Positions 1 through 55,893 of a stretch of 55,893 nucleotides of DNA are shown piece by piece; within the stretch, counting starts at the first letter, position 1, and every line of letters starts with the position of its first letter. Source of the stretch: a virus. The stretch spans positions 1-55,893 of IMG/VR virus record IMGVR_UViG_3300022562_000664; one strand, given 5' to 3'. The translations under genes and the position numbers were made by a program. The notes under the pieces are model-generated. The model had not been told where the DNA came from, did no database searches, and saw nothing but the letters and a program-made list of their open reading frames with translations.

Positions 1-383
1 GACATTCAAGGAAGTCTTGCTAGATTTTTATGATGAAATCACACGAGCAGTTATCCGATACCTGGCCCATCAGGCTCTTGTGGGGGTATTTCAAGGCCAA
101 GGGGGATTTGGCCTAGGTAATTTCCTTCTGCCATTTGGAGGAAGCGGACTGTTAGGCGGGCTGTTAGGGTTCGCTCACGGCGGTTCTTTTATGGTAGGAG
201 GGAAGGGCGGCGTGGATAATAATGTACTATCGCTAAACGGTTCGCCTGTCGCTAAAGTATCTCAAGGGGAAACTGTAAGTGTAACTCCACAAGGTGATCC
301 TAGTTTTGGCGATCTATTCAACATCACTATCCAGGCCATTGATGCGCTATCTGTGAGAGACCTGTTTATGAAAGAAGGTAGTT
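1..383. repeat. Left copy of the terminal overlap (matches 55511-55893)
   Basis: These bases align without gaps to 55511-55893. I count nine differences, at 10, 73, 92, 93, 120, 128, 187, 199 and 244, all in the first 244 bases. In the tape measure frame they give two amino-acid changes (Gln to Gly, Asn to Ser); the rest are synonymous. This pattern fits closing a circular or permuted assembly from a mixed population better than an exact terminal repeat. Confidence 0.92.
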
Positions 384-430
384 CACTCGTTGAAGCTATT
401 CTTCGCATGAGAAGGTTGAATAGGGCATAA
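1..430 (+). CDS. Tape measure protein, C-terminal end (5'-truncated by the window edge)
   Basis: This is the 3' end of the gene that begins at 52905; bases 1-383 duplicate the right end of the window, so the intact gene crosses the junction and encodes about 1011 residues. The frame is open from base 2, so the TTG at 17 is not a real start. The piece has a Gly/Leu-rich hydrophobic stretch, then a HGGSFMVGGKGG segment and a GETVSVTP segment, a pattern common at the C-terminus of lambda-type tape measures. The tape measure sets tail length and is expelled with the DNA at infection. Its stop overlaps the next start by one base (TAATG), which suggests translational coupling. Confidence 0.9.
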   Translation, partial: TFKEVLLDFYDEITRAVIRYLAHQALVGVFQGQGGFGLGNFLLPFGGSGLLGGLLGFAHGGSFMVGGKGGVDNNVLSLNGSPVAKVSQGETVSVTPQGDPSFGDLFNITIQAIDALSVRDLFMKEGSSLVEAILRMRRLNRA

Positions 431-1002
431 TGGATATTTTTCCAAATAGTCCTATCTGGGCTAACATTCAGCGCACAATGGATTGGGCTGAAGAGCAATA
501 TTTTTATGACAGCGGAGCATACCAAGGTAGCACTCCCCGGCAGCGCCCATTGTGGGAGTATCGTATTACTGCTCAGAATTTCAATGAGATTAAGCAAACT
601 TCAATGGAGGCTTTTGATCACACAATTAAGACTATTACGCCATTCTTAATTAAAGATCCATACGATTATACTGCCAATGGAGTTACTCAGGCCAGTTCCA
701 TAAATATGAATAGCGGAGATGGATTTTATTTACAAGAAGTCCATAGCTACCGGGTCTTGCCTGATAGTGCAAATTTTTATATATCAGACCCGGCAAGTGG
801 TGAACTTATTGCCACCAGTCATTATGTTATGTCTTTGGATAATGGATTTGTTACTATGCTAGTAGCAGTCTCATCTTTGATTGTTAGCAGTTTTGAATTC
901 TTTAGGAAGGTTGCTAGAACTAATAAGCCATCGCAGTCATCTACTATATGGAATAACTTTAGCACTAGCATTATCGTTAGAGAAATCCCACCAGGGTCAT
1001 GA
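430..1002 (+). CDS. DUF2460-like distal tail protein (GTA gp12-like)
   Basis: A 190-residue tail protein. The central part (about residues 30-75), with an RPLWEYRITAQNF segment followed by FLIKDPYDYTA, resembles the DUF2460 family, where a strand-rich region is followed by a KD.xDY-type motif. In gene transfer agents this family forms the distal tail ring joining the tube to the tip. The position right after the tape measure and right before a DUF2163-like protein matches that order. It starts one base into the preceding stop codon and its last codons overlap the next start. Family assignment is by motif and synteny only. Confidence 0.65.
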   Translation: MDIFPNSPIWANIQRTMDWAEEQYFYDSGAYQGSTPRQRPLWEYRITAQNFNEIKQTSMEAFDHTIKTITPFLIKDPYDYTANGVTQASSINMNSGDGFYLQEVHSYRVLPDSANFYISDPASGELIATSHYVMSLDNGFVTMLVAVSSLIVSSFEFFRKVARTNKPSQSSTIWNNFSTSIIVREIPPGS

Positions 1003-1838
1003 CCAGAGCAGTTAGTTCAGCATACTATGCTAAGTTGCAGCAAAGCACTGTAACTATTTGCGAGCTTATTGAACTTTCTTCCAAAACAAGAGAGTGGCGC
1101 TGGGCAACGTCTGAAACCCCAGTAACATTTGGAGGGAATACATATGATCCATTTCCTGGATTCACCCCCTCTGGAGTTGATGAAACAATCGACCTTGGCA
1201 TTGCTACTGTTAATTTCGTTATGGCTAATAGCGGTGGTGAATTTAATGAGTTATTGGACACTTATGGGCTTGATCTAGCAAGTCTCCAAGTTCGTCGTGT
1301 ATTTACTGACACCCCTGATCTAGGTTCCATGATTATATATGCTGGTAAGCTAGGTGATTACAGTTATGACCGGAATCAGATTAGTGGAGAAGCAAGAAAC
1401 ATTTTCCATGGCATAAATGTTAATTGGCCATACTATTCTTATCAAGATCAATGCTCTTGGAAATTTGGAAGTACAGGTTGTGGAGTAGATACTAGCAGCA
1501 TAACGATTATTGGCTCTTTGAACGCAAGCTCAGATAAGATAAACTTCACAGTCGCGTCTGGCTTTTTTACTGCGAGCTATGCAAATGGATATTTCCTCAA
1601 AGGAAAACTTACTATCTTGGATGGTCAAAATTCTGGTGAGGTACGCACCATTCGCATACATTCCGGTGATGGATTTTCGATTTCTCATCAGTTACCATTC
1701 AATGTCGATTCAAATGACGGGTTCTCATTATATCCAGGGTGTCGAAAAAGATTTATTGCAGATTGTGTGAGCAAATATAATGCAAGCTCAAACTTCTTAG
1801 GGTTCCCATGGATTCCGCGACAAGGTCAAGCATTTTAG
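999..1838 (+). CDS. DUF2163 / BR0599-like tail tip protein (GTA gp13-like)
   Basis: A 279-residue protein resembling DUF2163/phage_BR0599 family members. The N-terminal half has a CELIELSSKTREWRWA strand, a TPVTFGGNTYDPFPG segment and a DLASLQVRRVF strand; the C-terminal half has Cys-containing segments (DQCSWKFGSTGCG, YPGCRKRF), as in hub proteins that can carry an iron-sulphur cluster. It acts in the distal tail between DUF2460 and the peptidase. It begins inside the previous gene's end (ATGA overlap), and the next gene starts 31 bases before its stop. Confidence 0.75.
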   Translation: MTRAVSSAYYAKLQQSTVTICELIELSSKTREWRWATSETPVTFGGNTYDPFPGFTPSGVDETIDLGIATVNFVMANSGGEFNELLDTYGLDLASLQVRRVFTDTPDLGSMIIYAGKLGDYSYDRNQISGEARNIFHGINVNWPYYSYQDQCSWKFGSTGCGVDTSSITIIGSLNASSDKINFTVASGFFTASYANGYFLKGKLTILDGQNSGEVRTIRIHSGDGFSISHQLPFNVDSNDGFSLYPGCRKRFIADCVSKYNASSNFLGFPWIPRQGQAF

Positions 1839-2278
1839 CTGAAGCCATAACTTGGTATGGTACGCCGTTTCATAAAGGTGCCATGATAAAGGGAGTGGCT
1901 GTAGACTGTGGGGCTTTTATATATTCAGTATTCAAACAGACGCTAGGAATACCACACGAACCATTTCCAAAAGGATACGCTGAAGATTGGAGCGTTCACA
2001 AAGACAATAATGAGATTTACTTAGGGTTCATGAAGCCCTATGTTAAAGAGATACTACGACCTCAGCCAGCAGACTTGGTAGTGTGGAAATTTGGAAGGAA
2101 TTTTGGGCATGGAACTATTTATATGGGGTCCAATCGTTACATCCATGCTTATGGTCGCACCGGAATTGGTGGTGTACAAATATCGCAAAAGAATTTTTTC
2201 TTACATCACGGGCGCTTGCGTGAATCTAAAGCATTTACGTTGAGCGACAAATGGCTTTCTTCCTTCCACCAGCCCTAG
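1808..2278 (+). CDS. NlpC/P60 cell-wall peptidase of the tail tip (GTA gp14-like)
   Basis: A 156-residue papain-like peptidase. The catalytic Cys is probably C34 in VDCGAF and the catalytic His H101 in FGHGTIYMG, followed by a YIHAYG segment typical of NlpC/P60 folds. Tail-associated members cleave peptidoglycan peptides during DNA entry. It overlaps the gene before (31 bases) and after (28 bases), so the tail tip genes are probably translationally coupled. Confidence 0.88.
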   Translation: MDSATRSSILAEAITWYGTPFHKGAMIKGVAVDCGAFIYSVFKQTLGIPHEPFPKGYAEDWSVHKDNNEIYLGFMKPYVKEILRPQPADLVVWKFGRNFGHGTIYMGSNRYIHAYGRTGIGGVQISQKNFFLHHGRLRESKAFTLSDKWLSSFHQP

Positions 2279-5200
2279 CACTTCTTGGCGGAAGCCTATT
2301 TGGCAAAATAGGTTTTGGTGTTGGCTGGCTCATTGGTAGCTGGCTATATCAACCTGAGCAGCAAAACCGGAATGAAATAATTGATCCCGGCGCTCAGGAG
2401 ATGCAGAATTTTAATCAGGCACTTCGCGGTGTCACTTTGCCAATTTTGTTTGGGACTAATAAGGTTTCGTCACAGATTATATGGCAGAGTAACTTCAAAA
2501 CAATTCGCAAAGAGACAACTGAGAGCTCAGGTGGCGGCGGTAAGGGTGGTGGCTCTGGCGGCGGTAAGGGCCCAACTAGCACAACAACAGAAGTCTCTTA
2601 TGAATACAAATGGGATATGATTTACCATCTGGGGATGACCCCAGAAGAATATGTCATATTTGGTGGATGGATTTCCACTCACAGGATTGATGATCAATCC
2701 ATCTTATCTATAACTAATGGAACAGCCTTATCTGGCAATCTTAATCTTGATCAGCCTGACAGTGCTACACTTGCGTTTGAAGATGCTTACTATTATGGTG
2801 GGCATGGTGGTGGATTAAGTACTGCTGAGCAAAGCGGATGGGACCACGTTCAAGGTGTCATAAGTGATGGAAGCACCAAGATACGCTGGCCACACACTGC
2901 TTGGGTTGGATTTAAGCAATTCGATCTAGGTGGCACACCTCATATTCCGCAATTGCAATGGGAGATTGGTCCCGGCGAGCCATCAATTGATTTTGCTGCA
3001 GAAGGGCAATATTATGTAGACAACGGAGCATATACAAGCCATCTCCAGTTTGCTACTGATCCTTGTGATCAGTATGGCAACACTTGGTGGATGGATGCAC
3101 GCTTTACTAGCAATGATAGCCAAAGACACATATTTACAGATGGAAGTGTCACTTCATTTTCTGATAATGAAATTGAAGCAATGCTTAATGATTTTTATGA
3201 TAACAATGGTGCCTCATCTATCACCCCTATTTCAGCAGATCGTGGCCATAGCGTCACACCTATTCTTGACGGAGCTTACATCGCGGTTGTTTATTACGCA
3301 CAGACTCAAACTCACCTAGCAATCTTCGCCGCTGAGGCAGGGGGCGCTGATCTCACTGATTGGACTAAATGCCTCGGGGCTGTCTGGTGTGCACACGGAC
3401 TAAATTTCTGGGAAGGTGGCATAGGAGTAGCAGTTTGCGGAAACCAGACATCTGATGATCCAATTATGATTATCGGGAATGCTGGTGATGCTGAGACTGG
3501 TCTCATCTTGAATCAAATGCCATCAGTTGATGCTATTCTATCTGGAGACTTTGGCAATTCACTAGGTTGGCGCGGCACTCAATACAACATCCTAGGGAAC
3601 ACTGCCAGCTTTACATGGTTTGAAGTCCCGCTTCTTTATTTCGATTTCAGCGTCACAACGTCCTTACTTAATACATGGACAGGGACATTCCTTAGTGTCC
3701 ACAATGGAGCCACCGGGGCACTTACAACCGGGGCCAATCCCGGTACATACTCTGACACAATGATCTTTACTTTGCCAGAGATTGTGATAACTCTTGGCAT
3801 AAGTTATGAAACACTATTGTGCTTTTATCTTAGCAAAGCTGTTATGGATTTAGCTGGTGGAGCCGGTACTGGAAATTCTATGATTGACGATGATCTCGTC
3901 AATGATGCGGTTAATGGTGGACTATTCTATTGGAACATTGGTGAGCGATCTAACTTTGATCAGCCATCTAGCACATCATCTAAATCAGCTCAGGCAACTA
4001 TAACGAGTAAAGCAACTGTTCTGAATTCTTTAATTGAGAATATGCCATTTACAGGCGATGAGGATGTTGACCTAGATGGGGGAGATGGTAACAATTTTTA
4101 TGAAATGCTTCCATATGTCGAAAAGATGGACAATGGAGCATACATTGTAGCTTTCCATATGAAGTATGGAACAATTGAAAGTCAGGACATTGATGGTGAT
4201 GGGATAGCCGAAGCACTTTATGTGAAGGTTCGCATATATATTTACAACCCACTTACCATGGAAATGACTAATGTTATCACAGGTGGTGGATATACAATTG
4301 ATACTATTTATGCTGGTATAGCTGAAACTGCTAATCGCCACTGGTATGTTCAAACTGCTATATGGAGAGACAGAAGAGACAATAGCTTATATCTTCTTGG
4401 GACGCATAATAACAATGCAAATTCATATCCAAATACTGAGCCAAGAGAAACATTCATGGTCAAGATTGGAACCTTGGATGTTACTGGTGGCACAGATGTT
4501 CCGCCTCCATATATCATTAAGCAAATATTGACCAATGATTGGTTTGGTCTAAATATTCCAGACAGTATGATAGATGACACAAGTTATGGTGAAGCATATA
4601 ACTATTGTGTGACTCAAGGCTTTCTCGTTTCAACCCAATATAGGAGAGATGAAAACGTTTTATCTATCATAGAGGATTTGTTGTCACTCTATGGTGGCTT
4701 CTTAGTAGTGGTAGATGGTAAAATATATTTCAAGGTATTGGAGTTTGAAACTGCTCCAGTAAGGACTATTGACAATGACCATTTGCTCCAAGACCAGCCT
4801 GGCACACCTCCTGTTAAAATCACAAAGGGAGCGAAACAAGATACATTCAATTCTGTTAAAGTCAATTTCATTGATCGCAAATTGGATTATGAACAAAATC
4901 AAGTTACTGAAGCAGATGAGGTAGACCAAGACCTAGATCGTATCAGAGCAAGAGAGTTCCCACCAAGATATGTCATGAAAGAAAAGATGGCCAGAACTAT
5001 GGCCTCACGGACCTTGTGGAGTAATCTCTATGCTAGAGACACATATGAGTTCAAGCTTGGCTGGAAAGATGCAGACTTGGTTCCAGGTGACGTTATTACC
5101 TTGGTCGATTCCTTCCACACAAACCTATCTGGGGGTGTTACCGCTCGTATTGTAACCTGGAAAGAAAGCAAACGCGGCCAATTTGATATAACTGCTAAAC

Positions 5201-6297
5201 AAGAATTTGCTTATATTGCTGCCACATCAGCAGAGGCTCTAGATATTACATCAGCCTCTAATGTACAAATCATCCAGCGTGCTCCTGAACCTAGAGACTT
5301 CAGGATGTATGAATTACCAGCAGAATTTGCAACTGAATCCCGGCTTTATGTAGGCTGGCAGCCTTGGGGTTTTGCTGCTGGAGCAGTCTTGCATGTGAGC
5401 GTTGATGGAGTAAGTTACGCAGAAGCACAAAGAGCTTCGCCTTATCCTTTGGCCGGGACCATCCTAACTGGTATGGGTGCTGTTGGTGGGTCGCAGGAGA
5501 ATGTTGACGTTCTCTTGTTTCCAAATAGTGATTGGCCCACCACCACATCCTATAACATCCTTGAGACGCTTAATGAAGTCAGCCCTGCTGCGCGAGCGAT
5601 AGGCGCAGGACTTATCTGGATTGGGTCTGAGATGATCGCCTATCAAGGCGTTAATCTATTAGCTCAAAATCATTATAGATTTGACACTATCTTCCGTGGC
5701 TGGGGCGGAACCCACATCCATGCACATAATAGCGGTGATTTATGGCACAAGCATGGTGGAGGGGTGTTTACTCAAGAGTTCAATGAAGATAAGATAGGGA
5801 CGATTATTTACTACAAAGTACAGCCATACAACCTTGCTGGGGCCGCGTATGACATTTCTAGTATAGACGCTAAGACATATCAAGTCTTGGGTTCTTACTG
5901 GAGACCACAAGTTGCACCTACGCCGCGTTACATCCAGAATAGCACCGACTGGAGGGGCCTGACAAAAATATGGGTCACTTCAGAAGGAGACATCCCAATT
6001 GATTGGCGAGACAGTGCCAGAATGGCTGGATATGGCGTGGGCGGCTTTGGGACAGGTGAGTATGGACGATTTACTGTTGATGCTATCTCTCATGCTTGGC
6101 GAGTTGAGGTGGTTGGTTCTGGTGACACTGTTGTGCGCAGTGTTTCAGTTACTACTGCTCATTATAATTATACCAACAGTCTTAACTTCAGCGATAATGG
6201 GGCTTGGCGCGGCAATATCGCGTTCAAGGTTACGCCGTACAATGCTTATGGTGATGCGCCGAGAACCGAAGTAGTGAGCCTGGAGTTGTTCACATGA
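2251..6297 (+). CDS. Host specificity / tail tip protein J-like (GTA gp15-like)
   Basis: A 1348-residue central tail tip protein. The N-terminus is a hydrophobic Gly-rich helix, followed by ALRGVTLPILFGTNKVSSQ, a signature seen in J-like and GTA gp15-like proteins, then a Gly/Lys linker at about residues 92-110. Around residues 800-960 a phage-tail_3-like region includes YGGFLVVVDGKIYFK, KITKGAKQDTFNSVKV and DLVPGDVITLVD. The middle (about residues 150-780) is specific to this phage and probably faces the host. Such proteins close the tube and trigger DNA release on receptor contact. The start overlaps the peptidase gene; the stop overlaps the next start by 4 bases. Confidence 0.9.
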   Translation: MAFFLPPALALLGGSLFGKIGFGVGWLIGSWLYQPEQQNRNEIIDPGAQEMQNFNQALRGVTLPILFGTNKVSSQIIWQSNFKTIRKETTESSGGGGKGGGSGGGKGPTSTTTEVSYEYKWDMIYHLGMTPEEYVIFGGWISTHRIDDQSILSITNGTALSGNLNLDQPDSATLAFEDAYYYGGHGGGLSTAEQSGWDHVQGVISDGSTKIRWPHTAWVGFKQFDLGGTPHIPQLQWEIGPGEPSIDFAAEGQYYVDNGAYTSHLQFATDPCDQYGNTWWMDARFTSNDSQRHIFTDGSVTSFSDNEIEAMLNDFYDNNGASSITPISADRGHSVTPILDGAYIAVVYYAQTQTHLAIFAAEAGGADLTDWTKCLGAVWCAHGLNFWEGGIGVAVCGNQTSDDPIMIIGNAGDAETGLILNQMPSVDAILSGDFGNSLGWRGTQYNILGNTASFTWFEVPLLYFDFSVTTSLLNTWTGTFLSVHNGATGALTTGANPGTYSDTMIFTLPEIVITLGISYETLLCFYLSKAVMDLAGGAGTGNSMIDDDLVNDAVNGGLFYWNIGERSNFDQPSSTSSKSAQATITSKATVLNSLIENMPFTGDEDVDLDGGDGNNFYEMLPYVEKMDNGAYIVAFHMKYGTIESQDIDGDGIAEALYVKVRIYIYNPLTMEMTNVITGGGYTIDTIYAGIAETANRHWYVQTAIWRDRRDNSLYLLGTHNNNANSYPNTEPRETFMVKIGTLDVTGGTDVPPPYIIKQILTNDWFGLNIPDSMIDDTSYGEAYNYCVTQGFLVSTQYRRDENVLSIIEDLLSLYGGFLVVVDGKIYFKVLEFETAPVRTIDNDHLLQDQPGTPPVKITKGAKQDTFNSVKVNFIDRKLDYEQNQVTEADEVDQDLDRIRAREFPPRYVMKEKMARTMASRTLWSNLYARDTYEFKLGWKDADLVPGDVITLVDSFHTNLSGGVTARIVTWKESKRGQFDITAKQEFAYIAATSAEALDITSASNVQIIQRAPEPRDFRMYELPAEFATESRLYVGWQPWGFAAGAVLHVSVDGVSYAEAQRASPYPLAGTILTGMGAVGGSQENVDVLLFPNSDWPTTTSYNILETLNEVSPAARAIGAGLIWIGSEMIAYQGVNLLAQNHYRFDTIFRGWGGTHIHAHNSGDLWHKHGGGVFTQEFNEDKIGTIIYYKVQPYNLAGAAYDISSIDAKTYQVLGSYWRPQVAPTPRYIQNSTDWRGLTKIWVTSEGDIPIDWRDSARMAGYGVGGFGTGEYGRFTVDAISHAWRVEVVGSGDTVVRSVSVTTAHYNYTNSLNFSDNGAWRGNIAFKVTPYNAYGDAPRTEVVSLELFT

Positions 6298-7124
6298 GCT
6301 TCACTGACAACCAAAATTTTGAGACACAGCCATCAGGCCAAGCAGATTGGGACACTGGCCTAAACAGCAATTTCTCTATAATGGATCGAGGTTGGCATAT
6401 AAAGCTAACCACAGCAGAGACAATTTCCACAGGAGATATTCTTGCTGTAACGTCTGGAGGATTAGCTTGGAGGTATAACAGCACAAGTTTAGATTTGCGT
6501 GATCCTTTAGCAATATCATATAAATCGGTGGCGAGTGGTCAGCAAGATTTGTTTATTTCTAGAGGAATTATCAATTCATATGATACATGGTCAGGGCACA
6601 TTACGCCTGGGCTACCAGTCTTTGTTTCTGCTGCAACACCAGGCTTCTTAGTTAGTTCATACTCAGCTTCATGGCCCCCGGTTGGATTGGCCCTGGCAAA
6701 CAATGCTGTCGCCTTCAACCCCGGTCAATTCAGCCCTATGCCAATTAAGACTACTCAAGTTGTTTCGTTAGCAGTAATAGTTGGATCGGTTCACGACTTT
6801 ACTTTTGAAGTGGGTCACCGTGGAATCGCAACTGAACTGATTATCCAATCTGATAGCTCTTCAGCTCACGCTTTTTATCTTTGGTCTGGAAGCATCAAAG
6901 CTAACACTGAATTGCTTTATGAAACACTTACCACTTCTGTAGATGGTGGGGCATCAGATTTTGATATTTCATCCATTTATTACCGGGATGTGTCTCCATT
7001 TGGGATTTTGAATACAGATGTTGCTTCTCCTGGTTTAATCTTTGGACGCTTAGAATGCCAAAGTTCTAATGCTGTTGGTTCCTCAGACCTGAGCATTTCT
7101 ATCACGGTCGAGAGGTTCCGTTAA
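6294..7124 (+). CDS. Putative tail fibre or tip accessory protein
   Basis: A 276-residue protein between the tip protein and the large fibre, coupled to both (ATGA, then TAATG). It begins with a segment common in fibre-like proteins (FETQPSGQADWDTGLN), followed by a beta-rich region of short hydrophobic strands and Gly/Ser/Thr turns. There is no enzymatic motif or signal peptide. The role as a receptor-binding or fibre-attachment protein rests on context and composition; I do not recognise a named family. Confidence 0.6.
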   Translation: MSFTDNQNFETQPSGQADWDTGLNSNFSIMDRGWHIKLTTAETISTGDILAVTSGGLAWRYNSTSLDLRDPLAISYKSVASGQQDLFISRGIINSYDTWSGHITPGLPVFVSAATPGFLVSSYSASWPPVGLALANNAVAFNPGQFSPMPIKTTQVVSLAVIVGSVHDFTFEVGHRGIATELIIQSDSSSAHAFYLWSGSIKANTELLYETLTTSVDGGASDFDISSIYYRDVSPFGILNTDVASPGLIFGRLECQSSNAVGSSDLSISITVERFR

Positions 7125-10100
7125 TGGGGCAAAGAAACTTTCCAGTTGATGTTAGGCGTTTGGTGCCTAGTGATAACATTCGTCAGTTTCCAAATGAAGG
7201 CGCAGGCACTGGCCTTCCTCCACCTATTCCACCTGAGCTATTTGAAATTGTAACTGATAGCCTTCGAACAACAACAGGCGTTCAGCAATTTACTGCCCCA
7301 AATTTTGGTACACCGGCAGCTGCTATCTTTTTAGTAACAGCAGGGACAACAATTAATACAGGGTTCCAAAATTCTATAAATGGCGGCGTCGGGATGACTG
7401 ATGGCGTTAGCCAAGTTGTTATGTGCCGTCAGGTTTCACCAATTGAAAGTATTGTTGACGCATATAATCGCGCAGCAAATGATGAAGTCATCCAATTGTT
7501 AGATGGAACAGGCGCTGTTGTATTAGAAGCAAACTTTAGTCAATGGGTCACAGATGGAGTAGAAATTAACGTTACAGTCACCGATGCTACAGCATATCTT
7601 GTGACAGTTATTTTAATTGATTCCAGCGTTAATGCGAGCCTCGTTCTTGATGAGGCAATGCCAAATAGTACAACTGAAACATTTTCCCCAGGCTTTGAGT
7701 CAGATGCAATAATTTGCATGGCAACTAATTCAGGTGGAGTTTGGGATACTGCTGCCGCTCACGCTACTTTTAATATGGGATTTGTTTCTTGGGATGGTGT
7801 GTATTTAAGACAGTGTGGAACATATCACGCTGATCTTGATGCTGTAGCATCAGTAGATATGCGTATGGCCGTTTCCTATAATGACATATTAAATAATACA
7901 AGTAGCAAAAATACTATAAGCAATATAACAAGCACTAGTTTTGATGTTACCACTATTTCTAATTTCAGCACATGGTCTGGCGCATATTTATGTCTTAAAT
8001 TTACTGGTGGAGAAAGTGCATGGGCAGGGATTGTTGATGCGCCTATAGCTACTGGTGATAAGACTTGGGCAGATTTAGATAATACCCCAGAATTTATAAT
8101 GGCAATATTTGGCGGTGCTGATGTTCTTAACACAAATGAAACTTCCAATGATGGAAGTGATATGTCTATTGGTTTTGCTAATTCATTTGGCGATGAAGCA
8201 GCAGCCAGTTGGTATGATCAAGATGGTAGCGGGAATACAGATTCTAGCTCTCTTATATATGATACAATTGCCAATGTTGTAGATGCTGCAGCATTTACTA
8301 AGCGATTTACTGGCAGCTTTGTTGGCATGGCTGAAAAAGGATTTACTATTAATTTCACTGATGTTGATAGTGCTGGAATAGTTAGGAAATGGCCAGTTCT
8401 TGGAATAGGGCCAAAAGTTGCTGATGTTTCAAGTGATCCATATTGGCACCAAGTTATCGCCTTAATAGGTGCTAATGGTTTTGATGGATCACCTTTATTT
8501 CCTGATGAATCAAGTTACCACTTTGTCACTTCTGTTTTTGGCTCATTAACTATTGATACAAACACACCAGTTTTTGGCACAGGAAGAGGTCAAAATGTTG
8601 CTGGTGCTGGTTTATTAGTGAACGTAGGGAGCCGGGGCAATATTGGCAGTTTAGATTTCACTTTAGAGGGCTGGTGGGAGGCCAATAGTGGAGTTGGTGG
8701 CTCTGATGGCATAGCATTCAGAGGGGCCACAGGAGAAGGGCGATATGGGATTTTCTTAGAGACTGGTGGGTTTATTTCATTTTATCATGGAACTGTTGGT
8801 CAGTTACTTTTAGTCAATGATCAAGACTATAGAGATCAGGTAGCGCGCCACATTGCTGTTTGCCGCAGCGGTGGGGTTACACAAATGTGGATAAATGGTC
8901 AGTCTAAGGCTTTAACTAGCACTTCATATTATGTCAATTCTAATGGGGGTGCTGTTCAAGTTTGTAATGACCCAAATACTTCTAATCGAAATTTTTTGGG
9001 ATATTTTGATGAATTTCGTTTTACTGTAGGCGTGGCCCGGTATAGCGGCTCTTCATTTCAAGTAAGCAGCACTGCATTCCCAAGACAAGGTTCTACTGCG
9101 CCGCTTACCCTTGGTGTTCGCGCTGCTCGTGGTTATAATAGAGGTGGATCAACTGTAGCATATCCAAATCCACCATATGGTTCTGGTGATCTTATTATCC
9201 TAGCCACTGCTTGGACAGACACAGATGGTGGTGGGTCTGTTACAAGTTATGATGGGATTGGTGGTGGGGCTTTTGGAAATGGTATTCGCCACAATAATTA
9301 CCAAAGAATAATTGGTGGATATGATGATGAATTTGATGGTGCTTGGCAAAGAACTGCTACTAGCATCACAGGCAAAGCAGGGCTACATTTATCAATTCAA
9401 GGCCCTGATCCAACAGTTAGAGTTGAAACATTCGATGTCCATTCTATTGGTACCACAAGTGTTTGGGCGAATGGCCCTCTATCATCTTCATTAAGCCCAA
9501 CAGATTGGCTATATATTGGCTACATGTTCTGCGATAGTGTGGCGGGTGTTACTCTACCAGCCTCCTTAACTCTATGTGCCTCGTTTGTTGCAGAGGATAT
9601 GACGTGCGTCGCTGGTTACGCAAAAATGTCTGTAGCCAGTTTAGATGTTGTTACATGGGGCCTACTTAGTGCTCAAGGCGGTTTTGTTGGTGGTCTAGTC
9701 GTCCCGGCAGGCGGTGGAACAATTGCCTTTAGTCCTGACCTTGATCCGCACTGGGACAAGGTTCAAATGATGATGGGCTTTAACTGGGATGTTTCTAGTA
9801 ACCAAGCAGCATTTGATGCATCTAGTGCCGGGAGGCTTTTTAGTAGTTGGAATGGTTCTGGCCCAGTTCTAGTTAATAGTCCAACCCCACCATTTGGAAA
9901 AACATGGGCACGCATCCCGAATATAAATGGCTGGATTGCTTGGGGAACAGGACATACCGGGAGCTTAACACCTCCTGGTGATTTTACCATGGATGCTATA
10001 TTCTACACTGATAGCTTAGAGGTTTTGAATACTCTTGCTTGTGTGTGGGGAGAATTTTCAACAGATCAATCTTGGCGATGGGGAGTTAATCAAACTAGTG

Positions 10101-10471
10101 GTTTGCAATTTATCGCTATAAATAGTGATGGCAACCAAGCATTTAATATCATATCAAGTTGGTTCCCAGATGTAGGATCAGTTTATCACGCTAGGGTTGA
10201 TTGCAGGTCCGGTCAGGGTAGACTATACGTTGCACCGATTGGTGGAGTTGGAAGCATGATTGCTGGTCCACAAACCAGATCGGGAACAATACGCTATCTA
10301 AGCGCAGAACAATTTACTATTGGTGGACGACCAGTAACCAACGATAGTTGGCCATTGCAAGGTAACATCAAGGAATACCGATACACTGCTAATTTTGCTA
10401 GGACTGCTGGAGGGGTATTCACACCAGTTAGCTCGATGTTCCCACGTTGGGGCTCTGGAGATTTATTGTGA
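7124..10471 (+). CDS. Large tail fibre / receptor-binding protein with LamG-like domains
   Basis: A 1115-residue beta-rich protein. Two segments look like concanavalin/LamG-type jelly rolls. The first, about residues 500-650, runs from SLDFTLEGWW through RHIAVCRSGGVTQMWINGQ to DEFRFTVGVARYSG. The second, about residues 925-1110, ends in EYRYTANFARTAGG and MFPRWGSG. The DEFR...GVARY motif recurs in fibre and surface proteins with this fold. Such domains bind glycans, so this is the best candidate for the receptor-binding protein. It is the last structural gene before the lysis genes. Confidence 0.75.
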   Translation: MGQRNFPVDVRRLVPSDNIRQFPNEGAGTGLPPPIPPELFEIVTDSLRTTTGVQQFTAPNFGTPAAAIFLVTAGTTINTGFQNSINGGVGMTDGVSQVVMCRQVSPIESIVDAYNRAANDEVIQLLDGTGAVVLEANFSQWVTDGVEINVTVTDATAYLVTVILIDSSVNASLVLDEAMPNSTTETFSPGFESDAIICMATNSGGVWDTAAAHATFNMGFVSWDGVYLRQCGTYHADLDAVASVDMRMAVSYNDILNNTSSKNTISNITSTSFDVTTISNFSTWSGAYLCLKFTGGESAWAGIVDAPIATGDKTWADLDNTPEFIMAIFGGADVLNTNETSNDGSDMSIGFANSFGDEAAASWYDQDGSGNTDSSSLIYDTIANVVDAAAFTKRFTGSFVGMAEKGFTINFTDVDSAGIVRKWPVLGIGPKVADVSSDPYWHQVIALIGANGFDGSPLFPDESSYHFVTSVFGSLTIDTNTPVFGTGRGQNVAGAGLLVNVGSRGNIGSLDFTLEGWWEANSGVGGSDGIAFRGATGEGRYGIFLETGGFISFYHGTVGQLLLVNDQDYRDQVARHIAVCRSGGVTQMWINGQSKALTSTSYYVNSNGGAVQVCNDPNTSNRNFLGYFDEFRFTVGVARYSGSSFQVSSTAFPRQGSTAPLTLGVRAARGYNRGGSTVAYPNPPYGSGDLIILATAWTDTDGGGSVTSYDGIGGGAFGNGIRHNNYQRIIGGYDDEFDGAWQRTATSITGKAGLHLSIQGPDPTVRVETFDVHSIGTTSVWANGPLSSSLSPTDWLYIGYMFCDSVAGVTLPASLTLCASFVAEDMTCVAGYAKMSVASLDVVTWGLLSAQGGFVGGLVVPAGGGTIAFSPDLDPHWDKVQMMMGFNWDVSSNQAAFDASSAGRLFSSWNGSGPVLVNSPTPPFGKTWARIPNINGWIAWGTGHTGSLTPPGDFTMDAIFYTDSLEVLNTLACVWGEFSTDQSWRWGVNQTSGLQFIAINSDGNQAFNIISSWFPDVGSVYHARVDCRSGQGRLYVAPIGGVGSMIAGPQTRSGTIRYLSAEQFTIGGRPVTNDSWPLQGNIKEYRYTANFARTAGGVFTPVSSMFPRWGSGDLL

Positions 10472-10722
10472 AACCAACCGATGAGGTTTATTTGACGGAG
10501 GCAGAAATCAAAACGCTTATCCGAAGCACAGTTAAGGAAGTGCTAGTTGAAATTGGCGCAGGCGAAAGTGTGTCAGACCTGCAGCGAGATTTCATCTTCC
10601 TGAGAGAACAGCGACTAGGATCAGTCGTTGTAAAAAAGACTCTGCGCAAAGGGGCGCTTGGTCTTATAATCGGGGCTGTACCCGGTATGATCTGGTTATT
10701 ATGGGAAGGGTTACACCGATGA
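10468..10722 (+). CDS. Small membrane protein of the lysis cassette (DUF6127-like)
   Basis: An 84-residue protein. I choose the GTG at 10468 because it overlaps the fibre stop (GTGA) and has a GGAG seven bases upstream; a TTG at 10447 lies further upstream. The N-terminal part is charged and helical (TEAEIKTLIRSTVKEVLVE), and a single C-terminal membrane segment (LGLIIGAVPGMIWLLWEGL) ends the protein. The layout resembles small DUF6127-type proteins next to holins in alphaproteobacterial phages. It may be a holin partner; function unproven. Confidence 0.6.
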   Translation: MKPTDEVYLTEAEIKTLIRSTVKEVLVEIGAGESVSDLQRDFIFLREQRLGSVVVKKTLRKGALGLIIGAVPGMIWLLWEGLHR

Positions 10723-10922
10723 ACTTCTTGAGCATCATTAGTGGCGGGTTCCTAAAAGGATACCGAACTTACATCCTTGGGTTCATTCTCGCCTTCCAAG
10801 CTATCGCCCAGTGGGCTGTGGGGGATTCCAGTCTCAATGAACTGATCACCCAACTGCCCGAGATTCTTGGCGGTCTCGGGCTCATGTCACTAAGAGCCGG
10901 GGTTAACCAGCCGCCTCAATGA
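10719..10922 (+). CDS. Putative holin
   Basis: A 67-residue hydrophobic protein with two likely membrane segments (YRTYILGFILAFQAIAQWAV and LPEILGGLGLMSLRAG). I choose the ATG at 10719 because it overlaps the previous stop (ATGA) and follows a GGAAGGG at 10703-10709. Size, topology and position ahead of the spanins and endolysin fit a small holin, which permeabilises the inner membrane to release the endolysin. No holin family motif is decisive. Confidence 0.6.
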   Translation: MNFLSIISGGFLKGYRTYILGFILAFQAIAQWAVGDSSLNELITQLPEILGGLGLMSLRAGVNQPPQ

Positions 10923-11158
10923 CCTGGCTTGCCGGAATATACCAGGCTATTAAAATTGGGTGGGGTGCTCTTACCGCAAAGACCAAGAGCACCCTATCCC
11001 TTTTTGCTGCGCTATTTGTTGGATCAAAGCTGAAAGAACTAAGACAGCGACGCAAAGAAGTGGAGAGAGTCAAAGATGCCAGCGAAACTCGCTCCAAGGT
11101 TCGCTCCATGTCTACTTCTGATATTGTTGACCGCTTGCGGAAGTGGTCCAGAAAGTAA
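10919..11158 (+). CDS. Putative inner-membrane spanin (Rz-like)
   Basis: A 79-residue protein with a hydrophobic N-terminal half (GIYQAIKIGWGALTA, LSLFAALFVG) and a basic, helical, coiled-coil-like C-terminal half (KLKELRQRRKEVERV). A lipoprotein gene with a textbook lipobox starts inside its 3' part in the +1 frame, the classic Rz/Rz1 overlapping arrangement. Spanins bridge the inner and outer membranes in the last step of lysis. It starts four bases before the preceding stop. The call depends mainly on the overlapping partner. Confidence 0.7.
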   Translation: MTWLAGIYQAIKIGWGALTAKTKSTLSLFAALFVGSKLKELRQRRKEVERVKDASETRSKVRSMSTSDIVDRLRKWSRK

Positions 11159-11267
11159 GTGTTTGGAGCTTGAACCTATTGTGCTTGATCCTGGGTACAG
11201 CGTAAGGCTGACCAGATTTGAACTTGAACAAATCCTTTCCACCAATATGATTTTGGAGGGGAGATGA
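11076..11267 (+). CDS. Outer-membrane spanin lipoprotein (Rz1-like)
   Basis: A 63-residue protein whose signal peptide ends in the lipobox LLTACGS; Cys21 should be lipidated, leaving a mature chain of about 43 residues. It starts inside the inner spanin gene in the +1 frame (83-base overlap) and continues past it, as many overlapped Rz1 genes do. Together with the upstream protein it should span the periplasm and fuse the membranes. The mature part is not especially Pro-rich, unlike lambda Rz1. Confidence 0.8.
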   Translation: MPAKLAPRFAPCLLLILLTACGSGPESKCLELEPIVLDPGYSVRLTRFELEQILSTNMILEGR

Positions 11268-11368
11268 ATTTACTTTATCCACATATACAATCAGCAGACG
11301 CACCTATGCTAATTTTTTTGGCTTTAGTTGTCGGGGCATTCATCGGGTTCTTTAAGGGAATATGGTGA
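11264..11368 (+). CDS. 34-residue single-span membrane peptide
   Basis: This very small gene starts at an ATG that overlaps the spanin stop (ATGA), right behind a GGAGGGG. The product has one membrane segment (MLIFLALVVGAFIGFF) with a short charged tail, and its stop overlaps the next start (TGATG). Continuous coupling on both sides and the strong SD support it as a real gene. It could be a lysis regulator or antiholin-type peptide; nothing in the sequence decides. Confidence 0.6.
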   Translation: MNLLYPHIQSADAPMLIFLALVVGAFIGFFKGIW

Positions 11369-11643
11369 TGGAAAAGACCCAAGGGTTCTTTGAAACATTA
11401 TTCGCAAATTGGAAGGTTGTGATGAGCCTTGGGGCCATCATTGCTTTCGCTTATGCAGGACTTATTGAAACACGTATCCGCTTGGCTAACCTTGAAGATG
11501 CTAAATCTTCTAACATTCGCCAATGGGAATTAATAAGAGAACACGGGAATAAACTTGAAGTCCATGGAATTGAGCTAAAACACATCTTAGACCAGTTAGA
11601 GCGTCAACAAATCGCGGTTGACGAGCTAAGGCGCAGAAATTGA
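11368..11643 (+). CDS. Membrane-anchored coiled-coil protein in the lysis cassette
   Basis: A 91-residue protein starting at the ATG that overlaps the preceding stop; ATG 11362 and GTG 11365 are in-frame alternatives. A membrane segment (VVMSLGAIIAFAYAGLI, about residues 18-34) is followed by a long charged helix with heptad-like leucines, ending in QQIAVDELRRRN. Topology resembles an Rz-type inner spanin, so it could be an additional or the true inner spanin, but the overlapping lipoprotein belongs to the gene at 10919. Confidence 0.6.
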   Translation: MEKTQGFFETLFANWKVVMSLGAIIAFAYAGLIETRIRLANLEDAKSSNIRQWELIREHGNKLEVHGIELKHILDQLERQQIAVDELRRRN

Positions 11644-11713
11644 CCTTCTAGGCACGTGCTACATTAGAAACTCCAGGGTAAAATGTAATAACCTACACGC
11701 GGACCCTTAAAAC

Positions 11714-12295
11714 ATGCCTCCTGTGTATATAACCGTGCCTCCAATAGTTACCCTGATTATTCGCCGTCTTATAGTCCGGGAAGGCGGTTTTGTTGATCAT
11801 CCTGCTGATCCTGGTGGTGCAACTAAATGGGGGATCACTTTATGGACTTTACAACAGTGGAGAGGAAAGAAAGTAACCAAAGATGATGTAAGGAATTTAG
11901 AAGAAAAAGAAGCAATTCAGATTTATTATCAATGGTACTGGAGACCATTAGCCTTACACCATATTGTTGGCAATGATTACTGGATTAAAGAATTCATATT
12001 TGATTGGGCAGTTAATGCCGGCCTTAAGAATCCAGTTAGGAACATCCAAAAATTAATCGGTGTAAAAAGAGATGGGGCAATAGGCCCAATCACAGCTCAT
12101 AAGTTAAGCCTGTGGTGTGTCGAGAAGGGCAATAAATATCCCGGTCTCCTGTGTGATCACAGGGTGCGCTGGTACATACGTTTGGTAGAAACTAAACACA
12201 CTCACATCGTTTTCCTTGAAGGTTGGTTTAACAGAGCCAATTCTATGCGCTATGAAACAATTCCCTACACAAATCACAACGTAACCGTAACCTAG
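11714..12295 (+). CDS. Endolysin, GH108-type muramidase
   Basis: A 193-residue lysozyme-like enzyme. An N-terminal GH108 domain carries the REGGFVDHPADPGGATKWG motif with catalytic Glu23; the second half resembles the peptidoglycan-binding domain usually joined to it (NIQKLIGVKRDGAIGP). It cleaves the glycan backbone after the holin opens the inner membrane. There is no signal peptide. The start has no clear SD, and a 70-base gap separates it from the preceding gene. Its last codons and stop lie within a 31-base element repeated at 33075-33105. Confidence 0.9.
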   Translation: MPPVYITVPPIVTLIIRRLIVREGGFVDHPADPGGATKWGITLWTLQQWRGKKVTKDDVRNLEEKEAIQIYYQWYWRPLALHHIVGNDYWIKEFIFDWAVNAGLKNPVRNIQKLIGVKRDGAIGPITAHKLSLWCVEKGNKYPGLLCDHRVRWYIRLVETKHTHIVFLEGWFNRANSMRYETIPYTNHNVTVT

Positions 12296-12311
12296 GAACT
12301 ATTCTCACTCG
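12281..12311 (+). repeat. Copy 1 of a 31-base dispersed intergenic element
   Basis: The element contains two GTAACC units, TAGGAACTATT and CTCACTCG, and matches 33075-33105 at all but one base. Here it overlaps the endolysin stop; there it overlaps the stop of the last gene in the small-gene train. Both copies open GTTAC-rich non-coding regions, so it may be a regulator-binding site, a 3'-end processing site or part of an origin. Confidence 0.7.
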
Positions 12312-12517
12312 TTATAAATTAGACTAGACAATTTACAATTTTCTGGTTACTCCGGTTACTGAACAGTGTAACTACCGGGAATATATAAATCTTCAGTAAC
12401 TCCTATCCCGAAAGGTTGCCTACCACTACCCTAGAGTCAGGGTAACTCAATTTTTCCCGGTTAACGTTACGCTTCGCCACGGTATAATAAGGGTAAGAGT
12501 CAGACTTGAGGAAAGAC
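12296..12517 (+). promoter_or_regulatory. Non-coding region rich in GTTAC/GTAAC, upstream of the replication genes
   Basis: About 220 bases without a gene. With the end of the endolysin gene it holds at least eight GTAAC or GTTAC pentamers between 12281 and 12470, including a GGTTAC pair at 12345 and 12354. The DNA is AT-rich, and a promoter lies at its right end. Clustered short motifs next to a promoter suggest binding of a phage or host regulator, or replication initiation. Confidence 0.5.
12461..12488 (+). promoter_or_regulatory. Sigma70-like promoter for the replication operon
   Basis: A perfect -10 hexamer TATAAT lies at 12483-12488, with TTAACG (four of six matches to TTGACA) 16 bases upstream at 12461-12466. 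The expected start near 12495 leaves a short leader carrying GAGGA before the ATG at 12518. The -35 box overlaps a GTTAC unit, so a GTTAC-binding protein could block or stimulate it. Confidence 0.65.
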
Positions 12518-14317
12518 ATGATTGGGATTCAAGTTTTCGCTTCTGGCAATAATCTTGCTATGAAGTTTCCTTATGATCCAATTTTGGTTGAGAAAATCCG
12601 TGGGATGCCTCAACGAAAGTGGAATAAGGATAAAAAGCAGTGGGAATTCAAACCTACTCTCGTCAACATAGAATATGTTCAGAAATGGTTTCCTCAAGCT
12701 GAGTGGGACAATTCAACAGAGCAATTTGTAGATAGTGCTATACTGCGCCGCAATAAGCGGGAAGAAATCGCATCAACAAAAAATAATGATGCGTGGGACT
12801 ACAGCGCACTTGAAGGTGTTCCATTCAAGATGGAGCCGCTTGACCACCAAAAGAGAGCACTTCTTCTTGGTAGGGATGCTCCATCATTTGCATATTTAAT
12901 GGATCAAGGAACAGGAAAGACTAAAGTAACAATTGATGACGCAGCACACAATTGGAGAGAGGGTCGCATTGATGCGATGCTTGTTATTGCTCCAAACAGT
13001 GTTAAGTCTAACTGGGTAGATTCAGAGGATACATTCTCTGTAACAAATAATCCAGGTGACATGGATGAGATAACTAAGCACATGGCCGATGATGTCCCGG
13101 TCAATAAAGGTGCTTGGGTATCTTCTCAGAACAAAAGGGAAAAGAAGCTATATAAGGAATTCAGAAGCAGGTGGGATGATACCAATTGCTTACACATATT
13201 GGTTGTAAATGTAGAAGCGATTCATGTGGCAAGAGTATTTGCCGAAGTAATGGAATTTGTTAGAAAATTTCGTTGTATGATTGTTGTAGATGAGAGCACA
13301 AGAATCAAGAATAGAACTGCTAAAAGGACAAAGAATTCAATCAAGGCGAGACGTGAGTGCCCGATTGCTAGAATATTATCTGGCACCCCATTAATCAAAT
13401 CTCCCTTAGATGCATTCTCTCAATTCAACTTCCTTGATGAAGACATTCTTGGCTTTACAAATTATTATTCCTTCCAACACCACTTTGCTGTTATGGGGGG
13501 ATATGAAGGATATCAAGTGCTATTTTACAAGAATTTGGAAGAGCTCAAAGAAAAAGTTGATTCGGTCAGCTACCGGGTCTTGAAAGAAGAATGTTTGAAA
13601 CTTCCTCCAAAAGAATACATAAAGCGCAAGGTGGAATTGACCCCGGCCCAAAGAAAAGCATACGAAGATATGCTACACGATATGCGGGTTGATCTTGGAG
13701 ATAAGGGTGAGGTAGCTGTTAATATTGTCTTGACACAATTGCTAAGATTACAGCAAATAACTGGTGGGTATTTACCCCAAATTGATCCTGAGACCAAAGA
13801 GAATGTTGGTACAGTTGAATTAGTTGATCCATCTAAAAATCCAAAGTTTAAGGAAGTGCTCAATATCATTGATGAATCTGGAGAGCAGAAAATTATTATC
13901 TGGTGCCGGTTTCGTGATGAGATTGCCGGTTTGTGTAGTCTTTTGGAACACAAAGGAATAACGCATCTTCAATTTCATGGTGGTATAAGCACAACAGATC
14001 GCCGTGAATATAGAAAGAGATTTTTTAGTGATCCTAGCATCAAATGTATCGTTGGCAATCAGGATGCTGGTGGAATTGGAATTGATGAATTCAAGGCTGC
14101 AAGCATTGTCATATACGTTTCTAATTCCTACAGCACAGAAAACAGAGTACAGTCTGAGGATCGGTCCCACAGAATTGGATCGGAAGTCCATGACTTGATA
14201 ACTTATTTCGACATTCCAGCTATCAACACAGTAGATGGGAAAGTTATATCTTGCTTGAGAGAGAATAGAAGTATCAGCAGGCAAATCATAAAAGAAGGAT
14301 GGCAAAAGTGGATCTGA
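12518..14317 (+). CDS. SNF2-family DNA helicase/translocase
   Basis: A 599-residue superfamily 2 ATPase. Walker A is DQGTGKTK (about residues 129-136), motif II is VVDESTR in place of the usual DEAH, motif III is LSGTPL, and the C-terminal RecA domain has the motif VI region QSEDRSHRIGS. The first 60 residues (FPYDPILVEKIRGMP, WEFKP) resemble the HARP-type domain of annealing helicases. The ATG at 12518 is preferred over a TTG at 12506 because GAGGA sits five bases upstream. Likely role: DNA remodelling or strand annealing during replication or recombination. It is the first gene of the operon. Confidence 0.9.
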   Translation: MIGIQVFASGNNLAMKFPYDPILVEKIRGMPQRKWNKDKKQWEFKPTLVNIEYVQKWFPQAEWDNSTEQFVDSAILRRNKREEIASTKNNDAWDYSALEGVPFKMEPLDHQKRALLLGRDAPSFAYLMDQGTGKTKVTIDDAAHNWREGRIDAMLVIAPNSVKSNWVDSEDTFSVTNNPGDMDEITKHMADDVPVNKGAWVSSQNKREKKLYKEFRSRWDDTNCLHILVVNVEAIHVARVFAEVMEFVRKFRCMIVVDESTRIKNRTAKRTKNSIKARRECPIARILSGTPLIKSPLDAFSQFNFLDEDILGFTNYYSFQHHFAVMGGYEGYQVLFYKNLEELKEKVDSVSYRVLKEECLKLPPKEYIKRKVELTPAQRKAYEDMLHDMRVDLGDKGEVAVNIVLTQLLRLQQITGGYLPQIDPETKENVGTVELVDPSKNPKFKEVLNIIDESGEQKIIIWCRFRDEIAGLCSLLEHKGITHLQFHGGISTTDRREYRKRFFSDPSIKCIVGNQDAGGIGIDEFKAASIVIYVSNSYSTENRVQSEDRSHRIGSEVHDLITYFDIPAINTVDGKVISCLRENRSISRQIIKEGWQKWI

Positions 14318-14332
14318 CAAAAGAGGTAAAAG

Positions 14333-14686
14333 ATGAATCGACGTAACTTTCTGCTTGATGCGAGCTGCTTTCTGCTTCTCGGTCTTGAAATCTGCCGTGA
14401 GTATGTCTATCCAGGCGACAAAGCGGCTGATAATCGCGGCCCAAGGTCTCGCGGCAATAGTGGGCCTGGCAATTCTAGTGATGGCGGCGGGTCATCCGGG
14501 CCTTCTGATGGTGGCGGTGGTTCTTCTAGTGGCGGTGGTGACGATTCTGGGGGTGGTGGTGATAACGGTGGAGATGATCACGGGCCACGGTCTGGCCTCG
14601 GTGATGGAACGAATCCAGGCCGCGCACCATCGCATGCAGGGAAAAAGGGGAAAGGCGGACACGGAACAAACAACCCACACAACTAA
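14333..14686 (+). CDS. Gly/Ser/Asp-rich disordered protein
   Basis: A 117-residue protein with an ordered N-terminus (about 30 residues, with a hydrophobic CFLLLGLEIC segment) followed by a low-complexity Gly/Ser/Asp chain and a basic Lys/Gly/His end. The start has AAGAGG seven bases upstream. A 119-residue frame overlapping most of it lacks a good RBS. No family is recognised; a flexible linker-like or nucleic-acid-binding role is possible. The base composition (GGTGG repeats) differs clearly from its neighbours. A terminator follows directly. Confidence 0.55.
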   Translation: MNRRNFLLDASCFLLLGLEICREYVYPGDKAADNRGPRSRGNSGPGNSSDGGGSSGPSDGGGGSSSGGGDDSGGGGDNGGDDHGPRSGLGDGTNPGRAPSHAGKKGKGGHGTNNPHN

Positions 14687-14690
14687 TTCA

Positions 14691-14731
14691 ACGCCGGGGG
14701 ATTTACGGTCATAATTCCCCGGCGTATTCTT
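14691..14731 (+). terminator. Hairpin terminator after the Gly-rich gene
   Basis: ACGCCGGGG (14691-14699) pairs with CCCCGGCGT (14717-14725); an A-T pair may extend the stem on the loop side. Only a short, interrupted T run follows (ATTCTTTAG), so it is probably a leaky intrinsic terminator that lowers transcription of the downstream replication genes. Confidence 0.6.
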
Positions 14732-14755
14732 TAGTTTCAGAATTGGGAATATAAT

Positions 14756-15133
14756 ATGGCAAAAGTGTATATCCTTCAGGATAACCCTGGCTCACCGAAA
14801 AATTTCCTTCCAGCTGAGGAATACGGTGAGCTAATCATACTCTTCAATAGCCACATATCCTTTACTCAAATTGGGCGATGTGTTGCCCAGTTAAGGGATA
14901 AGCTGCGTGGAGCTACCAAAGAAGATTGGTTGATCCCAGTAGGGCACCCTGTGTTGATCCTGGCTGCGGGGCACGTTTGGTTTGACATCACTAGCCAAAT
15001 GAATATCCTTGTCTGGGACCAGCAGATGATGAAATATGTTCCAGTGAGGGTGAATACACATGGACAAAGTGGCAGAGATTATAGAGGCAGCCAAGCACCT
15101 AAGAGCCCTGAAAGACAAAAAAGCAGAGCTTGA
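14756..15133 (+). CDS. Hypothetical protein
   Basis: A 125-residue soluble protein of unrecognised family. The first 95 residues look folded (MAKVYILQDNPGSPKN, IPVGHPVLILAAGHVWFD); the last 25 are polar and overlap the next gene by 74 bases, which may explain their composition. A TATAAT directly abuts the ATG but is too close to act as its promoter. A weak GGGAA lies upstream. It sits among DNA-metabolism genes. Confidence 0.6.
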   Translation: MAKVYILQDNPGSPKNFLPAEEYGELIILFNSHISFTQIGRCVAQLRDKLRGATKEDWLIPVGHPVLILAAGHVWFDITSQMNILVWDQQMMKYVPVRVNTHGQSGRDYRGSQAPKSPERQKSRA

Positions 15134-15464
15134 AGAGGCTCTGAAAGAAGTCAATAAAGAAAAAGAACGATTAGAGACCAAAACGCTTCCAGATATGATG
15201 GAAGCCCAAGAAATTGATAAAATGACTATTGATGGCGTGGGTACGCTTTACACCCAGGCCGGTGTATACGCTTATATTTACGCGAGTGACCGAGATATGG
15301 CTTTTGATTGGTTCAAAAGGCACGGTCACGAGGATATTGTCAAAGAACAAATTCACTTCAAAACCTTGACATCTTGGGTCAAGGATCAAATGAGTCAGGG
15401 CCAAGAAGTCCCTGAATGGTGCAACGCGAAACCCACAGTGACAGCAAGAATCAGGAGCAAGTGA
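15060..15464 (+). CDS. Hypothetical protein with N-terminal coiled coil
   Basis: A 134-residue protein. Residues 1-45 are a charged helix with heptad character (LKDKKAELEEALKEVNKEKE); the rest is a small folded region ending in a basic tail (KPTVTARIRSK). GAGGGTG lies nine bases before the ATG. It overlaps the previous gene by 74 bases and ends four bases before the candidate ssDNA-binding protein gene. Similar proteins precede ssDNA-binding or primase genes in other siphoviruses, so a replication accessory role is plausible. Confidence 0.65.
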   Translation: MDKVAEIIEAAKHLRALKDKKAELEEALKEVNKEKERLETKTLPDMMEAQEIDKMTIDGVGTLYTQAGVYAYIYASDRDMAFDWFKRHGHEDIVKEQIHFKTLTSWVKDQMSQGQEVPEWCNAKPTVTARIRSK

Positions 15465-15468
15465 AACG

Positions 15469-16317
15469 ATGGCTAAGGGCACATCAGTTGCCAAGAAAGA
15501 AGACAACCAACTTCCTTCTTGGATGGAACAGTATGCTGGCGCAGGCCAAGAAGACATTGGGGCAGAAGACATTGCTATGCCCCGGCTCAAGCTTGGCCAG
15601 GCTATGACCCCAGAAGTCAAGGACCAGAAGATCGCTAATGAAGGTGATCTGATTCACAGCATTACTAAAGAAGTGCTGTGTAAGGCCGGTGAAACGTTAC
15701 GATTTATTCCCGTGGCCTATTCCAAAGAATTCATCCTTTGGTATGATCGAAAAGGCCCCCATGGTGGCGGTATCGCAGCTAGGGCCAGGAAGGTCAGGGA
15801 CAAGAATGGTGATTTCCGCTATAAGTGGGATAAGCCCCACCAGACATTTACTGACAAGCTTGGTGGTAAAATCAGCGTCGAATATAAGACTGCTGAGTAT
15901 ATCGACCAAGATGGTCTCGGTGAGTGGGGGAGTTCAATTCAAGGCGATCCTGAATCTGGCCCCGCGGCATCGGAACATCACAACTATGTGATCATGCTGC
16001 CGGATCACGATAACCAGATGATCGCTTTGTCTCTGTCTCGTACAGCTGCCAAGAAGGCAAGAGAATTCAACGCAATGCTAAAGTTGGGGCCTGCTCCCAC
16101 TTTTGCCCGCATCTATGAGCTATCTAGCTTCATGGATAAGGCTGACGAGAACACTTTTGCCAACTACCAATTCTCAAGTAAGTTCGATGTGGTGAAAAAC
16201 GAAAACTTTTTCAAGGCACTGCTCGACTTGCATGAGAGCCTCAGAACCAAGGGCGTCAACGTCGATTACTCTGACGTTGAAGAGGGCCAGGGAGTAAGTG
16301 AAGAAGAAGGGTTCTGA
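15469..16317 (+). CDS. Candidate single-stranded DNA-binding protein
   Basis: A 282-residue protein. The N-terminal third has a MPRLKLGQAM segment; the middle is beta-rich with many Lys, Trp and Tyr residues (FILWYDRKGPHGG, DFRYKWDKPHQTF); the C-terminus is strongly acidic (YSDVEEGQGVSEEEGF), like the protein-interaction tails of phage SSBs. It lies directly upstream of the primase with a TGATG overlap. I infer ssDNA binding from the tail and position; no OB-fold signature is decisive. Confidence 0.55.
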   Translation: MAKGTSVAKKEDNQLPSWMEQYAGAGQEDIGAEDIAMPRLKLGQAMTPEVKDQKIANEGDLIHSITKEVLCKAGETLRFIPVAYSKEFILWYDRKGPHGGGIAARARKVRDKNGDFRYKWDKPHQTFTDKLGGKISVEYKTAEYIDQDGLGEWGSSIQGDPESGPAASEHHNYVIMLPDHDNQMIALSLSRTAAKKAREFNAMLKLGPAPTFARIYELSSFMDKADENTFANYQFSSKFDVVKNENFFKALLDLHESLRTKGVNVDYSDVEEGQGVSEEEGF

Positions 16318-17858
16318 TGCGATCTTTCGCCCAACTCTTTCAAGGGCGAACTGATTGCTTCGGCGTTTATACTGTTTTTGAGCGCCGTAAGGACGGGAAG
16401 CAGAAGGGCAAGGGGACAACTTACCCAAACGATACGTTTCCAGATAGAGTGCTTGCTCAGGACGATTGGGACAAGCACCTATCTGGGACACAAATGCTTG
16501 GGATTGTCCCGGTATTGCCCGATGGGACCTGTAGTTGGTTTGCCATTGACATAGATGATTATGGCGTTAGCCACAAGAAACTTGTGGTTGACGTCGAGAA
16601 GCTTGAACTCCCGCTGGTCACTTGTCGAAGCAAGTCTGGCGGTGCGCATTTATATTGCTTCATTAATGGATTTATTGATGCACAATTAGCAATAGAATTA
16701 GGTCATAAATGGGCTAAAGCATTAGGATTTGAAGGGACAGAAGTATTCCCAAAACAAGCCAAACCAGATAAGGGAAATTGGATAATCATCCCTTATTATG
16801 GTGGAGATAAGGCTGTTGATTTCGCCATATCTCTAGAAGGTGATAAGCTGGACATAGATGAATTCGTCCAGTGGGCTAACGCAAAACAGATACAACCGGG
16901 AGAGGCCCCGGCTTATCTCAAGAGAAAGGAACAAGAGCCCAGCCAGATGACTCCAGAGGACATTTTGGCTCAAAGTCCTCCATGTATTCTACACTTTATG
17001 GATAATGGTGTAAGCGAAGGTGGTAGAAATAATGTTCTTTGTCATTTGGCATCTTATTATTTGAAGCTAGACGAGTTTTTTGGAACAGAAGTTTGGCGTG
17101 ATAAATTAATGGAATTTAATCAGAAGTATTTAGAAACGCCAGTAACATTTGGAGAAATTAATCATATAATTCGTAGCTATGGAAAGAAAAACTATCAGTA
17201 CAAATGTAAAGACACTCCTATGTGCAATGTGTGTGATAAAGACACTTGCATCAGAAGAACGTTTGGAGTAGGAGAAGACAAATCATATTATGGTGACTTA
17301 GAAATAATGTCAATGATTAAGATTGATTCAAAGCCTCCCGTTTGGATACCTAGGATTAATGGCGTTGATGTTGAAATGGATACTGAGACGCTATTGGCTC
17401 CTAGAAAATTTCGGATGGCAATAGCTGATGCCCTTAATGTTTTAGTGCCTTCTAAAAAGCAATCTGACCACGATGATATGATAGGGCCAATAATGAAAAC
17501 GGCCCTTACAATTGAGCCAATGGATGAATTAACAGTGGAGGGAAAAGTTATGAATTCCTTCACTGAATGGACCAAAAACATGGTCACTAAGTCAAGAGAT
17601 ATTGGAGACTTGGAAAAGGGATTACCTTATTATAACCAGGAAGAAGAGACCATATATTTTCGTGGATCAGACTTTACAAAAGAATACAGGCGCATTTACA
17701 AAGATAACGTCACAGAGCGAGGTATATGGACTGCCTTAAGAAAGAATAACTTTCAAAGAAAACAAATTAGACTTGGTAAATCTCCAGAGTGGATATGGTT
17801 TTATAATTTAGCTGGTGAAGAACGTTGGTTCGATACAGACATGGGAGAGGTGTTCTAA
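16317..17858 (+). CDS. Archaeo-eukaryotic-type primase (TOTE-like AEP) with zinc cluster
   Basis: A 513-residue primase-like protein. The catalytic carboxylates are in FAIDIDDY (D78, D80, D81) and the second AEP motif in SKSGGAHLYCF, as in AEP domains of TOTE-type and phage primases. A PriCT-like helical region follows (GVSEGGRNNVLCHLASYY), then a Cys cluster (CKDTPMCNVCDKDTC) that probably binds zinc or iron. The last 200 residues have no Walker motif, so the helicase domain usually fused to such primases is missing. Likely role: primer synthesis for the phage polymerase. It is coupled to both neighbours (TGATG, TAATG). Confidence 0.8.
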   Translation: MRSFAQLFQGRTDCFGVYTVFERRKDGKQKGKGTTYPNDTFPDRVLAQDDWDKHLSGTQMLGIVPVLPDGTCSWFAIDIDDYGVSHKKLVVDVEKLELPLVTCRSKSGGAHLYCFINGFIDAQLAIELGHKWAKALGFEGTEVFPKQAKPDKGNWIIIPYYGGDKAVDFAISLEGDKLDIDEFVQWANAKQIQPGEAPAYLKRKEQEPSQMTPEDILAQSPPCILHFMDNGVSEGGRNNVLCHLASYYLKLDEFFGTEVWRDKLMEFNQKYLETPVTFGEINHIIRSYGKKNYQYKCKDTPMCNVCDKDTCIRRTFGVGEDKSYYGDLEIMSMIKIDSKPPVWIPRINGVDVEMDTETLLAPRKFRMAIADALNVLVPSKKQSDHDDMIGPIMKTALTIEPMDELTVEGKVMNSFTEWTKNMVTKSRDIGDLEKGLPYYNQEEETIYFRGSDFTKEYRRIYKDNVTERGIWTALRKNNFQRKQIRLGKSPEWIWFYNLAGEERWFDTDMGEVF

Positions 17859-18172
17859 TGTACTATGTAAATGTGTTCTTCTCGAATGCAACCATAACAA
17901 CTTATTACGAAGAAGATGAACGTAACGCCAAAGCAATATTTGATGAATTGTGTAGAGTTATGGATGAAAAGCCAAACGATTTAATCCAAATTAAAGGGCA
18001 GTGGCACACAGGTGTGATTAGGATTTCTGAAATTGTTCACATCGAGTTTACTTCTCAAGAGCGCATCTTAAGAAGAAATGCTACAATGAATAAGATGCAT
18101 GATCAATATGTCGATAAAATTAAAAAAGATATGGGACTTGAACCTGATGTTGGATTTAAGGCTCCAAGGTGA
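17858..18172 (+). CDS. Hypothetical protein
   Basis: A 104-residue protein starting at the ATG that overlaps the primase stop (TAATG), with GGGAGAGG at the right distance. The N-terminal half has alternating strands and helices (MYYVNVFFSNATITTYY, KAIFDELCRVM); the C-terminal half is a basic helix. No family is recognised. It lies between primase and helicase, overlapping the helicase start by four bases (GTGA). Confidence 0.6.
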   Translation: MYYVNVFFSNATITTYYEEDERNAKAIFDELCRVMDEKPNDLIQIKGQWHTGVIRISEIVHIEFTSQERILRRNATMNKMHDQYVDKIKKDMGLEPDVGFKAPR

Positions 18173-19689
18173 AGCGTAAAATATACGGCGCACCTGGTAC
18201 TGGTAAAACTACCAGGATGCTTGATTTGCTTCAGAAGGAAGTGGAGTCAGGGACTCCACTGGATAGAATAGCTTTTTTGACTCACACAGTATCTGCTAGA
18301 CTGGAAGCTATATCTCGGATCAAAAAGCTAAGGAACATCAGTGATGAACGATCACAGCTCAAATACTTCCGAACCATTCACGGAATCTGCTACATGGAAA
18401 ACACTCTCAAGAAAGATAACGTTATGCAGGCTCCAGATTATCTTGAGTTCGGTGAAACTATTGGTATCCCTTTCTCTTCTCATTTTACTAGTGATGTTGA
18501 TATGGATGGCCTCCCACTTGGATTTAACTTGTCTGGAGGAAACGCAATACTTGCAGTCAGACAGCTGGCTGCCGCCCGTCAAGTCCCTATCACTGAATTG
18601 TCATCTGAGTGGCCAAATTGGATCAGCCCAAAATTGATGAAAGAAGTTATCCATGGATATGCTAAATGGAAAGAGCGACACGCTAAATTTGATTTCGTTG
18701 ATATGCTTTTACTTTACGGTAAGTATGGTGAGCCTCTCGATTGTGATGTTATGTTTATTGACGAGGCTCAAGACCTATCTTCACTACAATGGTCAATCGT
18801 CAGGAAAATGTTTGCTAGAACGCCCAGAGTATATATTGCTGGGGATGACGACCAGTCTATATATGCTTTTATTGGAGCTGATAGATATGGTTTCTTAGAC
18901 TTTGAAGCAGACGAAATTGAAATTTTGCCCAAATCATATAGACTTAAAAGAACCATATGGAATAAGGCTCAAAATATAATCAAACACGTTAGCAGGAGAC
19001 AAGACAAGACTATTGAAGTTTCCGAAGGTGGACACATAGATTTCTACAACAATGATCTATTGTATTTGGACATTAATCACGAGACTATGATTATAGCTAG
19101 ACATCACGCACAGCTTCAAAGATTAGCAAAGTCTCTAGAGGTCAGGGGCATCCCCTATACAGGGAGAAGCCGCGAGATACCTAAGACGGATCAGGCGCTC
19201 GCGGTCCACGCTTATTTTCGTGCTAGGAAGGGTGAAAGTATATCCTTATTCGACGCCTCACGACTGTTAAGATTTGCTGGTGATAAGGATGAAGCAAAAC
19301 GTCTCCGCGCAGAAGATAGAAACAACCCCGGTTTATTCATAAATAAAGACCAAATCAATATTAATTGGGAAGCTCCATGGCAGCAATATCTTGCCAGAAA
19401 CCGGAGTGAAGTCTACAAGAATGAATTGATTAGAAACATATTGAACAACATTGGGCTCCAAGGTTTAGTGGATGAGCCAAAGGTAAGTTTGACGACATAC
19501 CATGGGTGTAAAGGCCGGGAAGCGGATCACGTTGTGTGTCTTACTGATTGCTTCAAAAAGGCCCATGATTCCGCTAGAAAAAATCCAGAAGATGAAACTA
19601 GATTAGCCTATGTTGGAGTGACTAGAGCCAAAGAGCGATTAACAATCGTTCTTCCGAAAACTGATCTATTCATGAGGTCGATGCTATGA
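18169..19689 (+). CDS. UvrD/Rep-like superfamily 1 DNA helicase
   Basis: A 506-residue helicase. Walker A is GAPGTGKTT (residues 7-15), motif Ia follows (LTHTVSARLEA), motif II is FIDEAQD, motif III is AGDDDQSIYAFIGA, motif V is TYHGCKGREADHVV, and motif VI is YVGVTRAKERL. It is shorter than UvrD (about 720 residues), with reduced 1B and 2B insertions, as usual for phage versions. It probably unwinds the fork or acts in recombination, and complements the primase, which lacks a helicase domain. It starts with GTG overlapping the previous stop; its end overlaps the next start by four bases. Confidence 0.92.
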   Translation: MKRKIYGAPGTGKTTRMLDLLQKEVESGTPLDRIAFLTHTVSARLEAISRIKKLRNISDERSQLKYFRTIHGICYMENTLKKDNVMQAPDYLEFGETIGIPFSSHFTSDVDMDGLPLGFNLSGGNAILAVRQLAAARQVPITELSSEWPNWISPKLMKEVIHGYAKWKERHAKFDFVDMLLLYGKYGEPLDCDVMFIDEAQDLSSLQWSIVRKMFARTPRVYIAGDDDQSIYAFIGADRYGFLDFEADEIEILPKSYRLKRTIWNKAQNIIKHVSRRQDKTIEVSEGGHIDFYNNDLLYLDINHETMIIARHHAQLQRLAKSLEVRGIPYTGRSREIPKTDQALAVHAYFRARKGESISLFDASRLLRFAGDKDEAKRLRAEDRNNPGLFINKDQININWEAPWQQYLARNRSEVYKNELIRNILNNIGLQGLVDEPKVSLTTYHGCKGREADHVVCLTDCFKKAHDSARKNPEDETRLAYVGVTRAKERLTIVLPKTDLFMRSML

Positions 19690-20609
19690 AGATCGTTGGA
19701 GCAGGAATGGCTGGCTTAATTGCCGCTAATTACTTCAGGAGGAACCCAGGTATATATGAAATCCAATCAGGATTGCCCCACAACCACACCGCACTCCTTA
19801 GATTTAGAAGTGATGCAATTTCAAAAGCTACTGGAATTGCCTTTAGAAAAGTTATGGTGCACAAAGCAATTGTGCATGGACACCACTTCCTTGATTTCCC
19901 CAACCCATTTGCTTGCAACCAGTATAGTCTCAAAGTGGCTGGAAGAATACTTGAACGTTCTGTCTGGAACACAGCATCTGATTTTAGATACATCGCACCA
20001 CCCAATTTTATCCAGCAATTGGCGCTCGGCGTTGCGATCAATTACAATTACGACTTTAACCCAAACAAGACAGAAGATGAACCAATTATTAGCACCATAC
20101 CTATGCCAATAATGATGAAGAAACTAAATTGGAAGCACCAGCCATCTTTCGAGAGAAAGCCAATTTGGGCCCTAAATGCTGATATTATCAATCCAGAAAC
20201 TGATGTGTATCAAACCATATATTTTGCTGATCTAGAAAATCCTTGTTATAGAGCCAGCATAGTTGGCAATAAGCTCATTGCTGAATTTATAGCAGATGAA
20301 GAAAAAGACCCAGAAGATTTGGCTGAGGAAGTATTAGACTTTTTTGGAATACCACTAGGTGCAATGAGACTTAATAATTTACAGTTCAAAAAGCAAGAAT
20401 ACGGTAAAATTATGCCCATCGATGAAGATATCAGAAAAGAGTTTATGTACACATTAACTCGCGAGTATAATATATATTCCCTAGGACGATTTGCTACTTG
20501 GAGGCAAATCCTCTTGGATGACTTAATACACGATCTAGAAGTAATCAATGATTTGATTAAAGCTGAGGGCCGTAGGCGTCTCTACCATCAATCTTTGGTG
20601 CAAAAATGA
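19686..20609 (+). CDS. FAD/NAD-binding Rossmann-fold protein linked to ThyX
   Basis: A 307-residue protein opening with a dinucleotide-binding motif (VGAGMAGLIAANYF, with GxGxxG at G5-G10), as in FAD-dependent oxidoreductases. The rest keeps some flavoprotein character, but I do not recognise a substrate site. It overlaps ThyX by four bases. ThyX needs reduced flavin, so this protein may supply or recycle flavin or modify a nucleotide or tRNA. The function is inference; the N-terminal fold is clear. Confidence 0.7.
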   Translation: MKIVGAGMAGLIAANYFRRNPGIYEIQSGLPHNHTALLRFRSDAISKATGIAFRKVMVHKAIVHGHHFLDFPNPFACNQYSLKVAGRILERSVWNTASDFRYIAPPNFIQQLALGVAINYNYDFNPNKTEDEPIISTIPMPIMMKKLNWKHQPSFERKPIWALNADIINPETDVYQTIYFADLENPCYRASIVGNKLIAEFIADEEKDPEDLAEEVLDFFGIPLGAMRLNNLQFKKQEYGKIMPIDEDIRKEFMYTLTREYNIYSLGRFATWRQILLDDLIHDLEVINDLIKAEGRRRLYHQSLVQK

Positions 20610-21316
20610 AAGTATCACTGATCAATTACACTGTGGACGCGGTTGAAATTCTGCTCTTTACTAAGCAGACCCGGTTAAACATGACCGGAGCCAATTACCA
20701 CCAAATCCTTAATATGAAATATAACAAAAAGCGTGATGAGCTAGAATATATGGCCAATACCATACCTAGCTCTTGGGAGTTTGTTGATTACACTTTTTGT
20801 ATTGAGGGTGTAAGCCGAGCATTTACTCATCAATTTGTTCGTAATCGCCACGGGTCTTACGCTCAACAGTCTATGCGTGTAAATGACATGTCCGACTTTG
20901 AGTGGGTCACCGGGCCTTCCATTAAAGGAAGTGAGATTTCTGAAGAAGTTTACGAGACAATTATGCACAGGATTAATGAAGCATATCGTGAATTGCTTTA
21001 TCTTGGAGCGACTCAAGAAGATGCTAGAGGCGTTCTTCCAACAAACATTTGTACCAATATTGTTGCTAAGTTCAATCTCCGAACACTATCAGAAATCGTC
21101 AAGTCCCGGTCGGGTGGCCGAACACAAGATGAATACCGGGAAGTGGTTAAGGCGATGGCTGATGAAGTTCTAAAGGTTCACCCTTGGGCTGAAATGTTCT
21201 TGTTCCCGAAGAAGCGGGGATATTTTGATGAGCTTGAAGAGGCAGTTGCTAAGGTCGAGGACCCACATTGCCGTCAATTCATCCGTAAAGCTATCGACAA
21301 AATGAGGAAAGGTTGA
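20606..21316 (+). CDS. thyX: Flavin-dependent thymidylate synthase
   Basis: A 236-residue ThyX, which methylates dUMP to dTMP using methylene-tetrahydrofolate and FAD, without ThyA. The signature RHR-X7-S appears as R79-N80-R81-HGSYAQQ-S89, so the central His is Asn. Other typical segments are FTHQFVRNRHGS and the C-terminal LRTLSEIVKSRSGGRTQDE. Length is normal. Phage ThyX supports fast replication where the host pool limits. It is coupled to the FAD-fold gene upstream and to the next gene (TGATG). Confidence 0.93.
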   Translation: MKVSLINYTVDAVEILLFTKQTRLNMTGANYHQILNMKYNKKRDELEYMANTIPSSWEFVDYTFCIEGVSRAFTHQFVRNRHGSYAQQSMRVNDMSDFEWVTGPSIKGSEISEEVYETIMHRINEAYRELLYLGATQEDARGVLPTNICTNIVAKFNLRTLSEIVKSRSGGRTQDEYREVVKAMADEVLKVHPWAEMFLFPKKRGYFDELEEAVAKVEDPHCRQFIRKAIDKMRKG

Positions 21317-21798
21317 TGAAATCTGAAATGAATTTAGCAGATTTGATGATTGAGCGGGCAGGACTTTCTTCAAGCATCTTATCGCATGGAACATCTGATC
21401 CAACGTTTGATTTGGTGCTTCAAGGAATACGCCAAATCCACAATGGTAAAGAAGTGCTATATGGATCGTACATGGAGACTCATGGTAGCGATCCAACGCT
21501 TTTTGCTTTGATGGAGCATTTCGCGGATATCAAAAGAAAATTCGTGAGAGCAGAAACCTTTCTCAAGAAAAACATGAGTGGTCAAAAGATCGGCTTAGTA
21601 GAATTATTTGATACCTACGTTGACATCGCAGTGTATGGTGCACTCGGTGTTCAGCTATTGGCACACCTCATGACGCGAGAACTAAATGAACAGACACGAA
21701 GCACTGATAAATTCGATCAACGTCAACCAGATGGAAAGGGGTTCGGCGGTTCTACTGACAGCATCAACAGAGACCATGTCCATGGTGGGAACGGTTGA
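21316..21798 (+). CDS. DUF1599-like / nucleotide-modification-associated protein
   Basis: A 160-residue helical protein. I choose the ATG at 21316 overlapping the ThyX stop. The central region (FALMEHFADIKRKF, LVELFDTYVDIAVYGALGVQL) resembles DUF1599-type domains, small helical proteins found near thymidylate synthases and nucleotide modification genes. The polar tail (about residues 124-160) overlaps another short frame. A nucleotide-pool role fits the context; the match is moderate. Confidence 0.55.
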   Translation: MKSEMNLADLMIERAGLSSSILSHGTSDPTFDLVLQGIRQIHNGKEVLYGSYMETHGSDPTLFALMEHFADIKRKFVRAETFLKKNMSGQKIGLVELFDTYVDIAVYGALGVQLLAHLMTRELNEQTRSTDKFDQRQPDGKGFGGSTDSINRDHVHGGNG

Positions 21799-21904
21799 CA
21801 CACCAGACCTCATGGATTTCTTGGAAACTTTATTCCGAGCAAGCCCAGCAACGAAAGACTTATTCCAAAGGGCAATTGAGAGGGCAGAATGTCCTGTTTT
21901 GTAG
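21686..21904 (+). CDS. Possible small overlapping gene
   Basis: An up to 72-residue frame that bridges the 90 bases between the DUF1599-like gene and the exonuclease. The C-terminal part (PDLMDFLETLFRASPATKDLFQRAIERAE) looks like real amphipathic helices, while the N-terminal part is the shadow of the upstream gene. The true start is uncertain (ATG 21686, 21731, 21776 or 21782), and no strong SD is seen. Confidence 0.4.
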   Translation: MNRHEALINSINVNQMERGSAVLLTASTETMSMVGTVDTPDLMDFLETLFRASPATKDLFQRAIERAECPVL

Positions 21905-22476
21905 CAATTGACCTGGAATCTACTGGATTACTCAAGCCTGCGCCGCCTCAGCCAGGAATTGTAGAGATTGGAGCAGTCATAGCCAATTTAGCTGTTGGTG
22001 GGGAAGATGGATTATCACGTCTATTCTTAAGAGCAGACTTCAGTCAGATAATTGACCCTGAGTGTCCATTCGAGGAAGAAGCCCAAAAAATCACTGGACT
22101 TAGACCAGAAGATTTTTATGGAAAGCCAAACCTAAAAGCAGCATTTCTTCCTTTTGCTAAGTTTGTCATGGGTTGTGAATATCTTGTGACTTTTAATGGG
22201 TTGGCGTTTGACGTACCATTATTGAGCCACAACCTGGAAAGATATGGGCTCCAGTGGAGATTTCCATGGCCGCCTATTCACTTAGACCTTATGGAGATTG
22301 CTACTCCATATCTAAATCTACCTGGAAGGTCAGGTGCAAAGCCTCCAAAACTAATTGAGTTGTATCAGCACCTGTTTGAAGAGTCATTTGATGGCCAACA
22401 CAGAGCAACCTCAGATGCTAAAGCTACAATGAGGTGTGCTCAAAAAATGCATGAGAAAGGGTGGTTACCGATATGA
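21889..22476 (+). CDS. DEDDh 3'-5' exonuclease (DnaQ/RNase T-like)
   Basis: A 195-residue exonuclease. ExoI is AIDLEST (D8, E10), ExoII lies in VTFNGLAFDVPLL, and ExoIII is HRATSDA with the H-x4-D spacing of the DEDDh group. It probably acts as the proofreading subunit for the phage DNA polymerase, whose gene follows and which lacks such a domain, like E. coli DnaE and DnaQ. GAGAGG lies five bases before the ATG; the end overlaps the next start (ATGA). Confidence 0.9.
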   Translation: MSCFVAIDLESTGLLKPAPPQPGIVEIGAVIANLAVGGEDGLSRLFLRADFSQIIDPECPFEEEAQKITGLRPEDFYGKPNLKAAFLPFAKFVMGCEYLVTFNGLAFDVPLLSHNLERYGLQWRFPWPPIHLDLMEIATPYLNLPGRSGAKPPKLIELYQHLFEESFDGQHRATSDAKATMRCAQKMHEKGWLPI

Positions 22477-22664
22477 GCTTTAAGCAAGAAATTGACCCTG
22501 GAACAAACATCAATATAGTATTGCGCGATGAGGATGCTACTGCAGAACAACTGGCATATTCAGATAGCGATAATCTTGGACTACTCGCATATCGTGTTAA
22601 TATGCCAACTAGATTGATCTTTTTTCCGTGGACTTCTATTGAAAGGGTTGTATGGGACGAATGA
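22473..22664 (+). CDS. Small hypothetical protein
   Basis: A 63-residue protein starting at the ATG that overlaps the exonuclease stop. It has a short acidic region (VLRDEDATAEQ) and ends in a Trp-rich strand-like segment. It lies between exonuclease and polymerase and overlaps the polymerase start, so it may be a small polymerase partner. No family is recognised. Confidence 0.55.
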   Translation: MSFKQEIDPGTNINIVLRDEDATAEQLAYSDSDNLGLLAYRVNMPTRLIFFPWTSIERVVWDE

Positions 22665-25600
22665 ATCATCTAGCGGTTCATTCAGACTTTAGCTTTCTGA
22701 AAGCATATGGCTCTCCTGAGCAGATAGTTGCTCGCGCTAAGGTCTTAGGTTCTACAGCAGTTGGAATTGCTGATTCTGGTGGCTGTTGGGGCCATATTCC
22801 TTTTTGGAAAGCATGTAAGAAAGAAGGGATCAAACCCCTATTTGGCGTCCAACTAGCTGTGTCAACAACACTAGAGGGTAAAGAGTCACGATTTGATTTA
22901 GTCACTCTTATCGCAAAGAATGACCCAGGCCTCAAGGAACAATACAATCTGGTTGGACTAGCCACTGAACAATTCTACTACAGGCCCCGACTTACTTGGG
23001 GACAACTCAGAAAAATCAAAAACAACTTTGTGATCATTGATAGAATTGCTCAAGAAAATATCAAGTATCTAAGCCAACTACGCAACTTTCATCTAGCGGC
23101 GGTCCCCGAGGCCGGGCCCCTATTGAATCTTGTGCGTCGGGGCGAGTATCCCGTGGTAATATCCCTGAGCCCGGTCTATCCCGAACCTAACGAAGCTGAG
23201 GCTTACAGATTAGTTAATGCCATTAGTTCTGGACGGAAAACATATGATATTCCGCCTAGTGATAGATATATGATGAGAGAGGATGAAATTAATGCCAAAT
23301 TTCAAGAGCTTGGAATTGAACGAGAGCAGCTTAAGTCTGGTTGGGACGAAATACAGCGAATTGTCGATAGTGTTTCCGCTGCCCCCAAAATTGGGAAAAA
23401 CGTCAAGCCGGACATTCTTGAGACATTGGAGGAATGGTGCCTGCGGGGAGCAAAGGAAAGAGGAATTGATCTCACTGCTGAACCATACAAGTCTAGATAT
23501 GAGCGGGAAGTTTCCCTCATTAATCAGAAAGGCTTCACAGATTACTTTCTACTTATTGCGGACATTATACGATGGGCCAAACAGAGGATGTTTGTTGGTC
23601 CAGCTCGTGGTTCAAGTGCCGGATCATTAGTCTGTTATCTAATGGGAATAGTGGAGATCAATCCACTGGACTTTGATTTGCTCTTTGAGCGATTCATTGA
23701 TCTGAACCGGGAGGATTTACCAGATGTTGACATTGACTTTCCTGACGATCAGCGTGATCTTGTATTCGATTATATTGTTGGCAAATATGGGGCTGACCGT
23801 GTGGCTCGTCTTGGCACTGTCTCAGTGTTCAAGCCGAAATCCGCGCTCAATGATGTTGGCAAATGCTATTCTATCCCTTCTTGGGAAATCAAAAAACTCA
23901 CAGAGGTAATGGTTGAACGCAGTGGTGGTGATGCTCGTGCTAATATGGCAATTGAGGATACAATTGAACAATTTGCTGTGGGCAGAGAATTACTTGAACA
24001 ATATCCAAAACTACTTATGGCGACTAAATTAGAGGGGCATCCACGCCATACCGGGCAACATGCAGCTGGAGTGATTGTCGCTGATAAAGAAGTAGACAAT
24101 TATTTTGCTGTGAACCGAAGGGATGGAGCCTACATTGGTCAGATTAATAAATATGACGCAGAAGCCATCGGGCTTCTCAAGATTGATGCTTTGGGTCTTA
24201 AGACACTCGCCGTTATACAGGATTGTTGTGAGCAAGTTGGGATGGACCCTCGTTCATTGTATCGCCTTCCTTTTGATAAGGCTGAGGCATTCAAGATATT
24301 TCAAGATGACAATGTTGCCGGAATATTCCAGTTTGAAGGCTACGCTGTTCGCTCTCTTATGCGTCAGATGGGTGTGCATGAGTTTAACGATATTGTTGCA
24401 CTTACTGCTCTTGCTAGGCCCGGCCCTCTTCATTGTGGTGCTGCTAATGAATTCATAGTCAGGCGTACTGGTGAGAAGGATTGGGACTATGAAATGCAGG
24501 AATTGCGCCCTCATACGTCTCACACCTATGGGACTATTGTGTACCAGGAACAGGTTATGTCGATTACACGTGACCTCGGGGATATGTCCTGGCAAGACGT
24601 GTCGGCACTTAGGAAAGCAATGTCTAAGAGCCTTGGTGAAGAGTTTTTTAACCAGTACAGAGATAAGTTCATTACTGGAACCAGAAAGAAAGGAATAGAT
24701 GATGACGCAGCATTAAAGCTGTGGAATGAAATGTGTACATTTGGATCATGGGCATTCAACTTAAGCCACGCAGTTAGTTATGCCACACTATCTTATTGGT
24801 GTGCTTATCTTAAGGCTAGGCACCCGCTAGAATTTGCTGTTGCTCACCTACGCCGTACATTTGATCAAGATCACGTATTAAGATTGCTACGAGAGCTTAT
24901 GAAAGAAGGCATTGAATTGATTCCTTTTGATCCAGAAATCAGCGATATCAATTGGAAGATTCATGAAGGGAAAATCTATGGTGGCTTCATTGCCGTTAAA
25001 GGGGTTGGACCCAAAACTGCTGAAATCTATATGCGAGAAAGAAATAAAGGGGGTGACTGGATTTCTAGGCTCACTCAAGCTCAACGCCAAAAAATCCTTG
25101 CCCCAAAGAATACCCCTTGGCACAATCTCAATCGCATCGAAAAAACATACAAACAATATTATGACATTCCACCAGGAGTGTTTGGTTGTCCAAGCAAAAC
25201 ATTCCCAAAAGGTGTCAAAGGCCCGGTTGTCTACATTGAAGACATTGTGGAGAAAAAGGGTACATACAGATTTATTGGAACAATTAAACAGAGGAATTTG
25301 CGTGACCTCAACGAGACACAATCACTTGCGAAGCGGGGCGGTCGCATTATCTCCCACCATACTTTATTCCTCAATCTGGTTGTTGAAGATGACACATCAT
25401 CAATCCTTTGCACAATTGATAGATGGAAATATCCAGAATTGGGAGCACCCTTAATGGAAGCCGAGGCGGATGGAAAAGATTTCCTAATCCGTGGAGAAAT
25501 CAAGCAGGATGGCTGGAGAAAGATCAACGTAACAGGAATCAGGAGATTAGACAATGGAGCTACCGGGGCCAGTCCAGGTGACACCGGACGAGATCAAGAA

Positions 25601-25693
25601 GCTGAGGCAACTGGAGGAAAAGCGCAAGGCACTCTCCCAATTGATACAGATGATAACTCAGCAGGGAGAGCAGCAAATAGCTCAGTACAATAA
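22652..25693 (+). CDS. dnaE: DNA polymerase III alpha subunit (C-family DnaE)
   Basis: A 1013-residue replicative polymerase. The N-terminal PHP domain opens with HLAVHSDFSFLKAYGS. Palm motifs include GPARGSSAGSLVCYLMGI and LPDVDIDFPDD, which holds two catalytic Asp, with more in NKYDAEAIGLLKID. Further conserved segments are GQHAAGVIVAD and FQFEGYAVRSLMRQMG. It is shorter than E. coli DnaE (1160) with a reduced C-terminus. The last 45 residues are low complexity and overlap the next gene in another frame. ATG 22661, overlapping the preceding stop, is an alternative start nine bases in. It should make the phage largely independent of the host polymerase core. Confidence 0.95.
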   Translation: MGRMNHLAVHSDFSFLKAYGSPEQIVARAKVLGSTAVGIADSGGCWGHIPFWKACKKEGIKPLFGVQLAVSTTLEGKESRFDLVTLIAKNDPGLKEQYNLVGLATEQFYYRPRLTWGQLRKIKNNFVIIDRIAQENIKYLSQLRNFHLAAVPEAGPLLNLVRRGEYPVVISLSPVYPEPNEAEAYRLVNAISSGRKTYDIPPSDRYMMREDEINAKFQELGIEREQLKSGWDEIQRIVDSVSAAPKIGKNVKPDILETLEEWCLRGAKERGIDLTAEPYKSRYEREVSLINQKGFTDYFLLIADIIRWAKQRMFVGPARGSSAGSLVCYLMGIVEINPLDFDLLFERFIDLNREDLPDVDIDFPDDQRDLVFDYIVGKYGADRVARLGTVSVFKPKSALNDVGKCYSIPSWEIKKLTEVMVERSGGDARANMAIEDTIEQFAVGRELLEQYPKLLMATKLEGHPRHTGQHAAGVIVADKEVDNYFAVNRRDGAYIGQINKYDAEAIGLLKIDALGLKTLAVIQDCCEQVGMDPRSLYRLPFDKAEAFKIFQDDNVAGIFQFEGYAVRSLMRQMGVHEFNDIVALTALARPGPLHCGAANEFIVRRTGEKDWDYEMQELRPHTSHTYGTIVYQEQVMSITRDLGDMSWQDVSALRKAMSKSLGEEFFNQYRDKFITGTRKKGIDDDAALKLWNEMCTFGSWAFNLSHAVSYATLSYWCAYLKARHPLEFAVAHLRRTFDQDHVLRLLRELMKEGIELIPFDPEISDINWKIHEGKIYGGFIAVKGVGPKTAEIYMRERNKGGDWISRLTQAQRQKILAPKNTPWHNLNRIEKTYKQYYDIPPGVFGCPSKTFPKGVKGPVVYIEDIVEKKGTYRFIGTIKQRNLRDLNETQSLAKRGGRIISHHTLFLNLVVEDDTSSILCTIDRWKYPELGAPLMEAEADGKDFLIRGEIKQDGWRKINVTGIRRLDNGATGASPGDTGRDQEAEATGGKAQGTLPIDTDDNSAGRAANSSVQ

Positions 25694-25850
25694 GCTGAGC
25701 AGCGAGGCTTGGGAAGCAATCAGAAAACGTACTGGCCTGGATATGGATAATATTCTGTGGGTCCCTCACCCAACAGAAAATAAAATCGTGCCTATACAGG
25801 TTCGGATCAACGGAAGCACTTCTAATCCAAAAGCGGATAATCTAAACTAA
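25554..25850 (+). CDS. Small coiled-coil protein overlapping the dnaE end
   Basis: A 98-residue protein with a long helical coiled-coil region (DEIKKLRQLEEKRKALSQLI) and a folded end (DMDNILWVPHPTENKIVP). The start has a very good SD (GGAG eight bases upstream). It overlaps the polymerase gene by 140 bases in a different frame. Its own sequence looks natural while the polymerase tail in the same region looks like filler, so this frame is probably under the stronger selection. Confidence 0.65.
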   Translation: MELPGPVQVTPDEIKKLRQLEEKRKALSQLIQMITQQGEQQIAQYNKLSSEAWEAIRKRTGLDMDNILWVPHPTENKIVPIQVRINGSTSNPKADNLN

Positions 25851-25875
25851 TATCGTTGCTTGGCCGCAACGCCTG

Positions 25876-25917
25876 GGGGTTCAGGGTGGCTTCCTTCCTT
25901 TCTCTGCCCTGAACCCC
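25876..25917 (+). other. Perfect 11-bp intergenic hairpin
   Basis: GGGGTTCAGGG (25876-25886) pairs perfectly with CCCTGAACCCC (25907-25917) around a 20-base pyrimidine-rich loop. No T run follows, so it is not a standard intrinsic terminator. It ends just before the SD of the next gene, suggesting RNA stabilisation, processing or a regulatory protein site. Confidence 0.7.
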
Positions 25918-25938
25918 TTCATGGGGGAGACTTGTGAT

Positions 25939-26430
25939 ATGAAATATTTTGGATATGGTATCATAAAGGATCACGAGGGTGATGTTATGATCACTCGTCG
26001 TGATTTTGAATGTGACAAAGGTCCGCACACTATAAAAGAAATCATTAAGTTGTGTGATCTTAAAGACATAATTCAACCGCACAGGATTAGAGTTTATAAA
26101 TATCGCCCAGATGAAGATTACACCAAATTGACGAAATGTGATCGGTGGTGTGCTATTACAACTTCTGATCCATGTCCAATTACATATGAAATTACATGGG
26201 GTGACGGGAACATTATCCGTGCACCATTTGTGCCATGTAGAGAAAAGAATGGGAAATTATATCCATTTGAAAGTGATGGAATTGATGCTGGTTGTATAAG
26301 ATTCATGATAAGGCGAAGCGAGTGGAGGCGCGATAGAGATGATATATGCGAAAACGATAAACTTCGCACTGATCTGTGCAATGTCAATGATCTCATCGAC
26401 TACCTTGGCGGATCAAAGAATAACAGATGA
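25939..26430 (+). CDS. Hypothetical Cys-rich protein
   Basis: A 163-residue protein. I choose ATG 25939, which has GGGGGAGA upstream, over ATG 25921. It contains nine Cys (for example CDKGPHT, CDRWCAITTSDPC, VPCREKN) and many charged residues, so it may bind metal, but no known zinc motif is obvious. It follows the hairpin and overlaps a secreted-protein frame at its 3' end. Confidence 0.6.
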   Translation: MKYFGYGIIKDHEGDVMITRRDFECDKGPHTIKEIIKLCDLKDIIQPHRIRVYKYRPDEDYTKLTKCDRWCAITTSDPCPITYEITWGDGNIIRAPFVPCREKNGKLYPFESDGIDAGCIRFMIRRSEWRRDRDDICENDKLRTDLCNVNDLIDYLGGSKNNR

Positions 26431-26662
26431 GTGGGGGAATACAACTGGATACCTCAGGTATGACCCGCAAGTTGATGGGTATCGCATCTTAGATGAATCA
26501 TACAGGACACAAGGCTATGTTAGAAGGGACTTTCAATCAGAACATTCGCAGGGCTATTCTGAGGACGGGGGTTTTCTGCTACAAGACGAGCGACAAGCAC
26601 CAGTTTGGTGTACCGGATTTTTATGTGACGAGTGGGATTTGGATGGAGTGCAAAGTCCTTAA
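26339..26662 (+). CDS. Putative secreted protein overlapping both neighbours
   Basis: A 107-residue protein with a likely signal peptide (FALICAMSMISSTTLA, cleavage before DQR) and then a repeated motif of Gly-Tyr-Leu/Val-Arg and Asp-Gly-Tyr type (TGYLRYDPQVDGYRI, TQGYVRR). Similar small exported repeats occur in Alphaproteobacteria. It overlaps the gene before by 92 bases and the nuclease after by 170 bases, both in other frames. GGAGG lies ten bases upstream. Signal peptide and periodicity argue for a real gene, but so much overlap demands caution. Confidence 0.5.
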   Translation: MIYAKTINFALICAMSMISSTTLADQRITDEWGNTTGYLRYDPQVDGYRILDESYRTQGYVRRDFQSEHSQGYSEDGGFLLQDERQAPVWCTGFLCDEWDLDGVQSP

Positions 26663-26960
26663 GGTCCCAAAGCGCACATCTACTGAAATCAACATCTTAA
26701 AACCTCTCACCAGTCAGCAACGTAACTTTATGCGTGAGTTGTATCAATATGGTGATAGGGTGTTGGTTTGTTATAGCTGGAAAAATAGTGTCATAATCCT
26801 ACCATATAGTCGGGTCATTAGAGAACAGTCATGGAGAATTAGCGAGCTTGATGATTTGGCCTCTTTCATCCCTTCTGTAAACAAATCAGGGTTAGGTGAT
26901 ATCTTTGGAGCAAAATATGAGAAAGGACTTAACAATGAGTGGTACATTTTCAATTCTTGA
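26493..26960 (+). CDS. VRR-NUC-like PD-(D/E)XK nuclease
   Basis: A 155-residue nuclease. The core motif is QFGVPDFYVTSG followed by IWMECKV, matching the G-x-PD...(D/E)-x-K pattern of VRR-NUC and Holliday-junction-resolvase-like enzymes; a helix (TSQQRNFMRELYQYGDRVLV) follows as in that family. Likely roles are recombination intermediate processing or packaging-linked cleavage. ATG 26517 is a good alternative start, since the first eight residues look unconserved. Confidence 0.8.
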   Translation: MNHTGHKAMLEGTFNQNIRRAILRTGVFCYKTSDKHQFGVPDFYVTSGIWMECKVLKVPKRTSTEINILKPLTSQQRNFMRELYQYGDRVLVCYSWKNSVIILPYSRVIREQSWRISELDDLASFIPSVNKSGLGDIFGAKYEKGLNNEWYIFNS

Positions 26961-27123
26961 AATATCCAAAGGCAGATATGCTATAATCAAAAAGCGTATC
27001 AGCCACGGATGGGTGCAAGTTGCTACCCTGCGCAGTGAAGTGTACGCTAAAGAAATGGTGTATCTTTTGAATACTGGGATGGCACAAGTGGACACGGTGA
27101 GGGCACATGAAAGAGAGAATTAA
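26935..27123 (+). CDS. Small hypothetical protein
   Basis: A 62-residue basic protein. I choose ATG 26935 with AAAGGAC upstream. The fold looks like strands followed by a helix (GTFSILEISKGRYAIIKK, EVYAKEMVYLLNTG). It overlaps the nuclease end and the next start in a tight coupled series. No family is recognised. Confidence 0.55.
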   Translation: MSGTFSILEISKGRYAIIKKRISHGWVQVATLRSEVYAKEMVYLLNTGMAQVDTVRAHEREN

Positions 27124-27646
27124 ATTGCTTAGGCAAATCAGTGATCAACTCTGGGATGCACTGGCTGGCGGTAGTGTAGATTTTCAAGACTGTGCTGAAA
27201 GACTACAAAATTTGGCTGACAACCTGGAAATGGAATATGAATATCTTGAATGGAAGCCAGGCCTAGTGACCATCGACTTTGATGGCGTATTAGCTGAATA
27301 CAAAAAGCCTATGACTAAGCCAGAGGACATTGAAGGCAATGCACTGCCTGGTGCCATTCAGTTCCTTAAGGATTTGATTGATCATGGAGCAACACCTATC
27401 ATTTTCTCTGCTAGGTGTAACTCTGCACATGGCCGTCAGGCCATATTTCAATGGTTGATGAGATATTTAGGAAGTAGTCATTATTTATATGGAATTCAAA
27501 TCCAACCTGGCAAACCAGCCGCACACATTATGATTGATGACCGGGCCATACAATTCAACGGGGGCTTCCCCCCGGTTAATGATGTATTGCTATTTAAGCC
27601 TTGGTACTATGAAAAAACTGATTGGCGTGAAAATAGCCACAATTAA
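27107..27646 (+). CDS. HAD-superfamily phosphatase
   Basis: A 179-residue protein. Residues 1-50 form a helical extension. Motif I is TIDFDGVLAEY with nucleophile D57 and D59, a motif II-like Ser lies in PIIFSARCNS, and the acidic motif is MIDDRAI. Substrate candidates are nucleotides or DNA 3'-phosphates, given the replication context. Phages often carry such small HAD enzymes near DNA metabolism genes; the exact substrate cannot be read from the sequence. Confidence 0.75.
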   Translation: MKERIKLLRQISDQLWDALAGGSVDFQDCAERLQNLADNLEMEYEYLEWKPGLVTIDFDGVLAEYKKPMTKPEDIEGNALPGAIQFLKDLIDHGATPIIFSARCNSAHGRQAIFQWLMRYLGSSHYLYGIQIQPGKPAAHIMIDDRAIQFNGGFPPVNDVLLFKPWYYEKTDWRENSHN

Positions 27647-27653
27647 CACTAGA

Positions 27654-27704
27654 CCTGGTTGCACTTTTAAGCTAGTATAGGTTTATTGGCACCGAGCAAC
27701 CAGG
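27654..27704 (+). promoter_or_regulatory. Inverted repeat overlapping the SD of the DUF2786 gene
   Basis: CCTGGTTGC (27654-27662) pairs perfectly with GCAACCAGG (27696-27704). The right arm includes the first bases of the AGGAG used by the gene at 27715. Folding of the RNA would partly hide the RBS, so this may be a translational switch. The loop is 33 bases. Confidence 0.5.
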
Positions 27705-27714
27705 AGACTTGATA

Positions 27715-28434
27715 ATGGTCGATGATGCTGTCAAAAAGCGCATTCTTGCGCTTATGGCTAAAACGACTGAGAATGGCTGCACAGAGGAAGAGGCTCTGTC
27801 TGCGGCTAAAAAAGTCCAGGAAATGCTTCATAAGTATCAGCTGGACTTATCTGATATCAAAATCAAAGAATCCAAGTGCACTCAGGGCACATACGCCGCC
27901 CAGATGAAGAACGATCCAATGGTCGTTCTGTGTCTGAATTCTATCGCCTACTTCACAGACACCAAAGTCTGGAAATCGTCGGACGATTATGGTTGGCGGA
28001 CATATGAGTTCTTTGGTTTGGAACACGATGTGATGATCGCTGAGTACATCACCAAAATTTGCGATTGGGCGATCATCAGCGGTGGTGAGGATTTCAAGGA
28101 AACCGAGCAGTATCAATCTGCTCCCAAAAGCAGCCGATCAAGGCTTAAGGGTGATTTCCAGTACGGCATGGCAATTCGTTTGGCCAAACGTATTCGGGAA
28201 ATGAAAAACAAACAGAGATTTGACGATAAGCAGACCACTGGGCGTGATCTTGTTGTCGTCAAGAATGCGGTTGTTGATGAAGAATTTGCCAAGTTGAACT
28301 TGAACCTTCGCAGCACCCGCATTGGACAGCGACGCGTGAACGATCAGGCATATAGCCAAGGGAGCGCGGCGGCTGACAAAGTGGCACTCAACCCAGGTGT
28401 AACATCTAACAAAGTAGGAGGGCACATTGCCTGA
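27715..28434 (+). CDS. DUF2786-containing protein
   Basis: A 239-residue protein. The first 40 residues match the DUF2786 pattern (helices with LALMAKTTENGCTEEEALSAAKKVQEML), followed by a larger domain of the kind usual in phage DUF2786 proteins. DUF2786 proteins are frequent in alphaproteobacterial phages; their molecular role is unknown. ATG 27715 follows AGGAG by eight bases and is preferred over TTG 27709. It overlaps the next start by eight bases. Confidence 0.7.
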   Translation: MVDDAVKKRILALMAKTTENGCTEEEALSAAKKVQEMLHKYQLDLSDIKIKESKCTQGTYAAQMKNDPMVVLCLNSIAYFTDTKVWKSSDDYGWRTYEFFGLEHDVMIAEYITKICDWAIISGGEDFKETEQYQSAPKSSRSRLKGDFQYGMAIRLAKRIREMKNKQRFDDKQTTGRDLVVVKNAVVDEEFAKLNLNLRSTRIGQRRVNDQAYSQGSAAADKVALNPGVTSNKVGGHIA

Positions 28435-28876
28435 TTATCGAAAAGCGGCTGGTGCGCCGGTAAAGCACAAGGCTACCAAGTATGATGGCTTCAAACTGAT
28501 CAAAACTGAGCATCCGTACAAGCATCAGAAGGGCTCTGGTCGCTCGCAGGTGTTCGAGTTTGCCAAGAATGGCATGACCATTGGTCAGTGGACCCAGATC
28601 GCGGCTCAGCATGGTTTTGAGCCGAGCTTCACTGTCGGGTCGCTTCTGAAGCTCCAGGGTGCTGATAAGCCTGGTTGGGAAATCAGCGAAAAGGATGACA
28701 AGGGGCGCACTCTGGCGGAGGTGAAGAAAATCCGCGATGTGGACCCGTCCAAGAAGGCTGAACGTGAAGCCAAGGCCAAGGCGGCTGCGGAAGCAAAAGC
28801 CCGAAAGAAGGCTGAGCGTGAAGCGGCAAAGAAGGCCAAGGCTGAGACCAAGAAAAAGGCGCCGAAGGCAGCCTAG
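28427..28876 (+). CDS. Hypothetical protein with Lys/Ala-rich tail
   Basis: A 149-residue protein with TTG start preceded by AGGAGG at ideal distance, overlapping the preceding stop. Residues 1-105 look folded (KYDGFKLIKTEHPYKHQKG, IGQWTQIAAQHGFEPSF). The last 45 residues are an Ala/Lys/Glu helix like the tails of histone H1-like proteins, suggesting nucleic acid binding. It is the last gene of the replication operon before the terminator. Confidence 0.65.
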   Translation: MPDYRKAAGAPVKHKATKYDGFKLIKTEHPYKHQKGSGRSQVFEFAKNGMTIGQWTQIAAQHGFEPSFTVGSLLKLQGADKPGWEISEKDDKGRTLAEVKKIRDVDPSKKAEREAKAKAAAEAKARKKAEREAAKKAKAETKKKAPKAA

Positions 28877-28906
28877 CACCTCGTTCTACACACGAAGCAC
28901 AATCCT

Positions 28907-28935
28907 GCGCCGCGTAGCTATACGCGGCGCTTTTT
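28907..28935 (+). terminator. Strong intrinsic terminator of the replication operon
   Basis: GCGCCGCGTA and TACGCGGCGC form a perfect 10-bp stem with a four-base loop (GCTA), followed by TTTTT. It ends the forward operon just before the convergent HNH gene, whose stop lies at the T tract. Confidence 0.93.
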
Positions 28936-29335
28936 ATGTGAGAGGGTTGCGTCCTGGGTTAGGATCGTTGCGGTAAGTGACTTGTAGATGATTAGGATTC
29001 ACACAGTCTGTCTTGCCACACAAGCGAATAACCACCTGCCCCGGTTCAATATCAAAAAACGTTTCCGCCATGAACCTATGGACATAAAATTCTTCTAATT
29101 CAGACTTATGATCCAGAGGAATTTTATTTATGCGTACAATTGGATATGCGCGCTCATATGGAGTATTAGGCTTCACAACCTTATACGAGCCACCCCACAT
29201 CCAGCAAGGCAGAAATCCTTCCCGAATGATTTTAGGCTCAATATAGCGCATAATTTTTTCCATCCACGGAAACGAAGTGTAATCCGTGAGTTCTGCTAAA
29301 GTCCATGTTGAATTGTATATTGGTCGCTTTTGCAT
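28934..29335 (-). CDS. HNH endonuclease (free-standing)
   Basis: A 133-residue HNH protein. Recognisable parts are PCWMWGGS, YPIVRINKI, the VHRFMAETFF helix and the metal site RLCGKTDCVNPNHL (Cys, Cys, His). Similar free-standing HNH enzymes act as homing endonucleases. It is one of three reverse-strand genes and sits between two forward operons. Starts are ATG 29335 or GTG 29338. A very good promoter ends only 8 bases upstream of the ATG and there is no SD, so the mRNA is probably leaderless. Confidence 0.85.
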   Translation of the reverse strand: MQKRPIYNSTWTLAELTDYTSFPWMEKIMRYIEPKIIREGFLPCWMWGGSYKVVKPNTPYERAYPIVRINKIPLDHKSELEEFYVHRFMAETFFDIEPGQVVIRLCGKTDCVNPNHLQVTYRNDPNPGRNPLT

Positions 29336-29343
29336 CACTATCT

Positions 29344-29372
29344 ATTATAAGATAGAAAGTTTGCCGTCTCAA
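29344..29372 (-). promoter_or_regulatory. Sigma70 promoter for the HNH gene
   Basis: On the reverse strand TTGAGA (29372-29367) and a perfect TATAAT (29349-29344) are spaced by 17 bases. Transcription should begin at about 29337, at or next to the HNH start codon. Confidence 0.8.
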
Positions 29373-29386
29373 CGGAAAAGGCTTCC

Positions 29387-29414
29387 TTTTCAGCTCTATT
29401 CAGCATATTATACT
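29387..29414 (+). promoter_or_regulatory. Weak candidate promoter for the small-gene train
   Basis: TATACT at 29409-29414 lies upstream of the gene at 29440, and TTTTCA at 29387-29392 gives a 16-base spacer. The -35 match is poor (four of six). The region between the divergent HNH gene and the small genes must hold a forward promoter, because a strong terminator precedes it. Confidence 0.4.
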
Positions 29415-29439
29415 TTTAGACTTAGAAAGGGAGTGAGAG

Positions 29440-29649
29440 ATGTCATACTGGACCGCAAAAATCGCTCGTGAAGCTAACTATTCTGAATTTTGGCTCGCCA
29501 TGCATGTTCAACGAGCATGTAACGCAAAAAAATGGGCCAAAAGAGGTGATCGTGAATTTGCCCGTTATTGGGGTGAAGCAGCGAGAGAGGCTTTGGCCAA
29601 TTGGTACGAGTCTCGGGAAAAAGTTATAGACTTGGAGAATGTGGCATGA
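29440..29649 (+). CDS. Small hypothetical protein
   Basis: A 69-residue helical, Ala/Arg-rich protein (AREANYSEFWLAMHVQRAC), first gene of the small-gene train, with GGGAGTGAGAG before the ATG. No family is recognised. Such short genes after the replication block in phages often encode host-takeover proteins. Confidence 0.6.
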   Translation: MSYWTAKIAREANYSEFWLAMHVQRACNAKKWAKRGDREFARYWGEAAREALANWYESREKVIDLENVA

Positions 29650-29831
29650 ACCGGGAACGATTCAATGCTTGGCTCCATGAGGTGGACAAGCATATGATGC
29701 GCATTGCGGGGGTCACCCATGATGACATCGCAGACTGTCTTTGGGCTGATTGGTTCCAGGATGGTGTTGATCCTCTGGAAGCAGCTAAAGATGCTTTGAC
29801 TGATGATGGCTTTCCAGGAGACTTATTATGA
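29646..29831 (+). CDS. Small acidic hypothetical protein
   Basis: A 61-residue protein starting at the ATG that overlaps the previous stop, with GGAG eight bases upstream; in-frame TTG 29601 lies upstream. It is acidic and helical (VTHDDIADCLWADWFQDG). The regular pattern resembles small phage proteins with an Asp-rich helix; no function is known. Confidence 0.6.
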   Translation: MNRERFNAWLHEVDKHMMRIAGVTHDDIADCLWADWFQDGVDPLEAAKDALTDDGFPGDLL

Positions 29832-29986
29832 TGCCCGAAATCAAAATGACAAAGTTTGAGTTTATGGTTCACTACGTTCTGAACCGGGCTTCTACTGTAA
29901 ACCATACTATCGGTCTCGATGGTAGTTCAGCTGCTAAAGAGGCAGCCGAAGCATGGGAAGTCATTCAAAAAGAGTGTTCAAGATGA
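29828..29986 (+). CDS. 52-residue hypothetical protein
   Basis: A 52-residue protein overlapping both neighbours by four bases (ATGA at each end), with AGGAG seven bases upstream of the first ATG. It has a strand (MTKFEFMVHYVLN) followed by an Ala-rich helix (SAAKEAAEAWEVI). Coupling on both sides supports it. Confidence 0.6.
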   Translation: MMPEIKMTKFEFMVHYVLNRASTVNHTIGLDGSSAAKEAAEAWEVIQKECSR

Positions 29987-30285
29987 CAATTCACATCCAT
30001 TACACTGATGGTGAAAGTGAAACCATCAAAGGTAATTTCAAGCCCAATCTCGCCTGGCTTCAAGGTAAAGTGGGCGGCTTCATTGAAATCATCAATCTTC
30101 TTGATAACGTCCAAATGGTTGTCAATGAAGAGGCTATATTCAAGCGATTGGAACCAAATCCAACAGCGACACAAATCTATCGCGCTGATTTGGATTGTCG
30201 CTACAAACTTCCCCAGTCTGAATTGAATCGAATTTTCATCTGCGGAGTAGCAGTTGTCTTGGAGGGCAGGTCTCGTGTCACTTAA
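29983..30285 (+). CDS. DUF3846-like protein
   Basis: A 100-residue protein starting at the ATG overlapping the previous stop. The segments LQGKVGGFIEII, MVVNEEAIFKRLEPN and PTATQIYRAD resemble DUF3846, a small family common in phages and plasmids of unknown function, where G-x-IE, NEE and an N-x-xAT motif recur in this order. Confidence 0.65.
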   Translation: MTIHIHYTDGESETIKGNFKPNLAWLQGKVGGFIEIINLLDNVQMVVNEEAIFKRLEPNPTATQIYRADLDCRYKLPQSELNRIFICGVAVVLEGRSRVT

Positions 30286-30508
30286 ATTCATCTTGCCTCA
30301 GAGATATGTGCTATATCTGTCGCTTCCGAGCGGTGAAATTCAAGTCTATCGCGACGGTAACTTAATCCATAGCATTGAAGCGGCCAGCTGCCCGCCTCTA
30401 GTTGACTACATCAAGAAGGACCCACGATTTCCAGAATGTTGGGTCTATGCTCACATCGAAGATAATGTTTTGATCGTTCACTCTAGAATTGGAGGACCCA
30501 ATGACTAA
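30275..30508 (+). CDS. Small hypothetical protein
   Basis: A 77-residue beta-rich protein. I choose GTG 30275 with GGAGG nine bases upstream; in-frame TTG 30254 lies upstream. Segments RYVLYLSLPSGEIQVYRDG and VYAHIEDNVLIVHS suggest a compact beta fold. No family is recognised. Confidence 0.55.
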   Translation: MSLKFILPQRYVLYLSLPSGEIQVYRDGNLIHSIEAASCPPLVDYIKKDPRFPECWVYAHIEDNVLIVHSRIGGPND

Positions 30509-30803
30509 GTCTTTTCCGCGCGCCAAAAACAATAACCATATTGTGGAGGCGCTTGAATATGCCGGATCAGGTAAGCTCCTGGCCGACACCCTAGGTGTAT
30601 CAACCAGCTCTATTTCTTCCTGGGCACAAGGCACCAAGGCCGCGCCGCTTTGGACTGTGTTAGCGTGCGAGGGTTTGAAAGCCCGGCGCGCTATTGATAA
30701 TGTACAAATCTACATGGTGCTGGTTGAGCAGCCAGATTCAGGAGAAATGATTACAAAGTTGTTGAATACCATGAAGGGGGTAAAATGCCAGAGAATACGC
30801 TGA
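30501..30803 (+). CDS. YdaS/Cro-like helix-turn-helix protein
   Basis: A 100-residue protein. Residues 20-46 form a helix-turn-helix (SGKLLADTLGVSTSSISSWA) followed by TKAAPLWTVLACEGL, as in YdaS or Cro-type regulators. ATG 30501 follows GGAGGA closely. It is the only clear small DNA-binding regulator in the gene train and could act on the GTTAC-rich regions. Lysogeny control cannot be claimed because no integrase or partner is seen. Confidence 0.65.
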   Translation: MTKSFPRAKNNNHIVEALEYAGSGKLLADTLGVSTSSISSWAQGTKAAPLWTVLACEGLKARRAIDNVQIYMVLVEQPDSGEMITKLLNTMKGVKCQRIR

Positions 30804-30991
30804 GGTATTTTGTTCACTACAGGACTTCCCCTCTCAATGAAGGCTATTGTATTGTTCATTGCCATGAGGGGAAGTTTCTGTGGCCTCGTGAAAACAAAAG
30901 CGACATAATTAGGACAATTGAAATTCACGAGACAGACACTCGCAGTCTCAATGAGCTAATCATAGCTTACAAAGAGGACTATGGGGCATGA
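30785..30991 (+). CDS. Small hypothetical protein
   Basis: A 68-residue protein with AAGGGGG ahead of the ATG. It is compact, with aromatic residues in the first half (LRYFVHYRTSPLNEGYCIVH) and a helix at the end. It overlaps the previous gene by 19 bases. No family is recognised. Confidence 0.55.
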   Translation: MPENTLRYFVHYRTSPLNEGYCIVHCHEGKFLWPRENKSDIIRTIEIHETDTRSLNELIIAYKEDYGA

Positions 30992-31272
30992 TTTTTTGCA
31001 AAGCATGCGGCTGCGCCGGGATTGACGATGTTGAGTGCCCTGAAAATCCGTCTGTCTGCGATTTTGTAGAATATGATGAAGAGGAATTTCTGGAGAAATA
31101 TGAATTGTGGCGTGCTCAGGCCAATCTTCTCATCAATAAATTGACTGGCCTGAAAATCTTACTTGAATATGCCATACAAAAGCAGCCTGAAGATATTTAT
31201 CTTGATTCATGGCACACTAGTGTCGTCCACACCCTAAAACTTCTGAGAAATATATGCGAGCCATATAAATAG
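30988..31272 (+). CDS. Hypothetical protein with N-terminal Cys cluster
   Basis: A 94-residue protein. The first 25 residues hold CKACGCAGIDDVECPENPSVC, a cluster of five Cys resembling small zinc-binding motifs; the remainder is helical (NLLINKLTGLKILLEYAIQK). It could bind zinc and a partner protein. It overlaps the previous gene by four bases. Confidence 0.6.
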   Translation: MIFCKACGCAGIDDVECPENPSVCDFVEYDEEEFLEKYELWRAQANLLINKLTGLKILLEYAIQKQPEDIYLDSWHTSVVHTLKLLRNICEPYK

Positions 31273-31324
31273 CTTTTTTGATTTTTTGCTTATAGTATAC
31301 TAATAATAGAAAGGAAGGTGTATT

Positions 31325-31594
31325 ATGACGGTTAGTGAATATCTCGATAAAATTCTCCATCCAAAAGACCCTGCTGAAGGCTATGATCCATCTTGGGTCC
31401 ATGACATGGAACTAAGTGTGGAGCTTAAGTTTTCAGAGAAGGGCGTAACCTTTTGGGTTGGTGACAACTCGGTTTATACGACTGAGTGGCGCGCGAAAAC
31501 TCTCGCTGGCTTAGAAAAGAAGCTGGACAAATACGACGATGGAATGTGCCATCTGTTCGAGAGTGACGATGATGGATACGACGATGAAGCATGA
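31325..31594 (+). CDS. Hypothetical protein
   Basis: An 89-residue acidic protein after a 52-base AT-rich gap that contains TATACT (31298-31303), which may be a promoter -10 box. GGAAGG precedes the ATG. Segments LSVEFKF-like strand and LEKKLDKYDD helix suggest a small mixed fold ending in an Asp-rich tail (ESDDDGYDDEA). Confidence 0.55.
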   Translation: MTVSEYLDKILHPKDPAEGYDPSWVHDMELSVELKFSEKGVTFWVGDNSVYTTEWRAKTLAGLEKKLDKYDDGMCHLFESDDDGYDDEA

Positions 31595-31766
31595 ACATCT
31601 AAATCGCGAAATCCTAATTTCGCCGCTGATCGACCACGAAACTCTCGCGGTCATCCTTCTGGTTGACGGGAAAGCTACTGATTATCGAACTGAGGTTGAT
31701 GATTGGTCAGAAATTCCTGGCGCCATTGAAGAAATCCTCGATGATTATGATAGGGGAGAGGGATGA
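31569..31766 (+). CDS. Small acidic hypothetical protein
   Basis: A 65-residue protein (or 60 if it starts at ATG 31584), overlapping the previous gene's end. Core segments are ILISPLIDHETLAVILLVDG and an acidic end (EEILDDYDRGEG). No family is recognised. Net negative charge resembles DNA-mimic style host-takeover proteins, but that is speculation. Confidence 0.5.
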   Translation: MMDTTMKHEHLNREILISPLIDHETLAVILLVDGKATDYRTEVDDWSEIPGAIEEILDDYDRGEG

Positions 31767-31948
31767 TGTATAGGTGGAAATTAGACAATGATGGTATCTG
31801 CCGTGATCAAATTACGGGTGATGCTTATGGTGAAAGCTCTGAGGAATTTGAACAGGCTCTTAAAGGTGAGTTTGAATTCGCAGATGCTTTTGTGGCAATG
31901 ATCTCTTATCAAATCTTCTGCGAAGGTTTGACAATTGAGGTAGAATAA
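31763..31948 (+). CDS. Small acidic hypothetical protein
   Basis: A 61-residue acidic protein starting at one of two adjacent ATGs (31763 or 31766) right after GGGGAGAGG. Segments RWKLDNDGICRDQITGD and FEQALKGEFEFADAF are visible. Part of the tightly coupled small-gene train; function unknown. Confidence 0.55.
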   Translation: MMYRWKLDNDGICRDQITGDAYGESSEEFEQALKGEFEFADAFVAMISYQIFCEGLTIEVE

Positions 31949-31962
31949 TCTGATAGGGGAGA

Positions 31963-32163
31963 GTGATGATGGATAGGGGGTGGGGTGTGTGGTGTGAAGT
32001 GTGGGGTGGCGTAACTGGTTCTCGCCAATCGTGGCTCAAACGAGATGACGCTGTTGTGGAATTTGAAACTGAGGCTGAAGCCCGGATTAAAGCAGATGAA
32101 CTAAAAGTTAATGCTGTGGGAATGAAAGCCCAGTTTAATTATTCACCACGGAGGCTCAAATGA
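31963..32163 (+). CDS. Small hypothetical protein
   Basis: A 66-residue protein beginning at the first of three consecutive ATGs, after AGGGGAGAG. The N-terminus is Trp-rich (GWGVWCEVWGG); the rest is an acidic helix (FETEAEARIKADELKVNA). Similar short Trp-containing phage proteins carry a strand-strand-helix fold. No function assigned. Confidence 0.55.
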   Translation: MMMDRGWGVWCEVWGGVTGSRQSWLKRDDAVVEFETEAEARIKADELKVNAVGMKAQFNYSPRRLK

Positions 32164-32369
32164 GAACTGAAATCAAAATGTATAATTGCCAATGCGACCG
32201 CTGCGGCAAAGAATCACGAATCAAATCAGGGCAATTTTGGGGTGGGATGGTTACTGCGAAAATGCAAAGTGGCGCAAATGTATTCCCTGGAGGGCCTACA
32301 TTAGATTTGTGCTATGAATGTCTCAATGACCTTACTAAGTGGTTCGATTTGCTAAATGAGGGAAGATGA
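32160..32369 (+). CDS. Small zinc-ribbon protein
   Basis: A 69-residue protein with two Cys pairs (CQCDRCGKE near the start and CYEC near the end) about 40 residues apart, the spacing of a zinc ribbon. It may bind nucleic acid or a host protein. It overlaps both neighbours by four bases. Confidence 0.65.
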   Translation: MRTEIKMYNCQCDRCGKESRIKSGQFWGGMVTAKMQSGANVFPGGPTLDLCYECLNDLTKWFDLLNEGR

Positions 32370-32566
32370 TGCTCAAGGACTTTGAACATGCTGTCGCAGT
32401 TGCGATGGACCAAACATCCAACTATCCTGATGGAAAACAACTCGGTCAGCTTCACGCTATCCTTATGGCGCTGACTGAGGCAAACAAAAGGAAAATTGAA
32501 CAATGTCTGAGCAAGAAACGTGGTCGCAAAGAAAGCGTTTCTTCATTATCATCGGACTCGCAGTAG
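32366..32566 (+). CDS. Small hypothetical protein
   Basis: A 66-residue helical protein (ATG 32366 or 32369) with a basic, Ser-rich tail that overlaps the next small gene. Segments FEHAVAVAMDQTSNYPDGKQ and LHAILMALTEANK are visible. No family is recognised. Confidence 0.5.
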   Translation: MMLKDFEHAVAVAMDQTSNYPDGKQLGQLHAILMALTEANKRKIEQCLSKKRGRKESVSSLSSDSQ

Positions 32567-32616
32567 GAGCTTGGTTGCCATGGTTATTATTCGCCGCGTC
32601 CCTGGGCCTGTTATGA
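32503..32616 (+). CDS. 37-residue membrane peptide
   Basis: A 37-residue peptide with a charged start and one membrane span (FFIIIGLAVGAWLPWLLFAA). AAGGA lies nine bases before the ATG, and the stop overlaps the next ATG (ATGA). It overlaps the upstream gene by 64 bases in a different frame. Coupling and hydrophobicity support it. Confidence 0.55.
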   Translation: MSEQETWSQRKRFFIIIGLAVGAWLPWLLFAASLGLL

Positions 32617-32756
32617 TTGAAATCAGAACCAAATCAGGCAAGCTCAAATCAATTGAGTGGGCGCGATCAATGTCTGCTGCCCGGCTTCGCTGTGCTGAGA
32701 TGAATGAAACATACGAGACGAAAGAGTGGGATGATAATGCCTTGGGAGAAAGTTAA
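32613..32756 (+). CDS. 47-residue hypothetical protein
   Basis: A 47-residue basic protein (MIEIRTKSGKLKSIEWARSM...) starting at the ATG that overlaps the membrane peptide stop. An upstream in-frame extension exists but lies inside that gene. It has a strand and a helix with one Cys; no function assigned. Confidence 0.5.
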   Translation: MIEIRTKSGKLKSIEWARSMSAARLRCAEMNETYETKEWDDNALGES

Positions 32757-33078
32757 AAACTTGAAGAGTGATGTTCGTGCTAGAATAGAAGTCAAAAACT
32801 ATTCTGGTAGGCGTGAATACACCTACATTGCCTTTTACTTTAAGCCTGAGTTATTGGATAGAATGGGATTATCTCTTGGATCAAAAGTTGACATTGAGAG
32901 GGATGCTGAAAAGGATTTGTGGAAAATTACAAGAGGCCAGGATTTCACTATTGGTGAGTGCAATAAATGGCTCTCAATTCGCGTCCCTGCTGAGAAACAT
33001 CTAGTGAAATCAAAAGCCGAAAACTGTGAGTGGAATTTAGATGGAGATGCGCTAATAGTTCAGTATCAGCCCCAGTAA
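32731..33078 (+). CDS. Hypothetical protein, last of the small-gene train
   Basis: A 115-residue beta-rich protein (ATG 32731, with ATG 32737 as alternative). Segments RRRE-like YTYIAFYFKPELLDRMGL and KVDIERDAEKDLWKI resemble the swapped-strand fold of small AbrB- or SpoVT-like proteins, but the match is weak. The stop lies inside the 31-base repeated element, and non-coding DNA follows. Confidence 0.55.
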   Translation: MIMPWEKVKNLKSDVRARIEVKNYSGRREYTYIAFYFKPELLDRMGLSLGSKVDIERDAEKDLWKITRGQDFTIGECNKWLSIRVPAEKHLVKSKAENCEWNLDGDALIVQYQPQ

Positions 33079-33105
33079 CCGTAACTTAGGAACTATTCTC
33101 ACTCG
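33075..33105 (+). repeat. Copy 2 of the 31-base dispersed intergenic element
   Basis: It matches 12281-12311 at all but one position: two GTAAC units, TAGGAACTATT and CTCACTCG. Like copy 1 it overlaps the stop codon of the last gene of an operon. Similarity continues imperfectly for about 55 more bases, including two GGTTACT units at equivalent distance. Confidence 0.7.
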
Positions 33106-33127
33106 GTATTGGTTATACTAGTGAGAA
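33096..33127. promoter_or_regulatory. Inverted repeat, candidate operator or hairpin
   Basis: TTCTCACT (33096-33103) and AGTGAGAA (33120-33127) are perfect inverted repeats around 16 bases that contain TATACT. No T run follows, so an operator or processing hairpin is more likely than a terminator. Confidence 0.5.
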
Positions 33128-33309
33128 TTGTAATCTTTGGTTACTGTGGTTACTGCGTATAGTAAAGAACTGAAACATCTAGTAAAATGGTAACCAGTAT
33201 TCGTAATTCAGAATATGTACCTATTAGAAATAGGGTGATTGATTTATAAGGATATTTTATTCACTATCTTAGATTGTACCGACTGAGGTGCGGATACAGG
33301 AGTTACGCT
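33128..33309. promoter_or_regulatory. GTTAC-rich non-coding region
   Basis: About 180 bases without a gene. Pentamers GTTAC or GTAAC occur near 33140, 33149, 33190 and 33302. The DNA is AT-rich. Together with 12281-12517 this forms one of two GTTAC clusters in the genome; an origin or regulatory region is possible. Confidence 0.45.
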
Positions 33310-33429
33310 ATGGAAGACGCTATATTGGATTTCATCTATCAAAGTGAAACATCTATTGAAATGGTTACGAGGATTTGGTTTTTAGTAGTAATAGCTGTAG
33401 CACTGTTTGTGGTATGGTTAAAAGATTGA
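33310..33429 (+). CDS. 39-residue membrane peptide
   Basis: A 39-residue protein with an acidic N-terminus and a C-terminal membrane span (IWFLVVIAVALFVVWL). AGGAG lies seven bases before the ATG, an ideal SD. It stands alone inside the non-coding region. A GTTAC unit occurs in the leader and another inside the gene. Confidence 0.65.
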   Translation: MEDAILDFIYQSETSIEMVTRIWFLVVIAVALFVVWLKD

Positions 33430-34004
33430 TAGATACCGGGAGAAAACTCTCAATAGGCACTCTATCATTACCCTAATTTGTACCGTATGAAAAATACTCC
33501 TAGTTACGGGTTACTGTATTGTGGCCCTTGCTGGGCTTCCCCCCGGTTTTCCTGCGAAAATTGAGGTTGTGCGCCGTAACTGAGGTTCTGTGTTCGGGTA
33601 CGCTAGGCCCGCCACTCACTCATTCAACACATGACATTTTTCCACCCAAGACCATTGTTCGCGGTTCGTTCTGTTTGATTTTCTGTGTGGATGGGTGTCC
33701 GTACCGCTTCTATAAATTTTGAAAAGTTGCACACTACGCCGCTGAATGGTAAAAAAGGAGAATAGGCGAGTGATAGCGTGGGTGGATGGGTTAATGTATG
33801 GATGCTATGAGTGTCCCTACCGCTTCAGTGCATCACGAAAGCACTGCTCATGTAGAAATGGGTGGATGGGAATTTGGAAAGCAGGAGCCTACGCCGCATG
33901 AGCGGGTGGATGGATGGAAGGATGGACGCGCGGGCGCGCGCCAGCGGCCCAGGGCCTCACAGCCCCAGGCTCGCCAGATCATTCGTACACTAACGGTCAG
34001 TCAG
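33430..34004. other. Non-coding region with imperfect direct repeats
   Basis: No convincing gene. It has more GTTAC/GTAAC units (33504, 33510, 33576), repeated TGGATGG-type runs (33780-33930), and a repeated segment GTGTCC(G/C)TACCGCTTC near 33691 and 33811. Forward frames crossing it lack an RBS and natural composition. The last part is GC-rich. Confidence 0.5.
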
Positions 34005-34068
34005 CCAACCAGGCAACCAGGCAACCAGGCAACCAGGCAACCAGGCAACCAGGCAACCAGGCAACCAG
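34005..34068 (+). repeat. Minisatellite: seven perfect GCAACCAG octamers plus one imperfect
   Basis: Seven perfect tandem copies of GCAACCAG (34013-34068) preceded by CCAACCAG. The unit is not a multiple of three, so the array is unlikely to be protein-coding. Phage genomes rarely keep such arrays. Confidence 0.95.
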
Positions 34069-34086
34069 CCACGCGCCCACAGACAG

Positions 34087-34175
<89 letters not shown>

Positions 34176-34186
34176 AGCAACCAGGC

Positions 34187-34333
34187 TCAGCGGGTCATTC
34201 GTTCACGAATAATCGCACGCTTCACACGGCGGCGGCGCATCACGCGCTCAAACTCGTCAGACAGCCACGCGCCCAAAGCCAAGCCAGTCATAAACGCAGC
34301 TAGCAGGACCAGCATCAGGATTAACTCGTTCAT
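34187..34333 (-). CDS. 48-residue membrane protein
   Basis: A reverse-strand gene with GGAG seven bases before the ATG at 34333. The product has an N-terminal membrane span (LILMLVLLAAFMTGLALGAW) followed by a strongly basic cytoplasmic tail (MRRRRVKRAIIRERMTR). The gene ends 13 bases from the GCAA array, which therefore lies in its 3' untranslated region. A weak promoter (TTTACT, 17 bases, TAGGAT) can be drawn upstream on the reverse strand. Confidence 0.65.
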   Translation of the reverse strand: MNELILMLVLLAAFMTGLALGAWLSDEFERVMRRRRVKRAIIRERMTR

Positions 34334-34424
34334 CGTTTTCTCCATTCTTAAGTCTATCTAAAATCCTACTCCAGCCACGCGGGGAAGTAAAGAGATTTTT
34401 TTATTTTTTTTTCGTTTCTCCCTC

Positions 34425-34453
34425 TTTACTTTTCCCTTCGGGCGCCCTATATA
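34425..34453 (+). promoter_or_regulatory. Sigma70-like promoter of the island gene
   Basis: TTTACT (34425-34430) and TATATA (34448-34453) are spaced by 17 bases. The predicted start near 34460 leaves a purine-rich leader (AGGAAAAGGAAAGGAAATAGGA) with several SD-like elements before the ATG at 34512. The T-rich tract upstream may serve as an UP-like element. Confidence 0.6.
34430..34443 (+). repeat. Left 14-bp direct repeat of the island
   Basis: TTTTCCCTTCGGGC, identical to 35023-35036. Including the six bases before each copy, 18 of 20 positions match. The repeats bound most of the TG/CA-void island, including the gene, as expected for a cassette inserted or exchanged by recombination. Confidence 0.85.
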
Positions 34454-34511
34454 TAAGAGGCGTAAGGGAATAGGCCCGACGCTAGACTTAGGAAAAGGAA
34501 AGGAAATAGGA

Positions 34512-34973
34512 ATGAGTTCCGTAGGATTTAAGGGCTTCGCGAAACCGTCGAAAGTCGAGAACCTCGACGCGGCCCTAGAAAATATTCCCGCCGACGAATA
34601 CGTATTTTATACGGGCGGGAATTACGGGCGGCGGCGCGCTTCCGGGCGCTCCGCTTCCCTCGCGACCGTAACCGAGGTCCGGAAGCCTATCCCGGTTCGC
34701 GAATACGCGAAACGGGCCGCGACTTCCGGGCCGGGCGGGACCGGTTTCCCGACTTCTATCTCGGTCGGCGGGTTAGGACTTCATTCCGGCGCTAAGCCCG
34801 CCGTTTATCTCTACCTCGTAAGGGACGCGGCGGGAAATTTCCGGGCGAAGAAAGATATTCCTAACCCGGACCGCGCTTTCTCGGAGACGCCTTTTAAGGC
34901 GGGAGACGTAGTAATCCCCGCGCCGAAGGCGACGGGCGCGGAGACTAAGAAAATCGCGGCCCCTAAGAAGTAG
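34512..34973 (+). CDS. Island protein: 153-residue protein of unknown function
   Basis: A 153-residue basic protein of unrecognised family. It lacks Cys, Trp and Gln, has Met only at the start and a single His: exactly the residues whose codons need TG or CA. Codon choice and codon junctions also avoid both dinucleotides. Segments that look folded include YVFYTGGNYGRRRASGRS, AVYLYLVRDAAGNFRAKK and FKAGDVVIPAPKA; the end is Lys/Ala/Pro-rich. There is no signal peptide or membrane span. It has its own promoter and terminator and lies on the strand opposite to both flanking small genes, so it is an autonomous moron-like unit. Nucleic acid binding is possible from the charge, but unproven. Confidence 0.85.
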   Translation: MSSVGFKGFAKPSKVENLDAALENIPADEYVFYTGGNYGRRRASGRSASLATVTEVRKPIPVREYAKRAATSGPGGTGFPTSISVGGLGLHSGAKPAVYLYLVRDAAGNFRAKKDIPNPDRAFSETPFKAGDVVIPAPKATGAETKKIAAPKK

Positions 34974-34996
34974 AGCTAAGACCTCTTTAGACCTAG

Positions 34997-35029
34997 GGCG
35001 CGGCCTTCGGGCCGCGCCTTTCTTTTCCC
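34997..35029 (+). terminator. Perfect intrinsic terminator with TTCG tetraloop
   Basis: GGCGCGGCC (34997-35005), loop TTCG, GGCCGCGCC (35010-35018), then TTTCTTTTCCC. A nine-base perfect stem with a stable tetraloop and a U-rich tail. The T-rich tail forms part of the right direct repeat. Confidence 0.93.
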
Positions 35030-35036
35030 TTCGGGC
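35023..35036 (+). repeat. Right 14-bp direct repeat of the island
   Basis: TTTTCCCTTCGGGC, identical to 34430-34443. The first TG after the island begins on the base directly following this copy (35037-35038). Confidence 0.85.
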
Positions 35037-35137
35037 TGGTGTTTTCGAGGGAGAAAATTTCTGGCTCTATCGGGACTCCGCCAGGGACTTTTGAGCGCGA
35101 ATTCAGATTCCAGCCTTCTTTGCCCTGATAGCGTCAG

Positions 35138-35389
35138 TCATGGCGCGTCTCTTAAATGGTCAATTAAATCTTCCAGCATTTGCACAATTTCTGACCGCCG
35201 GTAATCATCACCAAGTTTTTCTGTTATATGTCGGCATTGCATTGGCCAGGAAAATGGGCTGCGCCAACCGCGAATATTTTCGACCATCTCGCAGAGAATC
35301 TCACACTGGTCTTGCTCGGATGCACCGACAAAGGCGTCCGCAATTTCCAAGTTTGAAATCGTTTTTGAAAGAGTGACTTCAATCGGCAT
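35138..35389 (-). CDS. Hypothetical protein on the reverse strand
   Basis: An 83-residue acidic helical protein (NLEIADAFVGASEQDQCEIL, IVQMLEDLIDHLRDAP). The ATG at 35389 has GGAGG four bases upstream, so it is preferred over a start 57 bases earlier. Similar short acidic proteins are widespread in siphoviruses of Proteobacteria, of unknown function. It reads leftward toward the island, which may separate it from the reverse-strand gene at 34187. Confidence 0.65.
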   Translation of the reverse strand: MPIEVTLSKTISNLEIADAFVGASEQDQCEILCEMVENIRGWRSPFSWPMQCRHITEKLGDDYRRSEIVQMLEDLIDHLRDAP

Positions 35390-35421
35390 TTTCCTCCAAC
35401 TCCCAAATCTTAAGGAAAGAA

Positions 35422-35452
35422 GCCCCGGTGTGCGTTTGGGGGGCACCGGGGC
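35422..35452 (-). terminator. Hairpin upstream of the reverse-strand gene
   Basis: GCCCCGGTG (35422-35430) and CACCGGGGC (35444-35452) form a 9-bp stem around 13 bases. Read leftward it is followed by TTCTTTCC, so it could be an intrinsic terminator or attenuator in the leader of the gene at 35389. Read rightward it has no T run. Confidence 0.55.
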
Positions 35453-35716
35453 TTCAAGCAGCAGCGTTGGATTTAGTTTCCCCTCACTACATGCGCAACT
35501 CCAACCTGGTTGATAAAAATGGCGGGTTTTTCTTTATGTCACCGCCCCTGGGTTTCTACCAGCACACCCTATGCCTAGCGGTCCTCAGCACAGGCTTCGC
35601 TTCTATGAGATTCCATCAGGAAGGACAAGTTCCAATCACCATCTCAAGTGCCGCGCGATAAAGTAATTATACGTCTAGACGGGATGAGGCGAAAGCGTTA
35701 AAGTTGATCATGTTAA
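35453..35716. other. Non-coding spacer upstream of the packaging operon
   Basis: About 260 bases without a supported gene. A 77-codon forward frame (35428-35661) with a GTG start has unnatural composition and no SD. Nothing else is recognised until the promoter at 35717. Confidence 0.5.
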
Positions 35717-35745
35717 TTGACCAGTCCATTGACTCCTGCTATAAT
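35717..35745 (+). promoter_or_regulatory. Strong sigma70-like promoter of the packaging/head operon
   Basis: TTGACC (35717-35722), a 17-base spacer and a perfect TATAAT (35740-35745). Transcription should begin near 35752, which rules out the earlier in-frame start at 35704 for the terminase small subunit and supports the GTG at 35767. Confidence 0.85.
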
Positions 35746-35766
35746 GGCAATGTTGTAAGGTCTCCA

Positions 35767-36162
35767 GTGGTATCTCTCAAGAAAGTTCGCAGAACAGGCA
35801 GAGATGCCTCAACCAGCAATATAATTCGCAGGACAGAGCCCCCGACTGTTCAAGAGTCGGTTGTTCGCATTATCAATGAATGTGACCCGGTTGGCTTCCT
35901 GAGTGATATAGTCAATGGGAAGGCCATTGAATGTCACGTTGTTGGTGAAGATGGCCAAATCACAACGTTTTATGAGACACCTACCCTCAAGCAGCGTCTT
36001 CAGGCAGCTAGTTTCTTGGCTGAGAGATATTTGCCAAAGGTGGCGGTTGTTAAGCACGCGCATCTTCACAAAAGTGCCGATAAGCATACGCCCGGTGAGG
36101 AACGTTCTTTTGGTCAGATTGTGACGCATGCAGCTCAGAAATCATCCAATAGTAGCGAGTGA
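35767..36162 (+). CDS. terS: Terminase small subunit (probable)
   Basis: A 131-residue protein directly upstream of TerL and overlapping it by 35 bases. A basic N-terminus (VSLKKVRRTGRD) precedes a helical region (VQESVVRIINECDPVGFLSD) and a conserved-looking helix (TLKQRLQAASFLAERYLPKV), as in small terminase-like proteins of other siphoviruses. It recognises the packaging site and loads DNA onto TerL. I place the start at GTG 35767, after the predicted transcription start, with AAGG upstream. The family call is mainly positional. Confidence 0.7.
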   Translation: MVSLKKVRRTGRDASTSNIIRRTEPPTVQESVVRIINECDPVGFLSDIVNGKAIECHVVGEDGQITTFYETPTLKQRLQAASFLAERYLPKVAVVKHAHLHKSADKHTPGEERSFGQIVTHAAQKSSNSSE

Positions 36163-37669
36163 GCAAGAGGTAAAGGCACTTCAATACTGGACCCAAAATC
36201 CAATTGAAGCTGTCAAGGCCTGGTTCAACGTTACTCCAGAACCATATCAAGCAGACATCATCAATGCTCTCTTGAAGCCGGGGGCAGATAAGGTGTCACG
36301 TGTGGCTGTTAAGTCAAGTCACGGTGTGGGTAAGACGACCACAATGGCCTGGTGTGGCTGGGTATTCCTTATGACCAGGATGCTCAGTAAGACTGTGGCC
36401 ACGGCCCCGACTGCGCACCAATTAATGGATGTTCTTTGGCCTGAATTTGCTAAGTGGCATGCAAGGATGCCCAAGGAGATGCAGGCAATATGGGATGTGT
36501 CAGCAACCCATGTCAGGTGTAAGAAGTATCCATTATCCTGGTTTGCTGCGGCGCGGACCAGTAACAAGCCCGAAAACATGCAGGGCTTCCACGAAGATCA
36601 TATCTTGGTGTTGTGCGAGGAAGCTAGTGGTATTCCGCCAGAAATATTCGAGGTCATCGAAGGTATCTTGTCCAACGCAGAAGAGCATGAGCAAGAGGCT
36701 CTACTGTTACTTGCGGGAAACCCGACGCAGACGGGTGGAGAGTTCTACAATGCGTTCAATCGCAATAAAGACATCTACAACCGCTTCACAGTAACCGGGG
36801 ATGAAACAACTAAGCCAGACCGGGGTGCGGGCAAGTTTTACTTCTCCAAGCGGGTCAGCAACAAATACCGCACCAACATGGAGAAGAAATATGGGCTCGT
36901 ATCGTCAGTATACGATGTACGCGTGCGTGGCCTTTTCCCGACGATGGCCGACGATGTTGTCATCCCTCTGGAGTGGGCCGAGAAAGCACAGTTCAAGATG
37001 CTCCCTCACTTCGATAGGGTATCAGACCCGATTACCCTGGTTATGGACGTTGCCCGTTTTGGTGGGGACAAGACTACCTTGGCCGTGTTCAGGAAGGGTC
37101 ACTGCTTGGCTATGCACAAGTGGCCCAAGACTTCTGGCACTCAGTGCTGCGATATTATGCAAGAAGCATATCACCATGGCGCTTTCGGTGTAGGCTCAAT
37201 CCCGGTCATTCGCGTTCTGGTGGATGAGCCTGGTGTTGGTGGGCCGGTAATTGACATGATGAGGCGCCAGGAGATTCCTGCCATTGGTTATCATGGTGGC
37301 GTAACCATGAAGCGTGGCGAGGATCACGACGAAGATGTGCGCATGTTTTTCAACCGGCGATCTAGGGATTGGTGGAATTTGCGCCGTAAGATGGAATTGG
37401 GGTTGATTAAGATTCCTGAAGATGAAGATTTGGTTAATGAATTGGCATCAGTCAAATATGAATATGTAAATGAGAAGATCAAGGTGGAAACTAAGAAAGA
37501 CATGCGTGAGCGCCTAGGGGATGATGCAAGTCCTGACCTGGCAGATACAATTGTAATGGGCTCTGCTCCGTATGTTGGCACCACCAATATGGTGCCTTTA
37601 GAAACACTTGATCTTGAACAGGCGATCATATACGGTGAAGATCGCCCGACAGCTCACCAGGATTTCTGA
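36128..37669 (+). CDS. terL: Terminase large subunit
   Basis: A 513-residue packaging motor. Walker A is KSSHGVGKTT, Walker B with the catalytic acid lies in ILVLCEEAS (Cys where Asp is usual, then Glu-Glu), followed by LLAGNPTQTGG as the coupling motif. The C-terminal RNase H-like nuclease shows VMDVARFGGDKTTLAV, a later acidic VDEPGVGG and GDDASPDLADT. It translocates and cuts DNA at the portal. The ATG lies inside the preceding gene. Lack of other packaging clues leaves cos versus headful undecided. Confidence 0.95.
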   Translation: MQLRNHPIVASEQEVKALQYWTQNPIEAVKAWFNVTPEPYQADIINALLKPGADKVSRVAVKSSHGVGKTTTMAWCGWVFLMTRMLSKTVATAPTAHQLMDVLWPEFAKWHARMPKEMQAIWDVSATHVRCKKYPLSWFAAARTSNKPENMQGFHEDHILVLCEEASGIPPEIFEVIEGILSNAEEHEQEALLLLAGNPTQTGGEFYNAFNRNKDIYNRFTVTGDETTKPDRGAGKFYFSKRVSNKYRTNMEKKYGLVSSVYDVRVRGLFPTMADDVVIPLEWAEKAQFKMLPHFDRVSDPITLVMDVARFGGDKTTLAVFRKGHCLAMHKWPKTSGTQCCDIMQEAYHHGAFGVGSIPVIRVLVDEPGVGGPVIDMMRRQEIPAIGYHGGVTMKRGEDHDEDVRMFFNRRSRDWWNLRRKMELGLIKIPEDEDLVNELASVKYEYVNEKIKVETKKDMRERLGDDASPDLADTIVMGSAPYVGTTNMVPLETLDLEQAIIYGEDRPTAHQDF

Positions 37670-37670
37670 A

Positions 37671-39062
37671 ATGGCAACAAAGCCTCGTCGGCGTGGCCGC
37701 CCGTCAAACCGAGAGCGTGAAGCAACAGTTGTCGGCTCGCAATTAATCTCCTGGCAACTACCAGGTGGCAATCGCGATAAATTTGAAATGGTTTCGCCTG
37801 ACGATCTTTTGACTCGTCGTGGCTGGAGCATTTACCGAGAGATGACCGCCGATGATCAAATTAAGGCGGCACTATGGTACAAAAAGACACTTATTTGCGC
37901 CAGACCATTTGATGTGAAGCCTGCTTCTGATTCCGCGGTTGATAAGGAAGCAGCAGAGTTCATCCAGAAGAATTTTGATGCAATAAATTTTAAGCGTGTC
38001 TTGTGGGAAGCCTTGTCAGCTTTTTCTTTTGGTTTTTGTGCAGGAGAGATTCTTTGGGAAATTAGTGGTACTCCACCTCAGCTTCACTTAAAGGCAATCA
38101 AGTTCCGTGATCCAGAGTGGATGTACATATATAGTGATAAGCATGGCAACATCACTGAGTTTGTTCAGAAACCACCGAACCCAATAGATTCCAAAGCAGA
38201 GATCAAGCTGCCGCCTGAGAAGGTGTTTCATTACGCCTACCAGAAAGAGTTTTCCAATCACTATGGAATCTCTGATTTGCGTGGTGCTTATCGCGCATGG
38301 TGGTCAAAGAAGTATGTGACGCAGTTCTGGAACGTTTTCCTTGAGCGTTTCGGCGCACCTCTCATGAAGATGACTTATCCTCATGGGAGTTCAGAGCAAC
38401 TGAAATCCACTCTTAAAAGCATCATGACCAATTTGTCCAGTAAAACGGACATTCTTGTTCCAGAGGGTGTGGTCATTGAGCTGATTGAGGCTACGCGCGC
38501 CGGCCAGGCGAAATATGAGGAAGCGTTAACCTACTATGATATTCGGATCGCTTCAGCTATACTCATCCCTGCCCTGCTGGGTATGGGCACAGACATCAAG
38601 AGAGGATCGGACAGCCAGTCTCGACTTCACCTAAGAACCTTGATGAAGTTGGTCCAGTATCTTGGGTGTGAGATTGCTGAAGAAATTCAAAATAAGCTGA
38701 TCAAGCCACTAGTTGATGCAAACTTTAATACAGAGGAATATCCAACATTCACCTTTCAAGACTACGGTGAGTTTGAAGCATTTGAGATCACAGATGCAAT
38801 TAAAGAGTTGTTCAATGCTGGCATCCTTGATATGGATCAAGAAGATGTCAACTATGCTCGTTCCGTCTTGGGGCTCAATATAAGGGACGAGGACCATGAG
38901 GATGAGATCAGGCGTCCAGACCCGTCTGCTCTACCTCAGATGCCAGGCGGCAACGCTCAAGCGGAAAGCGGCGGCGCGAAGCAGGGCAATAAACGTGCTG
39001 AAAAAGGAGCCAGCACACGTAAGACTGACCAATCGGGGCGCACCAGACCAAGTAGGAGATGA
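37671..39062 (+). CDS. Portal protein (DUF935, Mu gp29-like)
   Basis: A 463-residue portal. I choose ATG 37671, just after the TerL stop. Typical DUF935 segments are ADDQIKAALWYKKTLICARP, FGFCAGEILWE, YQKEFSNHYGISDLRGAYR, FLERFGAPLMKM and LGMGTDIKRGSDSQSRLH. It forms the dodecameric ring for DNA passage and tail joining. The basic start (KPRRRGRPSNRER) is unusual, resembling an AT-hook. The C-terminal 60 residues are polar and likely disordered. Confidence 0.9.
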   Translation: MATKPRRRGRPSNREREATVVGSQLISWQLPGGNRDKFEMVSPDDLLTRRGWSIYREMTADDQIKAALWYKKTLICARPFDVKPASDSAVDKEAAEFIQKNFDAINFKRVLWEALSAFSFGFCAGEILWEISGTPPQLHLKAIKFRDPEWMYIYSDKHGNITEFVQKPPNPIDSKAEIKLPPEKVFHYAYQKEFSNHYGISDLRGAYRAWWSKKYVTQFWNVFLERFGAPLMKMTYPHGSSEQLKSTLKSIMTNLSSKTDILVPEGVVIELIEATRAGQAKYEEALTYYDIRIASAILIPALLGMGTDIKRGSDSQSRLHLRTLMKLVQYLGCEIAEEIQNKLIKPLVDANFNTEEYPTFTFQDYGEFEAFEITDAIKELFNAGILDMDQEDVNYARSVLGLNIRDEDHEDEIRRPDPSALPQMPGGNAQAESGGAKQGNKRAEKGASTRKTDQSGRTRPSRR

Positions 39063-39065
39063 CCT

Positions 39066-39209
39066 GTGGCTGTACCAAAAGCAGGAGTGGCTAAAGCACA
39101 TGCCACCCGTCGAGTGCTGAAGAATGCTGCAACCAATTCCGCTGGTGGGTCCCAGAAGTATGCAACCAAGCGTACTTTGAAAGCTCGCCAGTCGGTGCGT
39201 GATACCTAA
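39066..39209 (+). CDS. 47-residue basic protein
   Basis: A small gene with GTG start, AGGAG eight bases upstream, four bases after the portal. The product is strongly basic (AHATRRVLKNAATN, ATKRTLKARQSVRD) with no Asp/Glu except near the end. It could be a minor head or nucleic-acid-binding protein. No family is recognised. Confidence 0.6.
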   Translation: MAVPKAGVAKAHATRRVLKNAATNSAGGSQKYATKRTLKARQSVRDT

Positions 39210-39221
39210 TGGAGAGCTGCT

Positions 39222-39641
39222 ATGCCGTTTTCTGACCAACTTCGCCACTCCATCCTGAACCATGTTCTTGGTGGTTCGGGTAACGTCAACCAGACCACTC
39301 TGTGGATTGGGCTTTCGCGGGCTGATCCTGGCTTTGATGGGTCTACAAACTCTGAGCCATCCGGCAATGCGTACGCGCGTGTCGCAGTTGTGAACAGCAA
39401 CAACGTTTGGGCTCTTGCAGCCTCCGGTGTGAAACGGAACAATGCTGCGATCACATTCCCTGAAGCCACTGGCTCCTGGGGTCTTGTGACAGATGCAACG
39501 CTATGGACAAACGCAACCTCAACTGGCGCCAGCGTGTTTTGGGGCAATGCCCCACTCGGAACGAACAAGAGCATCATTTCTGGGGACACTCCCAACTTCC
39601 CAGCTAACTCGCTCTCGTTCACCGTCAACTCGTCAGCGTAA
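39222..39641 (+). CDS. Putative virion structural protein
   Basis: A 139-residue beta-rich protein with the pattern LWIGLSRADPG, EPSGNAYARVAV, ITFPEATGSWGLVTDATLW, GNAPL and GDTPNFPANSLSFT. This arrangement is common in a family of phage structural proteins often annotated as tail fibre or head fibre. GGAGAG lies seven bases before the ATG. Position in the head operon suggests a capsid-attached protein. Confidence 0.65.
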   Translation: MPFSDQLRHSILNHVLGGSGNVNQTTLWIGLSRADPGFDGSTNSEPSGNAYARVAVVNSNNVWALAASGVKRNNAAITFPEATGSWGLVTDATLWTNATSTGASVFWGNAPLGTNKSIISGDTPNFPANSLSFTVNSSA

Positions 39642-39648
39642 GGAGTGG

Positions 39649-39665
39649 CCCCGGCTTGACCGGGG
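39649..39665 (+). terminator. Weak hairpin terminator
   Basis: CCCCGG (39649-39654) pairs with CCGGGG (39660-39665) around CTTGA; TCATTTCT follows. The short stem and interrupted T run suggest partial termination between two late genes. Confidence 0.45.
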
Positions 39666-39687
39666 TCATTTCTGAGGGAGCGGCAAA

Positions 39688-40047
39688 ATGCGTTTTCGCA
39701 TTTATTATGCCATCTTCGATGCTGGGGATGGCGAATATCACCGTTGGACATATGAAGGCCAAGGCTTTGATGATGCCTGTAAGGCTCCTACAGAGGGAGT
39801 TCAGGTTATTGTCCAAGAGAACCCAAACCAGCAAAAGTCTGCTATCCCTGGCTGCGATATAATCAGTCAGTTTGATTGGTATTGTTGGCGCGCCGATCAA
39901 GGTTGGATTGGCATGAATTCTGGGGGATATGAGACATATCTCCGTGAAAAGGGATTTCCAAAATATATCATCCACGGCTATAATATGCGGAATGATGCCT
40001 TCAATAAGTGCTTGACACAAGCATTGAAAGAGGGTCTTGGTGAGTGA
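39688..40047 (+). CDS. Hypothetical protein
   Basis: A 119-residue soluble protein with many aromatic residues (IYYAIFDAGDGEYHRW, FDWYCWRADQGWIG). GAGGGAG precedes the ATG, and the end overlaps the next gene by four bases (GTGA). No family is recognised. Confidence 0.6.
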   Translation: MRFRIYYAIFDAGDGEYHRWTYEGQGFDDACKAPTEGVQVIVQENPNQQKSAIPGCDIISQFDWYCWRADQGWIGMNSGGYETYLREKGFPKYIIHGYNMRNDAFNKCLTQALKEGLGE

Positions 40048-42107
40048 AGGTCTATCGTGGCCTAAATCTTGAACAGCTTCTTGAGCTTTGGCGCAAGGAG
40101 GAACTGCGCCGTAAGGCTAATCAGCCTACAATCCTTTTCCATAATGCTTTTACTCCAGCAACTCAACATTATCGTATTTATGATGATGATGCTGGGGAGG
40201 CTTCTTCAACTCCCCACAATAGTGTAGCAGAAGATACTGCTCCATCTGTTGATGTAGATGGTGGAGACGTCAATTTACAAGTCCGCCTGATGGTCGAGGA
40301 AACGGGCGGCGATAGTAACCAAGGAAACAATGAGGCTCTCACTTGGGAATGGGAATTAAATAACTCTGGTACTTGGAACCAGATCACTTCGACAACTTCG
40401 GGTGATCCGGTTGATATGAATGGAGGCAGCTCTAACCTTACTGGTGGATCGGCAACTACAGACCGCGCAACGAATGGCTTAACCAATGGCAGCGGAACCT
40501 TTGTTGCTGGCGAGCAGCAGACAGCTAACAGTGTAACCAATACAACCGCTCTGACCGCTGGAAATTACACAGAACACGTTTGCGCGATAATTGTCAGAGC
40601 AGCCCAAGTCAACAATGCTGATTTTATTAGATTCCGCATTGTTTTTGCTGGTACTGCGGTTACAAACAATGTCAACCCACAAATTACAATTGCAAAGACT
40701 GGTGGTTCATTACCAATAGATGCTATTTCAGTCAACACAATATCTGCTTCTGCTCAAACATTGGTGGATAGAGCATTGAATGCGAACAGCGTCAACCTTT
40801 CCATCTCAACATCCTTTCTTGGGCTGAATCGCGATCTGAATGCTTCAGCAAATAATGTATCTACAGCAGCCACTCAGTTGGCTGTATCTCGGGCATTAAC
40901 TGCTGCTGCAATTAATGACATAATTGGAAATGCATTTCTTGGCAACACTAAGGTTCTTAGTGCGTCAGCAATCAACACTATATTAGCCAATGGTAATACA
41001 TCAGTTACACGCGGGCTAATAGCGTCAGCAATCAATGATGTTGTTGCTAACGCAGATACAAAAGTTGCCAGAGATATTAATGCTTCTGGAGTAAACACTT
41101 CGGTCAGCAACTCTGAATTGGCTAGAGTTAGAGCCATAGTTGCTGCAGCAGTTAACGACATTGTGTCTAGTGCCACCCTTGGCTCAACCCGAGCACTAGA
41201 TGGTTCTGCTACAAATACTATTGTATCAGCTGGATTTATTGGCAAAGCTATTCAATTAGCAGCTGCAGCAATCAACAATACAATAGCCAATGCTGATCTA
41301 GGCAGCCAGCGAGCTTTGAACGCCGCAGCAGTGAACGTTGTAACGGCGGCTTCCGCGCTCGGCGTATCACGTGCCCTATCAGCCTCAGCGATTAACATAA
41401 TCTCGGCGGCGGCTGAACTTGCCGCTGGTGGTATAAATCTTGTCGATTTAGACGCATCATCAGTCAACACTATATCTGCCCTAAGTGAGTTAGCCAATCT
41501 CCGTGGCTTCAATGCCACATCAGTCAATATAGTTGTGGCCATCGGCCAACTAGCTGCCTCCCGGTCACTTTCAGCATCTTCAGTTAATGCTGTATCCGCG
41601 CTAAGTGAGTTGGCCAATCTTCGTGGTCTGTTAGCTAGTACAACCAATCTATCAATTGCTAATGGTGAATTAGATATAATCTCATTGAATTTGGTAGATA
41701 TGGATGGAGCATCGGTCGTCAATGTGACCGGGGCTGCTGCCTTGGCTGTTATGCGATCTTTGAATGCTCTTAGTGTGAATACATCTTCTGCTGCAGCATT
41801 TCTAGCCTCATTGCGCGGATTAGATGGTGATGCCTTGAATACAGTTCAAGGTCAGGCTTTCTTGGCGCTTGTTAGAGATATGGCTGCTTCTTCTGTCAAC
41901 ACTATCTCTGCAGATAGTATCTTAGGCAGAGGGATGGTTCTTAATGCTCAGGCAGCCAATGTTGTTATATCAAATGCTCAATTAGAGTTAGTGTTGCCTG
42001 AACCAGTTACAGGCGTGTCTATGTCTATTTCTGATGGCCAATTGAATACACAGGTTTTGGCAGATGGAATTTTATATAGCCAATCAGTCTCAGATTATAT
42101 ACCGTAA
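40044..42107 (+). CDS. Surface protein with about twenty 20-residue repeats
   Basis: A 687-residue protein. Residues 30-210 form a beta-rich domain (GNNEALTWEWELN, TNGLTNGSGTFVAGEQ, LTAGNYTEHV) that recurs in phage surface proteins. From about residue 230 to 655 there are some twenty tandem repeats of 20 residues with consensus LxASxVNTIxAxxxLAxxRx; two copies carry four extra residues. The regular small hydrophobic, Asn and Leu positions suggest a solenoid or fibrous shaft. Codons vary between copies. It probably forms a head fibre or another virion appendage. GTG start overlapping the previous stop. Confidence 0.75.
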   Translation: MKVYRGLNLEQLLELWRKEELRRKANQPTILFHNAFTPATQHYRIYDDDAGEASSTPHNSVAEDTAPSVDVDGGDVNLQVRLMVEETGGDSNQGNNEALTWEWELNNSGTWNQITSTTSGDPVDMNGGSSNLTGGSATTDRATNGLTNGSGTFVAGEQQTANSVTNTTALTAGNYTEHVCAIIVRAAQVNNADFIRFRIVFAGTAVTNNVNPQITIAKTGGSLPIDAISVNTISASAQTLVDRALNANSVNLSISTSFLGLNRDLNASANNVSTAATQLAVSRALTAAAINDIIGNAFLGNTKVLSASAINTILANGNTSVTRGLIASAINDVVANADTKVARDINASGVNTSVSNSELARVRAIVAAAVNDIVSSATLGSTRALDGSATNTIVSAGFIGKAIQLAAAAINNTIANADLGSQRALNAAAVNVVTAASALGVSRALSASAINIISAAAELAAGGINLVDLDASSVNTISALSELANLRGFNATSVNIVVAIGQLAASRSLSASSVNAVSALSELANLRGLLASTTNLSIANGELDIISLNLVDMDGASVVNVTGAAALAVMRSLNALSVNTSSAAAFLASLRGLDGDALNTVQGQAFLALVRDMAASSVNTISADSILGRGMVLNAQAANVVISNAQLELVLPEPVTGVSMSISDGQLNTQVLADGILYSQSVSDYIP

Positions 42108-42121
42108 AGCTGGAGGTTGGA

Positions 42122-42409
42122 ATGCCACATCAACCAAATAGATATTATCCAAATAACATCGTTAGATTTGCTACCACCATAACGGCTAGTGGCAACAACC
42201 CAATTAATCCAACACCTTTTGCTGCAGTATTTCTTGATACAGTCAGCAGCATTGATACTAATAGTATTATTAACCCTTCATGCGGGTTCTTTTATTTTGA
42301 TTTTGAGGTTGAGACACCAGGAATTTTAGGATACCGTTGGACTATGGAAGGTAGCCATAAGGCGCAATCCTTCGGGGCAGTCCAAGTGAATACAGTTCCC
42401 TGGTCATGA
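42122..42409 (+). CDS. Small putative structural protein
   Basis: A 95-residue beta-rich protein with GGAGG before the ATG. Segments VRFATTITASGNNPINPTPF and GFFYFDFEVETPGILGYRW look like an Ig-like strand pattern. It is the partner between the repeat protein and the propeller-like protein, coupled to the latter (ATGA). No family is recognised. Confidence 0.55.
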   Translation: MPHQPNRYYPNNIVRFATTITASGNNPINPTPFAAVFLDTVSSIDTNSIINPSCGFFYFDFEVETPGILGYRWTMEGSHKAQSFGAVQVNTVPWS

Positions 42410-43134
42410 AAATCCTTGTTAGTTGCTGCGACAATGGCAGTGGATTATTCATGTGTGAAGATGGAGAGTGGACCCATCTTGTAGACACTCACGCTCAATC
42501 TGTTCTTCGCACCCCACTTGGAATCATGTTGATGACAGAAGGGTGGATTTTACTTTATGATGAAGAAAGGTTGAAGAAAAAAGAATTAAGTGTCATTACA
42601 AGAACAAAGTTTGCTTTGAGAGGGCACCATGGTTCCGTATGGGATGATCAGACAGGTCTTGTGGCTACAGTCTCTTCTGACGAAAACACTATTTATTGGA
42701 CATGCCCAATCTCAGGTGAAAAGAAGCGAACACTTGAAGTCAATCGCCCAGGTTCGCATACCAATGACATTGACATTGATGGAAGCGAAATCTATGTGTC
42801 AAGTTTCCATCGCGGGATTACACGAGTAGATAGGGAAACTGGTTCTAGACAAGAGCTTTGGGTTGGAGAAGAAAAAGCACATTCCGTTAAAAAAGTCAAT
42901 GGTGAAGTCTGGTGGTGCGAATCAGATCAGCGACGAGTGAAAAGAAATGGTAAAATTGTTTCTGAGTTTCCAGGCTTTCCAAGAGGTTTGGAATGGTACA
43001 ATGGTGATTTAATTGTTGGCATTTCTCGCCATAAATATCGCGAAGAAGGACATGCTGGATTCTATTACAATGATTCATTTTACTCTGTTCCTAATGGCGT
43101 CACCAATGTTTATGATTTGTTGGTTTTAGAATGA
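42406..43134 (+). CDS. Beta-propeller-like protein
   Basis: A 242-residue protein with repeated four-strand units (WTHLVDTHAQSVLRTP, GSVWDDQTGLVATVSSDENT, SHTNDIDIDGSEIYVSSFH, HSVKKVNGEVWWCESDQRR, RGLEWYNGDLIVGIS), compatible with a five- or six-bladed propeller of SMP-30/NHL type. Asp and His pairs such as HTNDIDIDG could bind metal. It is coupled to the radical SAM gene (ATGA), so the two probably work together on one substrate. The closest known group may be TIGR03032-like proteins; I am not certain. Confidence 0.6.
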   Translation: MKILVSCCDNGSGLFMCEDGEWTHLVDTHAQSVLRTPLGIMLMTEGWILLYDEERLKKKELSVITRTKFALRGHHGSVWDDQTGLVATVSSDENTIYWTCPISGEKKRTLEVNRPGSHTNDIDIDGSEIYVSSFHRGITRVDRETGSRQELWVGEEKAHSVKKVNGEVWWCESDQRRVKRNGKIVSEFPGFPRGLEWYNGDLIVGISRHKYREEGHAGFYYNDSFYSVPNGVTNVYDLLVLE

Positions 43135-43808
43135 AGTATCCGAGACTCATCCAAGAAATCCACCAGATTGAAGTCACCACTAGGTGTAATCTGCGTTGTA
43201 GATATTGTCCCCACCCAAAGATGCAGCGGCCAAAAGAGGATATGGAATTCAAAACATTCCTCAGAGCTATGCACTGGGTTGAATATTTCTATCAGCGCGG
43301 ACTACAAAGTGAACTTTCATTTACAGGGATTGGTGAAAGCACAATGCATCCCCAGTTTAAGGAGATGTTGCTTTTCGCCAGAGACCGTTGCCCGAATATG
43401 CCAATTTTGTTCAGCACCAATGGATTGCCAACCTTTGACGAGGACTTAGCAAAGCTGTGTTCAAAGATTGGCATTCAGGTGATGGTCTCACTTCATCGCC
43501 CAGAGATGGCAGGTAAGTGCATTGAGCTTTGCAAAAAGTATGGCATATTACGATATGTCAACAATGCTTTTGCCACTAGTGCTTTCAATTGGGCAGGGCA
43601 AGTAGAAGGTTGGTTTAACTCTGCTCCATCAACTCCATGTGCTTATTTAGCTCGTGGATGGGGAGTTGTTCTTCAAGATGGTCAAATTACTACTTGCTGT
43701 CTTGATTCTGAAAATTACGGGGTAGTGGGCACAGTTTGGGATGAGCCCGGTTCACTGTCAATTGCTCCGTATAAGTTATGCGAAAATTGTCACGAACAAG
43801 TTCCATAG
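43131..43808 (+). CDS. Radical SAM enzyme with SPASM-like end
   Basis: A 225-residue enzyme. The iron-sulphur motif is C19-x3-C23-x2-C26 (CNLRCRYC), followed by a SAM-binding GIGEST and the barrel strand PILFSTNG. The C-terminal part has more Cys (TPCAYLARGWG, TTCCLDSEN, CENCHEQV), a SPASM/Twitch-like cluster used by enzymes that modify peptides or sugars. It is shorter than usual (about 300-400). Between a propeller-like protein and capsid genes, it may modify a virion protein or glycan. Coupled upstream; the next gene starts within its end. Confidence 0.8.
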   Translation: MKYPRLIQEIHQIEVTTRCNLRCRYCPHPKMQRPKEDMEFKTFLRAMHWVEYFYQRGLQSELSFTGIGESTMHPQFKEMLLFARDRCPNMPILFSTNGLPTFDEDLAKLCSKIGIQVMVSLHRPEMAGKCIELCKKYGILRYVNNAFATSAFNWAGQVEGWFNSAPSTPCAYLARGWGVVLQDGQITTCCLDSENYGVVGTVWDEPGSLSIAPYKLCENCHEQVP

Positions 43809-44083
43809 AATTTCACGATAAGGTTCATATCATAGTTATCGAAAAGCAAGCAATAAAGCTATATCCAAAACAGTATAAATTTTTCAAGCTACTTAGACAA
43901 AATTATCCACACCCTGTGTATTCTGATATGATTATTGAAAGGCTCAATATAAACCTTAACTTGTTGAAACAATATGTTTGGGATTTAAGACATATCAAAT
44001 TGCTTAATACAAAGATTGGTATTCGTACTCATAGAAGCTATGTTTGGGGTGCTTCATATTCTTTGTTTTTTGTAGATGACTGA
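43778..44083 (+). CDS. Winged-helix (OmpR/PhoB-type) DNA-binding protein
   Basis: A 101-residue protein resembling the Trans_reg_C winged helix: IKLYPKQYKFFKLLRQN, then YSDMIIERLN, then LLKQYVWDLRHIKLLNTKIG and the wing strand THRSYVWG. No receiver domain is present. As a lone effector domain inside the head operon it could regulate late transcription. It overlaps the radical SAM gene by 31 bases. Confidence 0.7.
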   Translation: MRKLSRTSSIEFHDKVHIIVIEKQAIKLYPKQYKFFKLLRQNYPHPVYSDMIIERLNINLNLLKQYVWDLRHIKLLNTKIGIRTHRSYVWGASYSLFFVDD

Positions 44084-44130
44084 ATTTTTCCTGTTTACTT
44101 CATGAAAATCCCTCTATAGACTTCACCTTC

Positions 44131-45237
44131 ATGCCCAAGCAATTATCTAGCCTAGAAATCTTTGGTGCTGGAACTCACCGGGCTCAAACCGGAGCAGTAA
44201 CTGTCACTGAGGATGACCTGGATCAAATTGTCAACGCCTTCAATTCGCTGCAGGGCACAAACATCGTAAGACCCCACCTCAAGCTTGGCCACACGGATGC
44301 CCAGAAATGGTTCGGCCAGAAAGATGGCATCCCGTCTCTAGGATGGATTACACGAGTGTGGCGTGAGGGGCGTAAGCTCCTTGCGAATGTGTCCGATGTT
44401 CCTGACATGCTGATTGATTTGATCAAATCAGGTCGCTACCATAATGTGAGCGCAGAAGTCTTTTGGGACGCACCGATTGAACACGAAGGCCAAAAGTTCT
44501 CTCGGGTGTTGAGCGCGGTAGCACTCTTAGGGGTTGAGATGCCGGCGGTCAAAGACCTGTCTGGTTTAGCAAGCGCCCTATTCCAAGCCGAGCCAATCCA
44601 TCGGTTCTCCGATGGGTCCGCAATCACAATCACCACTGAGAGAGAAACACCCATGCCTGAGCAGAATGATCCTGCTGGCCCCAAGCTTGTTTATAGCGCG
44701 GAGCAGCATGATTCTCTCGTTGAAGTGGCAGTTGCGAAGGCTGTGAAGGAAGCTGAAGCGAAATTTGCTGAGGACAAAGCCGGGCTTGAGAAGAATCTTG
44801 AGGTGGCTGAGACCAGGGCAAAGACTGCTGAGGCAGAAATCACTAAGGTCCGAGCAGAGGCCACCCAGAGAGAAGCTATCGCCCTTGTTGACAAGGCGAT
44901 TCAGGACGGCAAGCTGCTTCCAAAGCAGCGTGACTTTGCTCTCGCGGCTCTCACCGCGAATGAGACCAAGGTCAAGTTTGGAGAGAAAGGCGAAGAGAAA
45001 TCTATGCCTGAGCTCTTCAAGGCATTCCTTGAAGCGTCTGGTAGAGTCGTGGACCTGTCTGAGAGTGGTTCCGGCTCCAACAAGATCGTCAACTTCAGCA
45101 CCGCTGCTGAGGAAGTGGACTACAAGACCAAGCAGTTCCAGGCCGAGAAGTCTGAGAAAGACTACGCAAAGGCCATGGATGCTGTTTTGTCTGCGGACCC
45201 TGCCCTCAAAAAGCGGTATGCTGAGTCCCAAATCTAG
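44131..45237 (+). CDS. Mu gpI-like capsid protease/scaffold
   Basis: A 368-residue head maturation protein. Residues 1-150 resemble the Mu I protease: RPHLKLGHTDAQKWFG, GWITRVW, YHNVSAEVFW and ALLGVEMPAVK. From about residue 190 it is a long charged coiled coil (KEAEAKFAEDKAGLEKNLEV), the scaffold part. ATG 44653 at residue 175 could give a separate scaffold, as Mu Z does. No SD precedes the ATG at 44131; TATAGA (44115-44120) is close enough that transcription could begin only a few bases upstream. Confidence 0.85.
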   Translation: MPKQLSSLEIFGAGTHRAQTGAVTVTEDDLDQIVNAFNSLQGTNIVRPHLKLGHTDAQKWFGQKDGIPSLGWITRVWREGRKLLANVSDVPDMLIDLIKSGRYHNVSAEVFWDAPIEHEGQKFSRVLSAVALLGVEMPAVKDLSGLASALFQAEPIHRFSDGSAITITTERETPMPEQNDPAGPKLVYSAEQHDSLVEVAVAKAVKEAEAKFAEDKAGLEKNLEVAETRAKTAEAEITKVRAEATQREAIALVDKAIQDGKLLPKQRDFALAALTANETKVKFGEKGEEKSMPELFKAFLEASGRVVDLSESGSGSNKIVNFSTAAEEVDYKTKQFQAEKSEKDYAKAMDAVLSADPALKKRYAESQI

Positions 45238-45246
45238 GGGGCGCCA

Positions 45247-45657
45247 ATGGCATACAACAATCAACAGCGTTCTCTAGCAATGGAGGCCGCTGCTGACCTT
45301 AGCTCCCATCAATTCAAGATCGTTGAGTTGACCACAACCGCGAATAACGTTCAGCTGGCTCAGCTGAATGCTGGGTTTGGTGTTCTTCAGAACATCCCCC
45401 AGTCCGGTGAGGCAGCGACGGTTGCGGTTGATGGCGAATCCAAGGTCATCGCCGGTGCCGCTCTCACGATTGGCCAGTACGTTACGGCCAAATCGGGTGG
45501 GTGGGCCATCCCTGTTAATTCCGGTGACGCTCCGCCGCTGAAGATTATGGGTCAAGTGATGCTTGGTGCTTCCTCTGGAGGCATCGGCACCATTACCATC
45601 CGTCATATGATGGTGCCCAACGTCATCAGTGGCGACATTGTCGCCGCATTGCCGTAA
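45247..45657 (+). CDS. Head decoration protein (DUF2190-like)
   Basis: A 136-residue beta-rich protein with the FGVLQNIPQSGEAATVAVDG and SKVIAGAALTIGQYVT segments of DUF2190-type capsid decoration proteins, which sit on the outer surface and stabilise the shell. It lies directly upstream of the major capsid gene, as usual for this family. Its start follows the protease stop by nine bases. Confidence 0.8.
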   Translation: MAYNNQQRSLAMEAAADLSSHQFKIVELTTTANNVQLAQLNAGFGVLQNIPQSGEAATVAVDGESKVIAGAALTIGQYVTAKSGGWAIPVNSGDAPPLKIMGQVMLGASSGGIGTITIRHMMVPNVISGDIVAALP

Positions 45658-45672
45658 GGAGGACTGTGAGCC

Positions 45673-46638
45673 ATGCCAGCCCCTTCGACTGGACGTGACC
45701 TTCACATCGATGTCCCCCTATCCAATGTGGTGGTGGGTCGTCGCCCTGAAGGGTTCATCGCAGACCAGCTGCTTCCGGTGACGAATGTCCCGAATCAGAC
45801 TGGTATTTACTACAAGTACAATCATCTTGAGTGGTTCCGAGACGTTCCTGAGGGCACGCTTCGGGCACCGATGACTGAAGCCAAGAAAGTTGCGATCACT
45901 GTCACTTCGGACACCTTCTATGCTCCCAACTATGCGCTGGGTGCAGAGTGGCCCGTTGAAGACGAGGTCAACGCTGATGCGGTTCTTCAGTGGTCCCGGT
46001 CTCAGGCACTCCATGTGACTGACCGGCTCATGATGGACTATGAGAAGCGTGTTGCTGACCTGTGTGTTGCTTCTGCGAATGTTGCCACTATCTTCTTGGC
46101 TTCTTCGGGATGGAACTCTCTGGCTCGCACCGCGTATACTGATTTGCTCACCTGGCGGGATGCATTCAAGGACATCACTGGTGTGATGCCGAATACCTTG
46201 ATCATCCCGCGTAAAGTCATGAGCAAACTCCGCGCTAACGATCAGATGCGCGACCTGTTGTATGGAGACCGCGGTGGTCTCGTCACTGCGCAGCAGGTTG
46301 GTAGTCTGATCGACATCCCAAATGTTCTGGTTCCAATGGCTCAGGTCAACACTGCTGTTGAGGCTGATCCGCAAGGTGGGACCTTTGCTGATGTTTGGGA
46401 TGGCAATGGCAACCTTTGGATGGCCCATATCAACAACATGTCAGGGATGTTCACGGACACGTGGCTTAATGCCTTCCGCTGGACTTCTCCGTTGCTCCAG
46501 GGCCTCCCGATGGCTGTCCAGCGGTATCCGTTTGACCCCAAGAAGAAGTCATATTCAATTGAGGTCGGGTACTACCAGGCAGAAAAGGTCATTTCGAGTG
46601 ACTTGGCCATCAGGGTGTCGTCTCTGACGGCCACCTGA
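45673..46638 (+). CDS. Major capsid protein
   Basis: A 321-residue HK97-fold capsid protein by position and length. Segments include NVVVGRRPEGFIADQLLPV, YAPNYALGAEWPVEDE, PNTLIIPRKVMSKLRANDQM, WNSLARTAYTDLLTWRDAF and AEKVISSDLAIRVSSLTA. It belongs to the group found with gpI-like proteases. A strong SD (AAGGAGGA) precedes the ATG. Codons are GC-richer than in neighbouring genes, as expected for high expression. Confidence 0.92.
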   Translation: MPAPSTGRDLHIDVPLSNVVVGRRPEGFIADQLLPVTNVPNQTGIYYKYNHLEWFRDVPEGTLRAPMTEAKKVAITVTSDTFYAPNYALGAEWPVEDEVNADAVLQWSRSQALHVTDRLMMDYEKRVADLCVASANVATIFLASSGWNSLARTAYTDLLTWRDAFKDITGVMPNTLIIPRKVMSKLRANDQMRDLLYGDRGGLVTAQQVGSLIDIPNVLVPMAQVNTAVEADPQGGTFADVWDGNGNLWMAHINNMSGMFTDTWLNAFRWTSPLLQGLPMAVQRYPFDPKKKSYSIEVGYYQAEKVISSDLAIRVSSLTAT

Positions 46639-46640
46639 TT

Positions 46641-46689
46641 ATGGGTTAGTGACGAAGCGGGGCACACTATCTTCGTCATCTAATCCCAT
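46641..46689 (+). terminator. Long imperfect hairpin after the capsid gene
   Basis: ATGGG-TTAG-TGACGAAG pairs with CTTCGTCATCTAATCCCAT with two bulges, a stem of about 17 pairs. No T run follows, so it may protect or process the capsid mRNA rather than terminate it. Confidence 0.55.
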
Positions 46690-46705
46690 AGTGCGCACGT
46701 GGGTA

Positions 46706-46741
46706 GGGGGATGGTTGCTCGGTGCCCCGGTGCCATCCCCC
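46706..46741 (+). terminator. Second hairpin after the capsid gene
   Basis: GGGGGATGG (46706-46714) pairs perfectly with CCATCCCCC (46733-46741). Again no T run. Two stable hairpins in tandem suggest attenuation between capsid and the glycosyltransferase. Confidence 0.6.
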
Positions 46742-46766
46742 GCACCACACAGCAAAGGGGCATATC

Positions 46767-49664
46767 ATGGAAGTTGTTATCTTGGCGCAGGGCCTACCTT
46801 TTGGGCCCACCACCATTGAGCACCGTTCTCTTGGTGGATCAGAAACTGCTGCTTTAATGATGGCGCGTGAACTTCGGAAGCGCGGCCATCTTGTAAGCAT
46901 TTTCTGTAATCTCCCTCCAGTTGGATACCCTGACCATATTGAAAATGGTGCCCAAGATGATTTGGGCGTTCGTTGGGTATCTGGAGATCAATACCAAGGG
47001 TTCATCTCTAATACAGAAGTTGATCTGCTAGTTGTTAGCAGGAACCCTGATTTATTTCAGTGTGTCCATCAAGCTAAGAAAGCAGTTTTGTGGTGCCATG
47101 ATTTAGCAACCTATCAAGGTTTGCTACCCCGGCTTATGCAATCTGCTTGGAATTTTGATGAGATTTGGTGCGTATCTGAATATCACCGCCAACAAATTCA
47201 TAAGGTCACTGGCTACCCTCTTAAGAACATTAGGGCAACAAGAAATGGAATTGTAAAGTTTGATTCCATCCTTCAGCTTCCTAGAGAGGAAAAGACACTA
47301 TTATATTCAGCACGCCCTGAGCGTGGATTAGAAAATTTAGTCAAAGAAGGCGGTATTATGGAGCGCCTTCCAGAATATCATCTTTATGTTACCATGTACG
47401 AAAACTATCCAGACCACATGATGGACTATTATCGTTATTTGTGGTCAAGGTGTGAAGCTCTTGACAATGTAACGCTTCTTGGACCTAAGACGCAACTTGA
47501 ATTGCGCCAACTTATGCGTAAATGTTGGGCTTATTGCTATCCCACAGCTTTTGAGGAAGTCTCTTGTATCATTGCGCGAGAGTGTATTGAACAGAAACTT
47601 CCTTTTATTGGAACAACTATCGGTGCACTTCCAGAAACATTAAATGGCTGTGGGCACCTATTTGAGTGCACCAAAGAAGAAGTGGGAACAGAAAAGTTTT
47701 GTGAAGAATTTGCTGAATTTGTTAAAGGGGCCGGGCGTGAAATTATGTCAATTGAAGAAGCCTGTAGCCTAAGAAATGATTTATATTGGGATGATGTAGC
47801 AGAACAATGGGAAGAATGGTCAGTTCCTGAAAAGCCTACTGACTATTCTGCTATTCACTCTTTGATTCAAGATAGTGATATCATAGCTGCAAAAGCAGTC
47901 CTAGATACTATTCCAGAAGATAAGCGCACCCCTGGTATCAAATGGCTTGAAAATGAACTCAAGACAAAATATGAGTTTGTTTTTGGGAACAAGAAAATGG
48001 AGGATCATTACAAAGATATTTACGACTTTGAAGAATCAAAGCAAGTACCTGAGCGGCAATCAATGAAAACACTCAGAGGGCATGCCAGATATAACTGTAT
48101 TGCCCAACTTGCACAGAATGTTCTTCCTGGAAGCACAGTCATCGAATATGGTTGTGCTGAAGGACCAATCATTCTTCAGCTAGCACGAGACTTCCCTGAT
48201 CGCCATTTTATTGGTATTGACTTTGTAGAGGCAAATATTGATCTCTGCAAAAAGTACGCAAAAGAACATGACATCAATAATGTTAGCTTCTATACAGGAA
48301 GTGTCGATGATTGGCCAGCCGAAGTGGAAGAGGTTGATGCAGCAATCATCGCTGAAGTTTTAGAACACACAATTAAGCCATGGGAGATCATCAGTAAGCT
48401 AGAGAGCCACGTCAAAATTGGTGGCAGGATGATTCTAACCGTCCCGCAAGGCCCATGGGAGTGGCAAGGCTTGAAGGGCCCTCAATGGCCCTGGAGGGCT
48501 CATATTTGGCACATCAATAAATGGATGCTGCGCAAGATGTTCGAGAACAAAGAAGAATGCATCTTGAATGCGCTCCAAGAAGGATACCACTACGATGGCC
48601 GAGTTTGTGGTCATTTGGTGATGGGTTATAAGGCAGATGGTGAGCCAGCAGTAGAAATTGATCCAATAGAAAAGGCCCGGTTGTCTAGGTATCGTCAGAG
48701 TATGGCAGCCTGCATGATTGCCATGAATGATGATGCAACTATTATCCGTGCGCTGGATTCAATTGGCAACTTTATTGAGCAATTGCAAATTGCTCTAGGT
48801 CCGTCCACTGACCACACCAGGGAAAGAATTGAAGAGTGGGCAAGCGAACATCCATGGGTAGAAACTAGAATCATTGATGTTCCTAAAATTGAAGCCAAAA
48901 AGTTTGGCTTTGATGATGCCAGAAATGAATCCATCAAAAATATTGAGTCAGACTGGATTCTCTGGATAGATTGTGATGAATATTTATCTGGGGACAAGAT
49001 TAGAGTTTTCACAAGGAACCACTGCTTTGATAGCTTGGCTATTCAGCAGCATCACTTTACTTGTGAGCCTGCTGGTGCTCCAGCCCAAATTGATAAGCCT
49101 GCCCGGTTGTTCCGAAACCGCATAGGTTTTGAATTCTTTGGCAAGGTCCATGAACATGCAGAGCTAGGCTTCAATGGTGGGCCGGGGTTTGTCCTACTTG
49201 TTCCTGGCGTTGATATTGGCCACACTGGTTATGTCAATGATGCTACGCGGATGAGTAGATTTGGTCGCAATTTTCCATTGCTTGAATGGGACCAAGAAGT
49301 TTATCCTGAGCGCAAACTTGGTAGGTTCCTATGGCTTAGGGACATCATCCATCGAATGCGACTTATTAATCAGCAAGGCAATGTAAATGAAGCTAGACGC
49401 CTAGCTGAAGAGGCTATAAACTTCTTCAAAGAATTTGGCGAATCCTTTGAAGCAATTGGTGGTGGAAGTAATGCCACCCTGGCCTATGTTTCTGAGGCCA
49501 TGCAATTTTTGGGCAGAGGTTGGCCCATGATTGTTGCTGTCCAACTAGAGGAACAAACAGCACAATATCAAGGGGTATTTGAGTCAGAGGAAGATGCTTT
49601 CAAGATTGCGAAGCGGGCACTGAAAGAGCAAATTGAAAAGCGCAAATCAGGATATTGGCAATGA
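46767..49664 (+). CDS. Three-domain glycosyltransferase-methyltransferase-glycosyltransferase
   Basis: A 965-residue protein. Residues 1-330 resemble a GT-B (GT4-like) enzyme: SLGGSETAALMMARELRKRG, WCVSEYHRQQ, LLYSARPERGLENL and CYPTAFEEVSCIIARECIE. Residues 440-600 form a class I SAM methyltransferase: VIEYGCAEGPIILQLA, FIGIDFVEANI and EVLEHTIKPWE. Residues 645-880 resemble GT2: ACMIAMNDDATIIRALDSI, DDARNESIKNIESDW and ILWIDCDEYL, with the DxD metal site. ATG 46767 is chosen for its AAAGGGG. Between capsid and neck genes, it most likely builds a methylated glycan on the virion, though acting on host surface sugars is possible. Confidence 0.88.
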   Translation: MEVVILAQGLPFGPTTIEHRSLGGSETAALMMARELRKRGHLVSIFCNLPPVGYPDHIENGAQDDLGVRWVSGDQYQGFISNTEVDLLVVSRNPDLFQCVHQAKKAVLWCHDLATYQGLLPRLMQSAWNFDEIWCVSEYHRQQIHKVTGYPLKNIRATRNGIVKFDSILQLPREEKTLLYSARPERGLENLVKEGGIMERLPEYHLYVTMYENYPDHMMDYYRYLWSRCEALDNVTLLGPKTQLELRQLMRKCWAYCYPTAFEEVSCIIARECIEQKLPFIGTTIGALPETLNGCGHLFECTKEEVGTEKFCEEFAEFVKGAGREIMSIEEACSLRNDLYWDDVAEQWEEWSVPEKPTDYSAIHSLIQDSDIIAAKAVLDTIPEDKRTPGIKWLENELKTKYEFVFGNKKMEDHYKDIYDFEESKQVPERQSMKTLRGHARYNCIAQLAQNVLPGSTVIEYGCAEGPIILQLARDFPDRHFIGIDFVEANIDLCKKYAKEHDINNVSFYTGSVDDWPAEVEEVDAAIIAEVLEHTIKPWEIISKLESHVKIGGRMILTVPQGPWEWQGLKGPQWPWRAHIWHINKWMLRKMFENKEECILNALQEGYHYDGRVCGHLVMGYKADGEPAVEIDPIEKARLSRYRQSMAACMIAMNDDATIIRALDSIGNFIEQLQIALGPSTDHTRERIEEWASEHPWVETRIIDVPKIEAKKFGFDDARNESIKNIESDWILWIDCDEYLSGDKIRVFTRNHCFDSLAIQQHHFTCEPAGAPAQIDKPARLFRNRIGFEFFGKVHEHAELGFNGGPGFVLLVPGVDIGHTGYVNDATRMSRFGRNFPLLEWDQEVYPERKLGRFLWLRDIIHRMRLINQQGNVNEARRLAEEAINFFKEFGESFEAIGGGSNATLAYVSEAMQFLGRGWPMIVAVQLEEQTAQYQGVFESEEDAFKIAKRALKEQIEKRKSGYWQ

Positions 49665-50161
49665 GCTATGCTACCATTGACGATGTCTTCAAACGCTATA
49701 AGCCCATTCGCACCCTTGTTGGGTCTGAAGATATCAGCGTCAATTCGGTAGAAGTCTCTTCCATATTCATCACTGATGCGGAAAGTTTTGTCGATGCATA
49801 CATATCGCGTCGATACGCCGTACCACTGAATCCAGTCCCATCATTGATTCGCCAAGTAACTTCTGACTTGGCCATCTTTAATATGATGGTTGAGAAATTA
49901 CCAGATACACCTGATTTCTTTCAGCCCAGATATGATCGGGCAATTAAGACTCTTGAAATGATCCGTGATGGGGAAATGGATCTTAGCAGCCAGACAGTTA
50001 TAACTTCTGGTGACCAAGAGGCTTGGTCAAGTACAATGGATTACCACCCTGTGTTCTCACCAGTCCTTAATCCATTGGATCAGACTGTTGACAAAGATCA
50101 AGTTGATGCCGACAAGTCTGATAGATCAGGAGACATTGGTGCTCCTGATCCGAATTGTTAA
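49661..50161 (+). CDS. Head completion protein (DUF1320, Mu gp36-like)
   Basis: A 166-residue protein with the DUF1320 features SYATIDDVFKRY, a helix AESFVDAYISRRYAVPL, SLIRQVTSDLAIFNMM and RYDRAIKTLEMIRDGEM. Members bind the portal as adaptor. ATG 49661 overlaps the previous stop and has AGGA upstream. Confidence 0.88.
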   Translation: MSYATIDDVFKRYKPIRTLVGSEDISVNSVEVSSIFITDAESFVDAYISRRYAVPLNPVPSLIRQVTSDLAIFNMMVEKLPDTPDFFQPRYDRAIKTLEMIRDGEMDLSSQTVITSGDQEAWSSTMDYHPVFSPVLNPLDQTVDKDQVDADKSDRSGDIGAPDPNC

Positions 50162-50676
50162 TGGCTGTTAGCACAATACATATTCAAGACCGGAATCTCA
50201 GGCGCGCAATGCGCGCCATGGAAGCTGGCCTGCGTAACCCTGCCCCGGTATATGGTCGCGCCGCTAGGCACATGCGAGATTACGTTCGCAATACTATAAC
50301 GCTACAAGGTCGCGCTAACCCTTATCCGCGCCTCTCGCAGTGGACTAGAGATAGGACGGGCCGAAGAAAGGCCCTGATCACCCTGCGACCTAGGATTAAG
50401 GCCCGTTGGGATAGGACGCAGGGTGAAGTTTACTTTGATCCTATTAGTGCACAATGGAACATAACTCAGCATCACACAGGATTCACTTCACCGGCAGTTG
50501 TTAACAAAAGAATGGCAGTGCCACTTAAATCTGGTGGTGTTAGAATTTTTTGGAGTAGAAAGCCCAGTAAGATTCCAGCAAGAAAAGTTTGGCCATCTAG
50601 GCAGGAGCTTGAGCGTGAAGTTGTGCCTTTCTTTTCTAGTTGGGTTGATAGGATGGCTAGAAGTAGATGGCGTTAG
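50161..50676 (+). CDS. Virion morphogenesis protein (Mu gpG-like)
   Basis: A 171-residue basic protein similar to the Mu gpG/phage_tail_S group: LRRAMRAMEAGLRNPAPVYG, a helix RHMRDYVRNTITLQG, then a PYPRLSQWTRDRTGRRKALI segment and IPARKVWP near the end. It probably acts in tail completion or stopper assembly. It starts one base into the preceding stop (TAATG); the next gene starts ten bases before its stop. Confidence 0.8.
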   Translation: MAVSTIHIQDRNLRRAMRAMEAGLRNPAPVYGRAARHMRDYVRNTITLQGRANPYPRLSQWTRDRTGRRKALITLRPRIKARWDRTQGEVYFDPISAQWNITQHHTGFTSPAVVNKRMAVPLKSGGVRIFWSRKPSKIPARKVWPSRQELEREVVPFFSSWVDRMARSRWR

Positions 50677-51131
50677 TTAATTATTACGCAATTCAATCAG
50701 CTTTGGCTGATCTATTAAAGACAGGCCCTTCTGGTGGATATACTGATGGTCATCACCCAAAAGATGTATTCATTGAAGCTATGGATCGTGAAGCAGTTTT
50801 TGATAACATGCCATTTATTAATGTTCGCCTTCCAGAGGGAACGATGGAAATGCGATCAATACCTAATGGCTATAGATTGTATTTAACATTCGAGATTGAC
50901 ATTGTGTGTTTTCACTTTACGCATTTTGTAAACGCAGCTATCCTTCGCGATACTATTCTGGGTGAAGCACAACTTGCGGTTCAACAGAATGCAAGATTTT
51001 ATGATGGAATTGACTCATCAAAAATTGAGCCAACAATTCGCTTTGGAGCGGGCACGGTTGAAGGGGCGCAAGGACACGTCGCAACGGCAACTTTTTCAGT
51101 TATCGTTGAGGCAGACATTGATGCTGCATAG
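50667..51131 (+). CDS. Tail terminator-like protein (DUF1834-like)
   Basis: A 154-residue mixed alpha-beta protein (NYYAIQSALADLLKTG, MPFINVRLPEGTMEMRS, YRLYLTFEIDIVCFHF, VATATFSVIVEADIDAA) with the size and position of tail terminator or Mu gp37 proteins, between the morphogenesis protein and the tube protein. It caps the tail tube. Assignment is by position and fold pattern. Confidence 0.65.
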   Translation: MALVNYYAIQSALADLLKTGPSGGYTDGHHPKDVFIEAMDREAVFDNMPFINVRLPEGTMEMRSIPNGYRLYLTFEIDIVCFHFTHFVNAAILRDTILGEAQLAVQQNARFYDGIDSSKIEPTIRFGAGTVEGAQGHVATATFSVIVEADIDAA

Positions 51132-51141
51132 GAGTTGACCG

Positions 51142-52209
51142 ATGGCCTCCGGTTCTGGTGGGCAAATTGCCCTAACCCGCTCTGATTCACTCTACCTGTC
51201 GGTCCAAAGTGTCGATACTTGGACCAATTTCGTTAGTGAATCTCTAGAGCACACTCTCAATGAGCTTGAAGAAGGAAGTATCACTGGCAACAAAGATGCG
51301 CCACCTTCTCATAAGGGTATCGACTTTGGCGCTGGTGATGTTCTTCTTGAGCCTGATCCTAACGCTATTGGCCATTGGATGCGTGGCGTCTTTGGTCAAT
51401 CTAGTGGTACAGTTCTTTGTGAAGCAGGATCGCTTGGAGCAAACTCATCCGCACTAGGTGCTGGCCGGCCTGTTCTTCGACATTCATTCCTTCCAATCCA
51501 GGCTGCAGTGGACAACAGAAATTTCCTGCCGCCTTACACTATCATGGTGTATAAGGACGTGGGGAGTGCATTCTACTTCCAAGGATGTCAAATCCACGGA
51601 ATTGAATTCCAGGCAACTGCTGGTCAGTTAGTTGGTGCAAATATCAACGTAATGGCTCGGAAAGTGGAACGTTTTGAGCGAACCACTGCCATTCAAAACC
51701 TGACCAAGGTATCTGGAAGCAAGCCTTGGGTCTGGGACATGGCCTCTGTTGAGATCAGTTCCGGCCAGCAAGGATTTGCCAACCTTCTTGTTGACACAAA
51801 TTTTGAGGCTATCAATATCAACCTCAATGTGCCACTAGAAGGCGTGGTGTTGCTTGATGGCAACAAGAACTATGCTGAATACCAAGTCAATGAATTCCGG
51901 CGAATCAATACCAATGGCACTGTGTCCTTCCGAGACCAGACCGCATATGATTCGTTTACCGCATATGAGAATCGCTCTTTGCGGATGACTTGGCAAAACG
52001 TTGCCTCCAATCAGCTGCTTGGTAATCCAAATTCAGCTTTCTATCCGACACTCCAGTTGGATATTCCCCAGTTCAAATTCTTGAGCTGGTCCACTCCGAT
52101 TGGTGGGCCAAACCGGCTCCAGACATCCTTTACTGGGAAGGCTGAACGCGATCCAACTAGCCTGTATCTCTGTGAGGCATTCCTAACGAATGTGACTAGC
52201 GTTTACTAG
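51142..52209 (+). CDS. Tail tube protein
   Basis: A 355-residue beta-rich protein upstream of the tail chaperone, the place of the major tail protein. Segments include SLEHTLNELEEGSITGNKDA, KGIDFGAGDVLLEPDP, GIEFQATAGQLVGANINVMA and LRMTWQNVASNQLLGN. This length and pattern match the phage_tail_tube-like proteins found with DUF1834 and tape measure genes. ATG 51142, 10 bases after the previous stop. Confidence 0.8.
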   Translation: MASGSGGQIALTRSDSLYLSVQSVDTWTNFVSESLEHTLNELEEGSITGNKDAPPSHKGIDFGAGDVLLEPDPNAIGHWMRGVFGQSSGTVLCEAGSLGANSSALGAGRPVLRHSFLPIQAAVDNRNFLPPYTIMVYKDVGSAFYFQGCQIHGIEFQATAGQLVGANINVMARKVERFERTTAIQNLTKVSGSKPWVWDMASVEISSGQQGFANLLVDTNFEAININLNVPLEGVVLLDGNKNYAEYQVNEFRRINTNGTVSFRDQTAYDSFTAYENRSLRMTWQNVASNQLLGNPNSAFYPTLQLDIPQFKFLSWSTPIGGPNRLQTSFTGKAERDPTSLYLCEAFLTNVTSVY

Positions 52210-52217
52210 GGGCACAT

Positions 52218-52649
52218 TTGAACCGTCAACAGCGTCGTGCTTTTGACAAGAGAAGGAAAAGGGGCATGAAGGCGAGCTTCACGCGCAGCGTTCAGTATGT
52301 TCCAACTTGGAATGGCAATCACCAACTTCCAAAGAAGGAACAATTTACTGCCACACTAAAGCCACTCAATATGGCAGATTTGCTAATGTTGATGGATGCT
52401 CTTCAAGGCTTGGGCGTCCAAAATCCAGATGATCTCAAAAATACGAATGTTGAAAAGTTCAAAGGCTTGATGGAACAAGCTGGAACGCTGATCCCTAAGT
52501 ACATCGAAGTCAGCAATCTGGAAGATGAATCAGGCCCGGTCACCGCTGAGACTTTGGTAGAATTTCCATACTACCTTGAGCTGGCAGCTGAACTTCTCAC
52601 ACAGCTTGCTAGCATTTCCTTGCCAGATAAGGATGAGGAAAAAAACTAA
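52218..52649 (+). CDS. Tail assembly chaperone, short form (gpG-like)
   Basis: A 143-residue protein with TTG start. The N-terminus is basic (NRQQRRAFDKRRKRG), followed by an AQ-like helical part (LNMADLLMLMDALQGLGV, FPYYLELAAELLTQLASI). It lies between tube and tape measure like lambda gpG and keeps the tape measure soluble. At its very end there is a canonical -1 slippery heptamer that produces the longer form. Confidence 0.8.
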   Translation: MNRQQRRAFDKRRKRGMKASFTRSVQYVPTWNGNHQLPKKEQFTATLKPLNMADLLMLMDALQGLGVQNPDDLKNTNVEKFKGLMEQAGTLIPKYIEVSNLEDESGPVTAETLVEFPYYLELAAELLTQLASISLPDKDEEKN

Positions 52650-52933
52650 GAAACGCAGCGAGACTGTCTCAGTGGGCACACACATCAGGACAAGTTTCTC
52701 AGCTGCGTACTAGACAAAGGGGTTGTGGTTTTTATTTAGCACTATTTGCTAAGTGCCACACCAGGAATGAAGGAGGATGGTACCAATATAGAACACCCGA
52801 TGGGGCACCGCTATTAGAGCAAGATGGTTTTACTCAAGCTTGCTTTGATGTGTTGAAAGAAACATTCAACACGATGATGAAAGAAGAACAGGACAGGACG
52901 CGCCGTGCCCCCGGTTCCCACAACAGACGTTAG
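52218..52933 (+). CDS. Tail assembly chaperone, frameshifted long form (gpGT-like)
   Basis: The -1 frame is open from CTA at 52646 through TAG at 52931-52933, adding 95 codons to the 143 codons of the short form (238 residues). The extension has a helical, aromatic, Cys-containing sequence (RTRQRGCGFYLALFAKCHTR, EGGWYQYRTPDGAPLL, ACFDVLKETFNTMMKEEQD), which looks like a natural protein, and has no good independent start. Slippery heptamer, 6-base spacer and downstream stem match known G/GT systems. Confidence 0.85.
52640..52646 (+). promoter_or_regulatory. Programmed -1 frameshift site A-AAA-AAC
   Basis: The heptamer is in the correct phase: last A of GAA, then AAA and AAC, directly before the stop codon. 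After six bases, ACGCAGC (52653-52659) with the following GAG can pair with CTC-A-GCTGCGT (52698-52708), a stem of about ten pairs with one bulge; an alternative small stem (GAGAC, GTCTC) lies inside. Confidence 0.85.
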
Positions 52934-55893
52934 AATTGTAATATCGGCAACGGCCAATGATGCCATTGGTACGTTTCGCCGCATGGAGGGCAGGCTTCAC
53001 CGCCTAGGTCGCCGCGTTCATGAGACCTCACTGCACTTTCGTCGCCTTGATCGAATTTGGTCGATCATTGCTTTATTTTCTGGTGTAGCACTCCTTAGAA
53101 AATTTGTTGAAATGGGCGCTGAGATGCAGCGCCTTCAGTTCCAGATTGCTGCTCTGACGCAAGATTTTGAAGGCGTCCCAGCGGTAATGGACCGCTTAGT
53201 TGCAACTACATCTAAGGTTCCATTTACTCTTAATACTATGGCTCAGGCGTTTGTTCGCCTGAAGGCTTCTGGTATTGATCCAATAACAGATGATCAAGGC
53301 AATGGTCCACTAAGGGCCATGGCCGATGCCCTTGCCGCATTTGGTGGCGGTGATGAGTTATTCAAGCGAATGACTATCGCCATCCAGCAAATGGCTGGTA
53401 AGGGCGTTATCTCGATGGAAGAATTAAGGCAGCAACTTGGTGAAGCTGTTCCAACGGCCATGCGTGTTATGGCCGAGCAAATGCGCATATCTGTTGCTCA
53501 ATTAATTCTTGATGTTAGTCGTGGTAGAGTTGAGTTTGAAGAAGGTTTTGATGCACTAATTAAGGGATTTGACGAAAAATTCCACGGGCTTGGTGAGGTG
53601 ATGAAAAACACCTTTACCGGGCAGCTCCAACAGACTGTAACTGAATTCCAAGTTTTATCTGAAGCACTTTTTGTTAAGTCTGGCGCTTTTGATCAGGTTG
53701 CTGCCGGCCTTGGCATAATGAATGCTGAAATCCGAAAGTTTTCAAAATTTCTTCAAAGTGATGCTGGGCAAGAGGCTATTAATAAGTTTTGGGATGGTAT
53801 TAGAAAGATTGCTGTATTTGCTGCCCAGGCATCTACACCATTAATTGATCTTATTGGAATAATCAAAGACCTTGTTGGGGCAATTTCTGCTGCCACTAGT
53901 TCCCTCCCAGCTGAGGTCGTTGGGGGTGGGCTTATTGGGTTTATCTTATTTGGTGGCAGAAAAGGTGCAGCGGCTGGCGCCTTATTTGGTGCTTTTAGTG
54001 ATGAAATTCGTGGCGTTATTCAAATTATAACAGGTCTTGTTCAAACATTATTTGGTTTTCTTAGTGCTTTAGGCCTTGAGGATGTTGCTGCTGGCGGCCT
54101 TATCGGGTTCTTTATATTTGGTCGAAAAGGTGGATTAATCACTGCAGCAATTTTGTATGCTGATGAGGTATTTACTTCAATTAATAAGATTGTAACAATT
54201 GTTATAGCAATTTTCTTAGGTTTGTGGGCAAGCATAAAGGCACAGGCTAATGAATTTTGGTCTGATCCTACTTCACTGTTTGATGAAGAGAGATTACTTA
54301 AGGTTGGCCGAGAAGCTGGTTGGAAAACAGTAAAAGCATATATTGAAGGTGCCAAGGCTGCTGGTGATTATGATACAGGCATCTTAGGTGAGATTTTTGA
54401 TGTTGAAGGTGGCAGTGAATTTGGCAATGAGGCAGCTAAGGCCACTGATGATTTCTTCAAATCAATGGCGGAATTGGCAAAGAAAGTTGCGGCCGCTCGT
54501 GCAGAAATATTAGCAGCCCAACAGCCACTAGAGGATATTGGTGGCCCAAGTCCAACTGATCTTGCTCAAATTCAGAAACTCGGAACATATCTTGAGCGCC
54601 TAGAGAAACAGGCTGCTGGAGCAGGCACGCAAATTGGTAATCTGCGTGCAGAAATTGCACAAAAACTTGGTGGTGTAGATAAAATTATCGGCAATCTGAA
54701 TAAACAGATTGATAAATTACCAGAAGGCGACAGCAAAATTGCTGGCCTTAAGGCGTCAATTGATACTCTTACTGCTACCAAGGGACAAATTGCTGCACTT
54801 GGCGAAACAATTATTGCTAACATTTCTGCTGAACAATTTGAGAAAACAGAGCAGCAAGTTGCTCGCCTTAGTGAGACATTTGATGAATTCTTAGTTGGAA
54901 CAACAGAAGGGTTTACTGCTCAAGAGTTAGCCATACAAAAAGTTGAGGCCCGGTTCGCTGGCTATCAATTACGCATCCAGCAGCTTACAAAAGCTGTTAT
55001 GGATAATATTGACGCAGATCATGGACAAGCTGCTGCATTAGCACTTCTGACCGATCTTCAGAATAAGATGAACGCGGCCAGAGAGAATGCTATTAAGCTC
55101 ACAAGAGAGCAAGCAGAAGCAACTAGAATGAAAACTGAGGCAGACATTGCCGAGCGCATTGTCGCCACTGATCTTGTAGTCACAGGATATGAATTAAGCA
55201 ATTCATTTGATGAAGTGGCACTTGCTGGGCTTCGTGCTCGTGAGCAATTAAACAATACATTCAAGAATATTGCAGATCAGATTCAGAGAATACAGGAACA
55301 ACAACAAGCAGGCATCATATCAGAAGTATATGCTCAAGCATCTATTGAAAGGCTCCAAGAGCTACAGACTAGGCTTGGTGAACTTGCTGACAAGTTTGTA
55401 GAAGTCGCAGAGTTCAATGCAAGTGCTTGGGGCAAATTGATGAATAATATTTACCAGAGCATGGAAGATTTTCTTGCTAACAGCATTCACGCTTTGGTGA
55501 CAGGGACCAAGACATTCAAAGAAGTCTTGCTAGATTTTTATGATGAAATCACACGAGCAGTTATCCGATACCTGGCCCATCAAGCTCTTGTGGGGGTATT
55601 TGGAGGCCAAGGGGGATTTGGCCTAGGTAGTTTCCTTTTGCCATTTGGAGGAAGCGGACTGTTAGGCGGGCTGTTAGGGTTCGCTCACGGCGGTTCCTTT
55701 ATGGTAGGGGGGAAGGGCGGCGTGGATAATAATGTACTATCGCTAAACGGTTCACCTGTCGCTAAAGTATCTCAAGGGGAAACTGTAAGTGTAACTCCAC
55801 AAGGTGATCCTAGTTTTGGCGATCTATTCAACATCACTATCCAGGCCATTGATGCGCTATCTGTGAGAGACCTGTTTATGAAAGAAGGTAGTT
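52905..55893 (+). CDS. Tape measure protein, N-terminal part (gene continues across the junction)
   Basis: The reading frame is open from GTG 52905 to the end of the window (996 codons) and continues in bases 1-430; the full product is about 1011 residues. Residues 40-230 form a tape measure domain (RLQFQIAALTQDFEGVP, ISMEELRQQLGEAVPTAMRV, GFDEKFHGLGEVMKNTF). Membrane-like Gly-rich segments lie at about residues 335-460 (GGGLIGFILFGGRKG, GGLIGFFIFGRKGG, TIVIAIFLGLWASI). A long coiled coil follows (about 520-830), then the Gly-rich end. Its length corresponds to a tail of about 150 nm using the usual 1.5 Angstrom per residue. The start overlaps the frameshifted chaperone by 29 bases. Confidence 0.9.
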   Translation, partial: MPPVPTTDVRIVISATANDAIGTFRRMEGRLHRLGRRVHETSLHFRRLDRIWSIIALFSGVALLRKFVEMGAEMQRLQFQIAALTQDFEGVPAVMDRLVATTSKVPFTLNTMAQAFVRLKASGIDPITDDQGNGPLRAMADALAAFGGGDELFKRMTIAIQQMAGKGVISMEELRQQLGEAVPTAMRVMAEQMRISVAQLILDVSRGRVEFEEGFDALIKGFDEKFHGLGEVMKNTFTGQLQQTVTEFQVLSEALFVKSGAFDQVAAGLGIMNAEIRKFSKFLQSDAGQEAINKFWDGIRKIAVFAAQASTPLIDLIGIIKDLVGAISAATSSLPAEVVGGGLIGFILFGGRKGAAAGALFGAFSDEIRGVIQIITGLVQTLFGFLSALGLEDVAAGGLIGFFIFGRKGGLITAAILYADEVFTSINKIVTIVIAIFLGLWASIKAQANEFWSDPTSLFDEERLLKVGREAGWKTVKAYIEGAKAAGDYDTGILGEIFDVEGGSEFGNEAAKATDDFFKSMAELAKKVAAARAEILAAQQPLEDIGGPSPTDLAQIQKLGTYLERLEKQAAGAGTQIGNLRAEIAQKLGGVDKIIGNLNKQIDKLPEGDSKIAGLKASIDTLTATKGQIAALGETIIANISAEQFEKTEQQVARLSETFDEFLVGTTEGFTAQELAIQKVEARFAGYQLRIQQLTKAVMDNIDADHGQAAALALLTDLQNKMNAARENAIKLTREQAEATRMKTEADIAERIVATDLVVTGYELSNSFDEVALAGLRAREQLNNTFKNIADQIQRIQEQQQAGIISEVYAQASIERLQELQTRLGELADKFVEVAEFNASAWGKLMNNIYQSMEDFLANSIHALVTGTKTFKEVLLDFYDEITRAVIRYLAHQALVGVFGGQGGFGLGSFLLPFGGSGLLGGLLGFAHGGSFMVGGKGGVDNNVLSLNGSPVAKVSQGETVSVTPQGDPSFGDLFNITIQAIDALSVRDLFMKEGS
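55511..55893. repeat. Right copy of the terminal overlap (matches 1-383)
   Basis: Aligned to 1-383 without gaps. Relative to the left copy it differs at 55520, 55583, 55602, 55603, 55630, 55638, 55697, 55709 and 55754. The last 139 bases are identical. The unit length of the circular map is 55510 bases. Confidence 0.92.

Follow-up and report, generated by a model that had tools for sequence, protein, structure and literature searches.

Depletion of TG and CA in terminase-proximal phage islands

Why would a phage keep one of its transcription units nearly free of TG and CA? The window considered here, i.e. the whole stretch of DNA that was analyzed, is an entire virus contig from IMG/VR, 55,893 bp long, of a tailed phage with genes for a DnaE-type polymerase, helicase, primase, ThyX, terminase, portal, protease, major head and tail proteins. 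Segment 34378-35036 (659 bp) was originally predicted to contain a single TG, in a start codon, and a single CA at 34782. Our recount gives exactly this result, with the TG located at 34513 inside the ATG at 34512. The earlier expectation of about 80 TG/CA is also sound, since the base composition of the island itself predicts 42 TG and 39 CA (sum 81), and 659-bp windows over the whole record contain 98 on average (sd 12.5). Sliding-window dinucleotide counts, which had been suggested as a check, place the minimum of the record precisely at this island. Its TG/CA-free gaps measure 269, 255 and 137 bp, versus 40 bp at most in the rest of the phage. The remaining dinucleotides are all present, with CG (rho 1.58) and TA (rho 1.34) increased, and no further tri- or tetranucleotide ban was found in the island. 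Random synonymous recoding of the island gene using the codon usage of the phage (300 trials) resulted in about 54 TG/CA and never fewer than 40, against 2 observed. The loss is thus not an amino-acid effect.

The island gene and its signals

The features of the island are listed in Table 1. Here and in the related phages, promoters, start codons and the timing of expression are predictions made from sequence. A consensus sigma-70 site was searched for at the island and not found. The putative -10 region contains an 11-mer, CGCCCTATATA, that is common to the window and to the island of a related record, L149. The inverted repeat at the left end is related to a palindrome in L149, TTTACTTCTAGAAGTAAA. 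The 15-mer CTTTTCCCTTCGGGC, a repeat in the island, was rejected as a lead since it matched 37 unrelated contigs, all without islands. The terminator matched a Microviridae record, but the terminator there is of a generic kind, and the TG/CA content of that genome is normal.

Table 1. Coordinates of the TG/CA-purged island, its gene and signals, and the terminase gene
Feature	Position	Strand	Remark
TG/CA-purged island	34378..35036	.	1 TG + 1 CA in 659 bp
Inverted repeat GGGGAAGTAAAGAG ... CTCTTTACTTTTCCC, island left end	34381..34435	+	from sequence
Putative promoter -10 region (CGCCCTATATATAAG)	34443..34458	+	predicted promoter
Purine-rich ribosome-binding region (AGGAAAAGGAAAGGAAATAGGA) directly 5' of start codon	34491..34511	+	from sequence
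Gene, 153-aa protein	34512..34973	+	its ATG holds the sole TG of the island
His91 codon, only CA of the island	34782..34784	+	in conserved motif GLxLHxxxKPAVY
Intrinsic terminator	34995..35028	+	island stops about 16-18 bp beyond the stem
Large terminase subunit	36128..37669	+	anchor for the syntenic island location

The 153-aa protein family has no match in Pfam, PHROGs, NCBIfam, the defence-system models of PADLOC, phages or plasmids. Single-protein searches with the island protein against phages, plasmids, IMG/VR and GTDB contigs were also negative, and its homologs were reached only via relatives of the polymerase and terminase. Its structure model was poor when computed without an alignment (pLDDT 42) and fair when four homologs were included (pLDDT 78.6), the latter model matching no known fold. 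Neither similarity to a known inhibitor family nor a neighboring aca regulator was found for this protein, and no HTH gene was seen in the unit.

Purged islands in the closest relatives

The relatives, reached via a few genes, are a non-random sample. Record IMGVR_UViG_3300020201_000027 (G002) is syntenic with the window phage along the genome (polymerase 60%, terminase 56%) and encodes a homolog of the island protein (E 3e-19). Adjoining this homolog is an island of about 1096 bp without any TG/CA, with three tandem ORFs starting with ATT, ATC and ATT. Each is preceded by AAGATAGGAGGCTACT, one of them with a one-base variant upstream, and the starts stand behind three near-identical AAGATAGGAGGCTACTAT leaders. 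The start codons themselves, as predicted, would thereby have been purged of TG. On the side facing the homolog, the TG/CA density climbs slowly. ORF2 of this island (L137:9260-9637, minus strand) gave a sub-threshold match with Mrr_cat (E 0.07), probably by chance.

In IMGVR_UViG_3300037264_007619 (L149), no TG or CA occurs between the contig end and position 1182, i.e. over at least 1182 bp. Its homolog, which is 46% identical over 139 aa and has ATT as start codon after GGAG, is wholly purged. The homolog in IMGVR_UViG_3300048997_000104 (L145) has normal TG/CA, and no island is present in the sequence examined. The four homologous genes contain 61 (L145, 67 expected), 33 (G002, 56 expected), 2 (window) and 0 (L149) TG/CA. 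Whether homologs share the deficit, a check also suggested earlier, is therefore answered differently by each relative: L149 is fully purged, G002 is half-depleted beside a purged operon, and L145 is normal. Homologs with normal content, which had been named beforehand as a refuting outcome, show that the ban is no property of the gene family, and the independent purged copies that it is real.

The purge is visible in conserved residues. YWTG of the family is replaced by FYTG or FFTG in purged copies, and the conserved LH, retained in the island protein of the window with the one CA of the island, is LA in L149, where the His91 position is substituted (GLALAGLAKPAVY). Codons for Cys, Trp, Gln and internal Met are missing from every purged ORF, and His91 is the only His of the 153-aa protein, just as had been noted. 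The G002 and L149 islands, found after the segmentation described below, are longer than that of the window. In all three the GC content is 53-57% and the CG rho 1.4-1.6. Outward from the edges of the islands in the window and in L149, TG/CA density is normal again within about 60 bp, and the right edges of these two lie within about 20 bp beyond terminators.

Location upstream of the terminase gene

The islands of the window, G002 and L149, which are separate records, occupy the same locus. In seven phages with longer sequences (window phage, G002, VA-RY-3, PVA7, G005, G006, treated as circular, and G007), the lowest or second-lowest 150-bp TG/CA window is located 0.75-2.5 kb 5' of the terminase start. 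The short contig L149 shows the same minimum, which is nearly forced there. This terminase-proximal minimum is absent in L145/148, Xp15 and JBD30.

Shorter blocks in more distant phages

Searching with the polymerase brought up Vibrio phage VA-RY-3 and Cronobacter phage Ss1, both with TG/CA-free stretches of 100-170 bp. In their DNA ligase genes a TG/CA-free block starts at the same aligned position, and likewise in Vibrio phage PVA7. When 136 records (1.88 Mb of phage DNA) were segmented into two states, with a threshold of our own choice, 15 blocks resulted, all in the DnaE-type polymerase group and the window island being the longest. Some of the TG/CA-free blocks sit within ligase genes or, in L127, the polymerase gene. 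This segmentation gave no block in shuffles of 9-mer blocks, nor in any of 37 unrelated contigs.

TG/CA absence has been maintained at two blocks through the divergence of VA-RY-3 and PVA7, as judged by a rough test. In the ligase block 44 of 141 aligned sites differ, and the lower copy has 2 TG/CA versus 12 [7-17] under a neutral simulation that ignores coding constraint, the VA-RY-3 segment compared extending beyond the block. For an orphan gene differing at 24 of 195 sites, the lower copy retains 4 TG/CA, where the same simulation gives 10.5 [6-15]. The nucleotide difference at these two blocks is thus 12-31%, and a polymerase segment used as control behaved normally.

A+T-rich elements like AAGTTACTAATATATATA are found at L051:3752, L133:39933, L141:1252 and L144:7572, within or beside terminase-proximal blocks. 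Several have G-rich direct repeats nearby, and they are candidate replication origins. In the PVA7 record (L133, PQ582223) many genes, among them those for polymerase, ligase and portal, are split, probably through sequencing frameshifts.

Proposed selection against an agent reading TG:CA

Our preferred explanation, which we put forward tentatively as one that may well prove wrong, is strong and continuing local selection against a TG:CA-reading agent, acting on a unit of small proteins near the terminase gene with perhaps an early anti-defence role. The varied, non-directional and function-conserving changes, together with open frames, point to selection rather than mutation bias. Strand symmetry and the reach of the purge beyond the likely transcript favor double-stranded DNA as the target that is read. 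A symmetric ban caused by double-strand recognition, as initially proposed, is hence the best-supported reading, with an RNA-level agent still standing as a rival.

The island would be a small, apparently self-contained transcription unit in a variable spot about 1-2.3 kb 5' of the terminase gene, on which an enzyme or effector reading TG (or CA) in double-stranded DNA could act. Any TG/CA inside the unit would be a liability, and those elsewhere in the genome would be tolerated. The small orphan proteins, probably early, may provide a counter-defence needed before the remaining phage is protected, and the reader could be a host defence with a TG-type, PAM-like dinucleotide recognition. If the product of the unit neutralizes the reader, the unit itself must be invisible to this reader, and no other part of the genome would then be at risk. 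Erasure would work as a ratchet, since a lost dinucleotide means a target that is permanently gone, and this ratchet might reach start codons (ATG to ATT/ATC) and conserved Trp and His. A more specific proposal, which we regard as doubtful, is that of a 'TG-silent' operon at a fixed pre-terminase site, with AUU/AUC initiation, encoding inhibitors of an undescribed double-strand TG:CA-reading defence that attacks it. An anti-defence unit leaves the purged ligase, the L127 polymerase and the possibly origin-like intergenic blocks unexplained, and the blocks internal to ligase and polymerase genes are explained by none of the versions proposed here. The edge polarity, the PAM content of a known anti-CRISPR operon and the small PAM depletion of targeted phages, all described below, also count against the preferred explanation, as does a protein of no recognizable family or fold.

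The reader could instead be part of the phage's own machinery (primase start sites, a nickase or recombinase, DNA modification), the pre-terminase locus being an origin or a DNA-entry/packaging region that is kept untouched, with nearby genes caught. The constant position near the terminase gene and the presence of every block in phages with a DnaE-type polymerase would agree with this, as would the promoter-like intergenic DNA often covered by blocks and the A+T-rich elements and origin-like G-rich direct repeats in blocks of Ss1-like phages. However, none of the three islands (window, G002 and L149) yielded the A+T-rich element, protein-coding islands of more than 1 kb and the ligase and polymerase blocks far exceed an origin, and the related L145 has no block in the sequence examined, and we judge this origin of the purge unlikely. 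Among defence systems, one candidate reader is the type V-C CRISPR effector Cas12c: both Cas12c1 and OspCas12c recognize TG as PAM, the latter leaving DNA uncut in vitro (PMC9522604). OspCas12c/Cas12c2 bind their target and silence its transcription rather than cleaving it, so that an anti-CRISPR gene would have to be PAM-free from promoter to terminator. TG is the exact PAM, silencing without cleavage has been reported, the purge runs from promoter to terminator, and TG is missing on both strands throughout the unit, save for the one TG and the one CA of the window island. TA is undepleted in the island, which argues against a Cas12d-like TA/TG PAM. The edges, however, do not reveal a PAM direction (outward at 18 of 32), shorter blocks occur in Vibrio and Cronobacter phages, and ligase and polymerase genes are purged internally. 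The AcrIF1 operon of JBD30, a real anti-CRISPR, is not PAM-free, with 73 CC/GG PAMs against 83 expected. A Cas12c reader appears very unlikely to us.

The ban could also act on RNA, an endoribonuclease cutting UG and CA destroying early mRNA and the mRNA of the unit, e.g. that of its inhibitor, being free of such sites. An RNase specific for both UG and CA is not known to us. The right edges close to terminators and a leader purged like the coding part are in line with this scenario, to which we give the same very low probability as to Cas12c, since the purge reaches 5' of the likely promoter and past the terminators, is symmetric on both strands, and in certain blocks is intergenic. Local hypermutation or gene conversion, by a RIP-like CpA to TpA change or by patches from a TG/CA-free donor, is quite unlikely. 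Fungal RIP prefers CpA (PMC2621366). It shares with the islands the loss of CpA/TpG, the gain of TpA and a patchy distribution; the sharp edges and the variable, poorly aligning segments would also fit. RIP, however, lowers GC and breaks genes, whereas the islands keep their reading frames and protein similarity, raise CG along with TA without lowering GC, and show non-directional changes, among them transversions (ATG to ATT/ATC) and replacements of several bases. None of directional C to T change in CpA, lowered GC or broken frames was found in the three islands, and the 136 records include no TG/CA-free donor genome. The mutational process envisaged in the original prediction is likewise disfavored, since it does not account for the replacement of Trp by Tyr/Phe, of His by Ser/Ala and of ATG by ATT/ATC in frames that stay intact. 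The other alternative of that prediction, import from a replicon of extreme composition, is disfavored by the absence maintained through divergence and by the ligase and polymerase blocks. Finally, an assembly, editing or synthetic-DNA artefact has a negligible probability. The window record is by itself not decisive and has a GCAA tandem repeat near the left edge of the island, but the independent records G002 and L149 agree and the deposited isolates Ss1, VA-RY-3 and PVA7 carry homologous blocks, so that this early suspicion is refuted in practice.

Comparison with known systems

In the first-step-transfer DNA of T5 and with ocr of T7, DNA that enters early and carries anti-restriction genes is devoid of the sites read by the defence. 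The likeness to the islands is in the sites missing from anti-restriction DNA, early entry of the islands being an analogy. Such restriction-site avoidance concerns multi-base sites, a handful per region, whereas in the islands dozens to more than 100 sites of a dinucleotide are erased. Phages of P. aeruginosa targeted by type I-F CRISPR are also under selection against a defence-read dinucleotide, but the genome-wide depletion of their 5'-CC PAM is tiny (8.27 versus 8.74%; PMC12174588). This is a shift of half a percentage point, in contrast to the total and local loss in the islands, start codons included.

The statement that no system with this property has been described holds within the open-access literature searched, in which we also found no phage precedent for a dinucleotide fully lost despite the cost in start codons and conserved residues. 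The purge may thus flag, from sequence alone, places where an unknown DNA-reading agent acts, and any virome could be screened for such loci in a simple way. It further singles out candidates for counter-defence genes, along with operons that apparently use AUU/AUC initiation in nature.

Left flank and other genes of the window phage

Immediately left of the island, the plus strand has no TG for 453 bp (33924-34376); this region is CA-rich and partly a tandem repeat. In its non-repeat part (34187-34376) TG is absent versus 7.8 expected (about 5e-5 by shuffling). The tandem arrays (34002-34186) consist of CAGGCAAC with a period of 8, followed by 22 perfect copies of GCAA. An unlisted 48-aa ORF resembling a membrane protein (MNELILMLVLLAAFM...), with a ribosome-binding site, is encoded at 34190-34334 on the minus strand. 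It is divergent to the island gene, and its coding strand is without CA. For base hypermodification, a weak QueE-like radical SAM match was the only hit, DpdA, QueC and QueD not being seen among the scanned genes, and this idea was rejected. A radical SAM protein is encoded within the head genes (43131-43805). Directly after the major head gene, positions 46722-49661 encode a 980-aa glycosyltransferase-methyltransferase-glycosyltransferase fusion, which is conserved in G002 (44%).

Follow-up and report, generated by a model that had tools for sequence, protein, structure and literature searches.

To our knowledge, glycosylation of phage virions has been documented in only a few mycobacteriophages, in which the gene sets involved vary between phages. 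The precedent comes from Che8 (gp108-110), Corndog (gp38) and Myrna (PMC12363180), and enzymes of the Che8 type are reported to glycosylate the capsid and the tail tube (Freeman et al. 2023, cited through PMC12363180 and PMC12619734). In Geobacillus stearothermophilus, the S-layer glycan enzyme WsaE combines two glycosyltransferase (GT) domains and one methyltransferase (MT) in a single polypeptide that synthesises a methylated glycan and also caps it (PMC2943079), which shows that one chain can carry two glycosyltransferases plus a capping methyltransferase. Concerning transfer to proteins and peptides, GmaR attaches GlcNAc to flagellin (PMC9638930), and SunS and ThuS act on peptides, the latter forming both O- and S-links (PMC12457901).

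The window analysed in this work is one viral record of 55,893 bases, in which a reading frame running from the ATG at 46767 to the stop codon at 49664 encodes a GT4 domain, a class I methyltransferase and a GT2 domain within a single chain of 965 amino acids. An AAAGGGG stretch precedes the ATG, and this start is supported by homologues that begin at the same methionine. The local gene order is head maturation protease, decoration-like protein, major capsid protein (MCP), fusion, Mu gp36-type adaptor, neck, tail tube and tape measure (Table 1), with the adaptor gene beginning before the fusion gene has ended. The first-pass annotation had described three domains with intact motifs in one chain (EYGCAEG as SAM motif and a DxD within WIDCDEYL), lying between the major capsid and neck genes, and all of this was borne out by the reading frame, the Pfam matches, the conservation of the motifs across the family and the neighbours on either side, the MCP upstream and the adaptor downstream. 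Further upstream, in the interval between portal and protease, a protein of 687 amino acids (40044-42107) has no Pfam or PHROG match.

Table 1. Features of the fusion gene and its surroundings in the window (residues are those of the 965-residue protein).
Feature	Position	Strand	Evidence
Radical SAM gene, C-terminal cysteines putatively SPASM/twitch-like, facultative partner	43131..43808	+	PF04055 E 1e-11, alignment A6
Head maturation protease	44131..45237	+	phrog_976 E 7e-40
Decoration/cement- or scaffold-like protein, possible acceptor	45247..45657	+	PF09956 E 3e-4, phrog_673
Major capsid protein, upstream neighbour of the fusion	45673..46638	+	phrog_1005 E 3e-42, co-occurrence
GT4-MT-GT2 fusion gene	46767..49664	+	ORF, shared start Met, Pfam, 89 non-redundant fusions
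GT4 domain, GT-B fold, residues 1-345	46767..47801	+	Pfam PF13439, AF2 + Foldseek/VIA, conservation
Helical linker, residues 346-440	47802..48086	+	AF2 and conservation
Class I SAM methyltransferase domain, residues 441-600	48087..48566	+	Pfam PF13847, PDB profile, VIA
SAM-binding motif EYGCAEG, residues 460-466	48144..48164	+	G462 86/89, G466 88/89
GT2 (GT-A) domain, GmaR/SunS/ThuS type, residues 646-865	48702..49361	+	PDB profile, VIA, AF2
DxD motif WIDCDEYL, residues 733-740	48963..48986	+	W733, D735, D737, E738 each 89/89
C-terminal helices + beta hairpin, residues 866-965	49362..49661	+	AF2
Mu gp36-type head-tail adaptor	49655..50161	+	PF07030 E 3e-20
Neck	50155-50676
Tail tube	51142-52209
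Tape measure	from 52905

Matches to Pfam models cover each of the three domains: Glyco_transf_4 (PF13439) at residues 23-162 (E 7e-9), Methyltransf_31/25/11 (PF13847/13649/08241, all above cut-off) at residues 447-592 (best E 3e-17, for PF13847) and Glycos_transf_2 at residues 649-754 (E 8e-7). The first domain belongs to the retaining GT4 glycosyltransferases by its GT-B fold and its EX7E motif (E264/E272), and it also carries GGSE (23-26), HD (111-112) and ARPERG (182-187). The central one is a class I SAM methyltransferase, with a Rossmann domain and the glycine-rich SAM motif, and it matches 3mgg, WbdD and others in profile comparisons with the PDB, and METTL6 by VIA. In the third, the DxD corresponds to D735/D737. 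Structural modelling of the domains, one of the checks suggested with the first-pass annotation, gave a pLDDT of 83 and a pTM of 0.80 for the whole 965-residue protein (AF2) and recovered both expected glycosyltransferase folds, the first part resembling the GT-B enzymes MshA, BshA and PimA (AF2 with Foldseek/VIA) and the last part SunS and ThuS (AF2 with Foldseek), with ThuS as the top VIA match (Z 18.9 over 268 residues). A separate model of residues 601-965, built from 86 sequences, reached a pLDDT of 92.7. A scan of the fusion protein for strongly hydrophobic segments found none.

The full-length relatives found first came only from uncultured viral contigs, at 44-57% identity, and searches with single domains enlarged the set; the module is also present on MAG contigs that carry capsid genes, as retrieved by a scan of genome contigs. 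Clustering of the full fusions at 95% left 89 non-redundant proteins with pairwise identities of 22-84% (median 33%), all with the same domain order, GT4-MT-GT2, which rules out a chance or mis-assembled fusion. The helical linker and the C-terminal tail are the least conserved parts, and the nearly invariant positions are GGSE, HD and E272 in the GT4 domain (E272 in 89/89 and E264 in 85/89), G466, E533 and H534 in the methyltransferase, and R719, N720, W733, D735, D737, E738, H795, E796, H819, R834 and N835 in the GT2 domain. This bears on the idea that the protein serves chiefly in assembly or as part of the virion, with its enzymatic functions secondary or no longer present; its obligate place in a morphogenesis operon could speak for this. 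We consider the idea very unlikely, given that all three domains retain their catalytic residues at such low median identity and that, among the nine closest relatives, third codon positions are much more divergent than first and second ones. No full-length match was found among 50,697 deposited phage records, and a literature search of partial coverage returned no paper describing a GT4-MT-GT2 fusion. Phage virion glycosylation is a known kind of modification; as far as we have searched, the novelty lies in the enzyme described here and in its constant association with one lineage of capsids.

Compared with the described systems, the fusion resembles Che8 gp108-110 in that both combine phage-encoded glycosyltransferases with a methyltransferase domain. 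Che8 gp108 (locus L245, 26172-27347) is annotated only as a glycosyltransferase, and by Pfam it contains GT2 plus a TylF/Methyltransf_24 methyltransferase. However, the methyltransferase type differs, gp110 is GT25-like, the Che8 genes are located outside the capsid operon, at the far end of the genome of a temperate phage, and none of gp108-110 matched the GT4, MT or GT2 profiles of the fusion at E values up to 10, so homology was not found. WsaE is alike by description, with two glycosyltransferases and one methyltransferase per chain, although its methyltransferase is N-terminal and that of the fusion central, and its substrate is a lipid-linked chain. The GT2-TPR-GT4 protein of the podovirus ctKR88 (MW202524, UOF78238) does match the GT4 (1e-36) and GT2 (5e-17) profiles of the fusion, and its gene lies two genes after that phage's own MCP, so that such a position recurs in another group of phages, albeit with the reverse domain order, no methyltransferase and an unrelated MCP context. 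In that phage (L243, MW202524.1, 3147-7307) two more annotated glycosyltransferase genes accompany the GT2-TPR-GT4 fusion shortly after its different MCP.

The association with the capsid was assessed on contigs collected by the MCP profile alone, and not via the fusion. Two narrow MCP alignments served as queries, since a broader one (A5) proved too divergent for searching; the seeds were derived from fusion-bearing loci, so that universality is shown within this capsid lineage only. Among the 87 loci obtained, 65 have a complete fusion downstream of the MCP, in 17 the fusion starts and the contig then ends, and five contigs are too short to tell, with not a single locus seen to lack the gene. 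Thirty-nine of these loci were new with respect to the earlier set, and the fusion is present in 34 of them, the other five being too short. All 16 long records hold the fusion, 15 as one uninterrupted match; in one record (G020) the match is split across both ends, which fits circular permutation of the genome, and in another (G014) it is cut by the record end. Distances between the fusions track those between the MCPs (r 0.88, 65 loci) and likewise those of the tail tube (0.89), the gp36 adaptor (0.83), the protease (0.80) and the decoration protein (0.76), while 1000 permutations gave at most 0.20, and the median identity is similar for fusion and MCP (33% vs. 35%). The fusion is inherited vertically with the MCP, diverging at an equal pace. 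The slot is empty in five cultured phages with remote MCPs, about 25% identical (RDJL6, KPP23, Waltz, CRP-6, and ValentiniPuff). Taken with the co-occurrence, this indicates that the gene constantly accompanies a single lineage of capsids.

The GT2 domain provides the other line of evidence. Compared by profile with the PDB, its best matches are GmaR (E 7e-33), SunS (7.6e-24) and ThuS (2.6e-22), followed at a long distance by TagF (1.7e-9), so that the top three distinct solved relatives are all protein or peptide glycosyltransferases. By this kinship, in both sequence and fold closer than to other GT2 enzymes, the domain belongs to the GmaR/SunS/ThuS group of protein glycosyltransferases, and transfer to a protein side chain is predicted. 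The likeness to GmaR, whose acceptor flagellin is a self-assembling filament protein, is restricted to this domain, as GmaR lacks GT4 and MT and instead carries TPR and anti-repressor domains; the fusion has only about 100 residues after GT2 and does not contain the C-terminal MogR anti-repressor domain of about 290 amino acids. With SunS and ThuS it shares the GT2 fold with C-terminal helices, yet these enzymes modify short precursor peptides, and the score against the SunS equivalog TIGR04195 was 35.9 bits for a threshold of 350 bits, which makes the protein related to SunS without being one. Since glycans are the substrates of other GT2 enzymes, membership of the family does not fix the acceptor.

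Considering these data together, we regard the fusion as probably a soluble trifunctional virion glycosyltransferase that is produced alongside the capsid proteins and works while the particle is being assembled, with a probability of roughly 0.6. Since it accompanies the capsid gene wherever this could be checked, it probably adds a methylated sugar to the virus particle as a standard step. Alternatively, the enzyme could modify a surface polysaccharide or lipid-linked glycan of the host during infection, for receptor masking or superinfection exclusion, and be merely co-transcribed with the late genes. GT4 and GT2 domains are frequent in the synthesis of envelope glycans, the methyltransferase resembles chain-capping enzymes of the WbdD type, and WsaE, with three matching activities, makes an exported glycan (PMC2943079), but the strict linkage to the MCP and the action of the closest GT2 relatives on protein render this unlikely. 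Lysogenic conversion in particular is weakened as an explanation, as an integrase (PF00589) is absent from 15 of the 16 long records and a resolvase from all 16.

Phage glycosyltransferases often target modified DNA (Pyle et al. 2024, cited in PMC12619734), so hypermodification of the phage's own bases with sugars, as by T4-type and other viral DNA glycosyltransferases, was also weighed. The protein glycosyltransferase kinship of GT2 and the late structural position of the gene argue against it, and the thymidylate synthase/hydroxymethylase family (PF00303) is missing from 15 of the 16 long records, this one included, so that the base hydroxymethylase that accompanies phage DNA glycosyltransferases was not found. 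DNA glucosylation was accordingly set aside as the leading idea, and appears highly improbable.

Another alternative is that, in place of the capsid, the enzyme glycosylates a protein of the tail or one involved in adhesion (tail tube, fibre or lectin-like), and would thereby tune adsorption. Tube distances follow those of the fusion as closely as MCP distances do; in three loci in which no MCP was detected (L019, L051, and L057) the gp36 adaptor and tube still follow the fusion; and proteins with a Concanavalin A-like lectin domain are encoded right after it in two others (L115, 3825-4712; L118, 8871-9737). Nevertheless, the MCP is the nearest partner by position and co-occurrence, and the large ConA-like fibre candidate of the window (7124-10471) is far from the fusion gene, and we judge a tail acceptor to be quite unlikely. 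Some points also count against the main reading. The methylation could target another substrate, the fusion of L153-L157 has SbcCD genes as neighbours and is not part of a recognised capsid operon, and on a contig from a Poribacteria MAG (L078, 2150-7113) it lies near an MCP of another family (phrog_1328), which suggests that the enzyme may work with different capsids.

Genes in the vicinity of the fusion vary more. The first-pass annotation had linked nearby radical SAM and propeller genes to the same decoration pathway, and only the former could be confirmed, as a facultative partner that accompanies 22 of the 89 non-redundant fusions. These genes mostly encode 222-287 amino acids, with a CNLxCxYC core and a C-terminal part containing C170, C189, C217 and C220, cysteines that appear to be SPASM/twitch-like. 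They are directly adjacent to the fusion in four loci (L056, L136, L152, and L162), often occur as a pair, and are retained as neighbours in L153-L157 in spite of the location outside a capsid operon (adjoining the fusion beside SbcCD in L153, 4752-8967, and likewise in L154, L155 and L157). Such a partner may alter the sugar or the acceptor. For the supposed propeller (42406-43134) the only hit was DUF4915 at E 0.009, which falls short of that model's cut-off, and the fetched loci contained no homologue, so this identity was dropped. Extra GT4+GT2 proteins of about 690 amino acids adjoin the fusion in two loci (L170, 2122-7125; L049, 938-3007), suggesting longer glycans in some phages. A glycosyl hydrolase-like protein is encoded immediately upstream of the fusion in L064 (2873-4051). 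Between the fusion and gp36, three loci encode proteins of 579-867 amino acids without Pfam match (L116, 8968-11568; L125, 10348-12210; L126, 10332-12068), which are possible acceptors or head fibres.

Returning to the virion glycosyltransferase, its GT2 domain would first move a sugar from a host nucleotide-sugar donor to a serine or threonine of a virion protein, in the manner of GmaR, the GT4 domain would then attach a further sugar, and the methyltransferase would O-methylate the glycan as a cap. We infer a virion protein as acceptor, the O-linkage, this order of steps and methylation on the sugar; GT2 is placed first because of its protein-glycosyltransferase relatives. The role in virion decoration proposed at the outset is partly supported, and is the reading best backed by the linkage to the capsid, the GT2 kinship, the kept active sites and the near absence of lysogeny and base-modification genes. 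As to the division of labour, it is more likely that GT2 makes the attachment to protein and GT4 extends than that GT4 builds and the rest caps. An O-linkage is favoured over an S-linkage, as 28 of 66 loci have an MCP free of cysteine and the MCP, decoration, gp36 and tube proteins showed no conserved one. Candidate acceptors are the capsid, decoration, tail tube and adaptor proteins, and a scan of the virion proteins for conserved serine or threonine made no single one stand out.

More broadly, and only tentatively, a whole lineage of uncultured tailed phages might have made glycosylation and methylation an obligatory, co-inherited part of particle maturation, for which a single fusion protein, its gene placed between those for capsid and neck, would be responsible, joined in some of these phages by a radical SAM partner. 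If this is true, the glycan would be a structural or protective component of the particle and not an optional extra. Throughout a deep lineage of uncultured phages the capsid gene is regularly accompanied by a single three-domain enzyme, which suggests that glycosylation of virus particles may be commoner in the environment than is known.
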